Source of the DNA: Pyrococcus furiosus DSM 3638
GTDB taxonomy: Archaea > Methanobacteriota_B > Thermococci > Thermococcales > Thermococcaceae
NCBI RefSeq assembly: GCF_000007305.1
Contig: NC_003413.1
Span: 801,318-865,317, forward strand
DNA: 64,000 nucleotides
Direction of reading: 5' to 3'
The notes beneath the pieces were generated by a model. That model was not told the origin of the DNA. It saw only the letters and a list, made by a program, of their open reading frames with translations, and did not search any database. Below are positions 1 through 64,000 of the stretch, piece after piece; positions within the stretch are counted from its first letter, which is position 1, and each line of letters opens with the position of its first letter. The position numbers were made by a program, and so were the translations under genes.

Positions 1-792
1 ATGCTCTCGAACAGCGTTGGCTCCTTGATTGGGGGTTACCTCCTCTTTACTGGAAAAGTTGGGATACACTTAACCCTGGAGAACTTAAAGCCTGATCTAA
101 AATTCTACTCTAGAATATTTAGGGTTGGCTTGCCTTCAAGCATTGGAGACTCAACCTCCGCCCTTGGATTCGTAGTACTCACTAGAGTAATATTTACGGT
201 TGGAAGAATTTATGGTGAAGCCCATGGGATTAAGGGGTATGAGGACGTTGCCTTTCCCACCTATAGCATAACTAACAGGTTAACGAACTTCATGTTTGCC
301 TTTTCAGATGGAATTAGCATGGCAATGGGTACTATGGTTGGGCAAAATATTGGGGCCAGAAAGTACGAGAGGGCTAAGGAAATAGCTGAAAAAGCCATGC
401 TCATAAACTTCACGATATTGAGCATTGGAACGCTTTTGTTTGCAATATTTAGGGTTCCAATTTTCAAGTTCTTCGTCAATGATCCCATGGTAATAGCTGA
501 GAGCAAAAAAGTTGTCATGTACTTCTCAGCTTCCTTACCCTTCTTCGGTATATTCTCTGCTGTAAATCAGGTTTTTAATAGTGCGGGACACACGAAGAAG
601 AGCATGGTACTTGGAATAATAAGGCTGTGGATCCTCAGAATTCCGTTGAGCTATTGGCTGGGAGTTGCCATGAAAGACACTGCAGGAATGTGGCTTGGAA
701 TGGGATTAAGTAACGTTATAGGAGCTCTTATAGGCTTGGCTTGGTTCCTCAAGGGAAGCTGGTTAAGGGGTGTTATTGAGGAGCACCACTGA
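1..792 (+). CDS. MATE family efflux transporter, C-terminal part
   Basis: This is the last 263 residues of a multidrug and toxic compound extrusion (MATE) transporter, an ion-driven inner-membrane drug exporter. The first ATG of the window is probably an internal methionine: aligned with the next gene, it falls near residue 220, so about half the protein lies upstream. Shared blocks with that neighbour (FYSRIFRVGLP, GISMAMGTMVGQNIGA, FNSAGHTKKSM) show that the two are a tandem duplication of moderately diverged paralogues. About six hydrophobic helices remain. The stop codon is followed within 11 bases by the next start, so the pair is probably one transcript. The substrate cannot be read from sequence. 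Confidence 0.9.
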   Translation: MLSNSVGSLIGGYLLFTGKVGIHLTLENLKPDLKFYSRIFRVGLPSSIGDSTSALGFVVLTRVIFTVGRIYGEAHGIKGYEDVAFPTYSITNRLTNFMFAFSDGISMAMGTMVGQNIGARKYERAKEIAEKAMLINFTILSIGTLLFAIFRVPIFKFFVNDPMVIAESKKVVMYFSASLPFFGIFSAVNQVFNSAGHTKKSMVLGIIRLWILRIPLSYWLGVAMKDTAGMWLGMGLSNVIGALIGLAWFLKGSWLRGVIEEHH

Positions 793-802
793 CGTGGTAA
801 AA

Positions 803-2242
803 ATGGAGCGCGGAAAGATTCAAGCGATGCGAGAGCAAATCCTTAATGGTCCAATAGAAAAGACTCTCATCAAGTTAGCGTATCCTTTAATCATTAGCAA
901 CCTTGTTCAGGTTCTATACAACATAACAGACACATTTTGGCTTGGAAAGCTTGGGAGAGAAGCTCTAGCTGCTCCTGGGACAAGTTGGCCAATAATCGGG
1001 ACACTAATGGCTCTTGGTATGGGGTTTGCAACAGCTGGCTTCGCCTTCATTGGGCAGTATATAGGGGCTGGAGAGTACGAGAGGGCCAACCGCTCCGCTG
1101 GAGCCCTTTACTCTCTCATGCTTCTTTTTTCAACCCTAACTGCCGCTATAAGTCTTGCTATTCTTCCATATGCTCTTCACTTCATGAAAGTCACTCCAAA
1201 CGTTTATCCCTATGCAAAGGCCTACGCTACAGTTGTTTTTGCTGGGGTTCCGTTTTCCTTCACTTTCATAGCCTTTTCAGCTCTAATGAGAGCTGCTGGC
1301 GATACAAAAACCCCAGTGAAGATAAGCATGCTTACAGTCTTCATGAACATAATCCTTGATCCACTCCTTATATTTGGCATTGGACCCTTCCCAAAGTGGG
1401 GGGTTGCTGGGGCCGCGATAGCTACAGTTCTCTCAAATGCTACTGGAGCTCTTATAGGAGCTTGGCTCTTGACACGTGGAAAACTTGGCCTTCACCTAAC
1501 GAGAGAGACCCTCAAGCCAGATTTCCACTTCTACTCGAGGATATTTCGCGTTGGCCTACCAGCAGCAGTTGGGCAATCAGCGAATAGCTTTGGCTTTGTT
1601 TTTCTCACTAGAATTATTTATGGTTATGGGGATGTGGCTTACGCTGCTTACACAATAACCACTCGTCTTGTGAACTTTCTAACGAGCATAGCTCGAGGAA
1701 TAAGCATGGCAATGGGAACCATGGTGGCTCAGAATATAGGGGCAGAGAAATATGGGAGGGCAAAGAAGATAGCTGAGAGGGCAATGATAACTAACTTCAT
1801 GATAGCCTCTCTAGCTGTGCTCATAATTGGGATCTTTAGGGTTCCGATTTTCAGGGTATTCTTGGATGATCCAGAGGTTATTGCCCAGAGTGAATACGTG
1901 CTCAAATACTTCCTGACTTCAGTTCCATTCTTCAACGGAATATTTGTCGTTGTAACGATGACTTTCAGCTCTGCGGGCCACACAAAGAAGAGAATGATTT
2001 TAGATATGCTCCGTCTTTGGGGCTTTAGGATACCTCTAAGCTACATTTTCGGGTACGTTCCGGGAATTAATCTATTAGGAGTTTGGATACCGCTTGCAGA
2101 GCTTTTTGGAATGACTCCAAAGGGCGTGTTCTTTGGCATGGGCATGAGCAACTTTTTAGCGGCAACAATAGCGCTCATGTGGTTCATGAAGGGTACGTGG
2201 ATGAAAAGAATAATAGAAGAGGATATCAGGAAAGGGTCTTGA
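803..2242 (+). CDS. MATE family efflux transporter
   Basis: This is a complete MATE exporter with about 12 membrane helices in two homologous halves. The N-terminal half carries the family motif NGPIEKTLIKLAYPLIISNL and the second half repeats the pattern (KPDFHFYSRIFRVGLP). The open frame extends a further 11 codons upstream, but the ATG at 803 preceded by GTGG is a better start; an ATG at 827 is also possible. It follows a paralogous MATE gene by 11 bases. Its 3' end overlaps the convergent prolyl oligopeptidase gene by 17 bases. Proton- or sodium-coupled export of cationic compounds is the family role; the substrate here is unknown. Confidence 0.9.
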   Translation: MERGKIQAMREQILNGPIEKTLIKLAYPLIISNLVQVLYNITDTFWLGKLGREALAAPGTSWPIIGTLMALGMGFATAGFAFIGQYIGAGEYERANRSAGALYSLMLLFSTLTAAISLAILPYALHFMKVTPNVYPYAKAYATVVFAGVPFSFTFIAFSALMRAAGDTKTPVKISMLTVFMNIILDPLLIFGIGPFPKWGVAGAAIATVLSNATGALIGAWLLTRGKLGLHLTRETLKPDFHFYSRIFRVGLPAAVGQSANSFGFVFLTRIIYGYGDVAYAAYTITTRLVNFLTSIARGISMAMGTMVAQNIGAEKYGRAKKIAERAMITNFMIASLAVLIIGIFRVPIFRVFLDDPEVIAQSEYVLKYFLTSVPFFNGIFVVVTMTFSSAGHTKKRMILDMLRLWGFRIPLSYIFGYVPGINLLGVWIPLAELFGMTPKGVFFGMGMSNFLAATIALMWFMKGTWMKRIIEEDIRKGS

Positions 2243-4076
2243 GAACAAAGGCCAGGAGATCTGTGAGCTCCCTGGCTCTTGTCTCTGGAGAAGCGCCCAT
2301 ATGACCACTCTTCGTCTCAACTCTTAGATAAACCGGGGCACCTATTTCCTTCAGCTTCATGAAGAACTTGAGGGCATGTGCCGGGTGAACCCTGTCATCG
2401 TGGAGGCCAGTGTAGATTAGCGTTGGTGGGTACTTCTTTTTAGGATCAACGTTGTGATAGGGAGAGTACTTCAGGAGGAACTCCCTATCTTTTGGATCTT
2501 CTGGATTTCCGTATTCTGGAATCCAAACGCTACCAATATAGAGCTTGTGGAACCTCAACATGTCAATCACTGGGTACCCTATCAATGCGGAATCCATAAC
2601 GTCGGGTCTTTGAGTTAATGTTGCTGAAACCAAGAGGCCACCGTTGCTCCTTCCCCATGCAGCTACCTTATAGCCTTCTTTCTTTAGCTTTTCAAGGACT
2701 GCTATGAAGTCATCGAAGACATTCTGCTTGTTCTCTCTCATTCCAGCCCTATGCCACTCCTCACCATACTCGCTTCCTCCCCTTAAGTTGGCCATGATGA
2801 ATGTTCCTCCTCTCTTGAGGAATGGTATCACTTGAGGGAAGAACATTGGAGTTAGAGCGATGTTGAATCCACCGTAGCCAAATACCCAGGCCCTCTTTTC
2901 ATCCCTCTCTCCCTTCACTATGAAGTAGTGAACCTTTGTCCCGTCCTTGCTTGTGGCAAAGTCTTCCTCAACTCTGAACTCCCCCTCAACTTTTCTCTCC
3001 TCAATCAGCCTTAAATCGTCCTTGAACTCGTAGAGCCTATATGGGATGGTAAAGCTTGTGTATCTAAGAAGAACTCTCTCTTCATCCTTGTCCAAGGGAT
3101 ACAAGCTTCCTGGAACGTCGAAGGTGATTTCTTTAATCTTTTCGCCGTTTAAAGTGTATACCTCAAGCTTATAGCTCGCGTGGACGAGCCTTCCAGCCAA
3201 TATCTTATCCCTCACTATCACAGCCCACTCTAGCGGAAACTCCCCCTCTGGTATAACCTCATCTATTTTCCCATTTTTTATGGCAATTATTTTTCCTAGC
3301 CCTTTCCCTTCCTTGGTGAGGATGTACAGCTTTCCATTGACAACATCTATCGCCTCCACTGGAACACTTGCAGAGTACACCTTCTTCCATTCCTGGGGGT
3401 TGTCAATTGGTCCGATGTATACCTCGCCTTGATTCCATCCATAAGTTAGGGTCACAATCGCAAACTTTCCGTCGGAACTTTTTCTAATGCTCATGAAGTA
3501 TCCCGATGTTAGCCCTTCTCCAAAGACCATCCTCTCCCCTTCTCTGTCCTTCCAGAACATTCTTGCGGCTGGAGGATTAACCCCATCGGGAGTCTTCTCC
3601 TTTCTGTAAAACCTTGTGAAGTAGTAGCCGTCCTTTAGGAAGGTTATGTTCCATATGGAGGGCTTTATCTCCTCTATGACTTCCCCAGTTTTGAGGTCTA
3701 TTATCCTCGTTATTCCCTCATCCGCCCCTCCAATGGAAAAGCTATAGGCGAGCTTTTCTCCCTCTTCATCCGTTGTGAATCCCTGGAGAAGAACTTCATC
3801 TCCAACTTCTCTTTCCAATTCCTTGGAATCAACTATAACATCACCATTGAACCACTTTATCACAACTCTATCTTTCTCGCTGTATGAAGCTATTATTCCT
3901 TTCTTGGTTATCCTTGCCATTCCAATTGTGGGTTGGGAAAATTGTTCCCATACCTCGGGGAACAGCTTGTCGCTTAGCTCACCAATAAACTCCCTAAACC
4001 TCTTGTTTTCTTCTTCAATTATTTTCAGAACCCTTTCATCCTCGAGGTTTTCCATCCATATGTAGGGATCTTCCAT
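2226..4076 (-). CDS. prolyl oligopeptidase (S9A)
   Basis: This cytosolic serine peptidase cuts short peptides after proline. The N-terminal two thirds is the beta-propeller that screens substrate size, and the C-terminal third is the alpha/beta hydrolase domain. The nucleophile motif is GRSNGG, the acid lies in LHDDRVHP and the histidine in KSGHMG, matching the Ser477/Asp560/His592 triad described for the P. furiosus enzyme. The start at MEDPYIW gives the 616 residues known for that enzyme; four further codons upstream are open. It lies 32 bases downstream of an MFS gene on the same strand and may be co-transcribed, which would pair peptide turnover with a transporter, although that link is inference. 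Confidence 0.95.
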   Translation of the reverse strand: MEDPYIWMENLEDERVLKIIEEENKRFREFIGELSDKLFPEVWEQFSQPTIGMARITKKGIIASYSEKDRVVIKWFNGDVIVDSKELEREVGDEVLLQGFTTDEEGEKLAYSFSIGGADEGITRIIDLKTGEVIEEIKPSIWNITFLKDGYYFTRFYRKEKTPDGVNPPAARMFWKDREGERMVFGEGLTSGYFMSIRKSSDGKFAIVTLTYGWNQGEVYIGPIDNPQEWKKVYSASVPVEAIDVVNGKLYILTKEGKGLGKIIAIKNGKIDEVIPEGEFPLEWAVIVRDKILAGRLVHASYKLEVYTLNGEKIKEITFDVPGSLYPLDKDEERVLLRYTSFTIPYRLYEFKDDLRLIEERKVEGEFRVEEDFATSKDGTKVHYFIVKGERDEKRAWVFGYGGFNIALTPMFFPQVIPFLKRGGTFIMANLRGGSEYGEEWHRAGMRENKQNVFDDFIAVLEKLKKEGYKVAAWGRSNGGLLVSATLTQRPDVMDSALIGYPVIDMLRFHKLYIGSVWIPEYGNPEDPKDREFLLKYSPYHNVDPKKKYPPTLIYTGLHDDRVHPAHALKFFMKLKEIGAPVYLRVETKSGHMGASPETRARELTDLLAFVLKTLS

Positions 4077-4108
4077 AGAGATCACCATCTTAGCGTTGAA
4101 AGGTAGGG

Positions 4109-5215
4109 TTAATGAAGTTTTTCGTCCAGGAAAATTAGAGTTGCGGCTAAAAGATATGAGATCGGAACGAAGAGTAGGGCGTTAGAATAGCCTAAGCTGT
4201 CTATCATTACCCCAACAACATAGGGCCCAACTGTAGCCCCAAAGAATCCCATCATATTCACGAAACCCATAACTACACCTAAATTATCTTTTCTAGATTT
4301 TTCGGCTGTATAGGCCGTTACTATTCCTCCGACGGAGTAAATTGCTAAACCTAAGAGAACTAGGATTAGGATGTTCTGATTCACTAAAATCAAAAATGTA
4401 AAGAGGGAATTTAGAAGGTAGGCGAGTAAAACGCTCCTTTTTCCAATTCTATCGTAGACAAATCCACCAAGAATTGAGCCTAAAATTCCAAATGTGGAGA
4501 GGAGAGAAAATGCCAATCCAGCTTTTTCTACACTCATTCCTTTGTCAACCAAGAATGAAACTAGGAAAGTTAGAACTGCAAAGAAGGCTGACATTCCCAG
4601 GAAATTAGCTATGCTGAGGAGTATGACTCCCCTGGGAATTGAAAAGCTTACTCTTCCCACGCTCTTCCAATCTTCTTTGATAGTTAGGAGCAAAAGAATT
4701 CCTACCATAGTACTCATCAAAGAAAGAACGAGGAAGCTAGTTCTCCAGCTAAAGGTTAGAGCTATTGGAACAACTATTAGAGGAGTTATTCCTGAACCTA
4801 TTGGGGGGCCTATCATGAATATCCCCAGGGCCGAACCCTTTCTATTCTTGAATATCTCACTAATCAAAGCTGTGGCCGGAGCATAGTAAAGGCCAGCAAA
4901 GAATCCATAGAGGGCTCTAATGCCAACAAGTTCCCAGTAATCCCTAGCTACGAAAATAAGAGCTGAGGATAAAGAATACCCAATTATGCTGAGCACGACC
5001 ATCTTCTTCCTTCCAAATCTGTCCCCTAGATATCCAGCAGGAACTTGAATTAGAGCGTAGGGAAGTAAAAGAGAAGTCATTAACAATCCTATCTCAGCAT
5101 TTCCAATTCCTAGGTCTTCCCTAATCAAGGGGGCCAAAGCTGGAACGGCCATCCTGTGAGAGTAGTTAAATATCCAGCCGAGGCTTATGAGAGCTAAAAG
5201 GAGGATCTCCTTCAT
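4109..5215 (-). CDS. MFS transporter
   Basis: This is a major facilitator superfamily permease of 368 residues, with about 11-12 hydrophobic helices. The loop 2-3 signature GYLGDRFGRKKM is present, and its second-half counterpart is GGFVYDRIGKRSV. The start codon has no clear ribosome binding site, and an AT-rich box (AAATATTCAT) lies roughly 30 bases upstream on the minus strand, so a leaderless message is possible. The rRNA methyltransferase gene ends 23 bases upstream and prolyl oligopeptidase begins 32 bases downstream. The transported compound cannot be predicted; the proximity to a peptidase makes peptides or amino acids conceivable, but nothing in the sequence shows this. Confidence 0.85.
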   Translation of the reverse strand: MKEILLLALISLGWIFNYSHRMAVPALAPLIREDLGIGNAEIGLLMTSLLLPYALIQVPAGYLGDRFGRKKMVVLSIIGYSLSSALIFVARDYWELVGIRALYGFFAGLYYAPATALISEIFKNRKGSALGIFMIGPPIGSGITPLIVVPIALTFSWRTSFLVLSLMSTMVGILLLLTIKEDWKSVGRVSFSIPRGVILLSIANFLGMSAFFAVLTFLVSFLVDKGMSVEKAGLAFSLLSTFGILGSILGGFVYDRIGKRSVLLAYLLNSLFTFLILVNQNILILVLLGLAIYSVGGIVTAYTAEKSRKDNLGVVMGFVNMMGFFGATVGPYVVGVMIDSLGYSNALLFVPISYLLAATLIFLDEKLH

Positions 5216-5238
5216 GGTTTACAGGAGGGTTGGTCTAC

Positions 5239-7195
<1,957 letters not shown>

Positions 7196-7202
7196 TTAAA
7201 AT

Positions 7203-7397
7203 TCATTGGGAGGCCTTGAGGTACTTCTTCTGGAGTCTCTTGCCCTTTGGCTTACCCCTTCCAAAGAGCCAGCCATGAGCCTTGTTAACGTGCTTTGTGT
7301 AGTCCTTCCTCCTCTTGAATACCATTCCACACCTGGGGCACCTTAGGAATTCCTCGCCGTCCCTATCCTTTACGATGATGGCCTTGAGCTTGACCAT
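7203..7397 (-). CDS. small C2H2 zinc finger protein
   Basis: This 64-residue basic protein has one C2H2-like finger ([22 protein letters not shown]) followed by a lysine-rich tail. The ATG start is preceded by GAGGGGAG at good spacing; an in-frame TTG five codons upstream lacks that support. Similar tiny finger proteins are conserved in Thermococcales and are presumed nucleic-acid binding; no specific role is known. It lies between the NfeD-like gene and dph6 on the same strand, 35 and 48 bases from them, and may belong to the same long transcript. Confidence 0.8.
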
Positions 7398-7432
7398 CTT
7401 TACTCCCCTCAACCATGAGCTCTAAAAATGGT

Positions 7433-7819
7433 TTATAAAAATTTTCCCGCATTGTCGTCCTTTTCCACGAGTAGCTTAGCTCCTTTAACCTGAACTATCC
7501 TAACTTTTTCTCCCCTTCTGGCGGTTCCACTTATACATTCGGCCGTCCATAATTCATTTTTCACCTTTACAAGTCCAACTGGATTTAAATCCTCAACAAC
7601 TACGGCCTTTTCTCCAATTAGAGCCTCAGCGCCAACTTCAGCTTTCTTTTTGAGAGTTCCCCAGAGTAACTTAACCAGGAAAAGGTTGAATAAAATGAGC
7701 GCGCCACCTACTATTACGGCTAACCTTGCAGAGACTCTTCTTAAGAAGATGATCACTAGAGCTACTATCACAATCTCATCTGCGAGCAGAGCCAACAGTT
7801 TTAGGACATTCCTTATCAC
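7433..7819 (-). CDS. NfeD-like membrane protein
   Basis: This 128-residue protein has two N-terminal membrane segments (about residues 5-25 and 32-52) and a C-terminal OB-fold-like domain with the VGLVKVKNELWTAE core typical of NfeD C-terminal domains. It is a short form without the protease domain. It starts with GTG overlapping the upstream stop (GTGA). NfeD proteins usually partner a stomatin/SPFH protein or a membrane protease; no such gene is adjacent here, so its partner must be elsewhere. Confidence 0.75.
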   Translation of the reverse strand: MIRNVLKLLALLADEIVIVALVIIFLRRVSARLAVIVGGALILFNLFLVKLLWGTLKKKAEVGAEALIGEKAVVVEDLNPVGLVKVKNELWTAECISGTARRGEKVRIVQVKGAKLLVEKDDNAGKFL

Positions 7820-8592
7820 AGATTCATATTAGGTAGCTCCCCATAAATAAGCATTAGCAGGCCCACGAATATTGGCTGGTGAAGGAGGTATATTTTTAGC
7901 GTGTTTCTTCCCAGGAAGCAGATGAAGTTAACAATGGGATTGTTAGGGTTTTTTAGTTTGAGTTTTCTCTCCCCACTTGGATAAATTAGAGATCCTATAG
8001 TGGTCCCCAAGAGGAAAACTCCAAACCAGGGAAAGATTGGAAAGTAATCTAAAGTGAAAAAACTTCTTGGCGTAATTCCCAGGGGAAGCAGGATGAGAGT
8101 GTCTGCATGGAAATTTTTCACAACCTTAGCTCCTGCAAGAAAGAAGAAAGCTGGAAAAACATTCTTCCATCCCAGAGAATAGAAAGGGATTGCAAGGATT
8201 GATGCTACTCCCAGGAAATGAAGGATTCCAAAGTAGATTGTCCCTTTGTCAAGTACAATGTGGGTTGTTAGCGTTATCAGCACTCCCAGACCAAAGAGCT
8301 TTACAAACCTCATAATGTCCCTTTTTATTTCTCTTCCTCTTGAGTGGCTTATCCATAGGGAAAGCCCAGAGATGGAGACAAACAGTGAAGCCGTTGCATA
8401 TGCAAATACTTTCCAGAATGTCTTGTATTCGGAATATCCTAGGAAAAATTGTAGATCAGTAACGAAATTAGAGATTAGCATCATCGTCAGCGCAATCCCC
8501 CTAGCAAAATCTATCTCCCAAAATCGCCCCTTCTTTCTGGGATCTGTCCGTCGTGAGTTTTTATGAGTGAGTGTGAGTAAATCTTCGTCCAT
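7816..8592 (-). CDS. DUF1624 (heparan-alpha-glucosaminide N-acetyltransferase-like) membrane protein
   Basis: This integral membrane protein of 258 residues has about seven to eight helices. The opening motif RFWEIDFARGIALTMM and the later GLLMLIYGEL end are typical of the DUF1624/HGSNAT catalytic family, which transfers acyl groups across membranes in some members. The first 20 residues are unlike the family and are encoded by DNA that forms one arm of a perfect 12-base inverted repeat at the edge of an insertion-sequence remnant. The native start may therefore have been replaced by element-derived sequence. It overlaps the NfeD-like gene by four bases. Confidence 0.75.
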   Translation of the reverse strand: MDEDLLTLTHKNSRRTDPRKKGRFWEIDFARGIALTMMLISNFVTDLQFFLGYSEYKTFWKVFAYATASLFVSISGLSLWISHSRGREIKRDIMRFVKLFGLGVLITLTTHIVLDKGTIYFGILHFLGVASILAIPFYSLGWKNVFPAFFFLAGAKVVKNFHADTLILLPLGITPRSFFTLDYFPIFPWFGVFLLGTTIGSLIYPSGERKLKLKNPNNPIVNFICFLGRNTLKIYLLHQPIFVGLLMLIYGELPNMNL

Positions 8593-8615
8593 TCAAATCA
8601 ACCCTCACGACGGAC
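8546..8615. repeat. 12-bp perfect inverted repeat
   Basis: GTCCGTCGTGAG at 8546-8557 is matched exactly by its reverse complement at 8604-8615, with 46 bases between. The left arm encodes part of the unusual N-terminus of the DUF1624 gene. It could be a transposon end hairpin or a leftover terminal inverted repeat. Confidence 0.7.
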
Positions 8616-8671
8616 TTGGGTTTCATCACGTTCAGCCCCCCTCCGGGTTCATTGGGGGCAAATCATCACGC

Positions 8672-8773
8672 TCAACCCCGCTCAGGTGTTCTAACGGTTA
8701 TGATTTTTCCTTCCCTGCCCCATTTCTGGATTGTTTTTGAGACACCAAGTACTTCACTAGCTTACTTTATCAT
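8672..8773 (-). pseudogene. fragment of IS607-type serine recombinase (tnpA N-terminus)
   Basis: On the minus strand the frame reads MIK, a stop, then ASEVLGVSKTIQKWGREGKI and ITVRTPERG before a second stop. This is the MerR-like helix-turn-helix that opens IS607-family serine recombinases (compare the usual LGVxxxTLRRWxREGKI pattern). The remaining ~150 residues, including the catalytic serine domain, are missing, so it cannot be functional. Confidence 0.65.
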
Positions 8774-8864
8774 GTAGAGCATCTCTTCCACTATAATGCA
8801 TTCATATTTATTCACAAAAATATTTTAAGCTTTCGCTTAGGAAGAACTGTTAAGCGGGGCTTTT

Positions 8865-9047
8865 TTATAGATCTTCAACGCTGGGCTCCACGGGATTGAA
8901 GCTCACCGGGGGATCTGCATAAGCTTTTTTCGCCATCTCAGCGGTGTTGAACCCAATTTCCTTTGCTATCTCAATGTATTTCTTCCTTGCGTAGTCGCTT
9001 TTCATGTTGAACTCAATCACATAGGGTAAGAAGATGGCATTGAGCAA
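8865..9047 (-). pseudogene. iron-containing alcohol dehydrogenase, C-terminal fragment
   Basis: Sixty codons resemble the helical C-terminal domain of group III iron alcohol dehydrogenases: LNAIFLPYVIEFN corresponds to the family NAxLLPxVxxFN block, followed by YIEIAKEIGF. The NAD-binding domain and the iron-binding histidines are absent. The fragment abuts the truncated cobZ on the opposite strand four bases away, suggesting that a deletion or rearrangement joined two unrelated gene tails. Confidence 0.7.
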
Positions 9048-9050
9048 CTC

Positions 9051-9370
9051 ATGGGGAGCTATCTAAACGATATAAATATCCAAGCACTTTTGACAGCTGC
9101 TCTGCTCTTGGAGGAGAGCTTTAAAGTTGAAGTTGATCCGGTAAACCTAGTTGCTGATGAGCTCATCGGGATTAACATAGCTGAGTATATAGGGGGAAAG
9201 ATAGCCCTCTTTAACTTCTTTTACTATGACACAAAAAAGCCCGGGATTTTAAAGGAGCTCCCTCCTTTCCTGGACGATGCAATTGGGGATTCATTGCAGG
9301 ATGCATGACAATAGTTTTCGAGCTCACTTCATCCGGGACTCCCAACGAAGGAAGAGGAATAACAATCTAA
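9051..9370 (+). pseudogene. cobZ: truncated alpha-ribazole phosphatase-like gene (CobZ, PgpA family)
   Basis: The frame ALLTAALLLEESFKVEV..VADELIGINIAEYIGG and LPPFLDDAIG match the C-terminal half of PgpA-like CobZ phosphatases, which remove the phosphate in the last step of cobamide nucleotide-loop assembly. The N-terminal half is missing. Near 9300 the frame shifts: a downstream frame continues MTIVFELTSSGTPNEGRG to a stop at 9370. CobS and CobY remnants a few kb downstream on the same strand support a former cobamide operon. Classification against general PgpA lipid phosphatases is by context. Confidence 0.65.
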
Positions 9371-10065
9371 TCTTCCCTGAACTCGATGGTAAGAATCAAT
9401 ACCAAGCACAAAACCAGCCAGAACACCAATGATGCCATAGACAAATTCTCATATTGCGGATGGTCATATGCTATCAGGTGGGAAGCACTGACGGTGGGTA
9501 TAAGGAGGAGAACATAGCGTAGTTTCTCGGGTGCGAGAGTTATGGGGTAATAAACCGGAAGAAAAACCGTTAGTATGGTTGTTAAAACCGTTGACAGCCT
9601 CATAACCGTAAGGGGTTCCCTCATTTTGACACCCATGTACATTCCAATGGTCGTGCTCCATATCCACAGAGAAACCACACCGAAGGCTACATATTTTATG
9701 TGAGAAAGCCCAAACTTTGCAAGGAGGGTGAGAATGAGTATTGCCAAGTAGGGCGTAGCCGGCAAACTCATGCCTATCGATATTCCGAGCATCTTCTCTG
9801 CTGAGTTTCCAGGTAAAGACATCATTATATCGTAAAATTTTGAACGAACTTTCATCCCCACCAGCTCTATTGGAAGATCTGCCATCCCAACCCCGACGAT
9901 GAAGCTGACGATGGCTCCTGCAATGGCGGATGAAAGAAATCTGCCCTCACTAATCACATAGACGATAAAAATAAACGAAAGTGGTTGTATGGCAAAACTT
10001 AAGATTGAGCTTTTGCTCTTCATTAATGCGTTCCCATAATACTCAATTATTGCCCAGAGGTTCAT
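9367..10065 (-). CDS. ABC-2 type transporter permease
   Basis: This 232-residue membrane protein with about six helices overlaps the ATPase gene by four bases (ATGA), forming a two-gene ABC exporter. No cysteine or catalytic motif suggests a substrate. It sits on the opposite strand to the surrounding broken cobamide genes and is intact, so it probably arrived as an insertion into that locus. Its 3' end overlaps the last codons of the cobZ remnant. Confidence 0.85.
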   Translation of the reverse strand: MNLWAIIEYYGNALMKSKSSILSFAIQPLSFIFIVYVISEGRFLSSAIAGAIVSFIVGVGMADLPIELVGMKVRSKFYDIMMSLPGNSAEKMLGISIGMSLPATPYLAILILTLLAKFGLSHIKYVAFGVVSLWIWSTTIGMYMGVKMREPLTVMRLSTVLTTILTVFLPVYYPITLAPEKLRYVLLLIPTVSASHLIAYDHPQYENLSMASLVFWLVLCLVLILTIEFRED

Positions 10066-10943
10066 CTCAAATTCCCCACAAGGAATATATCTTCTATGGT
10101 CAGTTCCTCTCTTTTAAAAGGGATTCCAGTATCTTTTAGCTCCTCAATCACCTCTCTTTCCTCTGATTTTGACTTGGCATAGACGAAAGTGTTCTTCCCT
10201 GCCCTCCTTGTTGTATAGTCCTCCTTGGTAAACTCCCCAAAAACAACTATCTTCGAATGGAACTGTGATAGATACTGCCGTGCAATTTTCTCGGGTTTAC
10301 CAAAAGCAACCACCCTTCCTTTTTTAAGGAGAAGCACGTTGTCGCATACGCTGGAAATTTCGTTCAAATAGTGGCTTGTTATTACTACGGTGGAGTTCTT
10401 GCTTTTTTCTCTCAATATTTCCCACAACTTCAGGCGATTTTCAACGTCGAGCCCCACAGTAGGCTCATCCAGATAGTAGATTTTAGCATCAGCCGACAAA
10501 ATCATGGCGAGCAGAGTTTTCCTCACCATGCCACCCGAAAGCGTTGACATTATCTTATCGGCATAGTCAATGCCAAACTCCTCCACAGCCTTTCCAGCCC
10601 GAATCTTGGCATCTTTCCTTGAAAATCCACGCATCCTGAGGTAGTGGTAAATGTACTCGAAAGGCGTGAGGGTGTAAAAATGGGCCTTTGCCTCTTGGGG
10701 CAGAAGCGCAAAGAAGTTTTTAATTTCGCTTTTGCGGGAATTAACCTCATGACCGTACAGGAGTATTCTGCCCTTGTCCGGTTTAAGCAGTAAACTGAGA
10801 ATTCTTATTAAGGTTGTTTTTCCCGCACCGTTCGGTCCAATAATCCCGAGAATGTTTCCTTCCTGCACTGAAAAAGTTAAAGAATCGAGGGCTTTGATTT
10901 CTCCATAGCTCTTGGTGAGATCTTCAACTGCTATTGCTTCCAT
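10062..10943 (-). CDS. ABC transporter ATP-binding protein
   Basis: This 293-residue ATPase has Walker A GPNGAGKTTL, the signature LSGGMVRKTLL, Walker B KIYYLDEPTVGLD and the H-loop TSHYL. A C-terminal extension of about 85 residues follows the nucleotide-binding domain, as in multidrug or bacteriocin-type exporters. The start ATG is preceded by GGAGGGG; 22 further codons upstream are open but unsupported. It is translationally coupled to the permease. Export of a drug, lipid or peptide is likely, but the substrate is unknown. Confidence 0.9.
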   Translation of the reverse strand: MEAIAVEDLTKSYGEIKALDSLTFSVQEGNILGIIGPNGAGKTTLIRILSLLLKPDKGRILLYGHEVNSRKSEIKNFFALLPQEAKAHFYTLTPFEYIYHYLRMRGFSRKDAKIRAGKAVEEFGIDYADKIMSTLSGGMVRKTLLAMILSADAKIYYLDEPTVGLDVENRLKLWEILREKSKNSTVVITSHYLNEISSVCDNVLLLKKGRVVAFGKPEKIARQYLSQFHSKIVVFGEFTKEDYTTRRAGKNTFVYAKSKSEEREVIEELKDTGIPFKREELTIEDIFLVGNLR

Positions 10944-11192
10944 TCTTTCCCCTCCAACTTGGGGATGTACAATTGGTTTAATGGGGAGCCTGGGATATCT
11001 TTTGTGCAATAATTATAAATTTTACTGTTGATACTCCGATATTGTCCAGGATAATCAGTAGGACGTTAGAGTTAGACTATCTTAAGTTAAGATTCCATAA
11101 AAAAGATTAAGACTGAACCCACCTAGTAAACAATGATTTCAGCCTTTATATTCCTCTCAACTTTTTCTGATTTTCTCAAGTAGTATTAGTGA

Positions 11193-11291
11193 TTTAAATC
11201 GCCCCTACTGCTTATCCTGGCAGTATTCGTACATGGGGCAGACTTTTTAAGCTTTCTTGCAATTGGATTAATTAGCCAGGTGGTTGCATGA
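11193..11291 (+). pseudogene. C-terminal scrap of the gene once upstream of cobS
   Basis: A 32-codon open stretch (PLLLILAVFVHGADFLSFL, then [10 protein letters not shown]) ends in a TGA that overlaps the cobS start codon (ATGA). That operon-like coupling and the hydrophobic sequence suggest the tail of another cobamide gene, possibly the membrane synthase CobD/CbiB. Everything upstream of it is lost. Family assignment is a guess. Confidence 0.4.
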
Positions 11292-11984
11292 GAAACATCA
11301 TCCCCTTCATGACAAGAGTCCCAATAAGGGGAAACTTCGAAAAAGCTAGGAATGAAATATGGGCCTTTCCTCTGCTTGCTACCCTTACCTCCTCTCTGCC
11401 CACTTTGATTTTATACCTTGACCTTCCTATGAAAAACATCTTAGCAATTCTCTCGCTTTACTCCATAATAGGCCTGCTCCACTTGGATGGACTAGCCGAC
11501 TGGGCCGATGGAGTTATGGCTAAAGGAGACAGAAAAAAGAAGATTAAAACCATGAAAGATCTGAACACGTGTATAGCTGGAATTTTTGCTGTTGTAATGG
11601 TACTTTTTGTTCAGATATACTCTCTAAACTATCTCCCATTTTATGCAATATTTCTAGCTGAGCTGAACTCAAAGTATGCAATGCTCCTTGCTTTAGCCAC
11701 CAAAAAACCACTTGGATCAGGATTAGGATGGTACTTTATGGAAAAGATGAACTAAAGGCAATTAACTGTTGGCACCTTGTTATGTTCAGTCCTCATCTTC
11801 CCTATAGGATTTTATAACCCAGAGGCCATTTTCAGTTGTTGGACTTTTGGTTAGTGCATACGTCATGAAGGTTAGTATAGACAATTTCGGAGGTTTAAAT
11901 GGGGACCTCATTGGAGCAGTAGCGGAGATAACAAGAGCCGAAACACTTTTACTTATGGCTTTTGTATTTATGCTATTGGAATGA
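11288..11984 (+). pseudogene. cobS: adenosylcobinamide-GDP ribazoletransferase, disrupted
   Basis: CobS is the membrane enzyme that joins alpha-ribazole to adenosylcobinamide-GDP. The first 155 codons are good CobS, including the metal-binding [16 protein letters not shown] block and [11 protein letters not shown]. An in-frame TAA at 11753 interrupts it; the same frame continues for about 30 codons, and then a shift near 11835 moves the homology to another frame, ending [19 protein letters not shown] and a stop at 11984. Two independent lesions in a normally ~230-residue protein make a working product unlikely. A toxin-antitoxin pair follows 54 bases downstream. Confidence 0.8.
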
Positions 11985-12037
11985 AACTGACGCATAAGTT
12001 TAAAAGTTTTCTGAACCAAATTCTATTCGGTGAGAAT

Positions 12038-12232
12038 ATGCAAGAGATCGAGAAGGTTCTCTCCAAACTTCCTCCTGAGCTTAAAAAGGAGGTTTTTGAT
12101 TATGCAGAGTTCCTTCTTAAAAAATATCGTGAGAAAAAAAGAAAGGGATTCACGTTTTCATGGGAAGGCAAAGTTAAGTCGGAGCTTTCCTCAGTTGAAC
12201 TTCAACACAAGGCTTTGGAGTGGAGGACTTGA
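12038..12232 (+). CDS. antitoxin of a PIN-domain toxin pair (DUF2281-like)
   Basis: This 64-residue charged protein (MQEIEKVLSKLPPELKKEV, then a Lys-rich stretch and FTFSWEGKVKSEL) is of the DUF2281 type often paired with VapC toxins. The ATG at 12038 has GGTGAG four bases upstream; the reading frame is open 19 codons earlier without such support. The C-terminal FSWEG segment would bind the toxin. Its stop shares a base with the toxin start, typical of coupled toxin-antitoxin genes. Confidence 0.8.
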   Translation: MQEIEKVLSKLPPELKKEVFDYAEFLLKKYREKKRKGFTFSWEGKVKSELSSVELQHKALEWRT

Positions 12233-12612
12233 TGTTTCTTGTGGATACAAATGTTTTCTTGGAGATCCTTCTTGGTCAAAAGAAGAAAGAGGAGGCAAAG
12301 AAATTTCTTTCTGAGAATATTGATAGACTTTATATGACAGATTTTTCTCTGCACTCAATTGGAGTGATACTTTTCAAATTAAGAAAACCAGAGGTTTTTG
12401 AAGAATTCATAGAAGATGTTCTTCCAAATGTGGAGATTCTCTCTTTACCAGTAGAGGGCTATCCAGAACTCATTAGGATACATAAGACCCTCAATCTTGA
12501 TTTCGACGATGCCTACCAGTGTGCTGTTGCAAACGTTTTTGATCTTACAGTAGTCACTATGGACACGGATTTCACAAAAGCTTTGAATTATGTAAAAATC
12601 CTCTTTTTGTGA
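12232..12612 (+). CDS. PIN domain ribonuclease toxin (VapC-like)
   Basis: This 126-residue PIN nuclease has the metal-binding acidic residues at the expected places: LVDTNVFLE near the start, an internal glutamate (EEAKKFLSE), DFDDAYQCAVA, and TMDTDF near the end. Toxins of this type cut tRNA or rRNA when not held by the antitoxin. GGAGG lies five bases before the ATG that overlaps the antitoxin stop. It is intact although it lies between two broken cobamide genes, consistent with insertion and retention of an addiction module. Confidence 0.88.
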   Translation: MFLVDTNVFLEILLGQKKKEEAKKFLSENIDRLYMTDFSLHSIGVILFKLRKPEVFEEFIEDVLPNVEILSLPVEGYPELIRIHKTLNLDFDDAYQCAVANVFDLTVVTMDTDFTKALNYVKILFL

Positions 12613-12617
12613 TAGCA

Positions 12618-13180
12618 ATGATAATCATCTTAGCGGGTGGAAAGTCTACCAGAATGGGATAAAGAAAAACCAGTATTGAAAATAGCAGATAAACAATGAG
12701 AGCTCAAAGATAGATGAAACCCTTGTTGCTCTCTCGAAGAACACACCAAAAACCAGGGAACTACGCCTCCGGGAGAGGATTCCCTTCGTCAACACGCTAT
12801 ATTGAAGACGTTCAGTGGCTCTTGAAGGAGTTTGAGCCATTTGTAAGAGTCTCAGCAGATCTGCCTTTCGTAAAGGCGCGTGATATTGCCCTTATAAGGA
12901 GCGAGCTTGAAAAGAAAAAACCAGCATCACTGGAGGTTTGCCTTTAAACATCGTGTCAAAAGACCTTGGAGTTGCAACTTACAGAGGATACGCAATTGTA
13001 GGAATTAATGGAGTTTTCTATGAGGGAGAAGAATTCGTTGAGCTAAGAAATCCTCTTTTGGCTTTAAACGTGAACACACCAGAGGAGTTGAAGCTTGCCG
13101 AGAGGATAGCGAGGCTCGTTGATGGGAGGAGAAAATTATCAAGTGAATTTAATCCTAAAATTAATGCGATAGTGTTATAA
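12618..13180 (+). pseudogene. cobY: GTP:adenosylcobinamide-phosphate guanylyltransferase, disrupted
   Basis: CobY activates adenosylcobinamide phosphate with GTP in archaea. The start MIIILAGGKSTRMG is the nucleotidyltransferase signature but runs into TAA; the homology then continues in other frames (EKPVLKIADK; YIEDVQWLLKEFEPFV and ADLPFVKARDIALI; RGYAIVGINGVFYEGEE; NPLLALNVNTPEELKLAERI). At least three frame changes are needed to rebuild the roughly 188-residue protein. It begins six bases after the PIN toxin gene. Confidence 0.8.
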
Positions 13181-13200
13181 CTTAAAAAACACATTCTAAC

Positions 13201-14146
13201 AACGGTAATAGGAGGGCAGAAATTGCCCGTTTGGATGTGTTCCCCATTAGGAAAGTCTTTTCTCGGGAGGAAGAGTTCAGCAATTGGCTTGTTGAGAACA
13301 TTGAAATTCTTGAAGAGAAAATAGGAGTAGAACTCGAAGACATTGAAAGGGAATACCAGATTGGATGTTATTTTGCGGACATAGTCGCAAGAGATGCAAA
13401 CAGGGGAGATGTCGTGATTATTGAAAACCAATTTGAAAAAACAAACCATGATCACCTTGGTAAATTCTTACTTATGCATCGGGCTTGGATGCAAAGGTTA
13501 TAGTGTGGATAGCCGAAAATTTCTCAGAAGAGCATAAACAGGCGCTAAACTGGCTCAACGAGAATACTGGTCAAGATATTGGGTTCTTTGGGCTTGAAGT
13601 GAAGGCGGTAAAGATCGAAAATTCGCCATATGCAGTTAACTTTGATGTTGTTGTAATGCCCAACCAGTGGAGAAAAATTAGTAAGAGCGCCGTTAGCAGA
13701 TTAGGGCCAAGACAAGAAGCTTACTTGGATATCTGGAGAAGAGTTTTGGATAAATACGGTAGAAATCTTAGACCACGACCAGAACATAAACTCGTGTTTG
13801 GAAGTGGAGTTTTCGATGTTGCGTATGAATAGCGCATATGGGATTACAAATTTGCAGTTAGCTTAGCATCTATATCGGAAAGCCGTCTCCAGAAGAAAAC
13901 AAACGAATACAAAGGTGTCTCCAGCAACATATTAAAGAAATAGCTGAAGCAATGGGGGGGATATCTCCAGAAGACATCAAATGGGAAGAACCTTATGGAA
14001 CTACAAGAGGGTCAAAAAGATTAAGTGTTTACTATTCTTTCGAAAAGTCCATCTTTGAGATGACAGAAGAAGAACGAGAGAGTCTTGCAGAGAGAATGGC
14101 ATCAGAGATGAAAAAGCTGGAAAAAGCCACAAAGAAAACCCTCCAT
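13201..14146 (+). pseudogene. DUF4268 / PD-(D/E)XK nuclease-like gene, frameshifted
   Basis: Three successive frames rebuild one protein of about 315 residues. The first (13231-13503) has the nuclease-like core YFADIVARDANRGDVVIIEN; one base is missing near 13465, after which a second frame reads LTYASGLDAKVIVWIAENF through FDVAYE (13832); a third frame from about 13868 reads IYIGKPSPEENKRIQRCLQQ and continues EEPYGTTRGSKRLSVYY. DUF4268 proteins are suspected defence or restriction-type nucleases. With no intact start codon clearly placed (an ATT sits where ATG is expected after GGAGGG) and two shifts, it is probably dead. Confidence 0.65.
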
Positions 14147-14148
14147 CG

Positions 14149-14221
14149 GTGCCGTTCTCCTCAAAAGCCCTCATCTGGAGCTCATTAAGGCTCCCGAACT
14201 TCTCCTCTATAGCCCTTTTTA
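14149..14221 (-). pseudogene. scrap of a superfamily 2 helicase N-terminus
   Basis: On the minus strand about 24 codons read LKRAIEEKFGSLNELQMRAF and end EENGTDG, resembling the Q-motif region that opens Lhr/DEAD-box helicases. It then runs into the end of the DUF4268 remnant. No start codon and no Walker motif remain. The similarity is short, so this is tentative. Confidence 0.35.
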
Positions 14222-14403
14222 AAGTGGATGTATGATAAAAGGAGCAAAAGAGGGTTTAAAAAATCACTCGGCCATCAAGGTTATATAACTCCCTTAGTTT
14301 TTATGCATTAGGGAACTATCGGTCTAGTTAGCTGTTCGTTAGCAGTTCAGTGTTACATTTGGCCGTAACTTTCACTCCTCCCAAATATAAGTGGTGATAC
14401 CAC

Positions 14404-15201
14404 ATGAAAATTATTAATGTGAGGGCCAAAAGCATCTACACAAAAAGCAAAATTCCTGGGGTCGATTGGGTGGTAAATCAATACGTAGGTTGCCAATTTG
14501 CATGCAAATACTGCTACGCAAAGTTTATCTGCAAGTGGAAACCCTATGGAGAGTGGGGAGGCTGGGTTGAGATAAAGGTAAATGCTCCTGAGCTTGCAAG
14601 GAAGAGAGTTTATGGAGAGGTTTTCATGTCCAGCATTTCTGATCCATATCAGCCAATAGAGAAGGAGCTAAAACTCACGAGAAGAACGCTCGAAGCAATG
14701 AATAAGAGGAACAAGCTCAGCGTCCTAACGAAGTCTCCTCTAGTCATTAGAGATATAGATGTTTTCAAGATGTTTGAGAAGATAGAGGTCGGGCTAACAA
14801 TAAACAGCTTTGAGGGGAGGGAAAAACGTCTAATAGAGCCATTTGCTCCGGTCCAAAGGGCAAGAGTAAACGCCCTAAAAACGCTAAAAGACGAGGGAAT
14901 AAAGAATTATGCATTCGTAAGCCCAATAATCCCAGGGATCACGGACGTTGAAGAAATAATTAGGGAAACAAGGAGCTTTACTGACTACTACTTCTTTGAG
15001 ATATTAAACCTAAAGGCGGCTGGCAGGGAGTTTAAGGAATTACTGATGGAGAATTTCCCCGAGAGCTACAAAATAATGGTCGATGAGGATAAATTCTGGC
15101 GCTTTATCAAAGATCTAATAGACCTCATAAAGCGCTCAAACATAAAGGCAGAGGGGGTAGAAGTTCACAGGAGAGGCTGGGAGTTCATTGAGGTGAGGTG
15201 A
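14404..15201 (+). CDS. radical SAM protein, SplB-like
   Basis: This 265-residue radical SAM enzyme has the cluster motif CQFACKYC near residue 32 and the following AKFICKWKPYGEWGG block typical of the SplB-related COG1533 group. Members include spore photoproduct lyase, but most are uncharacterised and a photolesion role is not implied here. GGTGAT lies 8 bases before the ATG. The M23-like gene starts immediately after its stop, so the two are translationally linked. Iron-sulfur and SAM binding are well supported; the reaction is unknown. Confidence 0.85.
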   Translation: MKIINVRAKSIYTKSKIPGVDWVVNQYVGCQFACKYCYAKFICKWKPYGEWGGWVEIKVNAPELARKRVYGEVFMSSISDPYQPIEKELKLTRRTLEAMNKRNKLSVLTKSPLVIRDIDVFKMFEKIEVGLTINSFEGREKRLIEPFAPVQRARVNALKTLKDEGIKNYAFVSPIIPGITDVEEIIRETRSFTDYYFFEILNLKAAGREFKELLMENFPESYKIMVDEDKFWRFIKDLIDLIKRSNIKAEGVEVHRRGWEFIEVR

Positions 15202-16005
15202 ATGAAAATTGCAAGGGTTAATGGGCTGTGGATTACTATTCCAAACGTTAGGTACTCCTTTTTCAACACTCCATACATAGGGCATAGGATTGGAACAGCT
15301 GTTGATGTCTATTTTGAAGACAGGGCCCTTTTCCCATTTGAGGAGGGGAAGCTCATCGAGGTGAGAAAAATTAGAACTCCGAGATATATCCCAGTTGATC
15401 ACGACTACCTTATGGTTTTTAAGTTGGGTGAATTCTGCCTAAAGGTTCTCCACGTTGATCCTAGCGTTAAGATTGGCGAGAAAGTTTTCCTAGGGGATGA
15501 AATTGGAAAGTTAAGGCTTTCAGGCTTTTTCTCTCCTTGGAGCGACAAGCATGCCCACTTTGAGGTTAGAGATTGCAACGATAGGTATAGAGCCAGGGGA
15601 GCTTTTCCTCTATTTCCAGAGGTTAAGCCTCTTGTTCCAATTGTTAAAGGAAATACATTTGAAGTGGTGGAGAGGAAAGGGCATTATCTCTGGCTTAAGC
15701 CCCTTGAAACGAAGGGAAAAGGAATGACTCCGCTGGGAAATATAGAGGGAGGTCTTCCTCACTACCGCTATGGGGCAATTTTCTCTGGAAGAGAAGGGAA
15801 GCTGTTTGGAATTGATGTAAAAGCTCAAGAGATACTCGAAAATGGAGTTGGAATATTTAAACCTAACTTTGAAGTACTTGCCAACGGTGTTAAAGTTAGA
15901 GGGATTGGGGTTTACTGCAACGAAGAGAGAGTTAAGCTGATTGGTGGAAATTTTGAGGTGGGGGATATAATAAAAATAGAGATCAAAGCTCGCTTGGGAA
16001 CTTAA
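15202..16005 (+). CDS. M23/LytM-like domain protein of unknown function
   Basis: This protein of 267 residues lacks a signal peptide. The N-terminal half resembles a duplicated-hybrid/LytM metallopeptidase fold: GHRIGTAVDVYF could supply the first histidine and aspartate, and HAHFEVR matches the M23 HxHFEVR motif with its two zinc-side histidines. The H-to-D spacing is longer than usual. The C-terminal 100 residues resemble no family I know. Archaea lack murein, so a cell-wall hydrolase role is unlikely. It starts directly after the radical SAM gene with GAGGTGAGG as ribosome binding site. Its end overlaps the convergent iorA-like gene by 23 bases. Confidence 0.6.
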   Translation: MKIARVNGLWITIPNVRYSFFNTPYIGHRIGTAVDVYFEDRALFPFEEGKLIEVRKIRTPRYIPVDHDYLMVFKLGEFCLKVLHVDPSVKIGEKVFLGDEIGKLRLSGFFSPWSDKHAHFEVRDCNDRYRARGAFPLFPEVKPLVPIVKGNTFEVVERKGHYLWLKPLETKGKGMTPLGNIEGGLPHYRYGAIFSGREGKLFGIDVKAQEILENGVGIFKPNFEVLANGVKVRGIGVYCNEERVKLIGGNFEVGDIIKIEIKARLGT

Positions 16006-17821
16006 TTGCATCAAATGGACAGAGCTGGTTGCACACTCCACACCCTGTACATATCAAGGGGTCAATCCTGACCTTCTTCTTTTCTGGCTCATAAACAAGC
16101 GCTGGACATCCAGTTAAAAGTATACAGGCCTTACATCCAGTACACCTGTCCTCCACAACCACTGGTATTTCTCCGATCTCCCCTCTTCTTATGACTGGTA
16201 TCACACATTCCCTCTTCGCTATAATAACTGCAGGTCCTTTAACCTTCATAGCCTCCTTTATTGCCTCTTTTGTCTCCTTTAGATTGTATGGATCGACAGT
16301 TTTAACGTACTTAACCCCTATTCCTCTAACTACAGACTCTATGTCTATCTCCCTGAACTTCCTTCCAGTTTCACTTCCTCCAGTCCCAGGGTGCGGCTGA
16401 TGACCTGTCATAGCAGTTGTTCTGTTGTCTAGGATTATCACCAGGACGTCTAAGTCCTTGTACACTGCATCAATTAATGGTTGGATTCCATTGTGGAAGA
16501 ACGTTGAATCCCCTATTGTGGCAACTATCTTCTTACCCATAGCTACGCTTTGTCCGTTGGCCAAGCTTATACTAGCCCCCATAACGAATTCTGTCCATAT
16601 TGCCTCTAGGGGTGGGAGCAGGGATAGCGCATAACAGCCAATGTCTCCATGAATTGGGATATCGAACTTTCCATATCCTAATTCTCTTAGGGCATCTAGA
16701 AGGGCCCTATAAGTCCCCCTGTGGGGACAGCCTGGGCACATTACTGGAGGCCTCTTTGGAGCCAAAGCTTTTGCCTCTTCCACTTCCTTGGGCAACTTGA
16801 CCTCTTCCCTTTCCTTTCCCAAAAGCTTTAGAATAGCGTTTCTGACGAGTCTTGGCGTTAGCTCTCCCTCCAACGGTAGATGTCCGGTTCTCTTTCCATA
16901 TATTGGAACGTTGAGGCCTTCTTCATATGCAACTACCTTGATCTCCTCCTCCAAGAAAGGTGCTCCTTCCTCAACGACTAAGGCAACGTCAACGCTCCTA
17001 AGGAACTCAACAACGAGCTTCCTGGGAAGTGGGTGAGGAGTTGATAACTTTAGTATCTTGAAATCTTCTTCTATCTGAGGAACTACCTCCTTAACGTAGT
17101 TATATGGAGCTCCCTCGACTATTATTCCAACTCTTCCCTCTCCCTCAATCCAGTTGAACCTCAATGTGTTGAACTCCTCCTCTATTCTCTTCAAAGTCTC
17201 GTTGAGCCACTTGTGTCTCTTCCTATTCCCCTCCATGCTTGCTCTAACGTACCTCTCTATGTCCTTCTTGAACTTCGGTTCTCTCTTAAGCTCCTTAAAC
17301 TCACCAACTTCAACGTCTGCCGTGGTGTGGTTAACCCTAGTGGTTGTTCTAAATATTATTGGAACCTTGTACTTCTCGCTGAGTTCGTAAGCGTATATTA
17401 TTAAATCATGAGCCTCCTGGGGATCATAAGGCTCAAGAACTGGTAGTAAGGCAAGCTTTCCATAGTATCTGTCATCTTGCTCTGTTTGACTTGTATGGGG
17501 CCCAGGATCGTCGGCAACTAGAATTACAAGCCCTCCCTCAACTCCTGAATATGCCAAGCTCATCAGGGGATCTGCCGCAACGTTTAGTCCAACACACTTC
17601 ATGGTAACTAGACTCCTCAGTCCAGCGTAAGACACTCCAGCGGCCTCTTCTAAAGCAACCTTCTCATTTGGAGCCCACTCCGCAAAAACTTCTGGCTTCA
17701 ATCTCGCTATAGTCTCTATAACCTCCGTAGAAGGAGTCCCAGGATAACCAGTAGCAAAAGAAACTCCAGCCTCCAAAGCTCCGTAAGCTATGGCTTCATT
17801 ACCCATAAGCAACTTCTTCAC
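15983..17821 (-). CDS. iorA: indolepyruvate ferredoxin oxidoreductase alpha-like subunit
   Basis: This 612-residue thiamine-diphosphate enzyme oxidises aryl 2-oxo acids to acyl-CoA with ferredoxin as acceptor. The N-terminal domain shows GNEAIAYGALEAGVSFATGY, the TPP domain has CPGCPHRGTYRALL and IGDSTFFHNGIQPLI, and the C-terminus carries two 4Fe-4S motifs (CTGCKACILLTGCP and CTGCGVCNQLCP). The GTG at 17821 has GGTGG six bases upstream and fits the family start; 34 more codons are open but cross the promoter. The usual IorB partner is not adjacent, so it may be a paralogue that borrows or does without a separate beta subunit. Confidence 0.85.
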   Translation of the reverse strand: MKKLLMGNEAIAYGALEAGVSFATGYPGTPSTEVIETIARLKPEVFAEWAPNEKVALEEAAGVSYAGLRSLVTMKCVGLNVAADPLMSLAYSGVEGGLVILVADDPGPHTSQTEQDDRYYGKLALLPVLEPYDPQEAHDLIIYAYELSEKYKVPIIFRTTTRVNHTTADVEVGEFKELKREPKFKKDIERYVRASMEGNRKRHKWLNETLKRIEEEFNTLRFNWIEGEGRVGIIVEGAPYNYVKEVVPQIEEDFKILKLSTPHPLPRKLVVEFLRSVDVALVVEEGAPFLEEEIKVVAYEEGLNVPIYGKRTGHLPLEGELTPRLVRNAILKLLGKEREEVKLPKEVEEAKALAPKRPPVMCPGCPHRGTYRALLDALRELGYGKFDIPIHGDIGCYALSLLPPLEAIWTEFVMGASISLANGQSVAMGKKIVATIGDSTFFHNGIQPLIDAVYKDLDVLVIILDNRTTAMTGHQPHPGTGGSETGRKFREIDIESVVRGIGVKYVKTVDPYNLKETKEAIKEAMKVKGPAVIIAKRECVIPVIRRGEIGEIPVVVEDRCTGCKACILLTGCPALVYEPEKKKVRIDPLICTGCGVCNQLCPFDAIKFPSEL

Positions 17822-17842
17822 GTTTAACCACCAGTCTACTCT

Positions 17843-17863
17843 ATTCACGAAAGTTAAAAATTT
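17843..17863. promoter_or_regulatory. shared AT-rich box of a divergent gene pair
   Basis: The nearly symmetrical GTTAAAAATTT core lies between the start of the iorA-like gene (17821) and the amidohydrolase (17892). At about 25-40 bases from each start codon, it could act as TATA box in both directions. No experimental start is known. Confidence 0.45.
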
Positions 17864-17891
17864 CATGGGTGTAAAACATATAGGTGATTGC

Positions 17892-19301
17892 ATGAAGGCC
17901 CTCATAAATGGAACAATATACACATCCTTTTCCCCAGTGAAGAAGGTTTCTGGATTAGTTATTTCAAACGAAAGAGTCCTTTATGCAGGGGACTCATCAA
18001 CTGCTCTCAGAATTGCGGAATTGGCTGGAGGAGAAATAATAGACTTGAAGGGAAAGTTCGTCATGCCAGCATTCTTTGATTCTCATCTCCATTTGGACGA
18101 GCTTGGAATGAGCTTGGAAATGGTAGATTTAAGGGGAGTTAAGTCAATGGAAGAGTTAGTTGAAAGGGTGAAGAAGGGAAGAGGAAGAATAATATTTGGG
18201 TTTGGCTGGGATCAAGATGAGCTTGGAAGATGGCCAACGAGAGAAGACCTAGATGTTATAGACAGGCCCGTATTTCTCTACAGAAGGTGCTTTCATGTGG
18301 CGGTTATGAACTCAAAGATGATTGACCTCTTGAACTTGAAGCCATCCAAAGATTTTGACGAATCAACTGGAATAGTTAGGGAGAGGGCCCTAGAAGAGAG
18401 TAGGAAGATAATAAACGAGAAAATACTGACTGTTAAGGATTACAAGCACTACATAGAGAGCGCTCAGGAGCACCTTCTTAGCTTGGGTGTTCACTCTGTA
18501 GGGTTCATGAGCGTGGGAGAAAAGGCTCTAAAGGCGCTCTTTGAGCTCGAGAGGGAAGGAAGACTAAAGATGAACGTTTTTGCGTACCTAAGCCCCGAGT
18601 TGCTGGATAAGCTTGAGGAGCTGAACCTGGGAAAATTCGAGGGAAGAAGGCTGAGAATATGGGGAGTTAAGCTCTTCGTTGATGGCAGTTTAGGTGCTAG
18701 AACAGCATTGCTGAGTGAACCTTACACTGATAATCCAACAACTTCTGGAGAGCTCGTAATGAATAAAGATGAAATAGTTGAGGTCATCGAGAGGGCTAAG
18801 CCTTTAGGGTTGGACGTTGCAGTCCATGCTATAGGAGATAAAGCCGTTGATGTGGCACTGGATGCCTTTGAAGAGGCAGAATTTTCAGGAAGGATCGAAC
18901 ATGCTTCCTTAGTTAGGGATGATCAGTTGGAGAGGATAAAGGAGCTAAAAGTCAGGATTTCAGCTCAGCCTCACTTCATAGTGAGCGACTGGTGGATAGT
19001 AAACAGGGTAGGGGAAGAGAGGGCAAAGTGGGCTTACAGACTGAAGACCCTCTCTAGCATTACCAAGCTTGGGTTTAGCACAGACTCTCCAATAGAACCG
19101 GCTGATCCATGGGTAAGCATTGATGCGGCAGTGAATAGGTACGTTGTTGACCCAGGAGAAAGGGTTAGCAGAGAGGAGGCCCTGCATCTCTACACTCATG
19201 GTTCTGCCCAAGTTACCTTAGCTGAAGATTTAGGGAAGCTGGAGAGAGGGTTTAGGGCAGAATACATAATCTTAGACAGAGATCCCCTTAAAGAAAATTA
19301 A
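17892..19301 (+). CDS. amidohydrolase family 3 protein (YtcJ/AepA-like)
   Basis: This 469-residue metal-dependent hydrolase is of the COG1574 group. It has the TIM-barrel metal motif FFDSHLHLDELG, the later AVHAIGDKAVDVAL and RIEHASLV histidines, and the terminal aspartate in STDSPIEPADPW. Substrates in this group are mostly unknown amides or cyclic imides. The ATG has AGGTGATT upstream; earlier codons overlap the divergent gene. Its 3' end overlaps the convergent methyltransferase gene by 30 bases. Confidence 0.85.
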   Translation: MKALINGTIYTSFSPVKKVSGLVISNERVLYAGDSSTALRIAELAGGEIIDLKGKFVMPAFFDSHLHLDELGMSLEMVDLRGVKSMEELVERVKKGRGRIIFGFGWDQDELGRWPTREDLDVIDRPVFLYRRCFHVAVMNSKMIDLLNLKPSKDFDESTGIVRERALEESRKIINEKILTVKDYKHYIESAQEHLLSLGVHSVGFMSVGEKALKALFELEREGRLKMNVFAYLSPELLDKLEELNLGKFEGRRLRIWGVKLFVDGSLGARTALLSEPYTDNPTTSGELVMNKDEIVEVIERAKPLGLDVAVHAIGDKAVDVALDAFEEAEFSGRIEHASLVRDDQLERIKELKVRISAQPHFIVSDWWIVNRVGEERAKWAYRLKTLSSITKLGFSTDSPIEPADPWVSIDAAVNRYVVDPGERVSREEALHLYTHGSAQVTLAEDLGKLERGFRAEYIILDRDPLKEN

Positions 19302-20018
19302 GCTGTGCCTCCATCTCGTCCCAACTTTAAACTTTATGTCCTTCACAGAATATCCAAGCTTGATTCCCCTCTCTTTTATGACATTGAGCAGTTTTTCCTT
19401 ATCTGGGAGATACAGGGCAACTTTTCCACCTGGGTTTAGATGATCAAAAGCTTCTTCAAGTAGCTTCACTGAGAATTCTTCCCCATATTTTCCTCCACCA
19501 ATTGCCTCCCTTTCGGTCAAAACTCTTCCCAGGGGCTTATCATAGTAGGGAGGTGCCGAAAATATAACGTCAAAAGTTCCTTCAACAACTCCTTTGATTA
19601 TCCCTCCATTGCTCTTTACAAGCCTTACATTGGAATTGTTTCTCTCTATATTCCTCCTAGCATATTCAAAGAACTCTTCATCAACTTCAGTAGCAGTGAC
19701 CTTGCAGTTGAAGAATTTTTCGGCCATAAGGGCCATCATTGCAGTGTGTCCAGTCCCTATTTCGAGAGCAACTTCTCCTCCCCTTAGGAATGTTTTTAGG
19801 AATATGTACCGAGAAATTGGGGTTGTAACTAAGCCTTTTGGGTGATATTCTATATCCAAACCAAAGAGAGCTTTTGCTATCGCCTTGTTGTAGAGTATCC
19901 TGGCCTGCCTATTTGAGAAGTCAAGTTTTCCATTAATTACATAATTATTTAATTCTGGAATTATTTTGACAGCTTCAGGTATGGGAAGGCCCAACTTTCC
20001 ATCCTTCCAGACTACCAT
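19272..20018 (-). CDS. RlmF/METTL16-like adenine N6-methyltransferase
   Basis: This 248-residue SAM enzyme has the SAM site ALEIGTGHTAMMAL, motif IV APPYYDKPLG in place of the usual NPPF, and downstream READIAL-like REAIGGGKYGEEF. The layout agrees with RlmF/METTL16-type RNA m6A methyltransferases of archaea. APPY instead of NPPF is a notable substitution in the catalytic loop; related [DNS]PP[YF] variants are active. It is convergent with the amidohydrolase gene. The RNA target is unknown. Confidence 0.75.
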   Translation of the reverse strand: MVVWKDGKLGLPIPEAVKIIPELNNYVINGKLDFSNRQARILYNKAIAKALFGLDIEYHPKGLVTTPISRYIFLKTFLRGGEVALEIGTGHTAMMALMAEKFFNCKVTATEVDEEFFEYARRNIERNNSNVRLVKSNGGIIKGVVEGTFDVIFSAPPYYDKPLGRVLTEREAIGGGKYGEEFSVKLLEEAFDHLNPGGKVALYLPDKEKLLNVIKERGIKLGYSVKDIKFKVGTRWRHSLIFFKGISV

Positions 20019-20068
20019 ACACTGAGGAATTGGGATAGATCGATTTAAACTTTAGGAAAAGAAATTAA

Positions 20069-20839
20069 TTAGGGTTTAAGGTTCTCAGGGATAGTTATCC
20101 GATAGCAGGGTGGAGCAGGCATCGAATATCTCTTTTCTCTAACCCTGTAAACTATGAGTGGCTTAATAACGTACAAATCATTTGGCTTGGATATGTTCGT
20201 TAGAGTTACCGTGAAGTTAACTATTCCTTTGGGAGGTATTTCCCGTGGCCCAGAGTCAATAATCTTAATTCCTGGAACTCTAAAACTCACGTTCACTATA
20301 TCTACGGTCTCATTGAAGGGATTTGAAATTGTATACATAAGTCTTGGAACTCCTGGGGTTGGACCAACAACAGCCTCGACATAAGCTGGAATGTCTAATG
20401 TTTTTCCTTCTGAAGGCTCCAAGATGTCGAACTCAATTGTTCCGAGAGGAGCTTTCTTTGTGGCGTTGTTCCTCCAAATTATTACATAGGCTTTATCCAT
20501 AACGCAGTGGCCAGGCTCTTTGAGCCTTAATGTTACTATGATGTCAAACACCGTTGCTCCTGGATAGCTGAATTTGCTAACTCCTATATCTTTAAAATCA
20601 AGGCAGGAAGGGAGATTTCTGACTCCAATAGTCCCTCTAAAATCTTGATCCCCTGGAGTTATCAGGTATGCGTGGAGGGCAACAACTTCATCAACGTACC
20701 CAGCTACATAGCCCCGATAAGTAGAGATGAAATATTCCTTGGCAATAACTTTCTGGGGTTCGGGACTTTCAAGAGCTTTATAGGCCATGAAAATAAAAAG
20801 GAATAGTAGAATTCCAAATCCAATCATGTTTTTCTTCAT
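20069..20839 (-). CDS. membrane-anchored extracytoplasmic protein
   Basis: This 256-residue protein has a single N-terminal membrane anchor (IGFGILLFLFIFMAYKAL) and an outside domain rich in beta-strand-like and Asn-x-Thr/Ser sites. Phrases such as GIVNFTVTLTN resemble CARDB or NEW3-like immunoglobulin-type adhesion folds. I do not recognise a family. It stands alone, with 270 bases upstream that hold only AT-rich promoter-like DNA. Confidence 0.65.
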   Translation of the reverse strand: MKKNMIGFGILLFLFIFMAYKALESPEPQKVIAKEYFISTYRGYVAGYVDEVVALHAYLITPGDQDFRGTIGVRNLPSCLDFKDIGVSKFSYPGATVFDIIVTLRLKEPGHCVMDKAYVIIWRNNATKKAPLGTIEFDILEPSEGKTLDIPAYVEAVVGPTPGVPRLMYTISNPFNETVDIVNVSFRVPGIKIIDSGPREIPPKGIVNFTVTLTNISKPNDLYVIKPLIVYRVREKRYSMPAPPCYRITIPENLKP

Positions 20840-21058
20840 GAGTGCTCCCCTATCTTCTATAGATGCTTTTTATTGATCATCTACTATCACTGAGTATATT
20901 ATGTCCATATTATACCTTGTAAATTTTATAAATTTTACTATTAATATGAAGTGATAATAACGCGTGTGCTACAGAATAGTTTTTTTATCTTATTGATAAT
21001 TTTTAAACAAACTGTCTATCTAATCTTTAGTATTTTGCGGTGAAGGTACAAAGTTTAA

Positions 21059-22234
<1,176 letters not shown>

Positions 22235-22241
22235 TGAGAGA

Positions 22242-23324
22242 ATGAAGGAAACCTCCTACTACTCTTACGTTGTGGGGGAACTCCCGAAGGGTTGTCAATA
22301 TTGTGTTAGAGGAGAGAAACTTGTACTCTTTGTTACTGGGGTTTGCCCCAGGAATTGCTTCTATTGCCCCCTAAGCCCATGGAGGAGAAAAGATGTTGCC
22401 TATGCAAATGAGAGGCCGATAAGAAAAATTGAAGATATAATAGAGGAGGCAAAGATACAAGAGGCCAGGGGAGCTGGAGTTACTGGGGGAGATCCCTTGG
22501 CGAGGTTGAATAGGACTGTTGAATACATAAGAACCCTTAAGGAAGAATTCGGGAAGAAGTTTCATATTCATCTATACACCACAGGAATTCTTGCAGATAA
22601 GAGGGCGTTGTCAATGCTATATGATGCTGGACTTGATGAGATAAGGTTTCACCCTGATCTGTTTGAGCCCTCTTCAAAGTTTCTAAATAGGGAGATTGAA
22701 AACTTAAAGAATGCCTTTGACTTTGATTGGGATGTTGGTGGAGAAGTTCCAGCAGTTCCTGGGTTTGGAGATAGGATAAAGTGGTTTGCCGAAATTCTTG
22801 ACAAGTTTGGCGGGAAATTCTTGAACATAAATGAGTTAGAGTACAGTGAGACTAACCTTAGCAATATCCTAAATAGGGGGTTCAAATTAGCTGGGGAGAA
22901 TAGCTTTGCAATAAAAGGATCTCTCGAGTTGGGATTGGAAATTCTAGAGTGGGGAGAGAAAAATACTTCCCTCTACTATCATCTCTGCACCGCTAAGCTT
23001 AAAGATGCTGTTCAGCTAAGGAATAGACTCAGGAGAATGGCAAAGAACGTTGCTAAACCTTACATGGAAATTACTGAAGACGGAACGCTTAGGTTTGGAA
23101 TTGCTGAATACGAAGATCTTGAAGAGCTTTATAAATTCTTGGTAGAGGAAGCGGAAGTCCCGAAGGAGTGGTTGTACATAAATTGGGAGAAAAAGAGGAT
23201 TGAAATGCCCGTAGAAGTTGCCGAGGAATTGGCGGAAGCGATAGAGGGGGATGTAAAGTTTTACATAGTTGAGGAATACCCTACCTGGGATAGGATTGAA
23301 GTCGAGAGAATCCCTCTCAATTAA
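22242..23324 (+). CDS. radical SAM protein, COG2108-like
   Basis: This 360-residue radical SAM enzyme has the cluster motif CPRNCFYC near residue 38, preceded by an extra CQYC pair (GCQYCVRGEKLVLFVTG). The ATG at 22242 follows GGGTGAG at normal spacing; 12 earlier codons are open but overlap the guide RNA candidate. It is on the same strand as the DUF512 radical SAM gene. Function unknown. Confidence 0.8.
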   Translation: MKETSYYSYVVGELPKGCQYCVRGEKLVLFVTGVCPRNCFYCPLSPWRRKDVAYANERPIRKIEDIIEEAKIQEARGAGVTGGDPLARLNRTVEYIRTLKEEFGKKFHIHLYTTGILADKRALSMLYDAGLDEIRFHPDLFEPSSKFLNREIENLKNAFDFDWDVGGEVPAVPGFGDRIKWFAEILDKFGGKFLNINELEYSETNLSNILNRGFKLAGENSFAIKGSLELGLEILEWGEKNTSLYYHLCTAKLKDAVQLRNRLRRMAKNVAKPYMEITEDGTLRFGIAEYEDLEELYKFLVEEAEVPKEWLYINWEKKRIEMPVEVAEELAEAIEGDVKFYIVEEYPTWDRIEVERIPLN

Positions 23325-23337
23325 ACTTTAAATATTT

Positions 23338-23353
23338 GTTAGACAACTCTAAC
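23338..23353. promoter_or_regulatory. inverted repeat operator before the DtxR-type gene
   Basis: GTTAGA-CAAC-TCTAAC is a perfect inverted repeat lying just downstream of a TATA-like CTTTAAATA and ending 13 bases before the TTG start of the regulator. Its TTAG/CTAA arms match those of the palindrome in front of feoA, so it is a likely autoregulatory site. Confidence 0.6.
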
Positions 23354-23366
23354 TTGGTGATAAAAG

Positions 23367-23804
23367 TTGCCATCAAAGAGGGAGGAAGAATATCTGGAAA
23401 CCATGTATATCCTTCAAAAGAACAAGGGTGTAATAAGGGTAAAGGACATAGCCAAGATGATGAGGGTAAAACCCCCGACCGTTGTTGAGGCATTAAAAAA
23501 GCTTAGGGATAAGGGGTTTGTAAAATATGAGGAGCACGAGCACATTCTTCTCACTGAAAAAGGTCTGGAAGTTGCAAAGAAAACATACTCGAAGCATCAG
23601 CTTTTGACGGAGTTTTTCATAAACATTTTAGGCATTCCACCCGAAATAGCTGAGAGAGATGCGTGCCAATTTGAGCACTACGTTAGTGAGGTTACAGTAC
23701 ATAGGATTAGAGAATTCATAAGCTATATTCAGCAAGAATGTCCCTATGCGTTAAAGCAGTTCTTAAAAAAAGTTAGAGAAAAGGATCAAGCTGTGGCTAA
23801 GTAG
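23367..23804 (+). CDS. DtxR/MntR-type metal-dependent repressor
   Basis: This 145-residue regulator has an N-terminal winged helix (EEEYLETMYIL, then VKPPTVVEALKKL) and a metal-binding dimerisation domain with HQLLTEFF, CQFEHYVS and late cysteines. Proteins of this family sense Fe(II) or Mn(II) and repress uptake genes; a P. furiosus member is known as MDR1. It lacks the C-terminal SH3-like domain. Start is TTG after GGTGAT. A matching palindrome occurs before its own gene and before feoA. The 3' end overlaps the purine permease gene by 19 bases. Confidence 0.85.
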   Translation: MPSKREEEYLETMYILQKNKGVIRVKDIAKMMRVKPPTVVEALKKLRDKGFVKYEEHEHILLTEKGLEVAKKTYSKHQLLTEFFINILGIPPEIAERDACQFEHYVSEVTVHRIREFISYIQQECPYALKQFLKKVREKDQAVAK

Positions 23805-25114
23805 GCGAAGTAGCCTATGAATACCACCGCTAGTGCATACATTAGTGGGTGGACTTCTTTCCACCTTCCTGTGAAGACCTTTAGTAACGTGTAGCTTATG
23901 AATCCAACTCCAATACCGTCGGCAATTGAGTATGTGAATGGAATCGTTATGAGGACTAGGAAGGCTGGAATTGCCTCTGTTGGGTCGCTAAAGTCAACTT
24001 CCTTGAATGCTGAAATCATGTAGTAACCTACTATAACTAAGGCAGGTGCTGTTGCGAAGGCTGGAATTGCCTTGGCCACTGGAGCTATGAAGAGTCCAAT
24101 GATTAGGAACAGAAGTCCCGTAATCACTGCTGTAAATCCTGTTCTACCTCCTTCCTCAATACCGGCTGCGCTCTCGATGTATGTTGTTACAGTGGAAGTT
24201 CCCAAAATTGCACCAAAAGTTGTACCAATGGCATCTGTGAGGAGAACCTTTTCAGCATCTGGAATCTTACCCTCCTTTGTTAGGAATCCAGCCTTGGCAC
24301 TAAGACCCGTAACTGTTCCCAGGGTGTCGAAGAAGTCTACCATGAAGAATGCGAATACAGCTCCAAGTGCTCCAGCGTTAAGCAATCCCTTAAGGTCAAG
24401 CTGGAGGAATGTATAGCTTAGTGTTGGCATTGAGAATACTCCCTCTGGCCTGGGGGCAACCCCTGTTATCCATCCAATTATGCTCGTTGCCAAGATGGAA
24501 ATTAGCAGGGCTCCCTTGATTCTCAAGGATAAGAGGATCGCCGTTAGGAAGAGCCCAAACAGGAATAATAGTCCTTCTGGTTTGGCCAAGACGGAAGCAT
24601 TTAGTGATGTCTTAATGAGCAATCCATTGTCTCCTGTTAAAGCGGTTAGCAATCCAACGTTGTTAAGTCCTATAAACGTCAAGAACAGTCCGATTCCAGC
24701 CCCAACAGCGTACTTTTGACTCAGTGGGATTGCATGGATTATCGCGCTTCTGACCTTTGTAATACTTAGAATTATGAAGATAATACCCTCAACGAATACA
24801 GCTGCAAGAGCGACCTTCCATCCATACTTTGGGGCCACTGTAAATGCAAAGTATGCGTTAAGCCCCATCCCAGGAGCGAGGGCGAAGGGCTTCTTTGCGT
24901 ATATACCCATTAGGATTGTTGTTAAACCTGCCGCGAGTGAAGTTGCTGCAACTAGAGAGTCGAAGGCCTCTGGCCCCATTGCGTTGCTGAGAATTATTGG
25001 ATTTACGAAGATTATGTAGGCCATGGTCATGAAGGTTGTAATTCCTGCCAACACTTCTGTCTTCAAATCAGTACCATATTTTTCGAACTCAAAATACCTT
25101 TCAATCCACCCCAT
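23786..25114 (-). CDS. AzgA-type purine permease
   Basis: This is a nucleobase permease of 442 residues of the NCS2 family, AzgA/GhxP branch, with about 12-14 helices. The opening GWIERYFEFEKYGTDLKTEV and the FFDTLGTVTGLSAKAGF motif are diagnostic of hypoxanthine/guanine permeases. The neighbouring purine nucleoside phosphorylase on the same strand suggests a purine salvage unit: uptake of bases and phosphorolysis of nucleosides. An AT-rich promoter region of 145 bases separates the two genes. Confidence 0.88.
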   Translation of the reverse strand: MGWIERYFEFEKYGTDLKTEVLAGITTFMTMAYIIFVNPIILSNAMGPEAFDSLVAATSLAAGLTTILMGIYAKKPFALAPGMGLNAYFAFTVAPKYGWKVALAAVFVEGIIFIILSITKVRSAIIHAIPLSQKYAVGAGIGLFLTFIGLNNVGLLTALTGDNGLLIKTSLNASVLAKPEGLLFLFGLFLTAILLSLRIKGALLISILATSIIGWITGVAPRPEGVFSMPTLSYTFLQLDLKGLLNAGALGAVFAFFMVDFFDTLGTVTGLSAKAGFLTKEGKIPDAEKVLLTDAIGTTFGAILGTSTVTTYIESAAGIEEGGRTGFTAVITGLLFLIIGLFIAPVAKAIPAFATAPALVIVGYYMISAFKEVDFSDPTEAIPAFLVLITIPFTYSIADGIGVGFISYTLLKVFTGRWKEVHPLMYALAVVFIGYFAYLATA

Positions 25115-25259
25115 CTCCTACCCTCCAATTGCCTTTGTTTTGTCAAAGTGATACAACCTTTTAAGCTTTTTTAGACATGAATGTGTATAAAACTTCTCGG
25201 ATGTAACTCTTTGGGTTGTTAATCCGTTTGAAATTCGTCATAATAATAAAAAGGGAGGG

Positions 25260-26057
25260 CTAGCCAGTGGCACCCTTCAGAGCATCTTTGCACCCACACC
25301 TCCTCTCCTTTGGTATTAGAGGAATAGCTGCGAGAATTAGCTTTACGATATCTTCGCTCTTCTTTTGCATTAACTCAACAACTTCAGAGTGAGTGAGCTT
25401 TTTCCCACTCATTCCCGCTGCATAGTTCGTTACAATAGCAACTGTGGCGTAGCACATTTCCAGCTCTCTCGCCAATATAGCCTCGGGACATTGGGTCATT
25501 CCAACAACGTCCCCTCCGAGGATTCTGTAGGCTCTAATCTCAGCTGCAGTCTCAAATCTCGGCCCTTCCGTACATACATAGGTCCCTCTTGGGTGATAAG
25601 GCAATCCAAGGTTTCTGGCCGCCGTGATTAATGCCTTCCTTATCTCTGGGCAGTAGGGTTCAGTAAAGTCTACATGGGCAACGAATTTCCTTTCATGTGG
25701 GCTTTCCTCTCCATCATAGAATGTTCTTGGTCTTGACACTGTGAAGTCAATAATCTGATCTAGTATTACAAAATCTCCCGGCTTCATCTCTGGATTCATT
25801 GAGCCAACGGCTGAAGTAGCTATTATCCTCTCAACTCCAAGCTCATATAAAGCCCAAATGTTTGCCCTGTAGTTTATTTTATGGGGTGGAATTGAATGTC
25901 CTTTCCCATGTCTAGCCAAGAAAGCTACTTCCTCATCTCCCACAACTCCAACGGTAATTTTGACTTCTCCATAGGGAGTCTTGACGGTCTCTTCTCTCTT
26001 GTTCTCTGCTGGGAAATCATAAACTCCAGAACCCCCAACTATGGCTATCCTGGGCAT
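25260..26057 (-). CDS. purine nucleoside phosphorylase (MTAP-like fold)
   Basis: This 265-residue trimeric-class phosphorylase splits purine nucleosides with phosphate. The motifs GGSGVYDFP, RHGKGHSIPPHKINYRAN and MTQCPEAILARELEMCYA are those of the MTAP/PNP family. The C-terminus RRCGCKDAL places a CXC pair at Cys254 and Cys256, as reported for P. furiosus PNP, whose CXC and disulfides add thermostability. By family homology alone it is often called methylthioadenosine phosphorylase; the characterised enzyme prefers inosine and guanosine. The gene is next to the purine permease. Confidence 0.88.
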   Translation of the reverse strand: MPRIAIVGGSGVYDFPAENKREETVKTPYGEVKITVGVVGDEEVAFLARHGKGHSIPPHKINYRANIWALYELGVERIIATSAVGSMNPEMKPGDFVILDQIIDFTVSRPRTFYDGEESPHERKFVAHVDFTEPYCPEIRKALITAARNLGLPYHPRGTYVCTEGPRFETAAEIRAYRILGGDVVGMTQCPEAILARELEMCYATVAIVTNYAAGMSGKKLTHSEVVELMQKKSEDIVKLILAAIPLIPKERRCGCKDALKGATG

Positions 26058-26119
26058 TATACCACCAGCTATAATAGGAGGTAATCCTTTTTAAGGTGTC
26101 TGGAATATGAGAGTTGGGT

Positions 26120-26197
26120 GGGCCGGTAGTTTAGCCAGGAGAGAACGCCGCCCTCCGGAGGCGGAGGTCCCGGGTTCAAATCCCGGCCGGCCCGCCA
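26120..26197 (+). tRNA. tRNA-Arg (anticodon CCG)
   Basis: The cloverleaf is complete: acceptor GGGCCGG pairs with CCGGCCC, D stem GTTT/GAAC, anticodon stem CCGCC/GGCGG around the loop CTCCGGA, T stem CCGGG/CCCGG around TTCAAAT, discriminator G and an encoded CCA. The anticodon CCG reads CGG. A TATA-like CTTTTTAAGG lies about 28 bases upstream. Confidence 0.95.
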
Positions 26198-26343
26198 GTT
26201 GATTTATCCCTTAAAAAGAATAACCTAAGGTCAAAAATGAAGGTTATCGTGAGATCACAATAAAAGTTACTTTTCAAATTTTCTTTGAATTCTTTAGCAA
26301 CTCCACCTTTTCTTAAACTTGATAATTCCCAGGTTGCCGAAAT

Positions 26344-27303
26344 TTAGGAAATAAGAGGTCTATCTAGAGGAGTTAGTGTTATGTTTGTGATCCACCACTC
26401 TAGGTGGGCGGAGGTAGTGCTTGGCGTTCCAAACTCAGTTCCAATCTCCACGTCCTCTAAGTAAAGTTCTGTGTAATTTGGTAAGCTTGAAATGTTGGCT
26501 GCAACACTTATAAATGCTCCGTATGGAATTGTCACTGTTCCCTCTTTGATTGGGGTCTTTATTCTAAATGCAACATACTCCCAACCAATGTTTGCCTTCC
26601 ATACTTCAAATGTAGCATTTACTGGTGTTCCGTTAACTATTATTGGGACTACAATCTCCTTAACTTTGGAGCCAGCCGGTTGTAATCCGTCATAGTAAAT
26701 CCATATCATTACTTCTTGCTCATCGCTGTTAATTCCTGTTGTTCTCCAAGCTTCTCTCGTTAACCAGGATTCTATTGCGAAGTTAATTGGCAGGCCGTTC
26801 TTGGGCTCAAGTTTATAGGAGATTGTTAGATAGAAGTCTGTTAGGTTTGAAACTTTACTGGGTAATGGTATTGGGCCATCAGTTGCGTAGTTTGCATTCC
26901 ATGGCTTGTTTCCATAGAATATTTCGGGGTATCCATGCACCCAATTACTTCTATCCCTCAAGACAATGTTGTCAAGTTGTTGGACGTAGTGAAGGACGCC
27001 GCTGGTTAAATTGTACGTCATCTCAGCAAATCCAGTAGCATTAAGAATGTTCCATAGGTTTATTTCAATGTAGAATTCTGGGTTCCCATCACCATCCTTA
27101 TCAATAGGAGCTCCTGGCCACTCACCGTCATCAGGGTATCTAATCTTGAGAACCTTGGTAGTGGAAAGTGTTGTTTGGGGTGGTGTAGATGAGGTATTTG
27201 AAGTTGACTTGTCCTCAGAGGTATGATACTTTTCTACAAAATATATTGCCTGTACTAAAAGGATTGTTAAGATAGATACGATGACGAACTTTTTCTTGCT
27301 CAT
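26344..27303 (-). CDS. eglA: endo-beta-1,4-glucanase, GH12 family
   Basis: This 319-residue secreted cellulase has an N-terminal signal or anchor (residues 5-22), a Ser/Thr-rich linker (about 30-50) and a GH12 jelly roll. EVMIWIYYDG carries the catalytic nucleophile glutamate and VEIGTEFG the acid/base, matching Glu197 and Glu290 of the characterised P. furiosus EglA. It cleaves beta-1,4 and mixed-linkage glucans to short oligosaccharides. Its start overlaps the end of an upstream membrane-protein gene by four bases, so the two are probably co-expressed. Confidence 0.93.
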   Translation of the reverse strand: MSKKKFVIVSILTILLVQAIYFVEKYHTSEDKSTSNTSSTPPQTTLSTTKVLKIRYPDDGEWPGAPIDKDGDGNPEFYIEINLWNILNATGFAEMTYNLTSGVLHYVQQLDNIVLRDRSNWVHGYPEIFYGNKPWNANYATDGPIPLPSKVSNLTDFYLTISYKLEPKNGLPINFAIESWLTREAWRTTGINSDEQEVMIWIYYDGLQPAGSKVKEIVVPIIVNGTPVNATFEVWKANIGWEYVAFRIKTPIKEGTVTIPYGAFISVAANISSLPNYTELYLEDVEIGTEFGTPSTTSAHLEWWITNITLTPLDRPLIS

Positions 27304-28190
27304 TGGACATCCTCCAAATTTGTTAGATTTGAATATAAGGTATAAAAAAGAGCTCTTCTCTCTTCGTAATCTGCCCTGACATTCTCATAGAATATTGTCT
27401 CTGCAATAATTACAAATAACGACAACAAGGCTATGAGTGGTACCGTGAGGAGAGAGGCTAATAGTCTTGCTACTGTATTCATAGAAAACATGTACACGCT
27501 CATCTCTACTATACCAACGGCCATTAGTAATGCAAAAGATGAAAGACCAAGAAGAGCTCCAAATCCAATCATTGAAGCCTTGTATCTTCTTCCGTATTTA
27601 ATGACCCTTAATGCCTCTCTAAGAGACCTTGTGTCGACAAACCTTGGAAAAACTAGGCCAGAGACTGAAAGCGAGAATAATGTTAAGATTAAGACCCATA
27701 TAACAAATAATAGCTCTACAATTGGAACAAGTGGCTCTAGGAAATCAACTATATCGAAAACAAGCAGGAGAATTATAAAGGGAATGCTTCCTCCAATTAC
27801 AAGGGCTAGCAAATATAAGGAGGAAATTATTGTTAGGAGAAGTCCCCATCCAGCGTTCCTTAGGCCATAAATGGCGATTTCCTTTAATGAGAATTTATCC
27901 ACTTTTCCTCTCTTTGCTTTAATTGCAAAGTCAATGATTCCAAATTCTATACCCGAAAGTATTGTCACCACCAAGATAACAACTGGAATATACAACTTCC
28001 AATTTATCTCCGGAGAAATAGCCCCATATCTTTCGATAATAATATCGCTAAATCTTTGAGTTTCAGGGTACTCCTCTACAAAGGGACTTGCAACGCCTGA
28101 GATCAATGCTGGAATAATTGTCAACAACAGTAACTTCTTATACTTCACAAGAAAATCAATTGCTTCTCCAAATGATCTTACCGCTACCAT
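27300..28190 (-). CDS. multi-pass membrane protein upstream of eglA
   Basis: This 296-residue protein has about six to seven hydrophobic helices and a cytosolic N-terminus (SFGEAIDFLVKYKKLLL) reminiscent of DUF4013-like membrane proteins. The function is not known. Its stop overlaps the eglA start (ATGA), so it is the first gene of a two-gene operon; a role in secretion or envelope support of the cellulase is only guilt by association. Confidence 0.7.
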   Translation of the reverse strand: MVAVRSFGEAIDFLVKYKKLLLLTIIPALISGVASPFVEEYPETQRFSDIIIERYGAISPEINWKLYIPVVILVVTILSGIEFGIIDFAIKAKRGKVDKFSLKEIAIYGLRNAGWGLLLTIISSLYLLALVIGGSIPFIILLLVFDIVDFLEPLVPIVELLFVIWVLILTLFSLSVSGLVFPRFVDTRSLREALRVIKYGRRYKASMIGFGALLGLSSFALLMAVGIVEMSVYMFSMNTVARLLASLLTVPLIALLSLFVIIAETIFYENVRADYEERRALFYTLYSNLTNLEDVQ

Positions 28191-28939
28191 TTCTCATCAC
28201 GGTTTAAGGCAGTTTAATGTTTTATTAAAATTTTTGTCTAAACTCTAAGCTAGTAGCTTTGCATGGGGGATCTTATTAAGTGAGCGTAACACCATGTAAT
28301 AAAATATGGCTTATTTTTATTTTTTCATTTTTATATTGTTTTTTCGTCCTTGTTTTTTGATTTTGAGGGGTTTTGGGTTGTTTAAGTCTTTTTGTGTTTT
28401 TTGTGTGGTTTTTTGTTTTTTTTTTTGTTTACCCTTTTAGTGGTAATTTTTTGTCGTTTGTATGCATTTTGTGTGGGGGCTTTAATCGGTTAATAAAAAG
28501 TTTTGCTTGGGGTTTGAATGGTTAGACTCTCCTATTTTGTGTTTGTTTTTGTTTTTAATTAGATTTGAGAATTTAAATTTGGTGAGAGTGTTTTCGATTG
28601 TTGGGATTTTGTCTTCTAGGGTTTTGAGGTTTATTCTGACGTGTTAACCTTTTTTCATTCCTTTTCTATTTTTGTGTTGGGTTTATAAATGGAGTGCAGT
28701 GTTACGGGTTTTCAGAGAAAGTCTTAAATAGGAGGTTAGAGAGACCCCTATTAGAAAATCCAACGAAAAAGCCAAAAGTTTAAGTAGAACGTAATCGTGT
28801 GGAAAGCTGGCTTTTATGAAATGTGGCCATAGAAGTGACGATTCTTGGCATCCTCTATTTGTCTCAAAACGAAATTCTAATTTATCTAGCGAACCCCGCA
28901 AGCTTTATAAAAATACGATTATCCACTAACATCGAGGGT
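28191..28939. other. 749-base gene-free region with a T-rich, strand-asymmetric core
   Basis: No convincing gene is present. From about 28310 to 28640 the plus strand is built of T runs with G clusters and almost no C or A tracts (TTTTTTGATTTTGAGGGG, GGTTTTTTGTTTTTTTTTTT). Such polarised low-complexity DNA resembles Pyrococcus CRISPR leaders, but no repeat follows. After 28680 the composition is ordinary, with a TATA-like TTTATAAATGG and CTTAAATAGGAGG. CTTTATAAAAATA at 28909 is the probable TATA box of the tRNA-Ala gene. A 72-codon minus frame (28683-28901) shows no recognisable similarity. Confidence 0.5.
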
Positions 28940-29016
28940 GGGCCGGTAGCTCAGCCTGGAAGAGCGCCGCCCTCGCAAGGCGGAGGCCGCGGGTTCAAAT
29001 CCCGCCCGGTCCACCA
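28940..29016 (+). tRNA. tRNA-Ala (anticodon CGC)
   Basis: Acceptor GGGCCGG pairs with CCGGTCC, giving the G3-U70 wobble that marks alanine tRNAs. D stem GCTC/GAGC, anticodon stem CCGCC/GGCGG around CTCGCAA, T arm GCGGG-TTCAAAT-CCCGC, discriminator A and encoded CCA are all present. The TATA-like CTTTATAAAAATA ends about 20 bases upstream. Confidence 0.96.
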
Positions 29017-29040
29017 AATTCTTCTTAGGGAGGGAATCAA

Positions 29041-30225
29041 ATGGATGAAGGGACTCGCACTGTTCTTAGAAAGTTTGAGCACATAGAGCACTGCCTCAAG
29101 AGAAATGTTGAGGCCCACGCAACTAATGGCTTTGAAGATGTTCACTTCGTCCATATGAGCCTTCCAGAGATTGATAAGGATGAGATTGATCTTTCAGTAA
29201 AATTCCTAGGAAGGAAGTTTGATTATCCAATAATGATTACTGGGATGACTGGTGGAACAAGAAAAGGAGAAGTAGCGTGGAAAATCAACAGAACACTTGC
29301 CCAAGCGGCTGAAGAGCTAAATATTCCTCTTGGGGTGGGAAGTCAAAGGGCCATGATAGAGAAGCCAGAAACTTGGGAAAGTTATTATGTGAGAGATGTG
29401 GCCCCGAATGTCTTCTTAGTTGGAAATTTAGGGGCACCTCAGTTTGGGAGGAATGCAAAGAGGAAGTATGGGGTGAAGGAAGTTCTTTATGCAATAGAAA
29501 AGATAGATGCGGATGCCATAGCAATCCACATGAATCCACTTCAGGAGAGCGTTCAGCCAGAGGGGGATACGACATTTTCAGGCGTTCTTGAAGCTTTGGC
29601 CGAGATAACTTCTTCAATAGATTATCCTGTAATAGCGAAGGAGACAGGAGCTGGAGTTTCGAAGGAGGTTGCAATAAAGCTGGAGAGCATTGGAGTTAGT
29701 GCAATAGATATTAGCGGTGTTGGGGGGACAAGCTGGAGTGGAGTGGAATATTATAGGGCCAAAGATGAGTTGGGAAAGAGGTTGGCTCTAAGATTTTGGG
29801 ATTGGGGGATAAAAACGGCCATAAGCTTAGCTGAAGTTAGGTTTTCAACTAACCTCCCAATAATAGCCAGTGGTGGTATGAGGGATGGAATTACAATGGC
29901 AAAAGCTCTAGCCATGGGAGCTTCTCTTGTTGGAATAGCGTTACCTGTTCTGAAACCTGCCGCAAAAGGGGATGTAGAAGGGGTGATCAAAGTCATCAAA
30001 GGATACGTTGAAGAAATCAAGAACGCAATGTTTCTCGTTGGAGCTAGAAATGTAGAAGAGCTGAGAAAAGTCCCGATAGTATTTACCGGATTTGTCAGAG
30101 AGTGGTTGGAGCAGAGGATAGATCTGCAAGAGTTTGTAAAAAAGAGGGCAAAGTTAAGATTTGAATTTTGGAACGTAGGCTTTTATTCCTATCCTTACAC
30201 ATCCTCCTCCACACACCTCTTTTAA
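29041..30225 (+). CDS. fni: type 2 isopentenyl diphosphate isomerase
   Basis: This FMN-dependent enzyme interconverts IPP and DMAPP for archaeal lipid synthesis. Motifs are [32 protein letters not shown], the FMN phosphate loop [15 protein letters not shown] and ASGGMRDGI. Homologues end soon after the FEFWNVG segment; here about 17 further residues ([13 protein letters not shown] end) run 72 bases into the convergent feoC-like gene, probably by loss of the original stop. The gene starts 24 bases after tRNA-Ala. Confidence 0.92.
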
Positions 30226-30393
30226 TGGACAATTGTTGCAGCTCTCTGCCTCTACTTCCTCAATGTAATCTAAGGCCTTTAAGATTTCTAACATCCCTTT
30301 TACCTCCTCTCTCGAAACTCTAAGTTCTTTCATAATATCATCCAATGATTTTCCCTCTTTTATTAACTCCAAAAGTCTCTCTAATTTACCCAT
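30154..30393 (-). CDS. FeoC-like winged-helix protein with cysteine cluster
   Basis: This 79-residue protein has an N-terminal winged helix ([20 protein letters not shown]) and a C-terminal Cys group [14 protein letters not shown] that could hold an iron-sulfur cluster. It overlaps feoB by eight bases as the last gene of the feoABC order, so it is likely an FeoC-type regulator or stabiliser of FeoB. Its 3' half overlaps the tail of the convergent fni gene. Confidence 0.8.
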
Positions 30394-32377
30394 AAATGAT
30401 TCCTCCGATTTGATAAACTGCTATTCCAATGACTGTAGCTAAGAGTAAATTATACAGAGCTGCCATTATCATCCACTTTGTTCCTCCCTCTGCTCTTATA
30501 GCTGCTAATGTAGCTATACAGGGCATGTAGAGGGTAGTTACTAAAGCCAGCACAAAGGCTTGAAGGGGAGTCATAATCCCTGCCAGAGTTCCTGCTAAGC
30601 TCTCTTCGCTAACTCCATATATTATTGAGTAAGCTACAATGGTATTCTCCTTGGCAATTATTCCGAAGAGCAAGGCAACAGCTGCCTTCCAATCAAGGCC
30701 CATTAACTTCATCAATGGTTCAAAGATCTTTCCTAATCTTTCTGCATAACTAATTCCATTCCCAACGGGCTCTGGATAGCTCGATAGATACCAGATAAGG
30801 ATTGAGCCGAATAGGATTACTGTGGCCGCCTTCTTAAGAAATTCTTTGCTCCTTTCCCAGGAGTGGACTAATACTACTCTCCATGAAGGAATCAAATATT
30901 CTGGCAACTCAATTATGAACGGACTTTCTTCTCCTTTTACAATGAACTTGCCCAGGAGCAGAGAGGATAACAAAGCTAAACCTATTGCTATTGCGTAGAT
31001 AGCTATTGCCACGAGGGGAGCCCTGTCTGGGAAGAATGTTCCTGCTAGGAACGTTATTACGGTCATTCTAGCAACACAGGGAACTAGGGGATTGATTAAC
31101 AGAGTTATTATTCTTTCCTTTTCGTTCTCTATTGTTCTTGTAGCCATGATTGCAGGGACATTACAACCAAAAGCTAGCACCATTGGTATAACTGCTTTTC
31201 CTGGGAGTCTAAAAATTCTCATAAACCTTTCCATCATTGCCGCAATTCTTGCCAAATACCCTACATCTTCCAAGATAGACATTGCCACGAAGAGCAGGAA
31301 TACTAAGGGGAAGAAGCTTACTACAGTGCCAACTCCTCCGATAATTCCATCTACGATTAACCCCCTTAGGGCTTCATTCCCAATGTATGGAGCAATGCTT
31401 TCTCCTAATTGTGAAAATGCCGTATCCAACAACTCCTGGAGGGGAAAGCCGAAGGTAAAGACGAACTTGAATACCAAGTAGAAGGTGATTAGGAGGGATA
31501 TCATTCCATAAACTGGATGAGTCAATAACCTGTCGAGTTGATTAGCCAGATTTTCCTTAACTTCTGGTTCATGAACTACGAACTTTCTCAGGAGTTGCTC
31601 TAAGAATTCGTACTTTTGACTTGCTATCACTATATCCAGAGGTCTCTTGTACTTCTCTTCTAGCTCGCTGATATGCTTCAGTATTTCATCCATTTTTTCC
31701 TGTCCCAAGTATTTGAGAACCAACTTAATTACTTCTTCATCCCTCTGCAACAACTTAAGGGCAAGCCATCGAATGGGGTATTTCTCTGCTAAAGGAGTCC
31801 CTCTCAATAACTCGGAGATGTGCTTAATTTCCCTCTCAATATCCTCATCGTACCTGGGAATTATCGGATTAGTAGTAACTTTCCCTTCAGCCATTAGGGC
31901 AATCATTCTTTTAAGTTCTTCAACTCCCTCTCCTTTTTTTGCATTTGTAGGAATAACAGGGACTCCAAGCTCTTTTCTCATCTTTTTTATGTCAATTTTA
32001 GCCCCTTTCTTTTTGAGTAGATCAAATTTGTTCAAGACTAGGATGATATTCTTAACTTCCATTTCAAACAGCTCTAAGGTTAAGAACAAGTTTCGCATAA
32101 GACATGTCGAGTCTACTATGTCAACAATGACATCAGCATTTCCATCTAAAATAAAGTTTCGTGCTATCAACTCATCAATGCTATGGGCGGTAAGAGAGTA
32201 AATCCCAGGGAGGTCTACAACGAGAAATTCCTTCTCCCTATATTCCATAATTCCCTCTTTCTTTTCTACAGTAACTCCAGGCCAGTTGCCTACATGTTGT
32301 CTCAACCCGGTTAGTGCGTTAAAAATTGTTGTCTTTCCAACGTTTGGGTTCCCAACTAAGGCCACAGTTTTTAGCAC
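30386..32377 (-). CDS. feoB: ferrous iron transporter B
   Basis: This 663-residue Fe(II) importer joins an N-terminal GTPase domain to a membrane channel. G1 is GNPNVGKTT, G3 DLPGIYSL and G4 NKFDLL. The membrane part has two Gate domains, with GCNVPAIMATR and later CIATLAAIR carrying the conserved cysteines, and IIAKENTIVAYSIIYG. The ATG is two bases after the feoA stop, indicating tight coupling. Regulation by the DtxR-type repressor encoded 8 kb away is likely from the shared operator. Confidence 0.95.
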   Translation of the reverse strand: MLKTVALVGNPNVGKTTIFNALTGLRQHVGNWPGVTVEKKEGIMEYREKEFLVVDLPGIYSLTAHSIDELIARNFILDGNADVIVDIVDSTCLMRNLFLTLELFEMEVKNIILVLNKFDLLKKKGAKIDIKKMRKELGVPVIPTNAKKGEGVEELKRMIALMAEGKVTTNPIIPRYDEDIEREIKHISELLRGTPLAEKYPIRWLALKLLQRDEEVIKLVLKYLGQEKMDEILKHISELEEKYKRPLDIVIASQKYEFLEQLLRKFVVHEPEVKENLANQLDRLLTHPVYGMISLLITFYLVFKFVFTFGFPLQELLDTAFSQLGESIAPYIGNEALRGLIVDGIIGGVGTVVSFFPLVFLLFVAMSILEDVGYLARIAAMMERFMRIFRLPGKAVIPMVLAFGCNVPAIMATRTIENEKERIITLLINPLVPCVARMTVITFLAGTFFPDRAPLVAIAIYAIAIGLALLSSLLLGKFIVKGEESPFIIELPEYLIPSWRVVLVHSWERSKEFLKKAATVILFGSILIWYLSSYPEPVGNGISYAERLGKIFEPLMKLMGLDWKAAVALLFGIIAKENTIVAYSIIYGVSEESLAGTLAGIMTPLQAFVLALVTTLYMPCIATLAAIRAEGGTKWMIMAALYNLLLATVIGIAVYQIGGIIYG

Positions 32378-32379
32378 GA

Positions 32380-32613
32380 TTACTCCCTCCTTACAATAAT
32401 CTTACTTGCAATTCCCCAGCCAAGAGCTATTTTTGATGAACCTATCCCAATGATTACAGGTCCAGGCTTTCTACTTTTTATCATTCTAACCCTAACACCT
32501 GGGGTTATACCCATTGAGAGCAATTTGCCTCTAGCATTAACTCCACTCTGGATGTCAACTACAACTCCTGTCTCGCCCTCCCTCAGCATTGTGAGTGGAA
32601 TGAAGTCACTCAA
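32380..32613 (-). CDS. feoA: ferrous iron transport protein A
   Basis: This small SH3-like protein of about 77 residues assists FeoB. The core LREGETGVVVDI, LLSMGITPGVRVRMI and GWGIASKIIV is typical FeoA. The TTG at 32613 lies six bases after GAGGGGGTG; a GTG at 32622 is in frame three codons earlier but has no free ribosome binding site. It is the first gene of the feoABC operon, with a palindromic operator 21 bases upstream of the start. Confidence 0.9.
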   Translation of the reverse strand: MSDFIPLTMLREGETGVVVDIQSGVNARGKLLSMGITPGVRVRMIKSRKPGPVIIGIGSSKIALGWGIASKIIVRRE

Positions 32614-32633
32614 TTTTAGCACCCCCTCAAAAT

Positions 32634-32649
32634 ATTAGGTCGACCTAAT
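32634..32649. promoter_or_regulatory. palindromic DtxR-type operator of the feo operon
   Basis: ATTAGGTCGACCTAAT is a perfect 16-base palindrome. On the minus strand it sits about 25 bases downstream of the TATA-like CTTTTTATACC, that is, over the expected transcription start of feoA. TTAGG-type palindromes are the known binding form of archaeal metal-dependent regulators. Confidence 0.8.
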
Positions 32650-32712
32650 TTACAAAGGGGAGGTATAAAAAGATTTTGTCCGAAAATAAAAATTTAGAGG
32701 TTTGAAAAAACA

Positions 32713-33471
32713 TTATAGCGGAAGAGAAAAGAACTTTATTGTATTTACCTCTGTAACTGCCTCAACTTCTGTCTTATCCATTCCTTTAATTTTTGCCAAT
32801 TCCTCTATGGCAACTTCGACAAATATTGGTTTATTCCTAATCCCCTTGTAAGGACTCATGTATGGAGCGTCTGTCTCAACAACCAAATACTCTATCTCAA
32901 TGTTTTTGGCCACTTCTCGGACTTCTGGGATAAAGACTATGCCTGTGCTTATTCCTAGTATGTGCCCGCCATCAACGATTTCCCTAGCCACTTCAACTGA
33001 ACCTGTGTAAGAGTGAAAGTAAGAGGGGATGTCATACCTGTTTATGATTTCCAATGCCTCTTTCTCCGCTTCTCGGGCATGAATTACAACTGGAAGGTTC
33101 AGCTCTTTTGCCAGCTCTAAGAAGTGAACAAAGATTTCTCTCTGAGCATCTCTCTCAGCTTTGGTCTTTGCGTGATAGTAGTCAAGGCCTATCTCCCCGA
33201 TTCCAAATATTTCCTTCTGGTGTTTAAGTATAAAATCCTCCACTTTTCTTACCTTTTCCCAGTTCCCCCTCCTAGCTTCGTTGGGATGATACCCCAGGGT
33301 GGGGAATATGAAGTCAAAATAATCCTTCAACAACTCCCAGCTTTTCCACACGTGAGTCTTTCTGTACTCCGTTATGGAGTCAACTACTCCCCTAAGCTTT
33401 CTTTTTGCCTCCTCTATTATCTCTTCCTGATTTTTCTTGAAGAACTCGATGTGAGCGTGAGCATCTATCAT
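32713..33471 (-). CDS. TatD family metal-dependent hydrolase/DNase
   Basis: This 252-residue TIM-barrel enzyme has the metal ligands in MIDAHAHIEF, GEIGLDYYH, IHAREAE, YFHSYTGS and VETDAPYM. TatD enzymes are 3'-5' exonucleases in DNA repair or turnover. The ATG at 33471 follows GGTGAG; three upstream codons in the same frame are part of that ribosome binding site. It is divergent from the BtpA gene. Confidence 0.85.
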   Translation of the reverse strand: MIDAHAHIEFFKKNQEEIIEEAKRKLRGVVDSITEYRKTHVWKSWELLKDYFDFIFPTLGYHPNEARRGNWEKVRKVEDFILKHQKEIFGIGEIGLDYYHAKTKAERDAQREIFVHFLELAKELNLPVVIHAREAEKEALEIINRYDIPSYFHSYTGSVEVAREIVDGGHILGISTGIVFIPEVREVAKNIEIEYLVVETDAPYMSPYKGIRNKPIFVEVAIEELAKIKGMDKTEVEAVTEVNTIKFFSLPL

Positions 33472-33525
33472 GAATCTCACCGAAAACCTTAACCTAACTT
33501 GGAGTTATAAGTGTTGGGAGTGACC

Positions 33526-34314
33526 ATGAAGGACTTGGATTTTAGTAAGAAACCATTGATAGGGGTTGTCCATTTAAAGCCTCTCCCAGGTTCTCCTAGA
33601 TATGGGGGAGATTTTGAGGAGGTAATAGAATGGGCTATCAGGGATGCCAAAACTTATGAAGAGGCTGGGTTCGACGGAATAATAGTGGAGAACTTTGGAG
33701 ATTCTCCCTTCTCAAAGACTCTTCCCAGGGAGGTTATTCCAGCATTTACAGTAGTAGCGAAAGCCGTAAAGAAAGAGGTCTCTCTTCCCCTGGGAATAAA
33801 TGCATTAAGAAATGACTGTATAGTTGCCTACTCAATTGCGCATGCGGTGGGAGGGAGCTTTATCAGAGTTAATGTTCTAACTGGAGTTGCTTTTACGGAT
33901 CAAGGAATAATTGAGGGGTGTGCAAGGGAGCTATGGAACGTCAAAAGGATAATAGGAGGGGACATCTTAACCCTTGCAGATGTGCACGTAAAGCATGCGG
34001 TCCACTTCACAAACTTTGAAGATGCAGTAAAAGATACTGTGGAGAGGGGATTGGCAGATGGAATTATAGTTACGGGAAGAAGAACGGGGGAGAGCATTAG
34101 CTTGGAGGATTTAATCTTGGCAAAAAGGGTAAGCAGTATTCCAGTTTTGGTAGGCTCTGGAGTTAATCCAAGGAATTTCAGAACACTTTTTAAGTATGCC
34201 GACGGTTTCATAGTTGGAACCTGGGTAAAAGAAAATGGCAAAATTAACAATCCCGTCTCACTTGAAAGAGCAAAAATCCTCGTAAGGATGAAAAACAGCC
34301 TAATGGGGGTATAG
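33526..34314 (+). CDS. BtpA family protein
   Basis: This 262-residue TIM-barrel protein of the BtpA family has characteristic [31 protein letters not shown] and [12 protein letters not shown] segments. In cyanobacteria BtpA supports photosystem I assembly, which cannot apply here; archaeal members are uncharacterised and may act on nucleosides or phosphosugars. The ATG at 33526 follows GGGAGTGA. The phosphoglucosamine mutase gene starts two bases after its stop, so a link to sugar phosphate metabolism is plausible. Confidence 0.82.
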
Positions 34315-34316
34315 CA

Positions 34317-35675
34317 ATGGGAAAATACTTTGGAACGAGCGGAATTAGGGAAGTGGTTAACGAAAAACTTACACCCGAGCTGGCTCTAAAGGTAGGACTG
34401 GCCCTGGGAACTTATCTTGGAGAGGGGAGAGTTGTTGTTGGGATTGATACTAGAACGAGCAGTGAAATGATAAAGCATGCCCTTGTAAGTGGCCTTTTGG
34501 CAACTGGAATCGAGGTTGTGGATATAGGACTTGCTCCTACTCCTCTAACGGGATTTGCGATTAAGCTTTACAATGCAGATGCGGGAGTCACAATTACGGC
34601 CTCGCACAACCCTCCAAACTACAACGGTATCAAGGTTTGGGACAGAAACGGAATGGCGTACACTCCAGATAAAGAGAGCGAGCTTGAGAGAATAATCGAA
34701 GAAGAAACCTTTAAGAGAGTAAGTTGGATGGAGATAGGGGAAGTTATTAAAGCTGATCCTAAAAAGGAATACATTAAGAATGCAGTTGAGCAGATAAACT
34801 TAGAGAATTCATATACAGTGGTAGTTGATAGCGGAAATGGGGCTGGATCAATAGTAAGCCCCTATCTTCAGAGAGAGCTAGGGAACAAGGTAATTAGTCT
34901 AAATTCACACCCAACGGGCTTCTTTGTTAGAGAACTTGAGCCAAATAGAAAGAGCTTAGATATGCTGTCTAAAGTAGTTAGGGAAGTTGGGGCTGATGTT
35001 GGAATAGCTCACGATGGAGATGCAGATAGAATTGGTGTGGTGGATGACCAAGGGAACTTCGTAGATTATGAGGTCATGCTTTCGCTGATAGCGGGATATA
35101 TGATTGAAAAGTACGGAAAGGGCAAAGTTGTGACAACCGTTGACGCAGGATTTGCCCTCGATGATTACCTAAAGCCCAGGGGTGGAGAAGTTATTAGAAC
35201 AAAGGTTGGCGATGTTGCTGTTGCATATGAGCTCAGCAAACATGGAGGTGTATTTGGAGGGGAGCCAAGTGGTACTTGGATAATCCCTCAGTGGAACTTA
35301 ACTCCTGATGGCATCTTTGCTGGAGCGTTAGTGGTTGAGATGATTGACAAATTAGGCCCAATAAGCGAGCTTGCAAAAGAAGTTCCCAGGTATGTGACGC
35401 TTAGGGAGAAAATTCCCTGTCCAAATGAGCTAAAGCAGAAGGTCATGCGTATAATTGAAAAGCTGGCTCTTCAAAACTTTGAATACAAGAATTTAATTGA
35501 CATTGATGGAATAAGAATTGAAAATGAGGAGTGGTGGATACTCTTTAGGCCGAGCGGAACTGAGCCAATAATGAGGATAACCCTTGAAGCTCATACAAAA
35601 GAAAAAGCTGAAGAGCTGATGAAGAAGGCGAGGGGACTAGTTAAGGAAGCAATTGAAAAGGCCAAGCTTTCTTAG
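34317..35675 (+). CDS. glmM: phosphoglucosamine mutase / phosphomannomutase
   Basis: This 452-residue alpha-D-phosphohexomutase has the phosphoserine loop [15 protein letters not shown], metal loop DGDADRIG, sugar-ring loop GGEPSGTWI and phosphate-binding [12 protein letters not shown]. It moves phosphate between C6 and C1 of glucosamine or mannose, feeding UDP-GlcNAc or GDP-mannose for glycans and glycoproteins. It is two bases behind btpA. The NDP-sugar pyrophosphorylase about 5 kb downstream could be the next step in the same pathway. Confidence 0.9.
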
Positions 35676-35694
35676 CCCTTTAATTTTTTGAAGC

Positions 35695-35892
35695 CTAAGG
35701 CTTAGGGTATTTTTGAAGATAATATTTATTGTTAATGGCAATTAGAGTGGATGTAACAATACCAAATCCAATTCCACCCAGGAAGAAGTAAATTGTATTT
35801 CCTCCAAAAACAAACGTTGACATTAGCTTCCCAATTATTGAGAGAACGCTTAATGTAATTACCTCCACCAGAACAATTATGAGCGTTCCCAC
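35695..35892 (-). CDS. small two-helix membrane protein
   Basis: This predicted 65-residue protein has two hydrophobic helices (LIIVLVEVITLSVLSIIG and FFLGGIGFGIVTSTLIAI) and a GTG start with no strong ribosome binding site. It follows another small membrane protein on the same strand by 31 bases, and the two may be a pair. No family recognised; low confidence. Confidence 0.45.
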   Translation of the reverse strand: MGTLIIVLVEVITLSVLSIIGKLMSTFVFGGNTIYFFLGGIGFGIVTSTLIAINNKYYLQKYPKP

Positions 35893-35923
35893 ATTCAGAT
35901 ACTTAAGAATAATGCCCTTCTCT

Positions 35924-36208
35924 TTATTTTTTTGATAATAAAGACCATCGTCTATATAAGATAGTTTTTCCTAAGCTACTGCCACTTAGAAATGCGAGAG
36001 GGAGAGTGAACTTACCGATGATTGTTGGAGATAATACAAAAAATATTCCTAAAATAACATATCTTAAAATTACAAAAGCATTTTCCAAGCTTTTCTTTTT
36101 GTTTTCGGGAATATCGACTTTGTGTTTAACTAAAAGTGTCATACTTTTTTGGAATATCTGAGACAAAAATAACAGTCCTCTTATCATAAACAAAATTATG
36201 AGTATCAT
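35924..36208 (-). CDS. small membrane protein divergent from tyrS
   Basis: This protein of about 94 residues has an N-terminal helix (LIILFMIRGLLFLSQIF), a charged middle (VDIPENKKKSLENAF) and a C-terminal hydrophobic region. The ATG at 36208 is about 30 bases downstream of the symmetrical TATA-like CTTTATATAC at 36233-36243, which also serves tyrS, suggesting a leaderless message. The open frame extends 40 codons upstream into tyrS, which is unlikely to be used. Function unknown. Confidence 0.5.
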   Translation of the reverse strand: MILIILFMIRGLLFLSQIFQKSMTLLVKHKVDIPENKKKSLENAFVILRYVILGIFFVLSPTIIGKFTLPLAFLSGSSLGKTILYRRWSLLSKK

Positions 36209-36293
36209 TAGTCCAATAATTTTTCCAACCACCTTTATATACCTCCAGAAATTTCTTAAGAGGTTGCATGACTTTATTAGGATGGTGGGCTGG

Positions 36294-37421
36294 ATGGACA
36301 TTGAAGAGAGAATAAAATTGGTGCTCAAAAAGCCAACTGAGGAAGTACTGACAGTTGAAAACCTTAGGCATCTGTTTGAAATAGGAGCCCCCCTTCAGCA
36401 CTACATAGGCTTTGAGATCAGTGGTTACATTCACCTTGGAACTGGTCTAATGGCTGGGGCTAAGATTGCAGACTTCCAAAAGGCGGGCATTAAGACTAGG
36501 GTCTTCTTGGCAGACTGGCACAGTTGGATAAATGACAAGCTCGGAGGAGATTTAGAGACCATCCAAGAGGTGGCCCTCAAGTACTTCAAAGTTGGAATGG
36601 AGAAAAGCATCGAAGTAATGGGAGGAAAACCGGAAAAAGTTGAATTTGTTCTCGCAAGCGAGATACTTGAAAAGGGTGATTACTGGCAGACCGTAATTGA
36701 CATATCAAAGAACGTAACCCTTAGCAGAGTTTTGAGGTCAATAACAATAATGGGAAGAAAGATGGGTGAAGCAATAGACTTCGCCAAACTAATTTATCCA
36801 ATGATGCAGGTGGCAGATATATTCTATCAAGGAGTTACAATCGCTCACGCAGGAATGGATCAGAGAAAAGCTCACGTAATAGCTATTGAAGTCGCTGAAA
36901 AGCTTCGCTATCATCCCATAATTCACAATGGAGAAAAGCTAAAGCCTGTAGCAGTTCACCACCATCTCCTCCTGGGACTTCAGGAGCCTCCAAAGTGGCC
37001 CATTGAAAGCGAAGAGGAGTTTAAGGAGATAAAAGCTGAGATGAAGATGAGTAAAAGTAAGCCTTACTCAGCAGTTTTCATCCACGACAGTCCTGAAGAG
37101 ATTAGGGAGAAGCTAAGAAAGGCCTTCTGTCCAGCAAGAGAAGTTAAGTACAACCCCGTTTTGGATTGGGTTGAATATCTAGTATTTAGGGAGGAACCAA
37201 CTGAATTCACAATTCACAGACCTGCGAAGTACGGGGGAGATGTAACTTATACTACATTTGAAGAGCTAAAGAGGGACTTTGCAGAGGGGAAGCTTCATCC
37301 GTTGGACCTGAAGAACGCGGTTGCAGAATATCTCATAGACTTGCTAGAGCCAATAAGGAAGTACTTTGAGAGGCATCCAGAACCTCTTGAGCTCATGAAG
37401 AGCGTCCAGATAACTCGTTGA
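36294..37421 (+). CDS. tyrS: tyrosyl-tRNA synthetase
   Basis: This class I synthetase of 375 residues has archaeal length and lacks the bacterial C-terminal domain. The HIGH-equivalent is HLGTG (GYIHLGTGLMAG) and the KMSKS motif is KMSKSK. The start MDIEERI follows GGTGGG and matches the archaeal TyrRS start; 32 upstream open codons cross the promoter. TATA-like CTTTATATAC lies about 55 bases upstream. The 3' end overlaps the convergent CYTH gene by 29 bases. Confidence 0.95.
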   Translation: MDIEERIKLVLKKPTEEVLTVENLRHLFEIGAPLQHYIGFEISGYIHLGTGLMAGAKIADFQKAGIKTRVFLADWHSWINDKLGGDLETIQEVALKYFKVGMEKSIEVMGGKPEKVEFVLASEILEKGDYWQTVIDISKNVTLSRVLRSITIMGRKMGEAIDFAKLIYPMMQVADIFYQGVTIAHAGMDQRKAHVIAIEVAEKLRYHPIIHNGEKLKPVAVHHHLLLGLQEPPKWPIESEEEFKEIKAEMKMSKSKPYSAVFIHDSPEEIREKLRKAFCPAREVKYNPVLDWVEYLVFREEPTEFTIHRPAKYGGDVTYTTFEELKRDFAEGKLHPLDLKNAVAEYLIDLLEPIRKYFERHPEPLELMKSVQITR

Positions 37422-37908
37422 TTAGCTCAAGGTAGAGTCTTGGCTCTACATCTTCCTCTTTTAATCCCAACATTTTTGCAACTTCCCATATTTTTTCCTT
37501 GGCTTCTTCAGGACTGTCGCTTATTACCTCAATGTCGACAAAATCTCCAATCCCTTCAACTCTATTCACTTCTAGAGTGACTCCGTTAAGCTTGTACACC
37601 CACCTTTTCTTCTTAATGGTGGCTTGTATTTTAAACCCAAGCCTTTTAAAAACCTCAACAGCTTTTTCAAAATCTCCAATTTCAAATTCTACCTCGTAGA
37701 ACTCCTCATTGTTCTCGTCTAATATTTCTTTAAATGTTAAATAGTACTTTTTTAGATTGTGAACTCCTCTAATACGAAGCAACTTTGGTCTTGGAACTTC
37801 AAAATAAACATCTTCCTGCTCCTCATATCTTACGAATTCAGGATTGAAAGTGTTAAGAGTGTGCAGAAAATCCTCTAACTTAATCTTAAACTTTATTTCA
37901 ACTTCCAT
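37393..37908 (-). CDS. cyaB: CYTH domain protein (class IV adenylate cyclase / triphosphatase-like)
   Basis: This 171-residue triphosphate tunnel enzyme has the EXEXK signature at the N-terminus (MEVEIKFKIK) and alternating charged strands. Family members either make cAMP from ATP or hydrolyse inorganic or thiamine triphosphate; in archaea a triphosphatase is more likely than signalling, but the sequence does not decide. The Lrp gene ends six bases upstream, so it may be co-transcribed with Lrp and ubiX. Confidence 0.85.
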   Translation of the reverse strand: MEVEIKFKIKLEDFLHTLNTFNPEFVRYEEQEDVYFEVPRPKLLRIRGVHNLKKYYLTFKEILDENNEEFYEVEFEIGDFEKAVEVFKRLGFKIQATIKKKRWVYKLNGVTLEVNRVEGIGDFVDIEVISDSPEEAKEKIWEVAKMLGLKEEDVEPRLYLELINELSGRSS

Positions 37909-37914
37909 AATAGC

Positions 37915-38403
37915 CTACACCTCAGCAAGGAAACCAGTTAAGTCCTCTCCCTTTTTGATCTCAGTTATTGGGAATATTTGAATATGCTTTAAGTTTGGAA
38001 TTGATGTTATGTTTTCCTCTATGAACTTTACAAGCTCATCTTTGTTGTTTTTTCCAACTAATGCTATTATCTTGTCCTCACCACTCTTTGCCACGAAGAG
38101 AACTCCTGGCAGGGCGGAGAGTGTTGAGCTTATGTAGGAGATATATCTCTCGAGGAAATCTTCAATTACGGGCTTACCAACCTCAAGAACTATTAAAGCC
38201 AAGTGCTTAGGTTTTAATTGTTCTCCCAGGATTATCGTATATCTCTCAATTACTCCCCTTTCCTGTAATTTTTTAATTCTAAAGTGAATTGTTGATTCTG
38301 GCTTTTTCAGTTGTTCACTTAGCTCAGATATAGTTAATCTTGCATCCTTTTTTAATAACCTTAGTATGTTCCTATCTAAATCGTCAAGGTGAATTTCACT
38401 CAT
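37915..38403 (-). CDS. Lrp/AsnC family transcription regulator
   Basis: This 162-residue protein has an N-terminal helix-turn-helix (LDRNILRLLKKDARLTISEL, KKPESTIHFRIKKL) and a C-terminal RAM/effector domain. The opening HLDDLDRNIL is typical. It lies between ubiX and the CYTH gene with gaps of three and six bases and may regulate this small operon. The ligand is unknown. Confidence 0.88.
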   Translation of the reverse strand: MSEIHLDDLDRNILRLLKKDARLTISELSEQLKKPESTIHFRIKKLQERGVIERYTIILGEQLKPKHLALIVLEVGKPVIEDFLERYISYISSTLSALPGVLFVAKSGEDKIIALVGKNNKDELVKFIEENITSIPNLKHIQIFPITEIKKGEDLTGFLAEV

Positions 38404-38406
38404 TTT

Positions 38407-38940
38407 TCAACCCCCCCATCTTGGATAAAGATTGTGAGGAATCCCCAAAATATCTAAAATTTTTCCAATTATAAAGCTTATCATGTCGTCTATTGTCTTT
38501 GGATTTGTGTAAAATGCTGGAGAAGCTGGCATTACTATGCCCCCAGCTTGGGAGATTTTCAACATGTTTTGGATATGTATTAAGTTGAGGGGGGTTTCCC
38601 TTATAAGAAGGACAAGCTTTCTTCTTTCCTTAAGTGCAACATCGGCGACTCTTGTGATTAAGTTGTTTGAATACCCATTTGCTATTGCAGATAGTGTTTT
38701 CATTGAGCATGGAGCTATTACAACGGCGTCAAATGGGTAGGAACCTGAAGCTATGGGAGCGAAGAGGTCATTTTCTCCATAATCTGGCTTAATATCAATC
38801 CCTGTTTCAAGTTTTGCAACTTTTTTACCTGTTTCACTTGCCAACAATATTACTTCGTGCCCTAGGTTTTTTAGAGTTTCATATAACCTAATCCCGTATA
38901 TAGCCCCACTTGCGCCAGTTATTGCTACAATAATTTTCAA
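38407..38940 (-). CDS. ubiX: flavin prenyltransferase UbiX
   Basis: This 177-residue flavoprotein joins a dimethylallyl group to FMN to make the prenyl-FMN cofactor of UbiD decarboxylases. Motifs are [29 protein letters not shown] and the [20 protein letters not shown] block with the phosphate site. No ubiD gene is in this window. It is the first gene of a minus-strand set with the Lrp regulator and CYTH protein. Confidence 0.92.
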
Positions 38941-39049
38941 ACTAATCCCCCCAAAATGTTGGAAAAATTGTAACTGTTTTTAACTGTTTTTAATACCATT
39001 ACTAAATGTTTATAAACTTATCCCAGTCTTGTTAATTTGGTGCTAGTTT

Positions 39050-39859
39050 GTGGAGCTATTTAATGCAATTTTGAAAAGTGGGGTAGAGCTAGCAAAGAAT
39101 ATAGGGGCTAAGGTTATAGTTTTAGTGTATCCTCCCTCTGAAAACATTGATATAGAATTCCCAGGCTTAATAATAATAGTTGGTAGGGAATTGGACGTTA
39201 AAGAAGGTAAAAAAATTCAAAAGCTCCCACTTCCAATGTCAATAGGACTAGAAAATCTACTGAATTTAGTTGCAGCTTTTCTGAAGGGAAAAGGTATGAT
39301 AGAGAGCGGAGAAAAATTTGTATACATTACAGAGAACAGCATTGGAGTTAAAGTTGTTAAGGAAAACTTTCAAGCTGTGGAGGGCTTCTTTGATAGGTAT
39401 GAGGGGATAGTTCAAAGGGTGTTGGAGATAGCCATTGAATTAAGCATAGAGGGGAGAGAAGGGAGACCTGTAGGGACGATATTTGTTATTGGTGACACGA
39501 AAGAGGTTATGAAGCATTCCCACCAATTGGTACCAAATCCCTTCAAAGGCCATAAGATTAACATTATGAATCCCAAAGTTAAGCCAATAATAAAGGAGTT
39601 CTCATTTCTTGATGGGGCCTTTATAATATCCTCTACAGGTAGGGTAGTTGCGGCTGGCAGGTATTTGGATGTTGATCCGAAAAAATTGGAGATAGACATT
39701 CCTCAAGGATTAGGAAGTAGACATTTAGCTTCGGCAGCAATCACAAAAGTGACAAAGGCCATTGCAATAACGCTTTCTGAAAGTGGAGTAATTAGGGTAT
39801 TCAAAGATGGGAAGATAATCTTGGAGTACAATCCTAGGTTAGCTAGACAGTACTTCTAG
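39050..39859 (+). CDS. dacZ: archaeal diadenylate cyclase (DisA-N domain, DacZ type)
   Basis: This 269-residue protein has a C-terminal DAC domain, in which DGA (FLDGAFIISS) and the SRHLASAAITK segment correspond to the DGA and RHR catalytic motifs that make c-di-AMP from two ATP. The second motif reads SRHLAS rather than RHR, as in the euryarchaeal DacZ group. The N-terminal ~120 residues are archaeal-specific. Start is GTG after GGTGCTAG, and TTTATAAAC lies about 35 bases upstream. It overlaps a convergent winged-helix gene by four bases. Confidence 0.8.
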   Translation: MELFNAILKSGVELAKNIGAKVIVLVYPPSENIDIEFPGLIIIVGRELDVKEGKKIQKLPLPMSIGLENLLNLVAAFLKGKGMIESGEKFVYITENSIGVKVVKENFQAVEGFFDRYEGIVQRVLEIAIELSIEGREGRPVGTIFVIGDTKEVMKHSHQLVPNPFKGHKINIMNPKVKPIIKEFSFLDGAFIISSTGRVVAAGRYLDVDPKKLEIDIPQGLGSRHLASAAITKVTKAIAITLSESGVIRVFKDGKIILEYNPRLARQYF

Positions 39860-40167
39860 TGCCTACTGATCCACATATCTAGGGGTATTTCCTTGGATTT
39901 TCTTTTCATGCTTCTTATTGTTGATGCATATAGCTTTTTTCCATCTTTTGCCCGCTTTATTTCAATTTCTCCCTTTTCCTCCAAATAATTAAGAATTTCT
40001 TTCATTTCGTGCTCCTTTAGTCCAGTTGACTTCCTTATTGTTTCCCAAATAGGGGGATTTAGCTGTAGGGTTAACAAGTTATCTAGAATTTCCTTTGCAA
40101 ATTTTAATTTTTGTTGTGGGTCTCTTTCAACAAGATATTTCTTGTAGAGCTCCATGACTTTTGACAT
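39856..40167 (-). CDS. winged-helix protein
   Basis: This 103-residue protein is mostly helical with a C-terminal winged helix (WETIRKSTGLKEHEMKEIL, NYLEEKGEIEIKRA) and a basic end. It is probably DNA binding. It stands convergent to the diadenylate cyclase gene. Role unknown. Confidence 0.65.
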   Translation of the reverse strand: MSKVMELYKKYLVERDPQQKLKFAKEILDNLLTLQLNPPIWETIRKSTGLKEHEMKEILNYLEEKGEIEIKRAKDGKKLYASTIRSMKRKSKEIPLDMWISRH

Positions 40168-40302
40168 GGAGGAAAGTTAAATTTACCACAATATATCTTT
40201 TTCGTAAAGATTTGTTATTATGACAATAATTTTGAGCAAAAATTAACCACATTTGAGTAAAATTTTATAAAAAAGAAGAGCTAAATTACAAATGGTGATA
40301 TC

Positions 40303-41544
40303 ATGAAAGCTGTTATTCTTGCTGGAGGTTTTGGAACTAGATTAAGGCCTATTTCATCAACAAGGCCAAAACCTATGGTTCCTGTACTCGGGAAGCCAAA
40401 TCTTCAGTACATTCTTGAAGCCCTAGAAAAAGTCAGCGAGATAGATGAGATAATACTCTCCGTTCACTATATGAGAGGAGAAATAAGAGAGTTCATTCAA
40501 GAGAGGATGGTTGATTATCCTAAGGACATTAGATTCGTAAATGACCCAATGCCTTTGGAAACTGGTGGAGCATTAAAGAACGTTGAGGATTACGTGAGCG
40601 ACGACTTCCTAGTAATATATGGCGATGTGTTTACGAACTTTGATTATTCAGAACTGATTAAGGCTCACAAAGAGAACGACGGTCTCATAACAGTCGCCCT
40701 AACGAAGGTTTATGACCCAGAGAGGTTTGGTGTGGTCATCGTAGATGAAGAAGGAAAGATTATTGACTTCGAGGAGAAGCCAAGGAAACCCAAGACCAAC
40801 TTGGTTGATGCTGGAATATACATGGTTAACAAGGAAGTCCTCAAGGAGATTCCCAAAAACAAGGAGGTTTACTTTGAGAGGGAGATCCTTCCAAAGTTCG
40901 TCAGCCAAGGACTAGTCTACGGATACAGGATGCCAAAGGAATACTACTGGATTGATCTTGGAACGCCTGAAGACCTATTCTATGCCCACCAAATTGCTCT
41001 CGATCAGCTTTCAAGGGAAAATGGCTACATGATCTTGGGAGAAAATGTTGAAATTCCAGAGGATGTCGAAGTCCAGGGCCCAGTTTACATTGATAACAAT
41101 GCAAAGATTGGCCACGGAGTTAAGATTAAGGCCTACACTTACATTGGGCCAAACACCATCATTGAAGATAAGGCTTATATAAAGAGGTCTATCCTCCTGG
41201 GAAGCGACATAATAAAGGAGAGAGCAGAGCTCAAGGATACAATCCTGGGAGAGGGAGTTGTTGTTGGGAAGAATGTAATCATAAAGGAGAATGCAGTGGT
41301 TGGGGATTATGCAAGGATTAACGACAATCTTGTAATCTATGGAGCAAAGATCTTACCATGGAAGAAAGTTGAGGAGTATGAAGCTTACATAAGAATAAAG
41401 CTAGATCCGACAAAAGTCAGGCCAGAACTAACCCCTGAGAGGTGTCCACTTGGCCTCCCAGAGTGTATATACAAGAAGTTCAAGGCAATTGCTGGTGAAA
41501 AGCCACCTTGTGACGAATGTATAGAGAACCAATGGCTCTTCTGA
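40303..41544 (+). CDS. sugar-phosphate nucleotidyltransferase (mannose-1-phosphate guanylyltransferase-like)
   Basis: This 413-residue protein has an N-terminal nucleotidyltransferase domain (VILAGGFGTRLRPISSTRPK, KPMVPVLGKP) and a C-terminal left-handed beta-helix (GHGVKIKAYTYIGPNTI). It activates a sugar 1-phosphate with NTP; GDP-mannose or UDP-sugar synthesis are both possible. The last 40 residues hold four cysteines (ERCPLGLPEC, KPPCDEC) that could bind zinc, an unusual tail. ATGGTGATATC before the start supplies GGTGAT. A T-rich run after the stop may terminate it. Confidence 0.88.
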   Translation: MKAVILAGGFGTRLRPISSTRPKPMVPVLGKPNLQYILEALEKVSEIDEIILSVHYMRGEIREFIQERMVDYPKDIRFVNDPMPLETGGALKNVEDYVSDDFLVIYGDVFTNFDYSELIKAHKENDGLITVALTKVYDPERFGVVIVDEEGKIIDFEEKPRKPKTNLVDAGIYMVNKEVLKEIPKNKEVYFEREILPKFVSQGLVYGYRMPKEYYWIDLGTPEDLFYAHQIALDQLSRENGYMILGENVEIPEDVEVQGPVYIDNNAKIGHGVKIKAYTYIGPNTIIEDKAYIKRSILLGSDIIKERAELKDTILGEGVVVGKNVIIKENAVVGDYARINDNLVIYGAKILPWKKVEEYEAYIRIKLDPTKVRPELTPERCPLGLPECIYKKFKAIAGEKPPCDECIENQWLF

Positions 41545-41565
41545 TTTCTTCTCTTTTTTCTTAAA
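41545..41565 (+). terminator. T-rich transcription stop after the nucleotidyltransferase
   Basis: TTTCTTCTCTTTTTTCTT follows the stop codon directly and is the pyrimidine-rich stretch at which archaeal RNA polymerase commonly ends. The next box AAAATTTAAAAACAA is the probable TATA region of aspS. Confidence 0.5.
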
Positions 41566-41604
41566 ATTTAAAAACAACTTGCCATCTTTTGTTTGGGGGT
41601 TAAG

Positions 41605-42921
41605 ATGTTAAGAACACATTATTCTAACGAGATTACTGAGGAGCTTAATGGTAAAAGAGTAAAAGTTGCAGGATGGGTTCAAGAAGTAAAAGACCTCGGT
41701 GGAATAAAATTTGTGTGGATTAGGGACAGAGAAGGGATTGTTCAAATAACTGCACCAAAAAAGAAAGTCAGTGAGGAGATATTCAAACTTATTCCAAAGC
41801 TTAACAGTGAGGATGTAGTAGTTGTTGAAGGCATCGTGAACTTCACTCCAAAAGCAAAGCTTGGATTTGAGATAATTCCAGAGAAGTTTGAGATACTTAA
41901 CAGAACCCAGACTCCCCTTCCCTTAGATCCAACAGGGAAAGTAAAAGCCGAGCTTGATACCAGGCTTGACAATAGGTTTATTGATCTTAGAAATCCAAAG
42001 GTAATGGCAATCTTCAAAATAAGGTCTAATGTGTTCAGGGCAATAAGAGAGTTCTTCTATAATGAAGGATTTATAGAAATACACACTCCAAAAATTATAG
42101 CAACGGCCACTGAAGGTGGAACGGAATTATTCCCAATTAAGTATTTTGAGAACGATGCATTCCTTGCTCAATCACCTCAGCTGTACAAGCAGATCATGAT
42201 GGCCACTGGGCTGGATAAAGTTTTTGAAACAGCTCCCATCTTTAGGGCTGAGGAGCACAATACGACCAGACATCTAAACGAGGCTTGGAGTATAGATGCA
42301 GAGATAGCGTTCATTGAAAATGAAGAGGAAGTAATGGATGTTCTTGAAAACTTAGTTGTTTATGCAATCAACTATGTGAGAGAGCACAATGAGAGGGAGC
42401 TAAAGATTCTTGAATTCGAGCTTGAAGAACCGAAGCAACCATTTCCTAGGGTAACATACGATAAAGCCCTTGAAATTTTGTCTGACTTAGGAAAAGAAAT
42501 TCCATGGGGGGAAGACATAGATACCGAGGGAGAGAAATTACTTGGGAAGTACATGAGCGAAAATGAAGGGGTAGAGCTTTACTTCATCTACAAATACCCA
42601 AGCGAGGCGAAGCCTTTCTATATTATGAAATATGATGAAAAGCCAGAGATATGTAGGGCTTTTGATCTCGAATACAGGGGAATAGAGATAAGTTCAGGAG
42701 GGCAGAGAGAGCACAGATATGAGGTGTTGCTAGAGCAGATAAAAGAGAAGGGACTAAACCCAGAAAGCTTTGAGTTTTACTTGAAAGCCTTCAAATATGG
42801 AATGCCCCCTCATGGTGGATTTGGACTTGGAGCTGAGAGGTTAATAATGAGAATGCTGAATATAGGAAATATAAGGGAGGTAATTCTATTCCCCAGGGAC
42901 AGAAAGAGGTTAATTCCCTGA
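41605..42921 (+). CDS. aspS: aspartyl-tRNA synthetase, archaeal type
   Basis: This 438-residue class IIb synthetase has an N-terminal OB-fold ([20 protein letters not shown]) and motif 2 ([20 protein letters not shown]) and motif 3 ([14 protein letters not shown]). The length and lack of a bacterial insertion fit the archaeal enzyme, as in Thermococcus kodakarensis. The ATG at 41605 follows GGGGGTT; four earlier codons are open. The stop abuts the GH57 gene of the other strand. Confidence 0.95.
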
Positions 42922-44715
42922 CTATTCTTTCCCTTTATGCTCGCACCACTCCATGTTTTCCCATTTTCCATGCATCTCTCCAGGTATGTGGCCCGTATCT
43001 GCAACGGCCTCATTTAGGTCGTAGAGGACTTCTATAACTCCCCTCATGTCCTTTGGAAGATCTTTCTTTCCAGCATACAATGCAGCCCTAGTCACGACGT
43101 TGTACTTGCTATTGGGAACCTCGCTGGCTAAACTCTCAAACCAAGCCTTCTCTGTAGTCTCCCACCCTTCCAATCCCTTTAAATTAAAGAGATCATAATC
43201 ATAATACAGTTGAGGAAACGCCAAGAGCTTCATGTATTCGAGGAAGATGTAGTTTGCCCTCTCTTCATTCTCCTCCATGTATAGCTCCATGAGATCTATT
43301 AGGGCCTTGCTTATAGCCACAACGTTTCCGAATGTTACCCTTGTATCTATGTTCTCCCAGAACCTGGGACAAGAATGGTTAGCGAGGAGCATTATGTAAT
43401 AAATCCTCCCAAGCTTTAGGGCTATTGATGGATCTGCCTCCTTAATAGGCTCCATAACGTAGTCAACGCTTGTGTCTAGTTCAAAGTATTCGTAGTGTTC
43501 CCTAAAGAATATCCTCGCATACCTCACCAAAAACTCCTTGATTGCATTTATATTCTCTACTCCTTGCATCTTCAAAAGGTCAATTACACCAAATCTCACT
43601 GCCCTATTGAGCTCCCTAAACAGTTTTGTAAAGGCATATTTCCAAAGTTGGGAAACTTTTTTGCCCTTGTATATTCTGTTTATTACAACGTTATCTTCTC
43701 TCCTTATTCCCGTCCACCTCATGTCGCTAGTTCTTCCATCTAAACTTAAATCAAAGTAATCGCTCCAGCTTGAGTAATCCTTTACATTTATTCTAAAACT
43801 GTCGCTACACTCCCCTGGGAGAGCCTTGTATTCCCCACTCTTCTTTCTTCTCACGAATTCTACTGAATTTACAATCTCAATCCCATTCTTTTTCAATCCT
43901 TCAATCCATGAGAGAAATCTATCCAGTTGCTGAGGATTCGCAACTAAACTCTCCAAATCGCTGGAAAGAAAGACTAGATACTCTATCCCCTCTTTTTCTT
44001 TGAAGACGTCAATGCACCCCTTTGCCACTGCCTGAATTAACCCGTCGACATCAAGAGTGTTGAAAGCAAAGGCATCGCTAATTGTATGAACTCGCCCAAA
44101 AACATATGCGCTCTTCCCATTACAGAGGTACTTGTTACATGAAAACTTTGCTTGGGGTATGTTAACTCCAATAAATTGTCTCTCATCTAACAGGAATACA
44201 ACTTCTTTATCTGTAGAACTTGTGATTATCTTTGCCGTTTCTTTTGTTATAACGTTCTCAGGTAGCCAATACCCAACAATATCTCTCCTGGCTATGAAAG
44301 GCCTATAGAAGTCAAAGGATACTCTAGCCAATACTTCCTGCTCAAAAGTTCCCAGGTGGGGCATTATTGGGTGAAAGGGAACTGTAACTACGGGCTCAAC
44401 ATAGGTTTCTAGGGTTTCGACTATTTCTCCGTAAATTTTTGGCTTATATTTGAGAACCATATACAGTGTGAACGGCTCTATATCTACACTAACAGAACCC
44501 TCGTCAAGCATTTTTAGAGTGTCGTCAACGTATTCGTAAGCTTTAATCATTGCTCTCGTCCAATTCCTCCCTTTTACTTCTTCCTCTCTAATTTTTAGGG
44601 CAACTGGACTTAATCTCTCTGAATACTTTATTGGATCCCATCCAGAGCCATCGTGGATGTATATAATGTCTCCAGGCTGATAGGCGTGGAAGTGATATGT
44701 GAATTTCATAAACAT
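42922..44715 (-). CDS. glycoside hydrolase family 57 protein
   Basis: This 597-residue protein has the GH57 opening motif FHAYQPGD and a (beta/alpha)7-type domain with FHPIMPHLGTFEQE, GYWLPENVI and FLLDERQFIG. GH57 enzymes act on alpha-glucans. The subgroup is not one of the characterised amylases or branching enzymes that I can assign, and the catalytic acids were not checked by alignment. The start overlaps the stop of the preceding small gene (TAATG). Upstream on the same strand are that small gene and a broken KaiC-like gene. Confidence 0.8.
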   Translation of the reverse strand: MFMKFTYHFHAYQPGDIIYIHDGSGWDPIKYSERLSPVALKIREEEVKGRNWTRAMIKAYEYVDDTLKMLDEGSVSVDIEPFTLYMVLKYKPKIYGEIVETLETYVEPVVTVPFHPIMPHLGTFEQEVLARVSFDFYRPFIARRDIVGYWLPENVITKETAKIITSSTDKEVVFLLDERQFIGVNIPQAKFSCNKYLCNGKSAYVFGRVHTISDAFAFNTLDVDGLIQAVAKGCIDVFKEKEGIEYLVFLSSDLESLVANPQQLDRFLSWIEGLKKNGIEIVNSVEFVRRKKSGEYKALPGECSDSFRINVKDYSSWSDYFDLSLDGRTSDMRWTGIRREDNVVINRIYKGKKVSQLWKYAFTKLFRELNRAVRFGVIDLLKMQGVENINAIKEFLVRYARIFFREHYEYFELDTSVDYVMEPIKEADPSIALKLGRIYYIMLLANHSCPRFWENIDTRVTFGNVVAISKALIDLMELYMEENEERANYIFLEYMKLLAFPQLYYDYDLFNLKGLEGWETTEKAWFESLASEVPNSKYNVVTRAALYAGKKDLPKDMRGVIEVLYDLNEAVADTGHIPGEMHGKWENMEWCEHKGKE

Positions 44716-45122
44716 TATTCTTCTCCCCCTCTGAGAATTTTGGGCAGTCTGAAAAATCTCGGCTTTTTAATGGTTTTAGGCATATCCTCAATCTTGGGGA
44801 AGTTCAAAGAGGCGATAGATCCTCTATTTCTTTCGATTGAAACTATTTTAATTTTTTCAGGGATTTCAGAAGTTGTTTGCTTCATTAGACCTAAATGGAT
44901 TCTCTTTTCTCTTTCCACTCTTCCGGCTTTTTTTCCTTTTATATAAGCTTTTTTAACTTCCTCGTAAACTCCTAGGTGCTTTGCCTCCTCGTATATCTTC
45001 TTTTTAACTTCAGCTACCCAACCAAACCAGTCTGTATGGCCATGTAATCCAACATAAAATCCAAACTTGTAGGCTCGTTTGATTATATCTTTTTCATTTA
45101 AAATTTCTTCAGGCTTGTCCAT
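44715..45122 (-). CDS. conserved hypothetical protein upstream of GH57
   Basis: This charged soluble protein of 135 residues begins MDKPEEILNEKDIIKRAYKF; the middle GHTDWFGWVAEVKKKIYEEA is the most distinctive part and the tail is basic. No family recognised. It overlaps the KaiC-like remnant upstream and GH57 downstream by one to three bases, so the three were one operon. Twenty extra upstream codons overlap the remnant and are not used. Confidence 0.6.
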   Translation of the reverse strand: MDKPEEILNEKDIIKRAYKFGFYVGLHGHTDWFGWVAEVKKKIYEEAKHLGVYEEVKKAYIKGKKAGRVEREKRIHLGLMKQTTSEIPEKIKIVSIERNRGSIASLNFPKIEDMPKTIKKPRFFRLPKILRGGEE

Positions 45123-45123
45123 A

Positions 45124-45834
45124 TCATTCGACCTCGAACGGAGATTTGTTGTATACCACCAACCCATGGTCTGTAAACTCAAGTAATTTTAGGTTAGGGT
45201 CGTGTTTTGTTCCCCTCATCTTAAAGATCTGAATTGCCCTAATCATCCTACCCTCATGCATGAAGTAGTGGAGCATAATAATACCACTAACTAAATAGTG
45301 CTCCTCTGAATATCTATCTAGATCTGTCATCTCAGCTATCAAGTATGCGGTAACTCCTAGATCCTCCAGACTTCTAATGAACTTTGCAAGTTCAACCCTC
45401 TTTTCAATCGGATCTTGGTGTGGAAAGTCTATTGCTGTTAGGGGTCTATCACAAGCCGCGTGATGTATTCGTTTCTCTACAATATCTTTTATTCTAGTCA
45501 AAACGCTCCTCCAAGTGGGAACCTTAGTGCTCTCTCTCCACAGAACAGGGCCAAGGTCATATAAAATAATCTTCCAGGTGTTTACGTAGGCATATATTGA
45601 AGGGGTTAAATCTCGCTATATCTTTAGCAACTTCTTCGGGCTTATGAATGAGTGAAATGTATGCTCCTTTTTCTCCTCTTCTAGCCCCTTCCAAAAGAAA
45701 TTGCATGCCAACGTTGTTTTTCCACTTCCGGGGGGCCCTGTAATAAGGTACACCCTCCCGGGAATTAGTCCTCCCTCAATAAGTTCGTCAAGCCCTTTAA
45801 CTCCAGTAGGTATTCTCTCGGCCACAGTGCTCAT
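45124..45834 (-). pseudogene. KaiC/RadA-like RecA-superfamily ATPase, frameshifted
   Basis: The start TGVKGLDELIEGGLIPGRVY and Walker A GPPGSGKTT are intact, but the frame changes at a run of A's near 45664 (KGAYISLIHKPEEVAKDIAR continues in another frame) and again near 45557 before the C-terminal part (YDLGPVLWRESTKVPTW, then EMTDLDRYSEEHYL) resumes to a stop at 45124. Two shifts in a roughly 235-residue KaiC-like single-domain ATPase make it probably inactive, unless the assembly is wrong at these bases. The archaeal KaiC homologues regulate motility or phosphotransfer. Confidence 0.75.
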
Positions 45835-45901
45835 AGTTTTCCCGCCTTGTGTCCATAAGTCTTTTTATGTGCTAAGGAATAAAACACTTTTGGTGAATAA
45901 C

Positions 45902-46840
45902 ATGAGCATTGGAGTATTTGATGCACACTCAGATTTACCCACATACATTTATGAAGAAAGGAAAAACGGAAAAACAAGAGTTTTAGAAGAAAAATTTGAT
46001 GAGTTCTTTACTGGAATCTCAGCGAGAGTTATGAGCATTTGGAGCAAGCCAGATAAGAGACCTATTATATTGAGGTATTCCCTTGAAGCCATCAATAGAT
46101 TGTACTCAGACGTTGCAGAGAGCCAGAGATTTGAAATAGTGAGAAGCATAAAAGAGATGGAGGAAGCTATTAAAAATGATAAGGTGGCACTTTGGCTCGG
46201 CCTTGAGGGAGGAGAACCAATAGAAAGTCTTGATATCCTAGAGATATTTTACTCCCTGGGATTAAGAGTGCTGACATTAACTTGGAGCTTAAGAAATCAG
46301 ATTGGAGACGGTGTTTTCGAGAGGACAAATGGAGGAATAACGAACTTTGGAGCTGAAGTCATTGGGAAATGTGAAGAGTTGGGGATCTTAATAGACGTAA
46401 GTCACCTTAATGAAGCTGGATTCTGGGACGTTCTTGACATTACTGGATTTCCAGTTATAGCTTCGCACTCAAACGCAAAATCACTCTGCGATAATCCAAG
46501 GAACTTAACTGATGAGCAAATAAAGGCCATAGCTGAGAGAGATGGTGTTGTTGGAATTACAGCCGTTGCAGCCTTCGTAGATAAAGACAATCCAACACTT
46601 GAAAAGTTCATCGCCCACGTAGAGCATGTAGTTGACCTGGTAGGTTACAAGCACGTTGGATTTGGGTTTGATTTCGTATATTATCTCCCAGAGTGGAGCG
46701 GAAAGAGCGTGGTGGGGCTAGAAAATGAGAGAAGGATACCTGATTTAATTGAGAGATTGAAGGAGAACTTCAGTGAAAAAGAAGTCAAGGCCATAGCATT
46801 CGACAACTTTAAGAGGGTATTTGATAGAGTTGTTGGATGA
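45902..46840 (+). CDS. M19 membrane dipeptidase-like enzyme
   Basis: This 312-residue zinc dipeptidase of the renal dipeptidase family has metal motifs DAHSDL, GLEGGEPIES, DVSHLNEAGFWDV and ASHSNAKSLCDNPRNL, followed by the GVVGI strand. It hydrolyses dipeptides, sometimes with D-residues; here it is cytosolic since no signal peptide is present. GGTGAA lies five bases upstream of the ATG. It overlaps the next methyltransferase gene by four bases. Confidence 0.88.
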   Translation: MSIGVFDAHSDLPTYIYEERKNGKTRVLEEKFDEFFTGISARVMSIWSKPDKRPIILRYSLEAINRLYSDVAESQRFEIVRSIKEMEEAIKNDKVALWLGLEGGEPIESLDILEIFYSLGLRVLTLTWSLRNQIGDGVFERTNGGITNFGAEVIGKCEELGILIDVSHLNEAGFWDVLDITGFPVIASHSNAKSLCDNPRNLTDEQIKAIAERDGVVGITAVAAFVDKDNPTLEKFIAHVEHVVDLVGYKHVGFGFDFVYYLPEWSGKSVVGLENERRIPDLIERLKENFSEKEVKAIAFDNFKRVFDRVVG

Positions 46841-47700
46841 TGTACTTCCTAACTTTCAGAGAGGCGAGGGAAATTCTGAAAGCCAAAAGAGAGGGTAAGG
46901 AGGAAGTTGAGGTTAACTTAGACCTCATGAGGAGTAACAAAAAGGAAAAACTTTACCTTCAAGGGGACTTTGTTTTATTCCCAGATAATTCAAAGGTAGA
47001 AGTTAGAATAGTGGAAAAGATTTCTGAAGATGAAGGTACAGTGTACTTCGTTAAGAATGGCCAAGTTTATAAAGCTGCAATAGCGGGAGAACACTTTTAC
47101 AAACTCGTTCCTACAATTCCTCCAACAATAGAGATTAACGGCATAAGGATGCATAGGACAAAGGACACGAATCCCCTAGAAGATACAATGAATAAGGTGA
47201 ACACGGTAAATCCCAGGAGGGGAGAAAAGGTATTGGATACTTGCATGGGTCTAGGGTATACCGCTATAGAATCAGCTAGGAGGGGAGCTGAAGTTATAAC
47301 AATAGAGAAGGATCCGAACGTCATCGAACTTGCGAGAATAAACCCCTGGAGTAGGGAGTTGTTCACAAACAAAAACATAAAGATAATCCAGGGAGATGCC
47401 TTCTTTGTAATTAAAGAATTTGAAGATGAAAGCTTTCACGTAATTATCCACGATCCGCCCAGGTTCTCTCTCGCTGGGGAATTGTACAGCGAGGAATTTT
47501 ACGAGGAATTATACAGGGTTCTAAAACCTGGGGGAAGGCTATTCCACTACGTTGGAAACCCGGGCAAAAAGTATAGGGAAAAAGACCTTCAGAGGGGAGT
47601 TATGGAAAGGCTTAGAAAAGTAGGGTTTACAAATGTTAAAAGGGTAGAAAAAGCACTCGGAGTTTTTGCAACTAAGCCTACTTACCCTTACCCTCGTTAG
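46837..47700 (+). CDS. COG2521-type archaeal methyltransferase
   Basis: This 287-residue protein has an N-terminal ~100-residue PUA- or OB-like segment followed by a Rossmann methyltransferase with [19 protein letters not shown] and motif [15 protein letters not shown] nucleic-acid substrate is suggested by the DPPR motif. It is translationally coupled to the dipeptidase gene. The end overlaps the convergent L15e gene by 23 bases. Confidence 0.75.
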
Positions 47701-48262
47701 CTCTAATGCTTGGCCTAACCTTCTCTGCACCCTTACCCTTGTTTCTAAGTCCTCTACCCTTCTTTCCAGCTGATGTGAGACCTCTGAATACTCTACCCTT
47801 GTGGTGCTTGAGGGCTATCCATGCTATCTTAGGATCGGACTTGATAACTGGGTGGTGTGGGTCAACCATAATTACTTCAAACCACTTGTACATTCCATCT
47901 TCTCCAACCCAATAGCTATTGAGAACCTCAAGGTTGGGGAACTTTCTTGCAGCTTTTTCTTCAGCAATCCATTGCAAGGACTTCTTTGGTGAGTACTTAA
48001 CTTGACCCATCTTGCTTGGCTTCCTTCCACCCTTCCACCTGGGCCTTTTCCTTCCACCCTTTCTAACCCTAACTCTAACGATAACGTAACCCTGCTTTGC
48101 CTGGTATCCCAAGGCCCTAGCCCTATCAAGTCTCGTTGGCCTCTCGATCCTAACAACTACAGGCTCTCTTCTCCACTTTATCATTCTCTGCTTCAATAAT
48201 TCTCCTACATAGCTCTTCTTTGGGCTCTTCCAAGCTTCCCTAATATACTTATACATTCCCAT
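47678..48262 (-). CDS. rpl15e: 50S ribosomal protein L15e
   Basis: This very basic 194-residue protein of the archaeal/eukaryotic large subunit opens [14 protein letters not shown] and has [20 protein letters not shown] and [19 protein letters not shown], the family core. The tail is Arg/Lys rich. A strong GGGAGGGAG lies before the ATG. Upstream on the same strand is a GC-rich stretch of about 70 bases that should fold, which may be a leader involved in regulation or a separate small RNA. Confidence 0.96.
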
Positions 48263-48274
48263 TGCTCTCCCTCC

Positions 48275-48350
48275 CTAGTTTGTGGTTCCCCCATCCGGGG
48301 ACATCCCGCGGGTTTACCCCGCCAAGTCGGTGGATGTTGGAAGGTGAGTT
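48275..48350 (-). ncRNA. GC-rich structured leader or small RNA before rpl15e
   Basis: In AT-rich surroundings this segment is GC rich, the usual sign of structured RNA in hyperthermophiles. On the minus strand CATCC (outer) pairs with GGATG, and an inner GCGGG-GTAAA-CCCGC hairpin is followed by GGGATGTCCC. A TATA-like GCTTAAAAAC lies about 25 bases upstream of the first stem. It ends in CCACAAAC, so an H/ACA guide is possible but I could not fit a proper guide pocket. An rpl15e regulatory leader is equally possible. Confidence 0.5.
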
Positions 48351-48422
48351 TTTAAGCATTGCGGAGTTAAAAGAACCTTAAGTCACGCATCGATTTACTC
48401 ACAAGTAAATTACCGGTGAGTA

Positions 48423-49201
48423 AACAATTGTTCATAGACAGAAAAGAAGATGGAAAAGCCCAGTTCATCGTGATCTATGGTAGGAGAAGGGTGGGAAAAC
48501 TGCTCTCATACTTGAGTTCTTGAGGAGGTATGGCGGCCTTTATCTGCTTGCGAGGGAGACAGGCGAAAGGGAAAACCTTGGGCAAGTCCGCTCTACGGTA
48601 GAAAAACAGCTCAGCTCGAGCTTAAATCTCTTGATTTCTTCAACGCACGTGAATTTCTTCCAAAATACTCGCTTGAAGATTTTTTAAGGGTTTATGGGAT
48701 TTTAGGAGGCACATCGACATACCATTTTGAGTTAAGTGATGAAAAGAGTCTTGAGGAGAACCTTAAGAGTTACTTCCGAGTTGACTCCTTACTCTATGGC
48801 GATGCACTCTTTATCCTTTGGGAGGAGCTTGACGAACCAGGAATTTACTATATACCGGATAACTACTTCGCCTTTTGGTTCCACTACGTTTACTCAAATG
48901 CCGACCTGATCGAAAGCGGAAACGGGGAGCTTCTAGTTGATACCGTAATGGATGACATAGACTACTACACTGCAGAAGTCTTTGAAGATGTAGCCAAAGA
49001 ATTCCTTTTGACGTTGAACAAGAGTGGAAGGCTTCCATTTAGGTTCACTAGGATTGGGAGGTGGTGGTATAAAAACGAGGAGATTGACTTGGTAGCTGGA
49101 CTCGTTGCCAAAACGTCAAAGGAAAAGACAAAATAAGAGGCTCGCTTGGGATCTAGAAGACATCCAGAGGACGACCTTCTGGGGGACAATTGAAGTGTTT
49201 T
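48423..49201 (+). pseudogene. AAA ATPase-DUF234 gene, degraded copy
   Basis: Fragments of the same family as the intact gene downstream can be read in several frames: FIDRKEDGKAQFIVIYGRRR with a broken Walker A (VGK then shift), GGLYLLARETGERENL, a deletion, FNAREFLPKYSLEDFLRVYG, then YIPDNYFAFWFHYVYSN and FTRIGRWWYKNEEIDLV near 49085. The region between the P-loop and Walker B is largely lost. The last bases (AARLGSR-like, 49140) parallel the ending of the live copy, showing descent from a duplication. Confidence 0.75.
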
Positions 49202-49258
49202 ATCTCACCAGCGCAATAACCGGAATTCTTAAATAGTTGAAGCACAAGTATTATACTC

Positions 49259-50662
49259 ATGAGTAGACAAAAGTTCGTGAACAGGGAGAGGGAGCTGGCC
49301 TTCCTTGAGGAAAGGTACGCCTCGGGAGACGCGGAACTTCTGATAATCTATGGAAGAAGGAGAATAGGAAAAACAGAGCTTCTCCTACACTTTGCGAGGA
49401 ATAAAGAGCATGTTTATTTTTTGGCAAGCGAGAAACCCTACCGAGACAACCTTCGTGAACTTCAGAGAATGATGGGAGACTTTCTTGGAGATAGACTGTT
49501 TTCGAGGATAGAGTTCAGTGATATAGATGAGCTCCTCATCGAATTTTCAAAGAGAGTTCGGGGAAGGAGGGTGGTTCTCATTATTGACGAGTTTCCCTAT
49601 CTAATCGAGCATTATAAGCCTGTTTTGTCTCTTATCCAGAGGGCATGGGATATGGAGCTTTCGAAGAGCGATCTGCTGCTGATCCTCTGCGGATCGAGCG
49701 TCTCTTCTATGGAAACCGAAGTTCTCGGCTACAAAAGTCCACTCTATGGAAGGAGGACTGGCCAATGGATGGTCGACGAGCTCCCATTCTGGAGCTTGAG
49801 GGAGTTCTTCCCGAGCTACTCTACCGAGGATATTGTGAAAGTTTACGGCGTCCTCGGAGGAATTCCCGCATATCTCCTCCAATTTGATCCAGAGAAGAGC
49901 TTCGACGAGAACGTCGTGGAGAAGGTTCTCTCTAAGGGGGCTTTCCTCTATGAGGAGGCCGAGATACTCCTAAAGGAAGAGATGCGGGAGCCGGCGAATT
50001 ATTTCATAATACTCCAGGCAATTGCAAGCGGAAGGAGCAGGTTTGGTGAAATTGTGAACGCCACGGGCCTTGATAAGAGTCTCGTGTCCAAGTACCTTAA
50101 TGTCCTTGAAAAACTTAGAATTGTGGAGCGGGAGGTGCCAGTTACGGCCTCAAGGAAGGAAGCCTTAAAGCGGGGCAAGTACTCGATAACGGATAACTAT
50201 CTCGCATTCTGGTTCCGCTACGTTCTCCCGAACAAGAGCTATCTTGAGACCGGGCTGGGTAAAGAGATCTGGGAGCGCTCCAAGGAGGATTTCAAGGAAT
50301 ACATGGGAGGAGTCTTTGAACGCCTCTTGAGAAAACCTGAGGTCTTCACGAAGCTGACTAACTTTAGGTTCACCAAGATTGGAAGGTGGTGGCACAAAGG
50401 GGAAGAAATAGATCTTGTTGCCTTGAATGAGCGTGAGAAGAAGGCTCTCTTTATAGAGGTGAAGTGGAAGGATTTGAGTGAGAGGGAAGCGAGAGGAATT
50501 TTAAAGGATTTGAAGAGGAAGGTTAAACTTGTTGGGTTGGATGAGTGGGGAAAGCATTATGGGCTTGTAGCTAAAAACGTCAAAGGAAAAGATAAAATAA
50601 AAGAGGAAGGATGGCTCGCTTGGGACTTGGAAGATTTTGAGCGTCTTGGAGTATCGGGTTAG
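49259..50662 (+). CDS. archaeal AAA ATPase with DUF234 domain
   Basis: This 467-residue protein combines an N-terminal STAND-like ATPase (Walker A YGRRRIGKTELL, Walker B LIIDEFPYL, sensor LILCGSS) with a winged helix and a C-terminal DUF234 domain whose GEEIDLVALN..LFIEVKWK pattern looks like a PD-(D/E)XK nuclease core. Such genes are abundant and mobile in Thermococcales and are suspected defence or selfish elements. It is intact beside a degraded sister. Codons are noticeably more GC rich than in neighbouring genes, in line with transfer. Confidence 0.85.
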   Translation: MSRQKFVNRERELAFLEERYASGDAELLIIYGRRRIGKTELLLHFARNKEHVYFLASEKPYRDNLRELQRMMGDFLGDRLFSRIEFSDIDELLIEFSKRVRGRRVVLIIDEFPYLIEHYKPVLSLIQRAWDMELSKSDLLLILCGSSVSSMETEVLGYKSPLYGRRTGQWMVDELPFWSLREFFPSYSTEDIVKVYGVLGGIPAYLLQFDPEKSFDENVVEKVLSKGAFLYEEAEILLKEEMREPANYFIILQAIASGRSRFGEIVNATGLDKSLVSKYLNVLEKLRIVEREVPVTASRKEALKRGKYSITDNYLAFWFRYVLPNKSYLETGLGKEIWERSKEDFKEYMGGVFERLLRKPEVFTKLTNFRFTKIGRWWHKGEEIDLVALNEREKKALFIEVKWKDLSEREARGILKDLKRKVKLVGLDEWGKHYGLVAKNVKGKDKIKEEGWLAWDLEDFERLGVSG

Positions 50663-50688
50663 CAGTACAAAGTTAATCTTGTGGTTGC

Positions 50689-50859
50689 ATGAGTGGGATT
50701 GAGGAGAGAGTTGGTATCGTGAATTTATATTCACTGATGGAATGGGAGTACCCTCTAATTCCACGTATAGGAGATCACAAATGTCCTAGTAGCCTTCCAC
50801 TTATCGAGTGCAAGTTTGTGAATGTTAGAAGATGGGTTTCTAAGCATTACAGGAATTAA
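50689..50859 (+). CDS. short open frame of unknown status
   Basis: An ATG-initiated frame of 56 codons (MSGIEERVGIVNLYSLMEWE start) ends four bases into the convergent ABC ATPase gene. Composition is protein-like, with two Cys and several aromatic residues, but no ribosome binding site is clear and no family is recognised. It may be the remnant of a longer gene. Confidence 0.25.
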   Translation: MSGIEERVGIVNLYSLMEWEYPLIPRIGDHKCPSSLPLIECKFVNVRRWVSKHYRN

Positions 50860-51563
50860 GCGTGTTCATCCTGCTCTTCATTAATATCCACATCTACTTT
50901 AAAGAGACTTTTAACGTCTTCCTGGACTTCCTGTACATCGCCTTCGAGCACTATTTCTCCGTCAGCAATAACCAAGATCCAATCAGCGAGGAAAAGCAGA
51001 GGCTCCCAAATGTGACTGATTATCACGAAATTCGACTCATTATTCTGTTTAATTTTTCTCATAATTTTGATAAATCCAGCGATGTTCTTAAAGTCAAGGT
51101 TGGCTAGAGGTTCATCTAGGAATATGAGTTTTGGTTCTCCTATAAAAGCCTGTGCCACACTTAACTTCTTTAGCATTCCAGAGGAGTATCCTCCTATCCT
51201 CTTATCAAGAAAATCTATTTTAAATAACTTTGCTACCCTTTCAACTTCTTCCTCTCCGTATCCCTTAGCAGAGGCAAAGAACATCAACCATTCTCTACCC
51301 GTAATCAGCTTAGGAAAAGAGGGAGGATCATAGGAGGCACCGATATACTTTTTTATCTTTTTGCTTTTCCATGGGTTCTCTCCAAGAACCCTTATTTTTC
51401 CCTTGGTGGGTCTATATATTCCTGTAGCGAGCTTTAGAAAGGTAGACTTTCCCCCTCCATTAGGGCCTAGGATAAGAGTAGTTCCCTCGGGAATCTCTGT
51501 GGTTATACCCTTGAGGGCATATATGTTTCCAAAGCGTTTTACAAGGTTTTTAGCGACTATCAT
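50856..51563 (-). CDS. ABC transporter ATP-binding protein
   Basis: This 235-residue ATPase has Walker A LGPNGGGKSTFLKL, the signature YSSGMLKKLSVA, Walker B LIFLDEPLANLD and the H-loop ISHIW. It is the last gene of a four- or five-gene operon with overlaps of 4-14 bases, encoding a permease, two membrane-anchored proteins and a secreted protein. This looks like a dedicated exporter, maturation or immunity system for the secreted product of the first gene. Confidence 0.9.
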   Translation of the reverse strand: MIVAKNLVKRFGNIYALKGITTEIPEGTTLILGPNGGGKSTFLKLATGIYRPTKGKIRVLGENPWKSKKIKKYIGASYDPPSFPKLITGREWLMFFASAKGYGEEEVERVAKLFKIDFLDKRIGGYSSGMLKKLSVAQAFIGEPKLIFLDEPLANLDFKNIAGFIKIMRKIKQNNESNFVIISHIWEPLLFLADWILVIADGEIVLEGDVQEVQEDVKSLFKVDVDINEEQDEHA

Positions 51564-52014
51564 TTTTCCACCCCCTCCAGAGATAGAGTATGAGACCGAA
51601 TGCCGATACTATTCCTACAAAGTATGTAGCATTTTGCACGCTCCTTGTTGGATGATTCTCCTTGAACCTTAAAATACAAGAAATAGAACCATTACCAAAG
51701 TAAGCCATATAGTAAGACCCTTCATGCGGAATTATGAGTTCTTCTAAAAGCTGTCCTGAAATTTTTGCGGAATAAATTGGCTCCCCACTAAATCTATCAA
51801 ATATTTTTAGGTTTCCAAGCCCCCCACGACATTCAACTTCAGCCAGCGATTGTGTTGGTGTTGAGAACGTTAGAAAATATCCCTTTCCACGTTCTGTTGG
51901 GGGTAATGAGTAGGGTCCTGAAGAATGCAGCTCGGCTGAGTATCCGTAATAAAGTAGCATCATGACAGAGGGAAGAAGTAAGAAATATGTTAGAAGTCCA
52001 ATAAAAATCCTCAT
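51550..52014 (-). CDS. small bitopic membrane protein of the ABC operon
   Basis: This 154-residue protein has an N-terminal helix (FIGLLTYFLLLPSVMMLLYY), an outside domain of about 95 residues and a C-terminal helix (GIVSAFGLILYLW). It is encoded between the ABC permease and ATPase with overlaps on both sides, so it is probably an accessory subunit. No family recognised. Confidence 0.7.
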   Translation of the reverse strand: MRIFIGLLTYFLLLPSVMMLLYYGYSAELHSSGPYSLPPTERGKGYFLTFSTPTQSLAEVECRGGLGNLKIFDRFSGEPIYSAKISGQLLEELIIPHEGSYYMAYFGNGSISCILRFKENHPTRSVQNATYFVGIVSAFGLILYLWRGWKNDSR

Positions 52015-52766
52015 TTGACATCCCTCCTATCTATTAGAAGTCCTGAGAGGGATAGAAGAATAGCAGGTACAACCATTCCAGAAATTAATAGCTTCTGATC
52101 AAATGGTGAGACACTTCCATAGTATGAAAGTATGAAGAGAGCTGGGGGAATATTTGCAATATTGAGAAAGATTGGAATAAAGATAGAAAGAAAACTCACT
52201 ATGAAGCCAACAAATACATTTGGAGAAAGAAGAGACAAAAGAGTAATAATCGAAAGAGAGTAAAGGAGTGTATAGATGGCCATGATTAAGCGGAACTTTA
52301 TCATATCGGAGAATAAAATAGAGGGGAGATAGTCAATTATAGTAAAGTTTGAAAGAACTATAACTGAGAAGAACGGCAAAAACACTAAAAATGCAGAGAA
52401 AATGATAATTGTGAAAAATTTTACAAGGAAGATCTCAAGCTTTGAGTAGGGGAGAGAGTATAGGGAATTTGCATATCCAGAATCCCTATCTAGTCTGAAT
52501 GTTATAACTCCAAGAAGTATGAGAAATAACAGGGAGCTCATCCAGAAGCTGAAGTTTCTAAGAACGCCCTCGATTACTAAGGTAGTTGGACTATTCCCAG
52601 GGTTATCCATTAGCGTTGAGGTACCAATAGAAATAGTTAGAGAGGACATTACAATTAAGTACGAGCGATGAAGTATTGAAGTATTTAGCAACATACCCGC
52701 GAGCAATATGCCTACCTTGAGTGGATCATTTAATTCCCACATAAAAAGAGTTTTAATTCTACTCAT
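52011..52766 (-). CDS. ABC-2 type permease
   Basis: This 251-residue membrane protein has about six helices and the arrangement of ABC-2 exporters, including LDRDSGYANSLYSLPYSKLE between helices two and three. It overlaps the neighbouring genes by four bases each way. It would form the channel for the ATPase at 50856-51563. Confidence 0.8.
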   Translation of the reverse strand: MSRIKTLFMWELNDPLKVGILLAGMLLNTSILHRSYLIVMSSLTISIGTSTLMDNPGNSPTTLVIEGVLRNFSFWMSSLLFLILLGVITFRLDRDSGYANSLYSLPYSKLEIFLVKFFTIIIFSAFLVFLPFFSVIVLSNFTIIDYLPSILFSDMIKFRLIMAIYTLLYSLSIITLLSLLSPNVFVGFIVSFLSIFIPIFLNIANIPPALFILSYYGSVSPFDQKLLISGMVVPAILLSLSGLLIDRRDVK

Positions 52767-53806
52767 GACCTCCCCTCCCTAGCTAGTTTTATTAGGATGA
52801 AAATAATTACAAACAATCCAGATATAATATAGAGATAAGCCAAGGGAGTTGTAGGTGGAGAGTATGGGATCCTTTTAAGTTGTAGGAAATTAGCGTTCGT
52901 ATCGTAAAGAACTAGACCACCTGCTATCATAAGTTTATCATCTTTGGATCTCTTGCTAAGTTCATACATTTTCTCATCGAACCCATATAGTACTGGGAAC
53001 CCTGCGGCTTTTGCATCTGGAACATGAAAACCCAGCATGCTCAAAAGAATTCCTGAGGAGCCGTCGTAAGTCATCATATTCCTTCCTACAGTCTTTAAAT
53101 CTGGAGGAACTTTTTCTATACCCGAGGTTGTCTTAATCATAATAGCTGGAGGCTTAAATACTCTATAATAGGTCAGAACAGAAAGATTAGAGATAGTGAC
53201 ATTTGCAACCTTTAAAGGCTTTCCCTCAAAATCAAAACAAATTGTTTCGTTTATTTTCATTGGATTGTTAGGATCGTTCCAGAGAATTGTTTTACCATAA
53301 TATTTTCCGCTTAAATCGTACACATCGCCTGTGTTTGTGTCTATGTAGTATTCTCCCCAAAGCGTCAAATTCCAAAGGGCTACTTTCATAACAGAATATC
53401 CTTTTGAGAACATTAGAGGGCCACTTTCCATGGCAATTACGTCATCTTCATTCCAAAATGGTGTGAAATTGGGTGTGGAGTTTGAAGGGTAATAATATCT
53501 AACGACAACATATTCTCCAGAGATCTTTATCTTTACCTTTGTTAGATTAGAGCTTATTGAACTTATTGTGAAGTTTACTTGTCCATTGCCATATGTTGTT
53601 ATTAAGAAGAGTTGTCCCGATCTATTATACACAATTGTCATAGTACCATATCCGTGTTTATTAAGGATATCTTCGGGATCGGGAGGCTCCAAAGGGCGAG
53701 ATACATAGGTTATATATACTCCCTCTTTAATCCAATAAGGAATCGCAGTTAGTGGTTCAGAGAAAAATAAAAGGAAGAACGTAAATAGGACTAGGTACTT
53801 TTTCAA
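52763..53806 (-). CDS. secreted, membrane-anchored protein of the ABC operon
   Basis: This 347-residue protein has an N-terminal signal peptide (residues 3-22, ending near TAIPYW), a large extracytoplasmic domain with many N-x-S/T sites and tyrosine-rich strands, and a C-terminal membrane helix (YIISGLFVIIFILIKLA). No family recognised. Its start is 14 bases after the end of the broken secreted-peptide gene and it overlaps the permease by four bases. Confidence 0.7.
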   Translation of the reverse strand: MKKYLVLFTFFLLFFSEPLTAIPYWIKEGVYITYVSRPLEPPDPEDILNKHGYGTMTIVYNRSGQLFLITTYGNGQVNFTISSISSNLTKVKIKISGEYVVVRYYYPSNSTPNFTPFWNEDDVIAMESGPLMFSKGYSVMKVALWNLTLWGEYYIDTNTGDVYDLSGKYYGKTILWNDPNNPMKINETICFDFEGKPLKVANVTISNLSVLTYYRVFKPPAIMIKTTSGIEKVPPDLKTVGRNMMTYDGSSGILLSMLGFHVPDAKAAGFPVLYGFDEKMYELSKRSKDDKLMIAGGLVLYDTNANFLQLKRIPYSPPTTPLAYLYIISGLFVIIFILIKLAREGRS

Positions 53807-53820
53807 CTAGTACTCACCTC

Positions 53821-54247
53821 CTAATTCCTAACTCCAATAATTGCATGGGCATGCCAAAACCGCCCTAAACCAGCACCATATGAATCTGTCCATGCAGCAT
53901 TAATATCCTGGCCTGGAAGATAACCCATAAAGACTGGTACTATAGCCCCGGGGATATCCCCTCCATCGTGTGTGCTTGACATATTTCAATTCTATTTTAG
54001 TCTTATTGGAACAGGGGGCTTTTTTTAATTCCCCGCTGACATAAGCATATACTCCAGCTATTGGTGTATTAGTGACAGGGCCATAAAGAGCATCAGTGTC
54101 ATAATCAGAGTCGAAGTATACACAATAGGGAGGCAAAGTCGCCTGTATTGCATTATCTGTGGATTCTTCTGTAGTCTTTGCTGTTACGAAGGCCGTTGCT
54201 AATGTCATCAACACTAAAACGAGAACAAAAATACTTCTATTATTCAT
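53821..54247 (-). pseudogene. secreted small protein gene broken at a CRISPR repeat
   Basis: The first frame (from 54247) encodes a signal peptide (SIFVLVLVLMTLATAFVTA) and a mature part (YCVYFDSDYDTDALYGPV, then GELKKAP) and stays open to 53900. At 53983-54012 it crosses a CRISPR repeat. Just after that repeat a different frame gives a more natural C-terminus, SSTHDGGDIPGAIVPVF, GYLPGQDINAAWTDSYGAG and GRFWHAHAIIGVRN, stopping at 53821, 14 bases before the next gene. An ATG at 53982 could start this part alone. A run of nine G's lies four bases before the N-terminal ATG. The protein heads the ABC operon. Confidence 0.65.
53983..54012 (-). CRISPR. solitary CRISPR repeat of P. furiosus type
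   Basis: Read on the minus strand, the 30 bases start GTTCCAATAAGACTAAAA and end ATAGAATTGAAA plus T. This matches the P. furiosus CRISPR repeat as I remember it at 29 of 30 positions, including the ATTGAAA that becomes the crRNA 5' tag; only the final G is T. No second repeat occurs within reach on either side, so it is not an array. It lies within the coding region of a secreted-protein gene and marks its frame break. Confidence 0.8.
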
Positions 54248-54569
54248 TTGCCCCCCCCCATTTATTTGTGAAGGGGCAATTATAATAATTCTTCAAAGTT
54301 TTATAAACTTTTCTAATACTGATTTGGATTTTGTTTAATGTTTAGACATTTGAATCTATAAATTTTTGACAATGAGTGAAAATAATATTGTATTGAGAAA
54401 GATGTCAAAATTATACCAAGCTCGTTAGCGAGTACATTATGTTGTTATATTTCGTATTTAGCCTAAGTTGAACATTCTCATAAGGAATTATTGCCCCTAG
54501 TTTCTATTTCCTCAACTCCTATGGAATAGCACAGCATATAGTATCTTTTGGCGAAAATGTTACTAATCC
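54248..54569. other. intergenic, promoter of the ABC operon
   Basis: AT-rich spacer. On the minus strand AAAGTTTATAAAAC (54297-54310) is the probable TATA box of the secreted-peptide gene. The rest, up to the M24 remnant, shows no reading frame or structure that I recognise. Confidence 0.5.
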
Positions 54570-55061
54570 CACCATGAACCAGGCGAGAGGAAGATCAGAA
54601 GGGAAACATCCTTATCCTGGGTTACGGTGTGAGATGGAAAGGTTACTGCTCGGATATAACGAGAACCATAGGCTTAGGGAACTCGATGAAAGGTTAGTTA
54701 AGATCTACGAGGTATTTAATGTGCCCAGGAAAGTGCTTTTAAAGCAGTCAGGGAGGGAATAAAAGCGAAAGATGTTGGCTCCAGGGCGAGGGAAGTTATC
54801 TCCAAGGCCGGCTACGGTGAATAATTCATTCACAGAGCTGGTCATGGCTTCGGTCTCGACGTTCATGAAGAGCCGTACATAGGCTCAGATGGCGAAGTTA
54901 TCCTTAGAGATGGGATGACATTCACGATAGAACCTGGAATTTACGTTCCAGGCTTGGGAGGAGTGAGGATAGAGGATGACGTTGTAGTTGATGGGGGAAA
55001 GGGAAGAAGGCTAACTAAAGCTGAAAGAGAGTTAATAGTTCTTGTTTTCCCTTTTCTTTAA
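54570..55061 (+). pseudogene. M24 peptidase (Xaa-Pro dipeptidase-like), C-terminal remnant
   Basis: Catalytic-domain sequence of the prolidase family is spread over frames: ILGYGVRWKGYCSDITRTIG, ELDERLVKIYEV, then REVISKAGYGE, an in-frame [23 protein letters not shown] and [20 protein letters not shown] with DDVVVDGG and [11 protein letters not shown]. Metal ligands are still recognisable ([20 protein letters not shown]). The N-terminal domain is missing and there are at least two shifts and one stop, so it is dead. Confidence 0.8.
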
Positions 55062-55209
55062 TATGCAGGATTTTATAGAATATGTTCTAATGTGTGGTTG
55101 TAATTTGTTATTTCAGTGTTAAATGTTGTTCTTCTACTTGTCTGGATTCGTTTTATTTATCCGTAAGGTTTTTATGTACTATAGGAGTTAGTTAAACTTG
55201 GTGATTTTC

Positions 55210-56178
55210 GTGTCGAGGATTGCCTTGTGGTGGATAAGGTGGAATGATACTCTGGGTGGTTATGAGTCTAGGATGACTCTTGATGGGAGGAGTCCAGGAA
55301 CGTATTATGATGAGGTTCACTTGTTTAGGGAGAGGGGTTTTGATAGGGTAGTCTTCCTAGGTGGGGAGGGAAGGGGGATCAATTACACTGGGAATGGGTT
55401 TGAGGATGCTCGTTACCTAGCATTGTGGATTAGGACTCACATCACCTCAATAGATTATTACATTACAATACCATTCTCCTATGGTAGTGGTGGGCTTAGG
55501 GATAACCCTGCCAATGGCTTCAAAAACTCTTACTGGAGGGAATGGATTGACGGAGTTCTCGGGGTTGATGATGATAACAGACTCGGCTTCTACTGGAGCT
55601 ACGAAAGCTGCCTCCAGACCACATCTTATGATGAAGCACATGTCACTGAAGAGTTCATTCAAGAGATGAGTGATTATATTCACAGTCATGGGCTCGAATT
55701 AATTTGGATTCCAACGATTGGAAATAGGACTATGGAGCAGGTGAAGACTTTTTGTGCTATCCCCACTCTTGCTAAGTACTTTGACAATGTCTTTGTTCAG
55801 CCTCATTATTATCAGACTACCAAGCTAAGTGATGGTAGTGACTACACCTTCCAAGAGCTTGTTCGCCGTGTAGAGTGGATGAAAGATGAGGGGTTGTCAA
55901 TCGAGATGGAAGCTGATAATAGTATAATTGGAGAGAAAAGTAATTGTGCGTATTGTAAAAGCGTCCAAGGATGGTGGCAGAATGATTCTTTCCACGAAAA
56001 GGTTGGATGTGATGTAGAACCCACTCCAGAAACTGAAGAGAAATGCATTGATCGTGCCTGCGATTACTATAAGGCAATCATGAAAGTTAGCACTAGTGCC
56101 TTCTCAACCAGAGCATACTACTTTGGCACTGACTTTAAAGTAGTTGACAAGGTGAAGTCAAAATGCCCAGGTTGGTGA
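55210..56178 (+). CDS. DUF4855-like TIM-barrel protein
   Basis: This protein of 322 residues has alternating helices and strands, with GFYWSYESCLQ, LELIWIPTIGNR and VFVQPHYYQT, suggesting a glycosidase-like barrel of the DUF4855 type. It has no signal peptide and six or more cysteines in the C-terminal third (CAYCKS, CIDRACDYY). The GTG at 55210 is four bases after GGTGAT; TTG 55198 is less likely. It overlaps the following surface-protein gene by 16 bases. Catalytic residues could not be assigned. Confidence 0.6.
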   Translation: MSRIALWWIRWNDTLGGYESRMTLDGRSPGTYYDEVHLFRERGFDRVVFLGGEGRGINYTGNGFEDARYLALWIRTHITSIDYYITIPFSYGSGGLRDNPANGFKNSYWREWIDGVLGVDDDNRLGFYWSYESCLQTTSYDEAHVTEEFIQEMSDYIHSHGLELIWIPTIGNRTMEQVKTFCAIPTLAKYFDNVFVQPHYYQTTKLSDGSDYTFQELVRRVEWMKDEGLSIEMEADNSIIGEKSNCAYCKSVQGWWQNDSFHEKVGCDVEPTPETEEKCIDRACDYYKAIMKVSTSAFSTRAYYFGTDFKVVDKVKSKCPGW

Positions 56179-57086
56179 TTCCTATCCTTGCCCTTCTTAT
56201 TTTCTCTGCTCCAATGGCTTCTGCAGTTTACTCTGTAAAGCAAGGGGGTTTCCTCTATGAAGTCTGGTATCATATATACTCCAACGGTACAAGTGCTCTA
56301 ATTCATATAGGGGTTGAGAACTATAACATAGCCTGTGGCATGACTTCCTGCTGGGCTGAAGTATATGATGCCTACGAGTACCTTCTCTACTACGATGGTT
56401 CCAATCTTTACCTCCTCAACTTTACTCCAGCCCTGAGAGAAATGTTACCCAAAAACATGACGAACATGACTATTTACCCCCCATTCTTTCATGATATCTT
56501 CTACTTAAATGGCTCTTGGTACGTTAACCTAACATCTCGTGCATACCCAGAAGGATCCTTTAAAAGTATTGACTTAAATCCTGTTTATCGTTTGAGTGAG
56601 GACTTTTGCGTGGAGTTGGTGAACGTTACCGTGACAACTAAAACTGAGAATAAGACTATTAACGGGTGGGAGATTGTTATCCCCGAGGAATTCCGTGAAG
56701 ACCCTGTTTTCGCCGATTTCTTCATCGCCGAGAATGCCAGCGTTTACAATTGGTCGGAGGTTAGACGGTGGATAGACATAGAGAAGTGGCATCACTTTGT
56801 CCCCAACTCTTCAAACTTCCCAGTGTACTTCCTTCTCAAAAAGGGTGATCAAGTGAGGAGGGTAACGCTCCTTTACATAAATACAACGGATGGATTAAAT
56901 GGCTTCTGGTTTCCAGAGGATGTTAAGATCGTTAACGTTACACTATGCAAGCCGACTCCAACAATAATCAATGAAACTACTACTTCCTCCACACCAAGAA
57001 GAAAACACAAAATCTGCGGACCAGGAGTTGTCATGCTCTTGTTTTTAATACCACCTCTGATCTTTTCAAAAATAGGAAGAAAGTGA
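56163..57086 (+). CDS. CGP-CTERM type surface protein
   Basis: This 307-residue exported protein has an N-terminal signal peptide (IPILALLIFSAPMASA), a beta-rich body with many N-x-T/S sites, a Thr/Ser spacer (ETTTSSTPRRKHK) and a C-terminal CGPGVVMLLFLIPPLIF helix with basic end. That tripartite end is the CGP-CTERM sorting signal seen on Thermococcales cell-surface proteins, presumably cut and lipidated at the cysteine. It is related in layout to the next gene. Function unknown. Confidence 0.75.
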   Translation: MPRLVIPILALLIFSAPMASAVYSVKQGGFLYEVWYHIYSNGTSALIHIGVENYNIACGMTSCWAEVYDAYEYLLYYDGSNLYLLNFTPALREMLPKNMTNMTIYPPFFHDIFYLNGSWYVNLTSRAYPEGSFKSIDLNPVYRLSEDFCVELVNVTVTTKTENKTINGWEIVIPEEFREDPVFADFFIAENASVYNWSEVRRWIDIEKWHHFVPNSSNFPVYFLLKKGDQVRRVTLLYINTTDGLNGFWFPEDVKIVNVTLCKPTPTIINETTTSSTPRRKHKICGPGVVMLLFLIPPLIFSKIGRK

Positions 57087-57211
57087 AATCAAAATTTCCA
57101 AAATGGTGATTTTTATTTTTACCCTTCTCATTTTCCTCAATTTTAGTCTCAGCTATCTATCAAAAGACAATATAAGAAGAGATACAATCCCTAAACGAGC
57201 AGGTGAAGATA

Positions 57212-58075
57212 ATGGCCAAGGAGCTCATGCTCCTTTTAGTCCCTATCTCATTTCTTATCCTTTTCTTTCCGGCAGTTTCTGCGGATTGTTCTCCGCACGA
57301 GGTTTACAGTGTTAGTTCTGTTTCCCAGGTGGATGGTTGGATTTTAGTGGAGGTCTCTCATTGGAGCTACATTTGCGAAATGATTGCTGGTGAGTGGGTT
57401 GAGAGGGTTGACACTGTGAATTCCTACCTAATCCTTACTGATGGTAGGAAGGCATTCCTCGTGGGTGGATTCGGCCCTCCACTTGACTGGACAATGCCAG
57501 CAGGATTCCTAAATGACACCCTCTACGCCGTGCGAATTTCCACGTATAGGGAAACATACAAAAACGTCACCTTCACAGTTAATGGCAAGTCCAGAAGCTT
57601 TCCCCTTATGAGGAATGTTCGAGTGGAGAAAATCTACCGGTTTAAAGACGATTGCTTTGAATTGGTTTCAAAATGCATTGACATAACTTATCCTAACGGA
57701 ACTTCACTCAAAAATTGCAATGACACATTGATCAAACTCCTTGAGCCTCCCACCTCAAAAGTTCATGGAAGAAGTCTCGGAGTGGTAAACTCTTCATTGA
57801 CAGCTTTTAAAGCGAAGAATGGAGTTGTACTCGTCAATGAGAGTGTCATTACCGTTTCCATTAGCATGAGTATACGTGATGTTCCACTAATCTTTGGGAT
57901 TGAGAATGGAACCATCGTAAAACTACCTATAGAACCCCTACAAAAGATTACCTGCAATAAAACTAGAACAGGAACAAATATTCCTAGTACATCAAGCAAT
58001 TTAACCAAGATTTGTGGTTCTGGATTTGTTTTAGTATTACTCCTCCTCTCCTTAATGCTAAAGGGGGGCTCTTAA
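57212..58075 (+). CDS. surface protein with CGSG variant of the CGP-CTERM signal
   Basis: This 287-residue exported protein has a signal peptide (LMLLLVPISFLILFFPAVSA) and a body similar in layout to the preceding gene product (cysteines early, DDCFELV, PxNGT). It ends TKICGSGFVLVLLLLSLML, where the CGPG motif reads CGSG. The ATG at 57212 follows GGTGAAG. The pair may be diverged duplicates of a surface protein. Function unknown. Confidence 0.7.
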   Translation: MAKELMLLLVPISFLILFFPAVSADCSPHEVYSVSSVSQVDGWILVEVSHWSYICEMIAGEWVERVDTVNSYLILTDGRKAFLVGGFGPPLDWTMPAGFLNDTLYAVRISTYRETYKNVTFTVNGKSRSFPLMRNVRVEKIYRFKDDCFELVSKCIDITYPNGTSLKNCNDTLIKLLEPPTSKVHGRSLGVVNSSLTAFKAKNGVVLVNESVITVSISMSIRDVPLIFGIENGTIVKLPIEPLQKITCNKTRTGTNIPSTSSNLTKICGSGFVLVLLLLSLMLKGGS

Positions 58076-58088
58076 TTTTCCCATCCTA

Positions 58089-59066
58089 TCATTTCCAAAG
58101 GACAGCTCTAATGAACCTGACTTCGGGCTTCTCTTCTACCGTTAAGAGGGTAATATAAACTTCATTCTCTCTATATTTAACGAGAGCAAAGCCCTCTCCT
58201 GCAAGATATACTTCGTTAAAGGTTCCTTTGATACGGAGGACTTCTCCAGAGCAGTTAAAGAGAGCAATATAATCCTTGTAAAAAGCTAGAAGATACTCAG
58301 AATTTGCTAGTGTGTTTTCTGTGTATTCAGCTTTAAATGTAAAGTTGTCCACATTATATGTCCCAAACCTGTAGAAGTAGATTCCCTTTTCTTTCCCCTT
58401 GTACTTCATCTTAAGGACTAAGCATTTAGTAAGAATTTCAGCGCCGAGAACCTGGCTAAGATTCTTTGGTGGCCCTTCAACGAAGCTTAGGCAATAATTC
58501 TTGTTAGGTAAAAAAGCTCCCCACATATTGGGACTAAAGTAGGTGACAGCACAGCCATCGCTTGATATTGCATAGCCAAAGCCATTCCTGCTTAGGTGTA
58601 AAGTAAAGTAGGGATAGTCCTCATAGCCGCATTCAATTGAGAGTGAACCCTCCCAAAGGAGCTTTTCCCTCTTAAAATAATAGAGCATCCACGTGTAGGA
58701 TACACCGACAACTGCATAACTTCCATTTGCAACGACTTTAATTATCGTTTTTGGTCGATCAATGGGGAAGGAGTATTGGAATGTTTCGTTAGTTTTTGGT
58801 AAGTAAATCGTTACGTTAACCTTATACATGTCCTCATCTACATTGGCGACTATTAGGAAATCTTTTCCTATGGCAGCTGAGGAATAATACCGTAATGGTA
58901 TTGACCAAACTACCCTTCCCTCGGAATCAACAACTGTCACCTTATAATACTTTGAATAGAATACCTTATACCCATCAACATATCCTAGCAATGTTCCAAG
59001 GGTGGAGTATGCAGTTGTTGATGATAAAAATAGAACTAGGATTCCAACGATGATATATTTCCTCAT
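58089..59066 (-). CDS. exported beta-propeller-like protein
   Basis: This 325-residue protein has a signal peptide (IVGILVLFLSSTTAYS) and regular strand repeats (VVDSEGRVVWSIPLRYYS, SAAIGKDFLIVAN, YAVVGVSYTWMLYYF) suggestive of a WD- or PQQ-like propeller. No CGP-CTERM or membrane anchor is visible at the C-terminus. No family recognised. It is convergent with the surface-protein pair. Confidence 0.65.
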   Translation of the reverse strand: MRKYIIVGILVLFLSSTTAYSTLGTLLGYVDGYKVFYSKYYKVTVVDSEGRVVWSIPLRYYSSAAIGKDFLIVANVDEDMYKVNVTIYLPKTNETFQYSFPIDRPKTIIKVVANGSYAVVGVSYTWMLYYFKREKLLWEGSLSIECGYEDYPYFTLHLSRNGFGYAISSDGCAVTYFSPNMWGAFLPNKNYCLSFVEGPPKNLSQVLGAEILTKCLVLKMKYKGKEKGIYFYRFGTYNVDNFTFKAEYTENTLANSEYLLAFYKDYIALFNCSGEVLRIKGTFNEVYLAGEGFALVKYRENEVYITLLTVEEKPEVRFIRAVLWK

Positions 59067-59162
59067 AGTTAATTCACCTAAGTTACTTATGTTAGGCGTT
59101 ACTCCATATTCTAAACTAATATATAAATTTTTCTTCTTTCAATATTATAAGGGTAATCAAAA

Positions 59163-59172
59163 CTTTTAAATA
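59163..59172 (+). promoter_or_regulatory. TATA box of leuS
   Basis: CTTTTAAATA is a good Pyrococcus TATA box. Its centre is about 27 bases before the ATG at 59195, so transcription should begin almost exactly at that ATG, giving a leader of about 107 bases before leuS. Confidence 0.7.
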
Positions 59173-59194
59173 CCCAAGATCCTTACAAGAAGCG

Positions 59195-59245
59195 ATGCCA
59201 ATGAGGAGGGAGTACCTTCTCCTCTGTATCTTTGATGTCCTCTGA
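59195..59245 (+). CDS. leucine-rich leader mini-ORF before leuS
   Basis: The frame encodes MPMRREYLLLCIFDVL, with four leucine codons, three in a row, in 16 residues. The ATG coincides with the predicted transcription start, so it would be read leaderless. Its sequence also forms GAGGAG...CTCCTC, a potential hairpin. After the stop the same frame gives LAYLLF before a TAG. This looks like an attenuation leader for a leucine-tRNA sensor, which would be unusual in archaea. Entirely an inference from sequence. Confidence 0.4.
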   Translation: MPMRREYLLLCIFDVL

Positions 59246-59301
59246 CTTGCCTACTTGTTATTCTAGCTCTTCTATTGCACAATTGAAAGGAGGTTTTAGC
59301 C

Positions 59302-62205
59302 ATGCCTGAGCTAAACTTCAAGGCTATTGAGGAGAAGTGGCAGAAAAGGTGGCTTGAGGCTAAGATTTTCGAACCAAACATAAAGGATAAGCCAAAGGAG
59401 AAGAAGTTCTACATTACAGTGGCATTCCCCTACCTGTCAGGACACCTACACGTGGGCCACGCAAGGACTTATACGATTCCAGATGTGATAGCTAGGTTCA
59501 AGAGGATGCAGGGATACAACGTCCTATTCCCAATGGCATGGCACATTACAGGTTCTCCAATAGTTGGAATCGCTGAAAGGATAAAGAACAGGGATCCCCA
59601 AACAATTTGGATATACAGGGATGTATACAAGGTTCCAGAAGATATACTATGGACATTTGAGGATCCAGTGAACATTGTAAAGTACTTCATGAAAGCAGCA
59701 AAAGAGACTTTCATAAGGGCAGGCTTCAGTGTGGATTGGAGTAGGGAATTCTACACAACCTCCCTCTTCCCACCGTTCAGCAAGTTCATCGAGTGGCAGT
59801 TCTGGAAGCTGAAGGAGAAGGGATACATTGTAAAAGGAACTCATAGAGTGAGATGGGATCCAGTAGTGGGGACACCGCTGGGTGATCACGACCTAATGGA
59901 TGGAGAAGACGTTCCAATTCTTGAGTACATTCTGATAAAATTCGAGCTAAAAGAAGGAGAAGAAACAGTTTATCTTCCCGCGGCAACTCTGAGGCCTGAG
60001 ACTGTCTATGGAGTAACGAACATGTGGCTAAACCCTGAGGCCACTTACGTCAAGGCGAAGGTGAAGAAGGGAGATAAAGTTGAAACTTGGATAATCAGCA
60101 AAGAGGCAGCCTACAAGCTTTCGTTCCAAGATAGAGAAATTGAAGTTGTTGAGGAATTTAAAGGAGAAAAGCTAATTGGAAAGTTCGTTAGAAATCCAGT
60201 AACAGGGGATGAAGTCATAATTCTGCCAGCAGAGTTTGTCGATCCTGATAATGCCACTGGTGTAGTGATGAGCGTTCCTGCTCATGCTCCATTTGATCAT
60301 GTAGCATTGGAAGATCTAAAGAAGCAAACCGACATTCTGCTAAAATATGATATAGACCCCAGGATAGTTGAGAACATAACCTACATTTCCCTAATAAAAT
60401 TGGAGGGTTATGGGGAATTCCCAGCGGTTGAAGAGGTTCAAAAGCTGGGAGTGAAGAGTCAGAAGGATAAGGATAAGCTGGAGCAAGCTACTAAGACAAT
60501 TTACAGGGCTGAGTATCACAAGGGAATATTCAAGATACCTCCATATGAAGGAAAGCCAGTTTCTGAGGTAAAGGAGTTGATAGCTAAGGATCTAATGGAG
60601 AAGGGAATTGGGGAGATAATGTACGAGTTCGCCGAGAAGAACGTCATTTCAAGGTTTGGAAACAGGGCAGTGATAAAGATAATTCATGACCAGTGGTTCA
60701 TTGACTATGGAAATCCTGAATGGAAAGAAAAGGCGAGGGAAGCTCTGAAGAGAATGAAAATTCTTCCAGAAAGCAGAAGGGCTCAGTTTGAGGCCATAAT
60801 AGAGTGGTTGGACAAGAAGGCATGTGCAAGAAAAGTTGGTCTTGGAACTCCTCTACCCTGGGATCCTGATTGGGTAATTGAGAGTCTAAGCGATTCAACT
60901 ATCTATATGGCATATTACACCATCAGCAGGCACATAAACAAGCTCAGAGAGGAAGGAAAGCTAGATCCAGAAAAGCTAACGCCAGAATTCTTCGACTACA
61001 TATTCCTTGAGGAGTTTGACGAAAAGAAAGAGAAGGAACTAGAGGAGAAGACAGGAATCTCAGCAGAGATTATTCATGAGATGAAGGAGGAGTTCGAATA
61101 CTGGTATCCACTTGACTGGCGTTGCTCAGCTAAGGATCTAATTCCCAACCACCTAACGTTCTTCATATTCAACCATGTGGCAATATTCCCCGAGAAGCAC
61201 TGGCCAAAGGGAATAGCAGTGAATGGCTTTGGAACCCTAGAGGGGCAAAAGATGAGCAAGAGCAAGGGTAATGTGCTCAACTTCATAGATGCAATTGAGG
61301 AAAATGGAGCAGATGTAGTTAGGCTTTACATAATGAGTTTAGCCGAGCATGACAGCGACTTCGACTGGAGGAGGAAGGAGGTAGGAAGGCTAAGAAAACA
61401 GATTGAAAGATTTTACGAGCTAATAAGTCAGTTTGCTGAGTATGAAGCTAGGGAGAACGTTGAGCTTAAGGATATAGACAAGTGGATGCTCCACAGATTG
61501 AACAAGGCCATAAAAGGAACAACCGATGCTCTTGAAGAGTTCAGGACGAGGACAGCTGTTCAGTGGGCCTTCTACACCATAATGAATGACTTGAGATGGT
61601 ATCTAAGAAGGACAGAAGGAAGGGACGATGAAGCTAAGAGGTACGTGCTCAGAACTCTTGCGGATATATGGGTTAGGTTGATGGCCCCATTTACTCCACA
61701 CATCTGTGAAGAGCTCTGGGAGAAGCTTGGTGGGGAAGGGTTCGTCAGCCTAGCAAAGTGGCCAGATCCAGTTGAAGAGTGGTGGAACGAGACTATAGAG
61801 GCCGAAGAGGAGTACGTAAAGAGCGTTATGGAGGATATAAAGGAGATAATTGAAGTGGCCAAGATAGAAAATGCTAGGAGGGCATACATATACACCGCTG
61901 AAGATTGGAAGTGGAAGGTAGTGGAAGTTGTGGCAGAGAAGAGGGACTTCAAGGCGGCAATGTCAGAATTAATGAAGGATCAAGAGCTGAGAAAGCGTGG
62001 AAAGGAAATTGCAAAGATCGTGGAAAGGCTAATAAAGGATAGAGCCTTTGAAGTTAAGAGAATTGATGAAGAGAAAGTTCTGAGGGAAGCAAAGGACTTT
62101 ATAGAGAAAGAGCTTGGAATTGAGATCATAATAAACCCAAGTGAAGATAAGGGTGGAAAGAAGAAGCAGGCAATGCCCTTGAAGCCTGCGATCTTTATTG
62201 AGTGA
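59302..62205 (+). CDS. leuS: leucyl-tRNA synthetase, archaeal type
   Basis: This 967-residue class I synthetase charges tRNA-Leu. HVGH (YLSGHLHVGHARTY) and KMSKS (GQKMSKSKGNV) are intact; the CP1 editing domain contains the conserved TLRPETVYGVTNMWLNPEA and the VVMSVPAHAPFDHVAL editing aspartate region. The C-terminal extension is that of the archaeal/eukaryotic form. AAAGGAGG provides a strong ribosome binding site. It is followed by a T-rich terminator and the hydrogenase operon. Confidence 0.97.
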   Translation: MPELNFKAIEEKWQKRWLEAKIFEPNIKDKPKEKKFYITVAFPYLSGHLHVGHARTYTIPDVIARFKRMQGYNVLFPMAWHITGSPIVGIAERIKNRDPQTIWIYRDVYKVPEDILWTFEDPVNIVKYFMKAAKETFIRAGFSVDWSREFYTTSLFPPFSKFIEWQFWKLKEKGYIVKGTHRVRWDPVVGTPLGDHDLMDGEDVPILEYILIKFELKEGEETVYLPAATLRPETVYGVTNMWLNPEATYVKAKVKKGDKVETWIISKEAAYKLSFQDREIEVVEEFKGEKLIGKFVRNPVTGDEVIILPAEFVDPDNATGVVMSVPAHAPFDHVALEDLKKQTDILLKYDIDPRIVENITYISLIKLEGYGEFPAVEEVQKLGVKSQKDKDKLEQATKTIYRAEYHKGIFKIPPYEGKPVSEVKELIAKDLMEKGIGEIMYEFAEKNVISRFGNRAVIKIIHDQWFIDYGNPEWKEKAREALKRMKILPESRRAQFEAIIEWLDKKACARKVGLGTPLPWDPDWVIESLSDSTIYMAYYTISRHINKLREEGKLDPEKLTPEFFDYIFLEEFDEKKEKELEEKTGISAEIIHEMKEEFEYWYPLDWRCSAKDLIPNHLTFFIFNHVAIFPEKHWPKGIAVNGFGTLEGQKMSKSKGNVLNFIDAIEENGADVVRLYIMSLAEHDSDFDWRRKEVGRLRKQIERFYELISQFAEYEARENVELKDIDKWMLHRLNKAIKGTTDALEEFRTRTAVQWAFYTIMNDLRWYLRRTEGRDDEAKRYVLRTLADIWVRLMAPFTPHICEELWEKLGGEGFVSLAKWPDPVEEWWNETIEAEEEYVKSVMEDIKEIIEVAKIENARRAYIYTAEDWKWKVVEVVAEKRDFKAAMSELMKDQELRKRGKEIAKIVERLIKDRAFEVKRIDEEKVLREAKDFIEKELGIEIIINPSEDKGGKKKQAMPLKPAIFIE

Positions 62206-62222
62206 TCTTCTTCTCTTTTTAT
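62206..62222 (+). terminator. T-rich terminator after leuS
   Basis: TCTTCTTCTCTTTTTATT follows the leuS stop directly, as is usual for archaeal intrinsic termination. Confidence 0.55.
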
Positions 62223-62294
62223 TATACTGTTGTATAACTATATTCTATCCTACTTCAACTTGTTCATCAAAGTCTAATTTCCAAAAATTTAGGG

Positions 62295-62311
62295 GTTTTT
62301 AACCTTTGGTT
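62295..62311 (+). promoter_or_regulatory. extended SurR binding site of sulfhydrogenase I
   Basis: GTT-TTT-AAC-CTTTG-GTT fits the published SurR consensus GTTn3AACn5GTT exactly. SurR is the redox switch that activates hydrogenase genes in the absence of sulfur and is known to bind before this operon. A TATA-like TTTAAAAA (62325-62332) follows 14 bases downstream. Confidence 0.85.
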
Positions 62312-62436
62312 TTCAATTTTCGGGTTTAAAAAGGCTTTTTTATCTCCCTCACCAACTTTAGACTGGGAAACAAAAATGTTCACTAACGAAAATTTGAGGA
62401 GTATTGGTCAATTATGCTCATTGGGAGGTGGTTTGT

Positions 62437-63540
62437 GTGAGGTATGTTAAGTTACCCAAGGAAAACACTTACGAGTTTTTGGAAAGACTTAAAGACTGGG
62501 GGAAGCTTTACGCTCCAGTAAAAATTTCGGACAAGTTCTATGACTTCAGGGAGATTGATGATGTTAGAAAGATAGAATTCCACTACAACAGGACAATAAT
62601 GCCACCTAAGAAGTTCTTCTTCAAGCCGAGGGAAAAGCTCTTTGAGTTCGACATTTCAAAACCAGAATACAGGGAGGTAATAGAGGAAGTTGAACCATTT
62701 ATTATATTTGGAGTCCACGCGTGTGACATATATGGCCTAAAGATCCTAGACACGGTATACCTTGATGAGTTCCCCGACAAGTACTACAAGGTGAGGAGAG
62801 AGAAGGGGATAATCATTGGAATAAGCTGTATGCCAGATGAATATTGCTTCTGTAACTTAAGAGAAACAGACTTCGCTGATGATGGTTTTGACTTGTTCTT
62901 CCATGAACTGCCCGATGGATGGTTGGTAAGGGTTGGCACTCCAACTGGGCACAGGCTTGTTGACAAGAACATAAAGCTCTTTGAAGAGGTAACGGACAAG
63001 GATATCTGTGCATTTAGAGATTTTGAAAAGAGGAGACAGCAAGCATTCAAATACCACGAAGACTGGGGCAACTTGAGGTATCTTCTCGAGTTGGAAATGG
63101 AACATCCAATGTGGGATGAGGAGGCAGATAAGTGCTTGGCTTGTGGAATATGTAACACCACATGCCCAACGTGTAGATGCTATGAAGTTCAGGATATTGT
63201 AAACCTAGATGGAGTTACTGGATACAGGGAAAGAAGATGGGATTCTTGTCAGTTCAGAAGTCATGGCTTAGTTGCTGGGGGCCACAACTTCAGGCCCACA
63301 AAGAAGGATCGCTTTAGGAACAGATACCTCTGTAAGAACGCATATAACGAAAAGCTTGGATTAAGCTACTGTGTCGGTTGTGGAAGGTGTACTGCATTCT
63401 GTCCAGCCAATATAAGTTTTGTAGGCAATCTTAGAAGGATTTTAGGACTTGAGGAGAACAAATGTCCCCCAACGGTTAGTGAGGAGATTCCAAAGAGAGG
63501 ATTTGCATATTCCTCTAACATTAGAGGTGATGGAGTATGA
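62437..63540 (+). CDS. hydB: cytosolic sulfhydrogenase I, beta subunit
   Basis: This is the 367-residue electron-transfer subunit of the NADP-dependent soluble hydrogenase I. Two 4Fe-4S motifs are [16 protein letters not shown] and [15 protein letters not shown]; further cysteines lie near VHACDIYG and CMPDEYCFC. The GTG at 62437 follows GGGAGGTGG and gives the known length; a TTG 11 codons earlier has no support. The stop overlaps the gamma subunit start. Gene order beta-gamma continues beyond the window, presumably with delta and alpha. Confidence 0.95.
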
Positions 63541-64000
63541 TGTTGCCAAAAGAGATTATGATGCCAAATGATAATCCGTATGCCCTTCATAGAGTCAAAG
63601 TTCTAAAGGTTTACTCCTTGACGGAAACGGAAAAGCTTTTCCTCTTTAGATTTGAGGATCCCGAGTTGGCAGAGAAGTGGACGTTCAAACCTGGACAGTT
63701 TGTCCAGCTGACGATACCTGGAGTTGGAGAGGTTCCCATAAGTATATGCTCTTCTCCAATGAGGAAAGGATTCTTTGAGCTCTGTATAAGAAAGGCAGGA
63801 AGGGTCACAACTGTTGTCCATAGACTAAAGCCTGGCGATACTGTTCTTGTGAGAGGGCCTTACGGTAATGGATTCCCAGTGGATGAGTGGGAAGGAATGG
63901 ATCTACTATTAATAGCTGCTGGCCTTGGAACTGCACCTCTTAGGAGCGTCTTTCTCTATGCAATGGACAACAGGTGGAAGTATGGAAACATTACCTTCAT
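63537..64000 (+). CDS. hydG: cytosolic sulfhydrogenase I, gamma subunit (5' part)
   Basis: This is the N-terminal 154 residues of the flavoprotein that binds FAD and NADP(H) in sulfhydrogenase I. The ferredoxin-NADP reductase-like FAD fold shows [11 protein letters not shown] and PISICSSP (the RxYS-type flavin loop), and the nucleotide domain begins [12 protein letters not shown]. The start overlaps the beta stop (ATGATG), so translation is coupled. The frame runs off the window. Confidence 0.93.

Follow-up and report, generated by a model that had tools for sequence, protein, structure and literature searches.

A single CRISPR repeat lies inside the first gene of an ABC operon in a 64-kb stretch of Pyrococcus furiosus DNA (the window, meaning the whole stretch analysed), with native codons on both sides, a net gain of 10 nt and a broken reading frame. 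The tentatively favoured explanation, which may well be correct, is a short patch, made by templated repair or gene conversion, whose source was the junction between a CRISPR leader and its first repeat. Around 42 nt would have been copied from such a junction, most likely in one of the cell's own arrays, replacing approximately 32 nt of a gene that is absent from most relatives. The features of such a patch are seen together at the site: the repeat is present, host bases are replaced, and native sequence continues on either side. The likely outcome is an inactivated gene that has no CRISPR function.

To our knowledge, the route by which a leader-repeat unit reaches a new genomic place is not settled, and P. 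furiosus is an organism with working spacer-acquisition assays. A repeat with an apparent leader edge, within a gene whose orthologues retain the empty site, is a candidate for the first step towards a new array, and the scar is a hint that copying can carry CRISPR DNA to new sites. An inert repeat here would still suggest that repair which breaks genes can draw on CRISPR repeats as donors, and that a lone repeat need not be what is left of a collapsed array.

The lone repeat and its host gene

The repeat (window 53983–54012, minus strand) reads GTTCCAATAAGACTAAAATAGAATTGAAAT, and agrees at 29 of 30 positions with the repeat named in the initial annotation. At three mismatches or fewer it is the only match in the 64 kb, and each of 100 shuffles gave none, bearing out the annotation's statements that no other repeat is nearby and that a random match is not credible. 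Within the surrounding 1.2 kb the next best ungapped score is 19/30, leaving one repeat where a CRISPR array has at least two. The 29-nt core is identical in five of 18 leader-first repeats from related genomes, while the first repeats of genome G018 differ from it at one or two of the 29 bases. The mismatch at base 30 carries little weight, because four of the 18 also carry a base other than G there (T, T, A and C). This comparison used 18 leaders and first repeats from 20 stretches, L144 and L150 being dropped as having no leader before the first repeat; L140–L142 come from one genome and are alike.

The P. furiosus repeat given in a review (PMC3890593) is a variant with other middle bases, matched by the lone repeat at 27 of 30 positions (counted by eye). 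The exact 30-nt repeat was not found as an unbroken word in the open-licence literature, and that paper prints its repeat with a space. Among the matches listed, no title or abstract opening in the open-licence literature reported a lone repeat in P. furiosus.

Table 1. Features of the lone-repeat locus and its operon, in window coordinates.
Feature	Position	Strand	Basis
Lone CRISPR repeat, 29-nt conserved core	53984..54012	- (same strand as gene)	29/29 against first repeats L138, L143, L145, L147 and L149
Repeat position 30, T instead of G	53983..53983	-	Comparison with 18 leader-first repeats
Leader-end-like 14-mer, AAAAAAAGCCCCCT	54013..54026	-	Directly 5' of repeat; 13/14 against leader ends L135 and L137 (both G018)
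Truncated secreted-protein ORF, 115 aa	53900..54247	-	Frame stops aligning with orthologues past the repeat
Out-of-frame remainder, conserved C-terminus (MSSTHDGGDIPG...WHAHA)	53821..53982	-	Begins at ATG at repeat edge
Second operon gene, 347 aa	52763..53806	-	56% identity to same-place gene in L081; no Pfam family at E <= 0.01
ABC-2-type membrane protein of operon	52011..52766	-	PF12730, E=1.5e-5, 25.5 bits, just under the cut-off of 27
Small operon gene	51550..52014	-	No Pfam family found
Operon ABC ATPase	50856..51563	-	PF00005, E=8.2e-20

The interrupted gene is the first of the operon and has, by eye, a signal-peptide-like start, in line with its earlier description as a signal-peptide gene heading an ABC operon. 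Its C-terminal half is intact in another frame, where WHAHA stands a few residues before the end, and the homologous C-terminus was indeed located there, continuing from the repeat edge as had been claimed. The gene is rare, with a match in five of 94 Thermococcales genomes, all five being free of internal stops. One of these orthologues (L082:1498–1869) is otherwise near-identical to L081 and is without 16 middle residues, an in-frame difference of 48 nt.

In alignment, the window gene is 10 nt longer than all five orthologues, the extra length falling between a conserved C codon and a conserved D-x-G. As the net gain relative to five of five orthologues is only 10 nt, native codons must have been replaced. 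The insertion into an uninterrupted gene proposed by the initial annotation thus stands as regards the uninterrupted orthologues, whereas its clean 30-base form gives way to a replacement. The repeat is present in none of the five, which favours an event over the alternative raised by the annotation, that orthologues carry the same 30 bases in frame. Taken together, the comparison supports the view that CRISPR DNA entered the gene and broke its frame.

Much of what borders the repeat is native. TGTTC is found in L081 and L082, as is the ATG directly after the repeat's place, and both loci also have CCCTGTTC. A conserved M-P is changed to K-A in the window, exactly at the position of the leader match, and upstream of the leader-like stretch of ~14 nt the window aligns with the orthologues' gene rather than with a full leader. 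With DNA identity to the orthologues at ~70% in the conserved part, both edges of the patch are uncertain by several bases, and some of T-ATGTC may derive from a spacer. A target duplication of TATGTCA was considered and rejected, as the orthologues show its upstream copy to be native.

The wider neighbourhood holds further features. A run of nine G on the minus strand (window 54251–54259) lies just 5' of the start codon; seven of the nine are invariant across the window and all five orthologues, making this an unusual ribosome-binding region. The aminoacyl-tRNA-synthetase-like gene near the operon in the window (leuS, by eye) is also close to it in L091 and L092. The second operon gene had no relatives in protein scans of one genome-contig collection or of viral contigs, and relatives are present in another genome collection. 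The operon abuts the remnant of a broken Xaa-Pro peptidase-like gene (window 54516–55061), for which a search of plasmids yielded a single, weak match to an Xaa-Pro peptidase. At the peptidase place, G015 has an open frame of 359 codons, and the gene beside it encodes a relative of the DUF4855 protein seen in the window. The similarity of G015 to the window ends at 54516, which makes arrival of the operon region by insertion a possibility. Elsewhere in the window, the protein at 6468–7154 is identical to PDB 3rjz_A, a P. furiosus protein, at 229 of 229 residues, and that at 62404–63540 matches the sulfhydrogenase 1 beta subunit family above the cut-off.

Leader-like sequence upstream of the repeat

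The 14-mer directly upstream of the repeat, and the edge that it forms, are absent from the initial annotation and are newly observed. A DNA search with the locus recovered related CRISPR loci, with some matches extending ~12 nt upstream of the repeat. Leaders of G018 end, for example, in CAAAAAAGCCCCCT immediately before the first repeat, sharing 13 of 14 bases with the window. Scored with a matrix of all leaders (14 distinct ends from 18 leaders), the 14-mer ranks third of 127,974 14-mers, and of the 689 14-mers with a CCCT end it is one of two that reach its score; this matrix leans towards the window, because the leaders were fetched after the upstream-running matches had been seen. Omitting the G018 leaders places it at rank 13 of 127,974, with four of 689 CCCT-enders as high. 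Nine leaders picked regardless of the window give rank 23 of 127,974 (9/689), and the four G016 leaders alone give rank 623 of 127,974 (56/689). The best-matching leaders are all from G018, and the strength of the match depends on the leader set. As it weakens in the control sets, to rank 623 with G016 alone, identity of the upstream edge with a CRISPR leader end is likely rather than proven.

The native gene provides a second measure of this resemblance. Native orthologous sites match at 8–9 of the 14 positions. For each of two native-like peptides, FKMPPC and LKMPPC, 200,000 codings were simulated, and none exceeded 11/14. Under chance drift of the peptide to LKKAPC, 13 or more of the 14 positions would match in 1.4% of simulated codings. 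Among the 512 14-mers that precede GTTC, that of the window alone reaches 13 matches. By the all-leader matrix, the native site in L081 and L082 falls in the top 0.4% of 14-mers, and those of the other three orthologues in the top 0.7%, 2.5% and 7.5%. Some leader likeness therefore pre-existed, since the L081/L082 site is both within the top 0.4% and followed by GTTC. Leader sequences of P. furiosus itself were not found in the open-licence literature.

Lone repeats in related genomes

Lone repeats were surveyed in 13 genomes for which every place was listed (8 + 1 + 3 + 1), giving 12 repeats that have no neighbour on the same contig. The survey is not a random sample, because 8 + 3 of these genomes had been selected on unusual strand counts or low totals. 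No lone repeat is among the 85 places listed in full for G016 or the 48 for G018. Nine of the 12 were examined (L085–L090 and L163–L165); the other three belong to G059 (two) and G084 (one, at a contig edge).

Six of the nine look like collapsed or decayed arrays. A second, damaged repeat is visible by eye near L085, L087 and L163, weakly so in L085 and L163; L086 (G024) has trailer sequence in common with the main array; L088 (G037) has 327 nt of leader (82%) in common with its main array; and L165 occupies a place where relatives, including G080 and G087, carry arrays. At L086 (1706–1738 and 1974–2029) the lone repeat has 26–27 nt of trailer, and a second, 33-nt trailer copy sits ~240 nt away. 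At L088 (1675–2029) the lone repeat stands behind a leader copy missing approximately the last 60 nt of the main-array leader.

For the others, L089 reaches a second repeat where its contig stops. L164 (2000–2029, G056) is an intergenic lone repeat with two mismatches, between genes that are hypF-like and hypE-like by eye; no second repeat was seen at this locus. L090 (1894–2496, G085) is a second in-gene lone repeat, in a transporter-like gene (MFS, by eye). Relative to G086 and G081, 310 nt of this gene are replaced in G085 by 109 nt, with flanks that are 94% and 92% identical on one side and 97% and 94% on the other. By BLAST ends the 109-nt patch starts with the repeat, beside native DNA reading CTTTCAATAG, and native CTTTCAAT adjoins it; the multiple alignment places this edge a few bases off. 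The rest of the patch is in part 82–87% similar to sequence in G086, in G032 and elsewhere in G085, and the locus looks like patchwork repair because of this resemblance to other places.

Origin of the repeat and comparison with known systems

The most likely course of events at the P. furiosus site would begin with a break or stalled fork in the gene, repaired by templated synthesis that used short (homeologous) homology. The K-M-P-P-C-S codons of the native gene, already similar to a leader end followed by GTTC, could have allowed a broken end to pair with a leader-repeat junction. Copying would then have run through the repeat, before the gene was rejoined at the native ATG or near the repeat end. 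The implied donor is an array in which this repeat variant follows a leader end resembling AAAAAAGCCCCCT; this donor, the direction of copying and the repair pathway are what we infer. Of the origins suggested by the initial annotation, recombination with a repeat comes closest to this mechanism, except that the apparent donor is a leader-first-repeat junction and not any repeat. Seven arrays are reported for P. furiosus (PMC3890593), and microhomology-mediated end joining under enhanced self-targeting is described for Haloferax volcanii (PMC7521656).

The nearest rival to a patch from the leader junction is a patch of the repeat alone, by templated repair from any in-array repeat, the 14-mer then reflecting native drift and A-rich likeness. 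Judged by the G016 leaders alone, the 14-mer indeed does not stand out among those ending in CCCT (56 of 689), and CCCTGTTC is native in two orthologues; the 13/14 match to G018 leader ends, ranks of 13 and 23 in the two less biased matrices, and a M-P to K-A change falling exactly at the leader match make this origin unlikely. That coding sequence came to resemble the repeat by chance draws on the native GTTC of L081 and L082, which supplies the first bases, and is for practical purposes refuted by the empty shuffles and by a 29/29 core coinciding with the frame break. Spacer integration by Cas1-Cas2 is expected to leave a spacer-length insert and a duplicated target; the ectopic integration proposed by the initial annotation does not fit the net +10 nt relative to every orthologue, and 1 kb of sequence holds no duplicated stretch of that size. 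A looser accident involving these proteins can be envisaged, in which they made an off-target attack on the junction-like native site, or a DNA end from the gene was joined to a leader-repeat junction, with repair then leaving a leader end and repeat beside native DNA. Their involvement is possible because the patch resembles the junction at which Cas1-Cas2 works; in addition, the 3' edge of the repeat abuts native sequence both here and (by BLAST ends) in G085, and two of five native sites rank within the top 0.4% of 14-mers for leader likeness. This is nevertheless unlikely given a gain of 10 nt with neither spacer nor duplicated target, a G085 patch whose remainder resembles other places, and an upstream part of the G085 locus that did not match the L159 leader.

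An in-gene array that shrank to one repeat through repeat-repeat recombination, also suggested by the initial annotation, would parallel the six collapsed cases described above. It is disfavoured, and we consider it improbable, as native codons flank the repeat, the gain is only 10 nt, leader-like sequence ends after ~14 nt, and nothing nearby scores above 19/30 as a second repeat. A role for the repeat after its arrival was also weighed. According to PMC3890593, P. furiosus Cas6 cuts within repeats and crRNAs keep an 8-nt repeat-derived 5' handle, so the predicted RNA would carry an AUG starting 8 nt from its end. A Cas6 site in the operon mRNA, as the annotation proposed, is possible on the sequence, and could serve as a control point or yield a CreA-like, crRNA-like RNA: the repeat is in sense orientation, its last eight bases are the usual handle except for the final base, and an ATG follows directly. 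Such recruitment is very unlikely, since no other site in the window matches the putative 37-nt guide at nine or more 5' bases, and the functional ectopic repeats described in PMC9458426 are degenerated. Folding of the site's RNA was no better than that of shuffles. It is quite improbable, too, that a gene site which by chance was junction-like, converted into a true junction, now constitutes a nascent CRISPR locus to which Cas1-Cas2 can add spacers, although this, if true, would be how arrays multiply within a genome.

Among known systems, CreTA likewise has one or two CRISPR repeats outside an array. CreA repeats are degenerated, those of haloarchaea lie between cas genes, and they guide Cascade to a toxin promoter (PMC9458426), whereas the P. 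furiosus repeat has an intact 29/29 core, interrupts a coding gene just downstream of leader-end-like DNA, and has no second guide target within the window. Collapsed or decayed arrays share with it a single repeat without spacers; the six such cases seen here are intergenic or near genes and keep a leader, a trailer, a damaged second repeat or the place of an array in relatives, while the P. furiosus repeat has none of these traces beyond its ~14 leader-like nucleotides.

In neo-CRISPR off-target integration, Cas1-Cas2 inserts a spacer and duplicates the host site. The likeness is that a site outside arrays that mimics a leader-repeat junction could be acted on by CRISPR machinery; the difference is that here the copied-in DNA is CRISPR sequence itself, at the cost of host bases. 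Microhomology-mediated repair can leave templated (filler) insertions, a class of product that resembles the P. furiosus site in that a short piece from elsewhere fills a small deletion. Microhomology joining has been described in archaea (PMC7521656). What sets this case apart from the filler class is the filler, a CRISPR repeat, apparently together with the edge of its leader.
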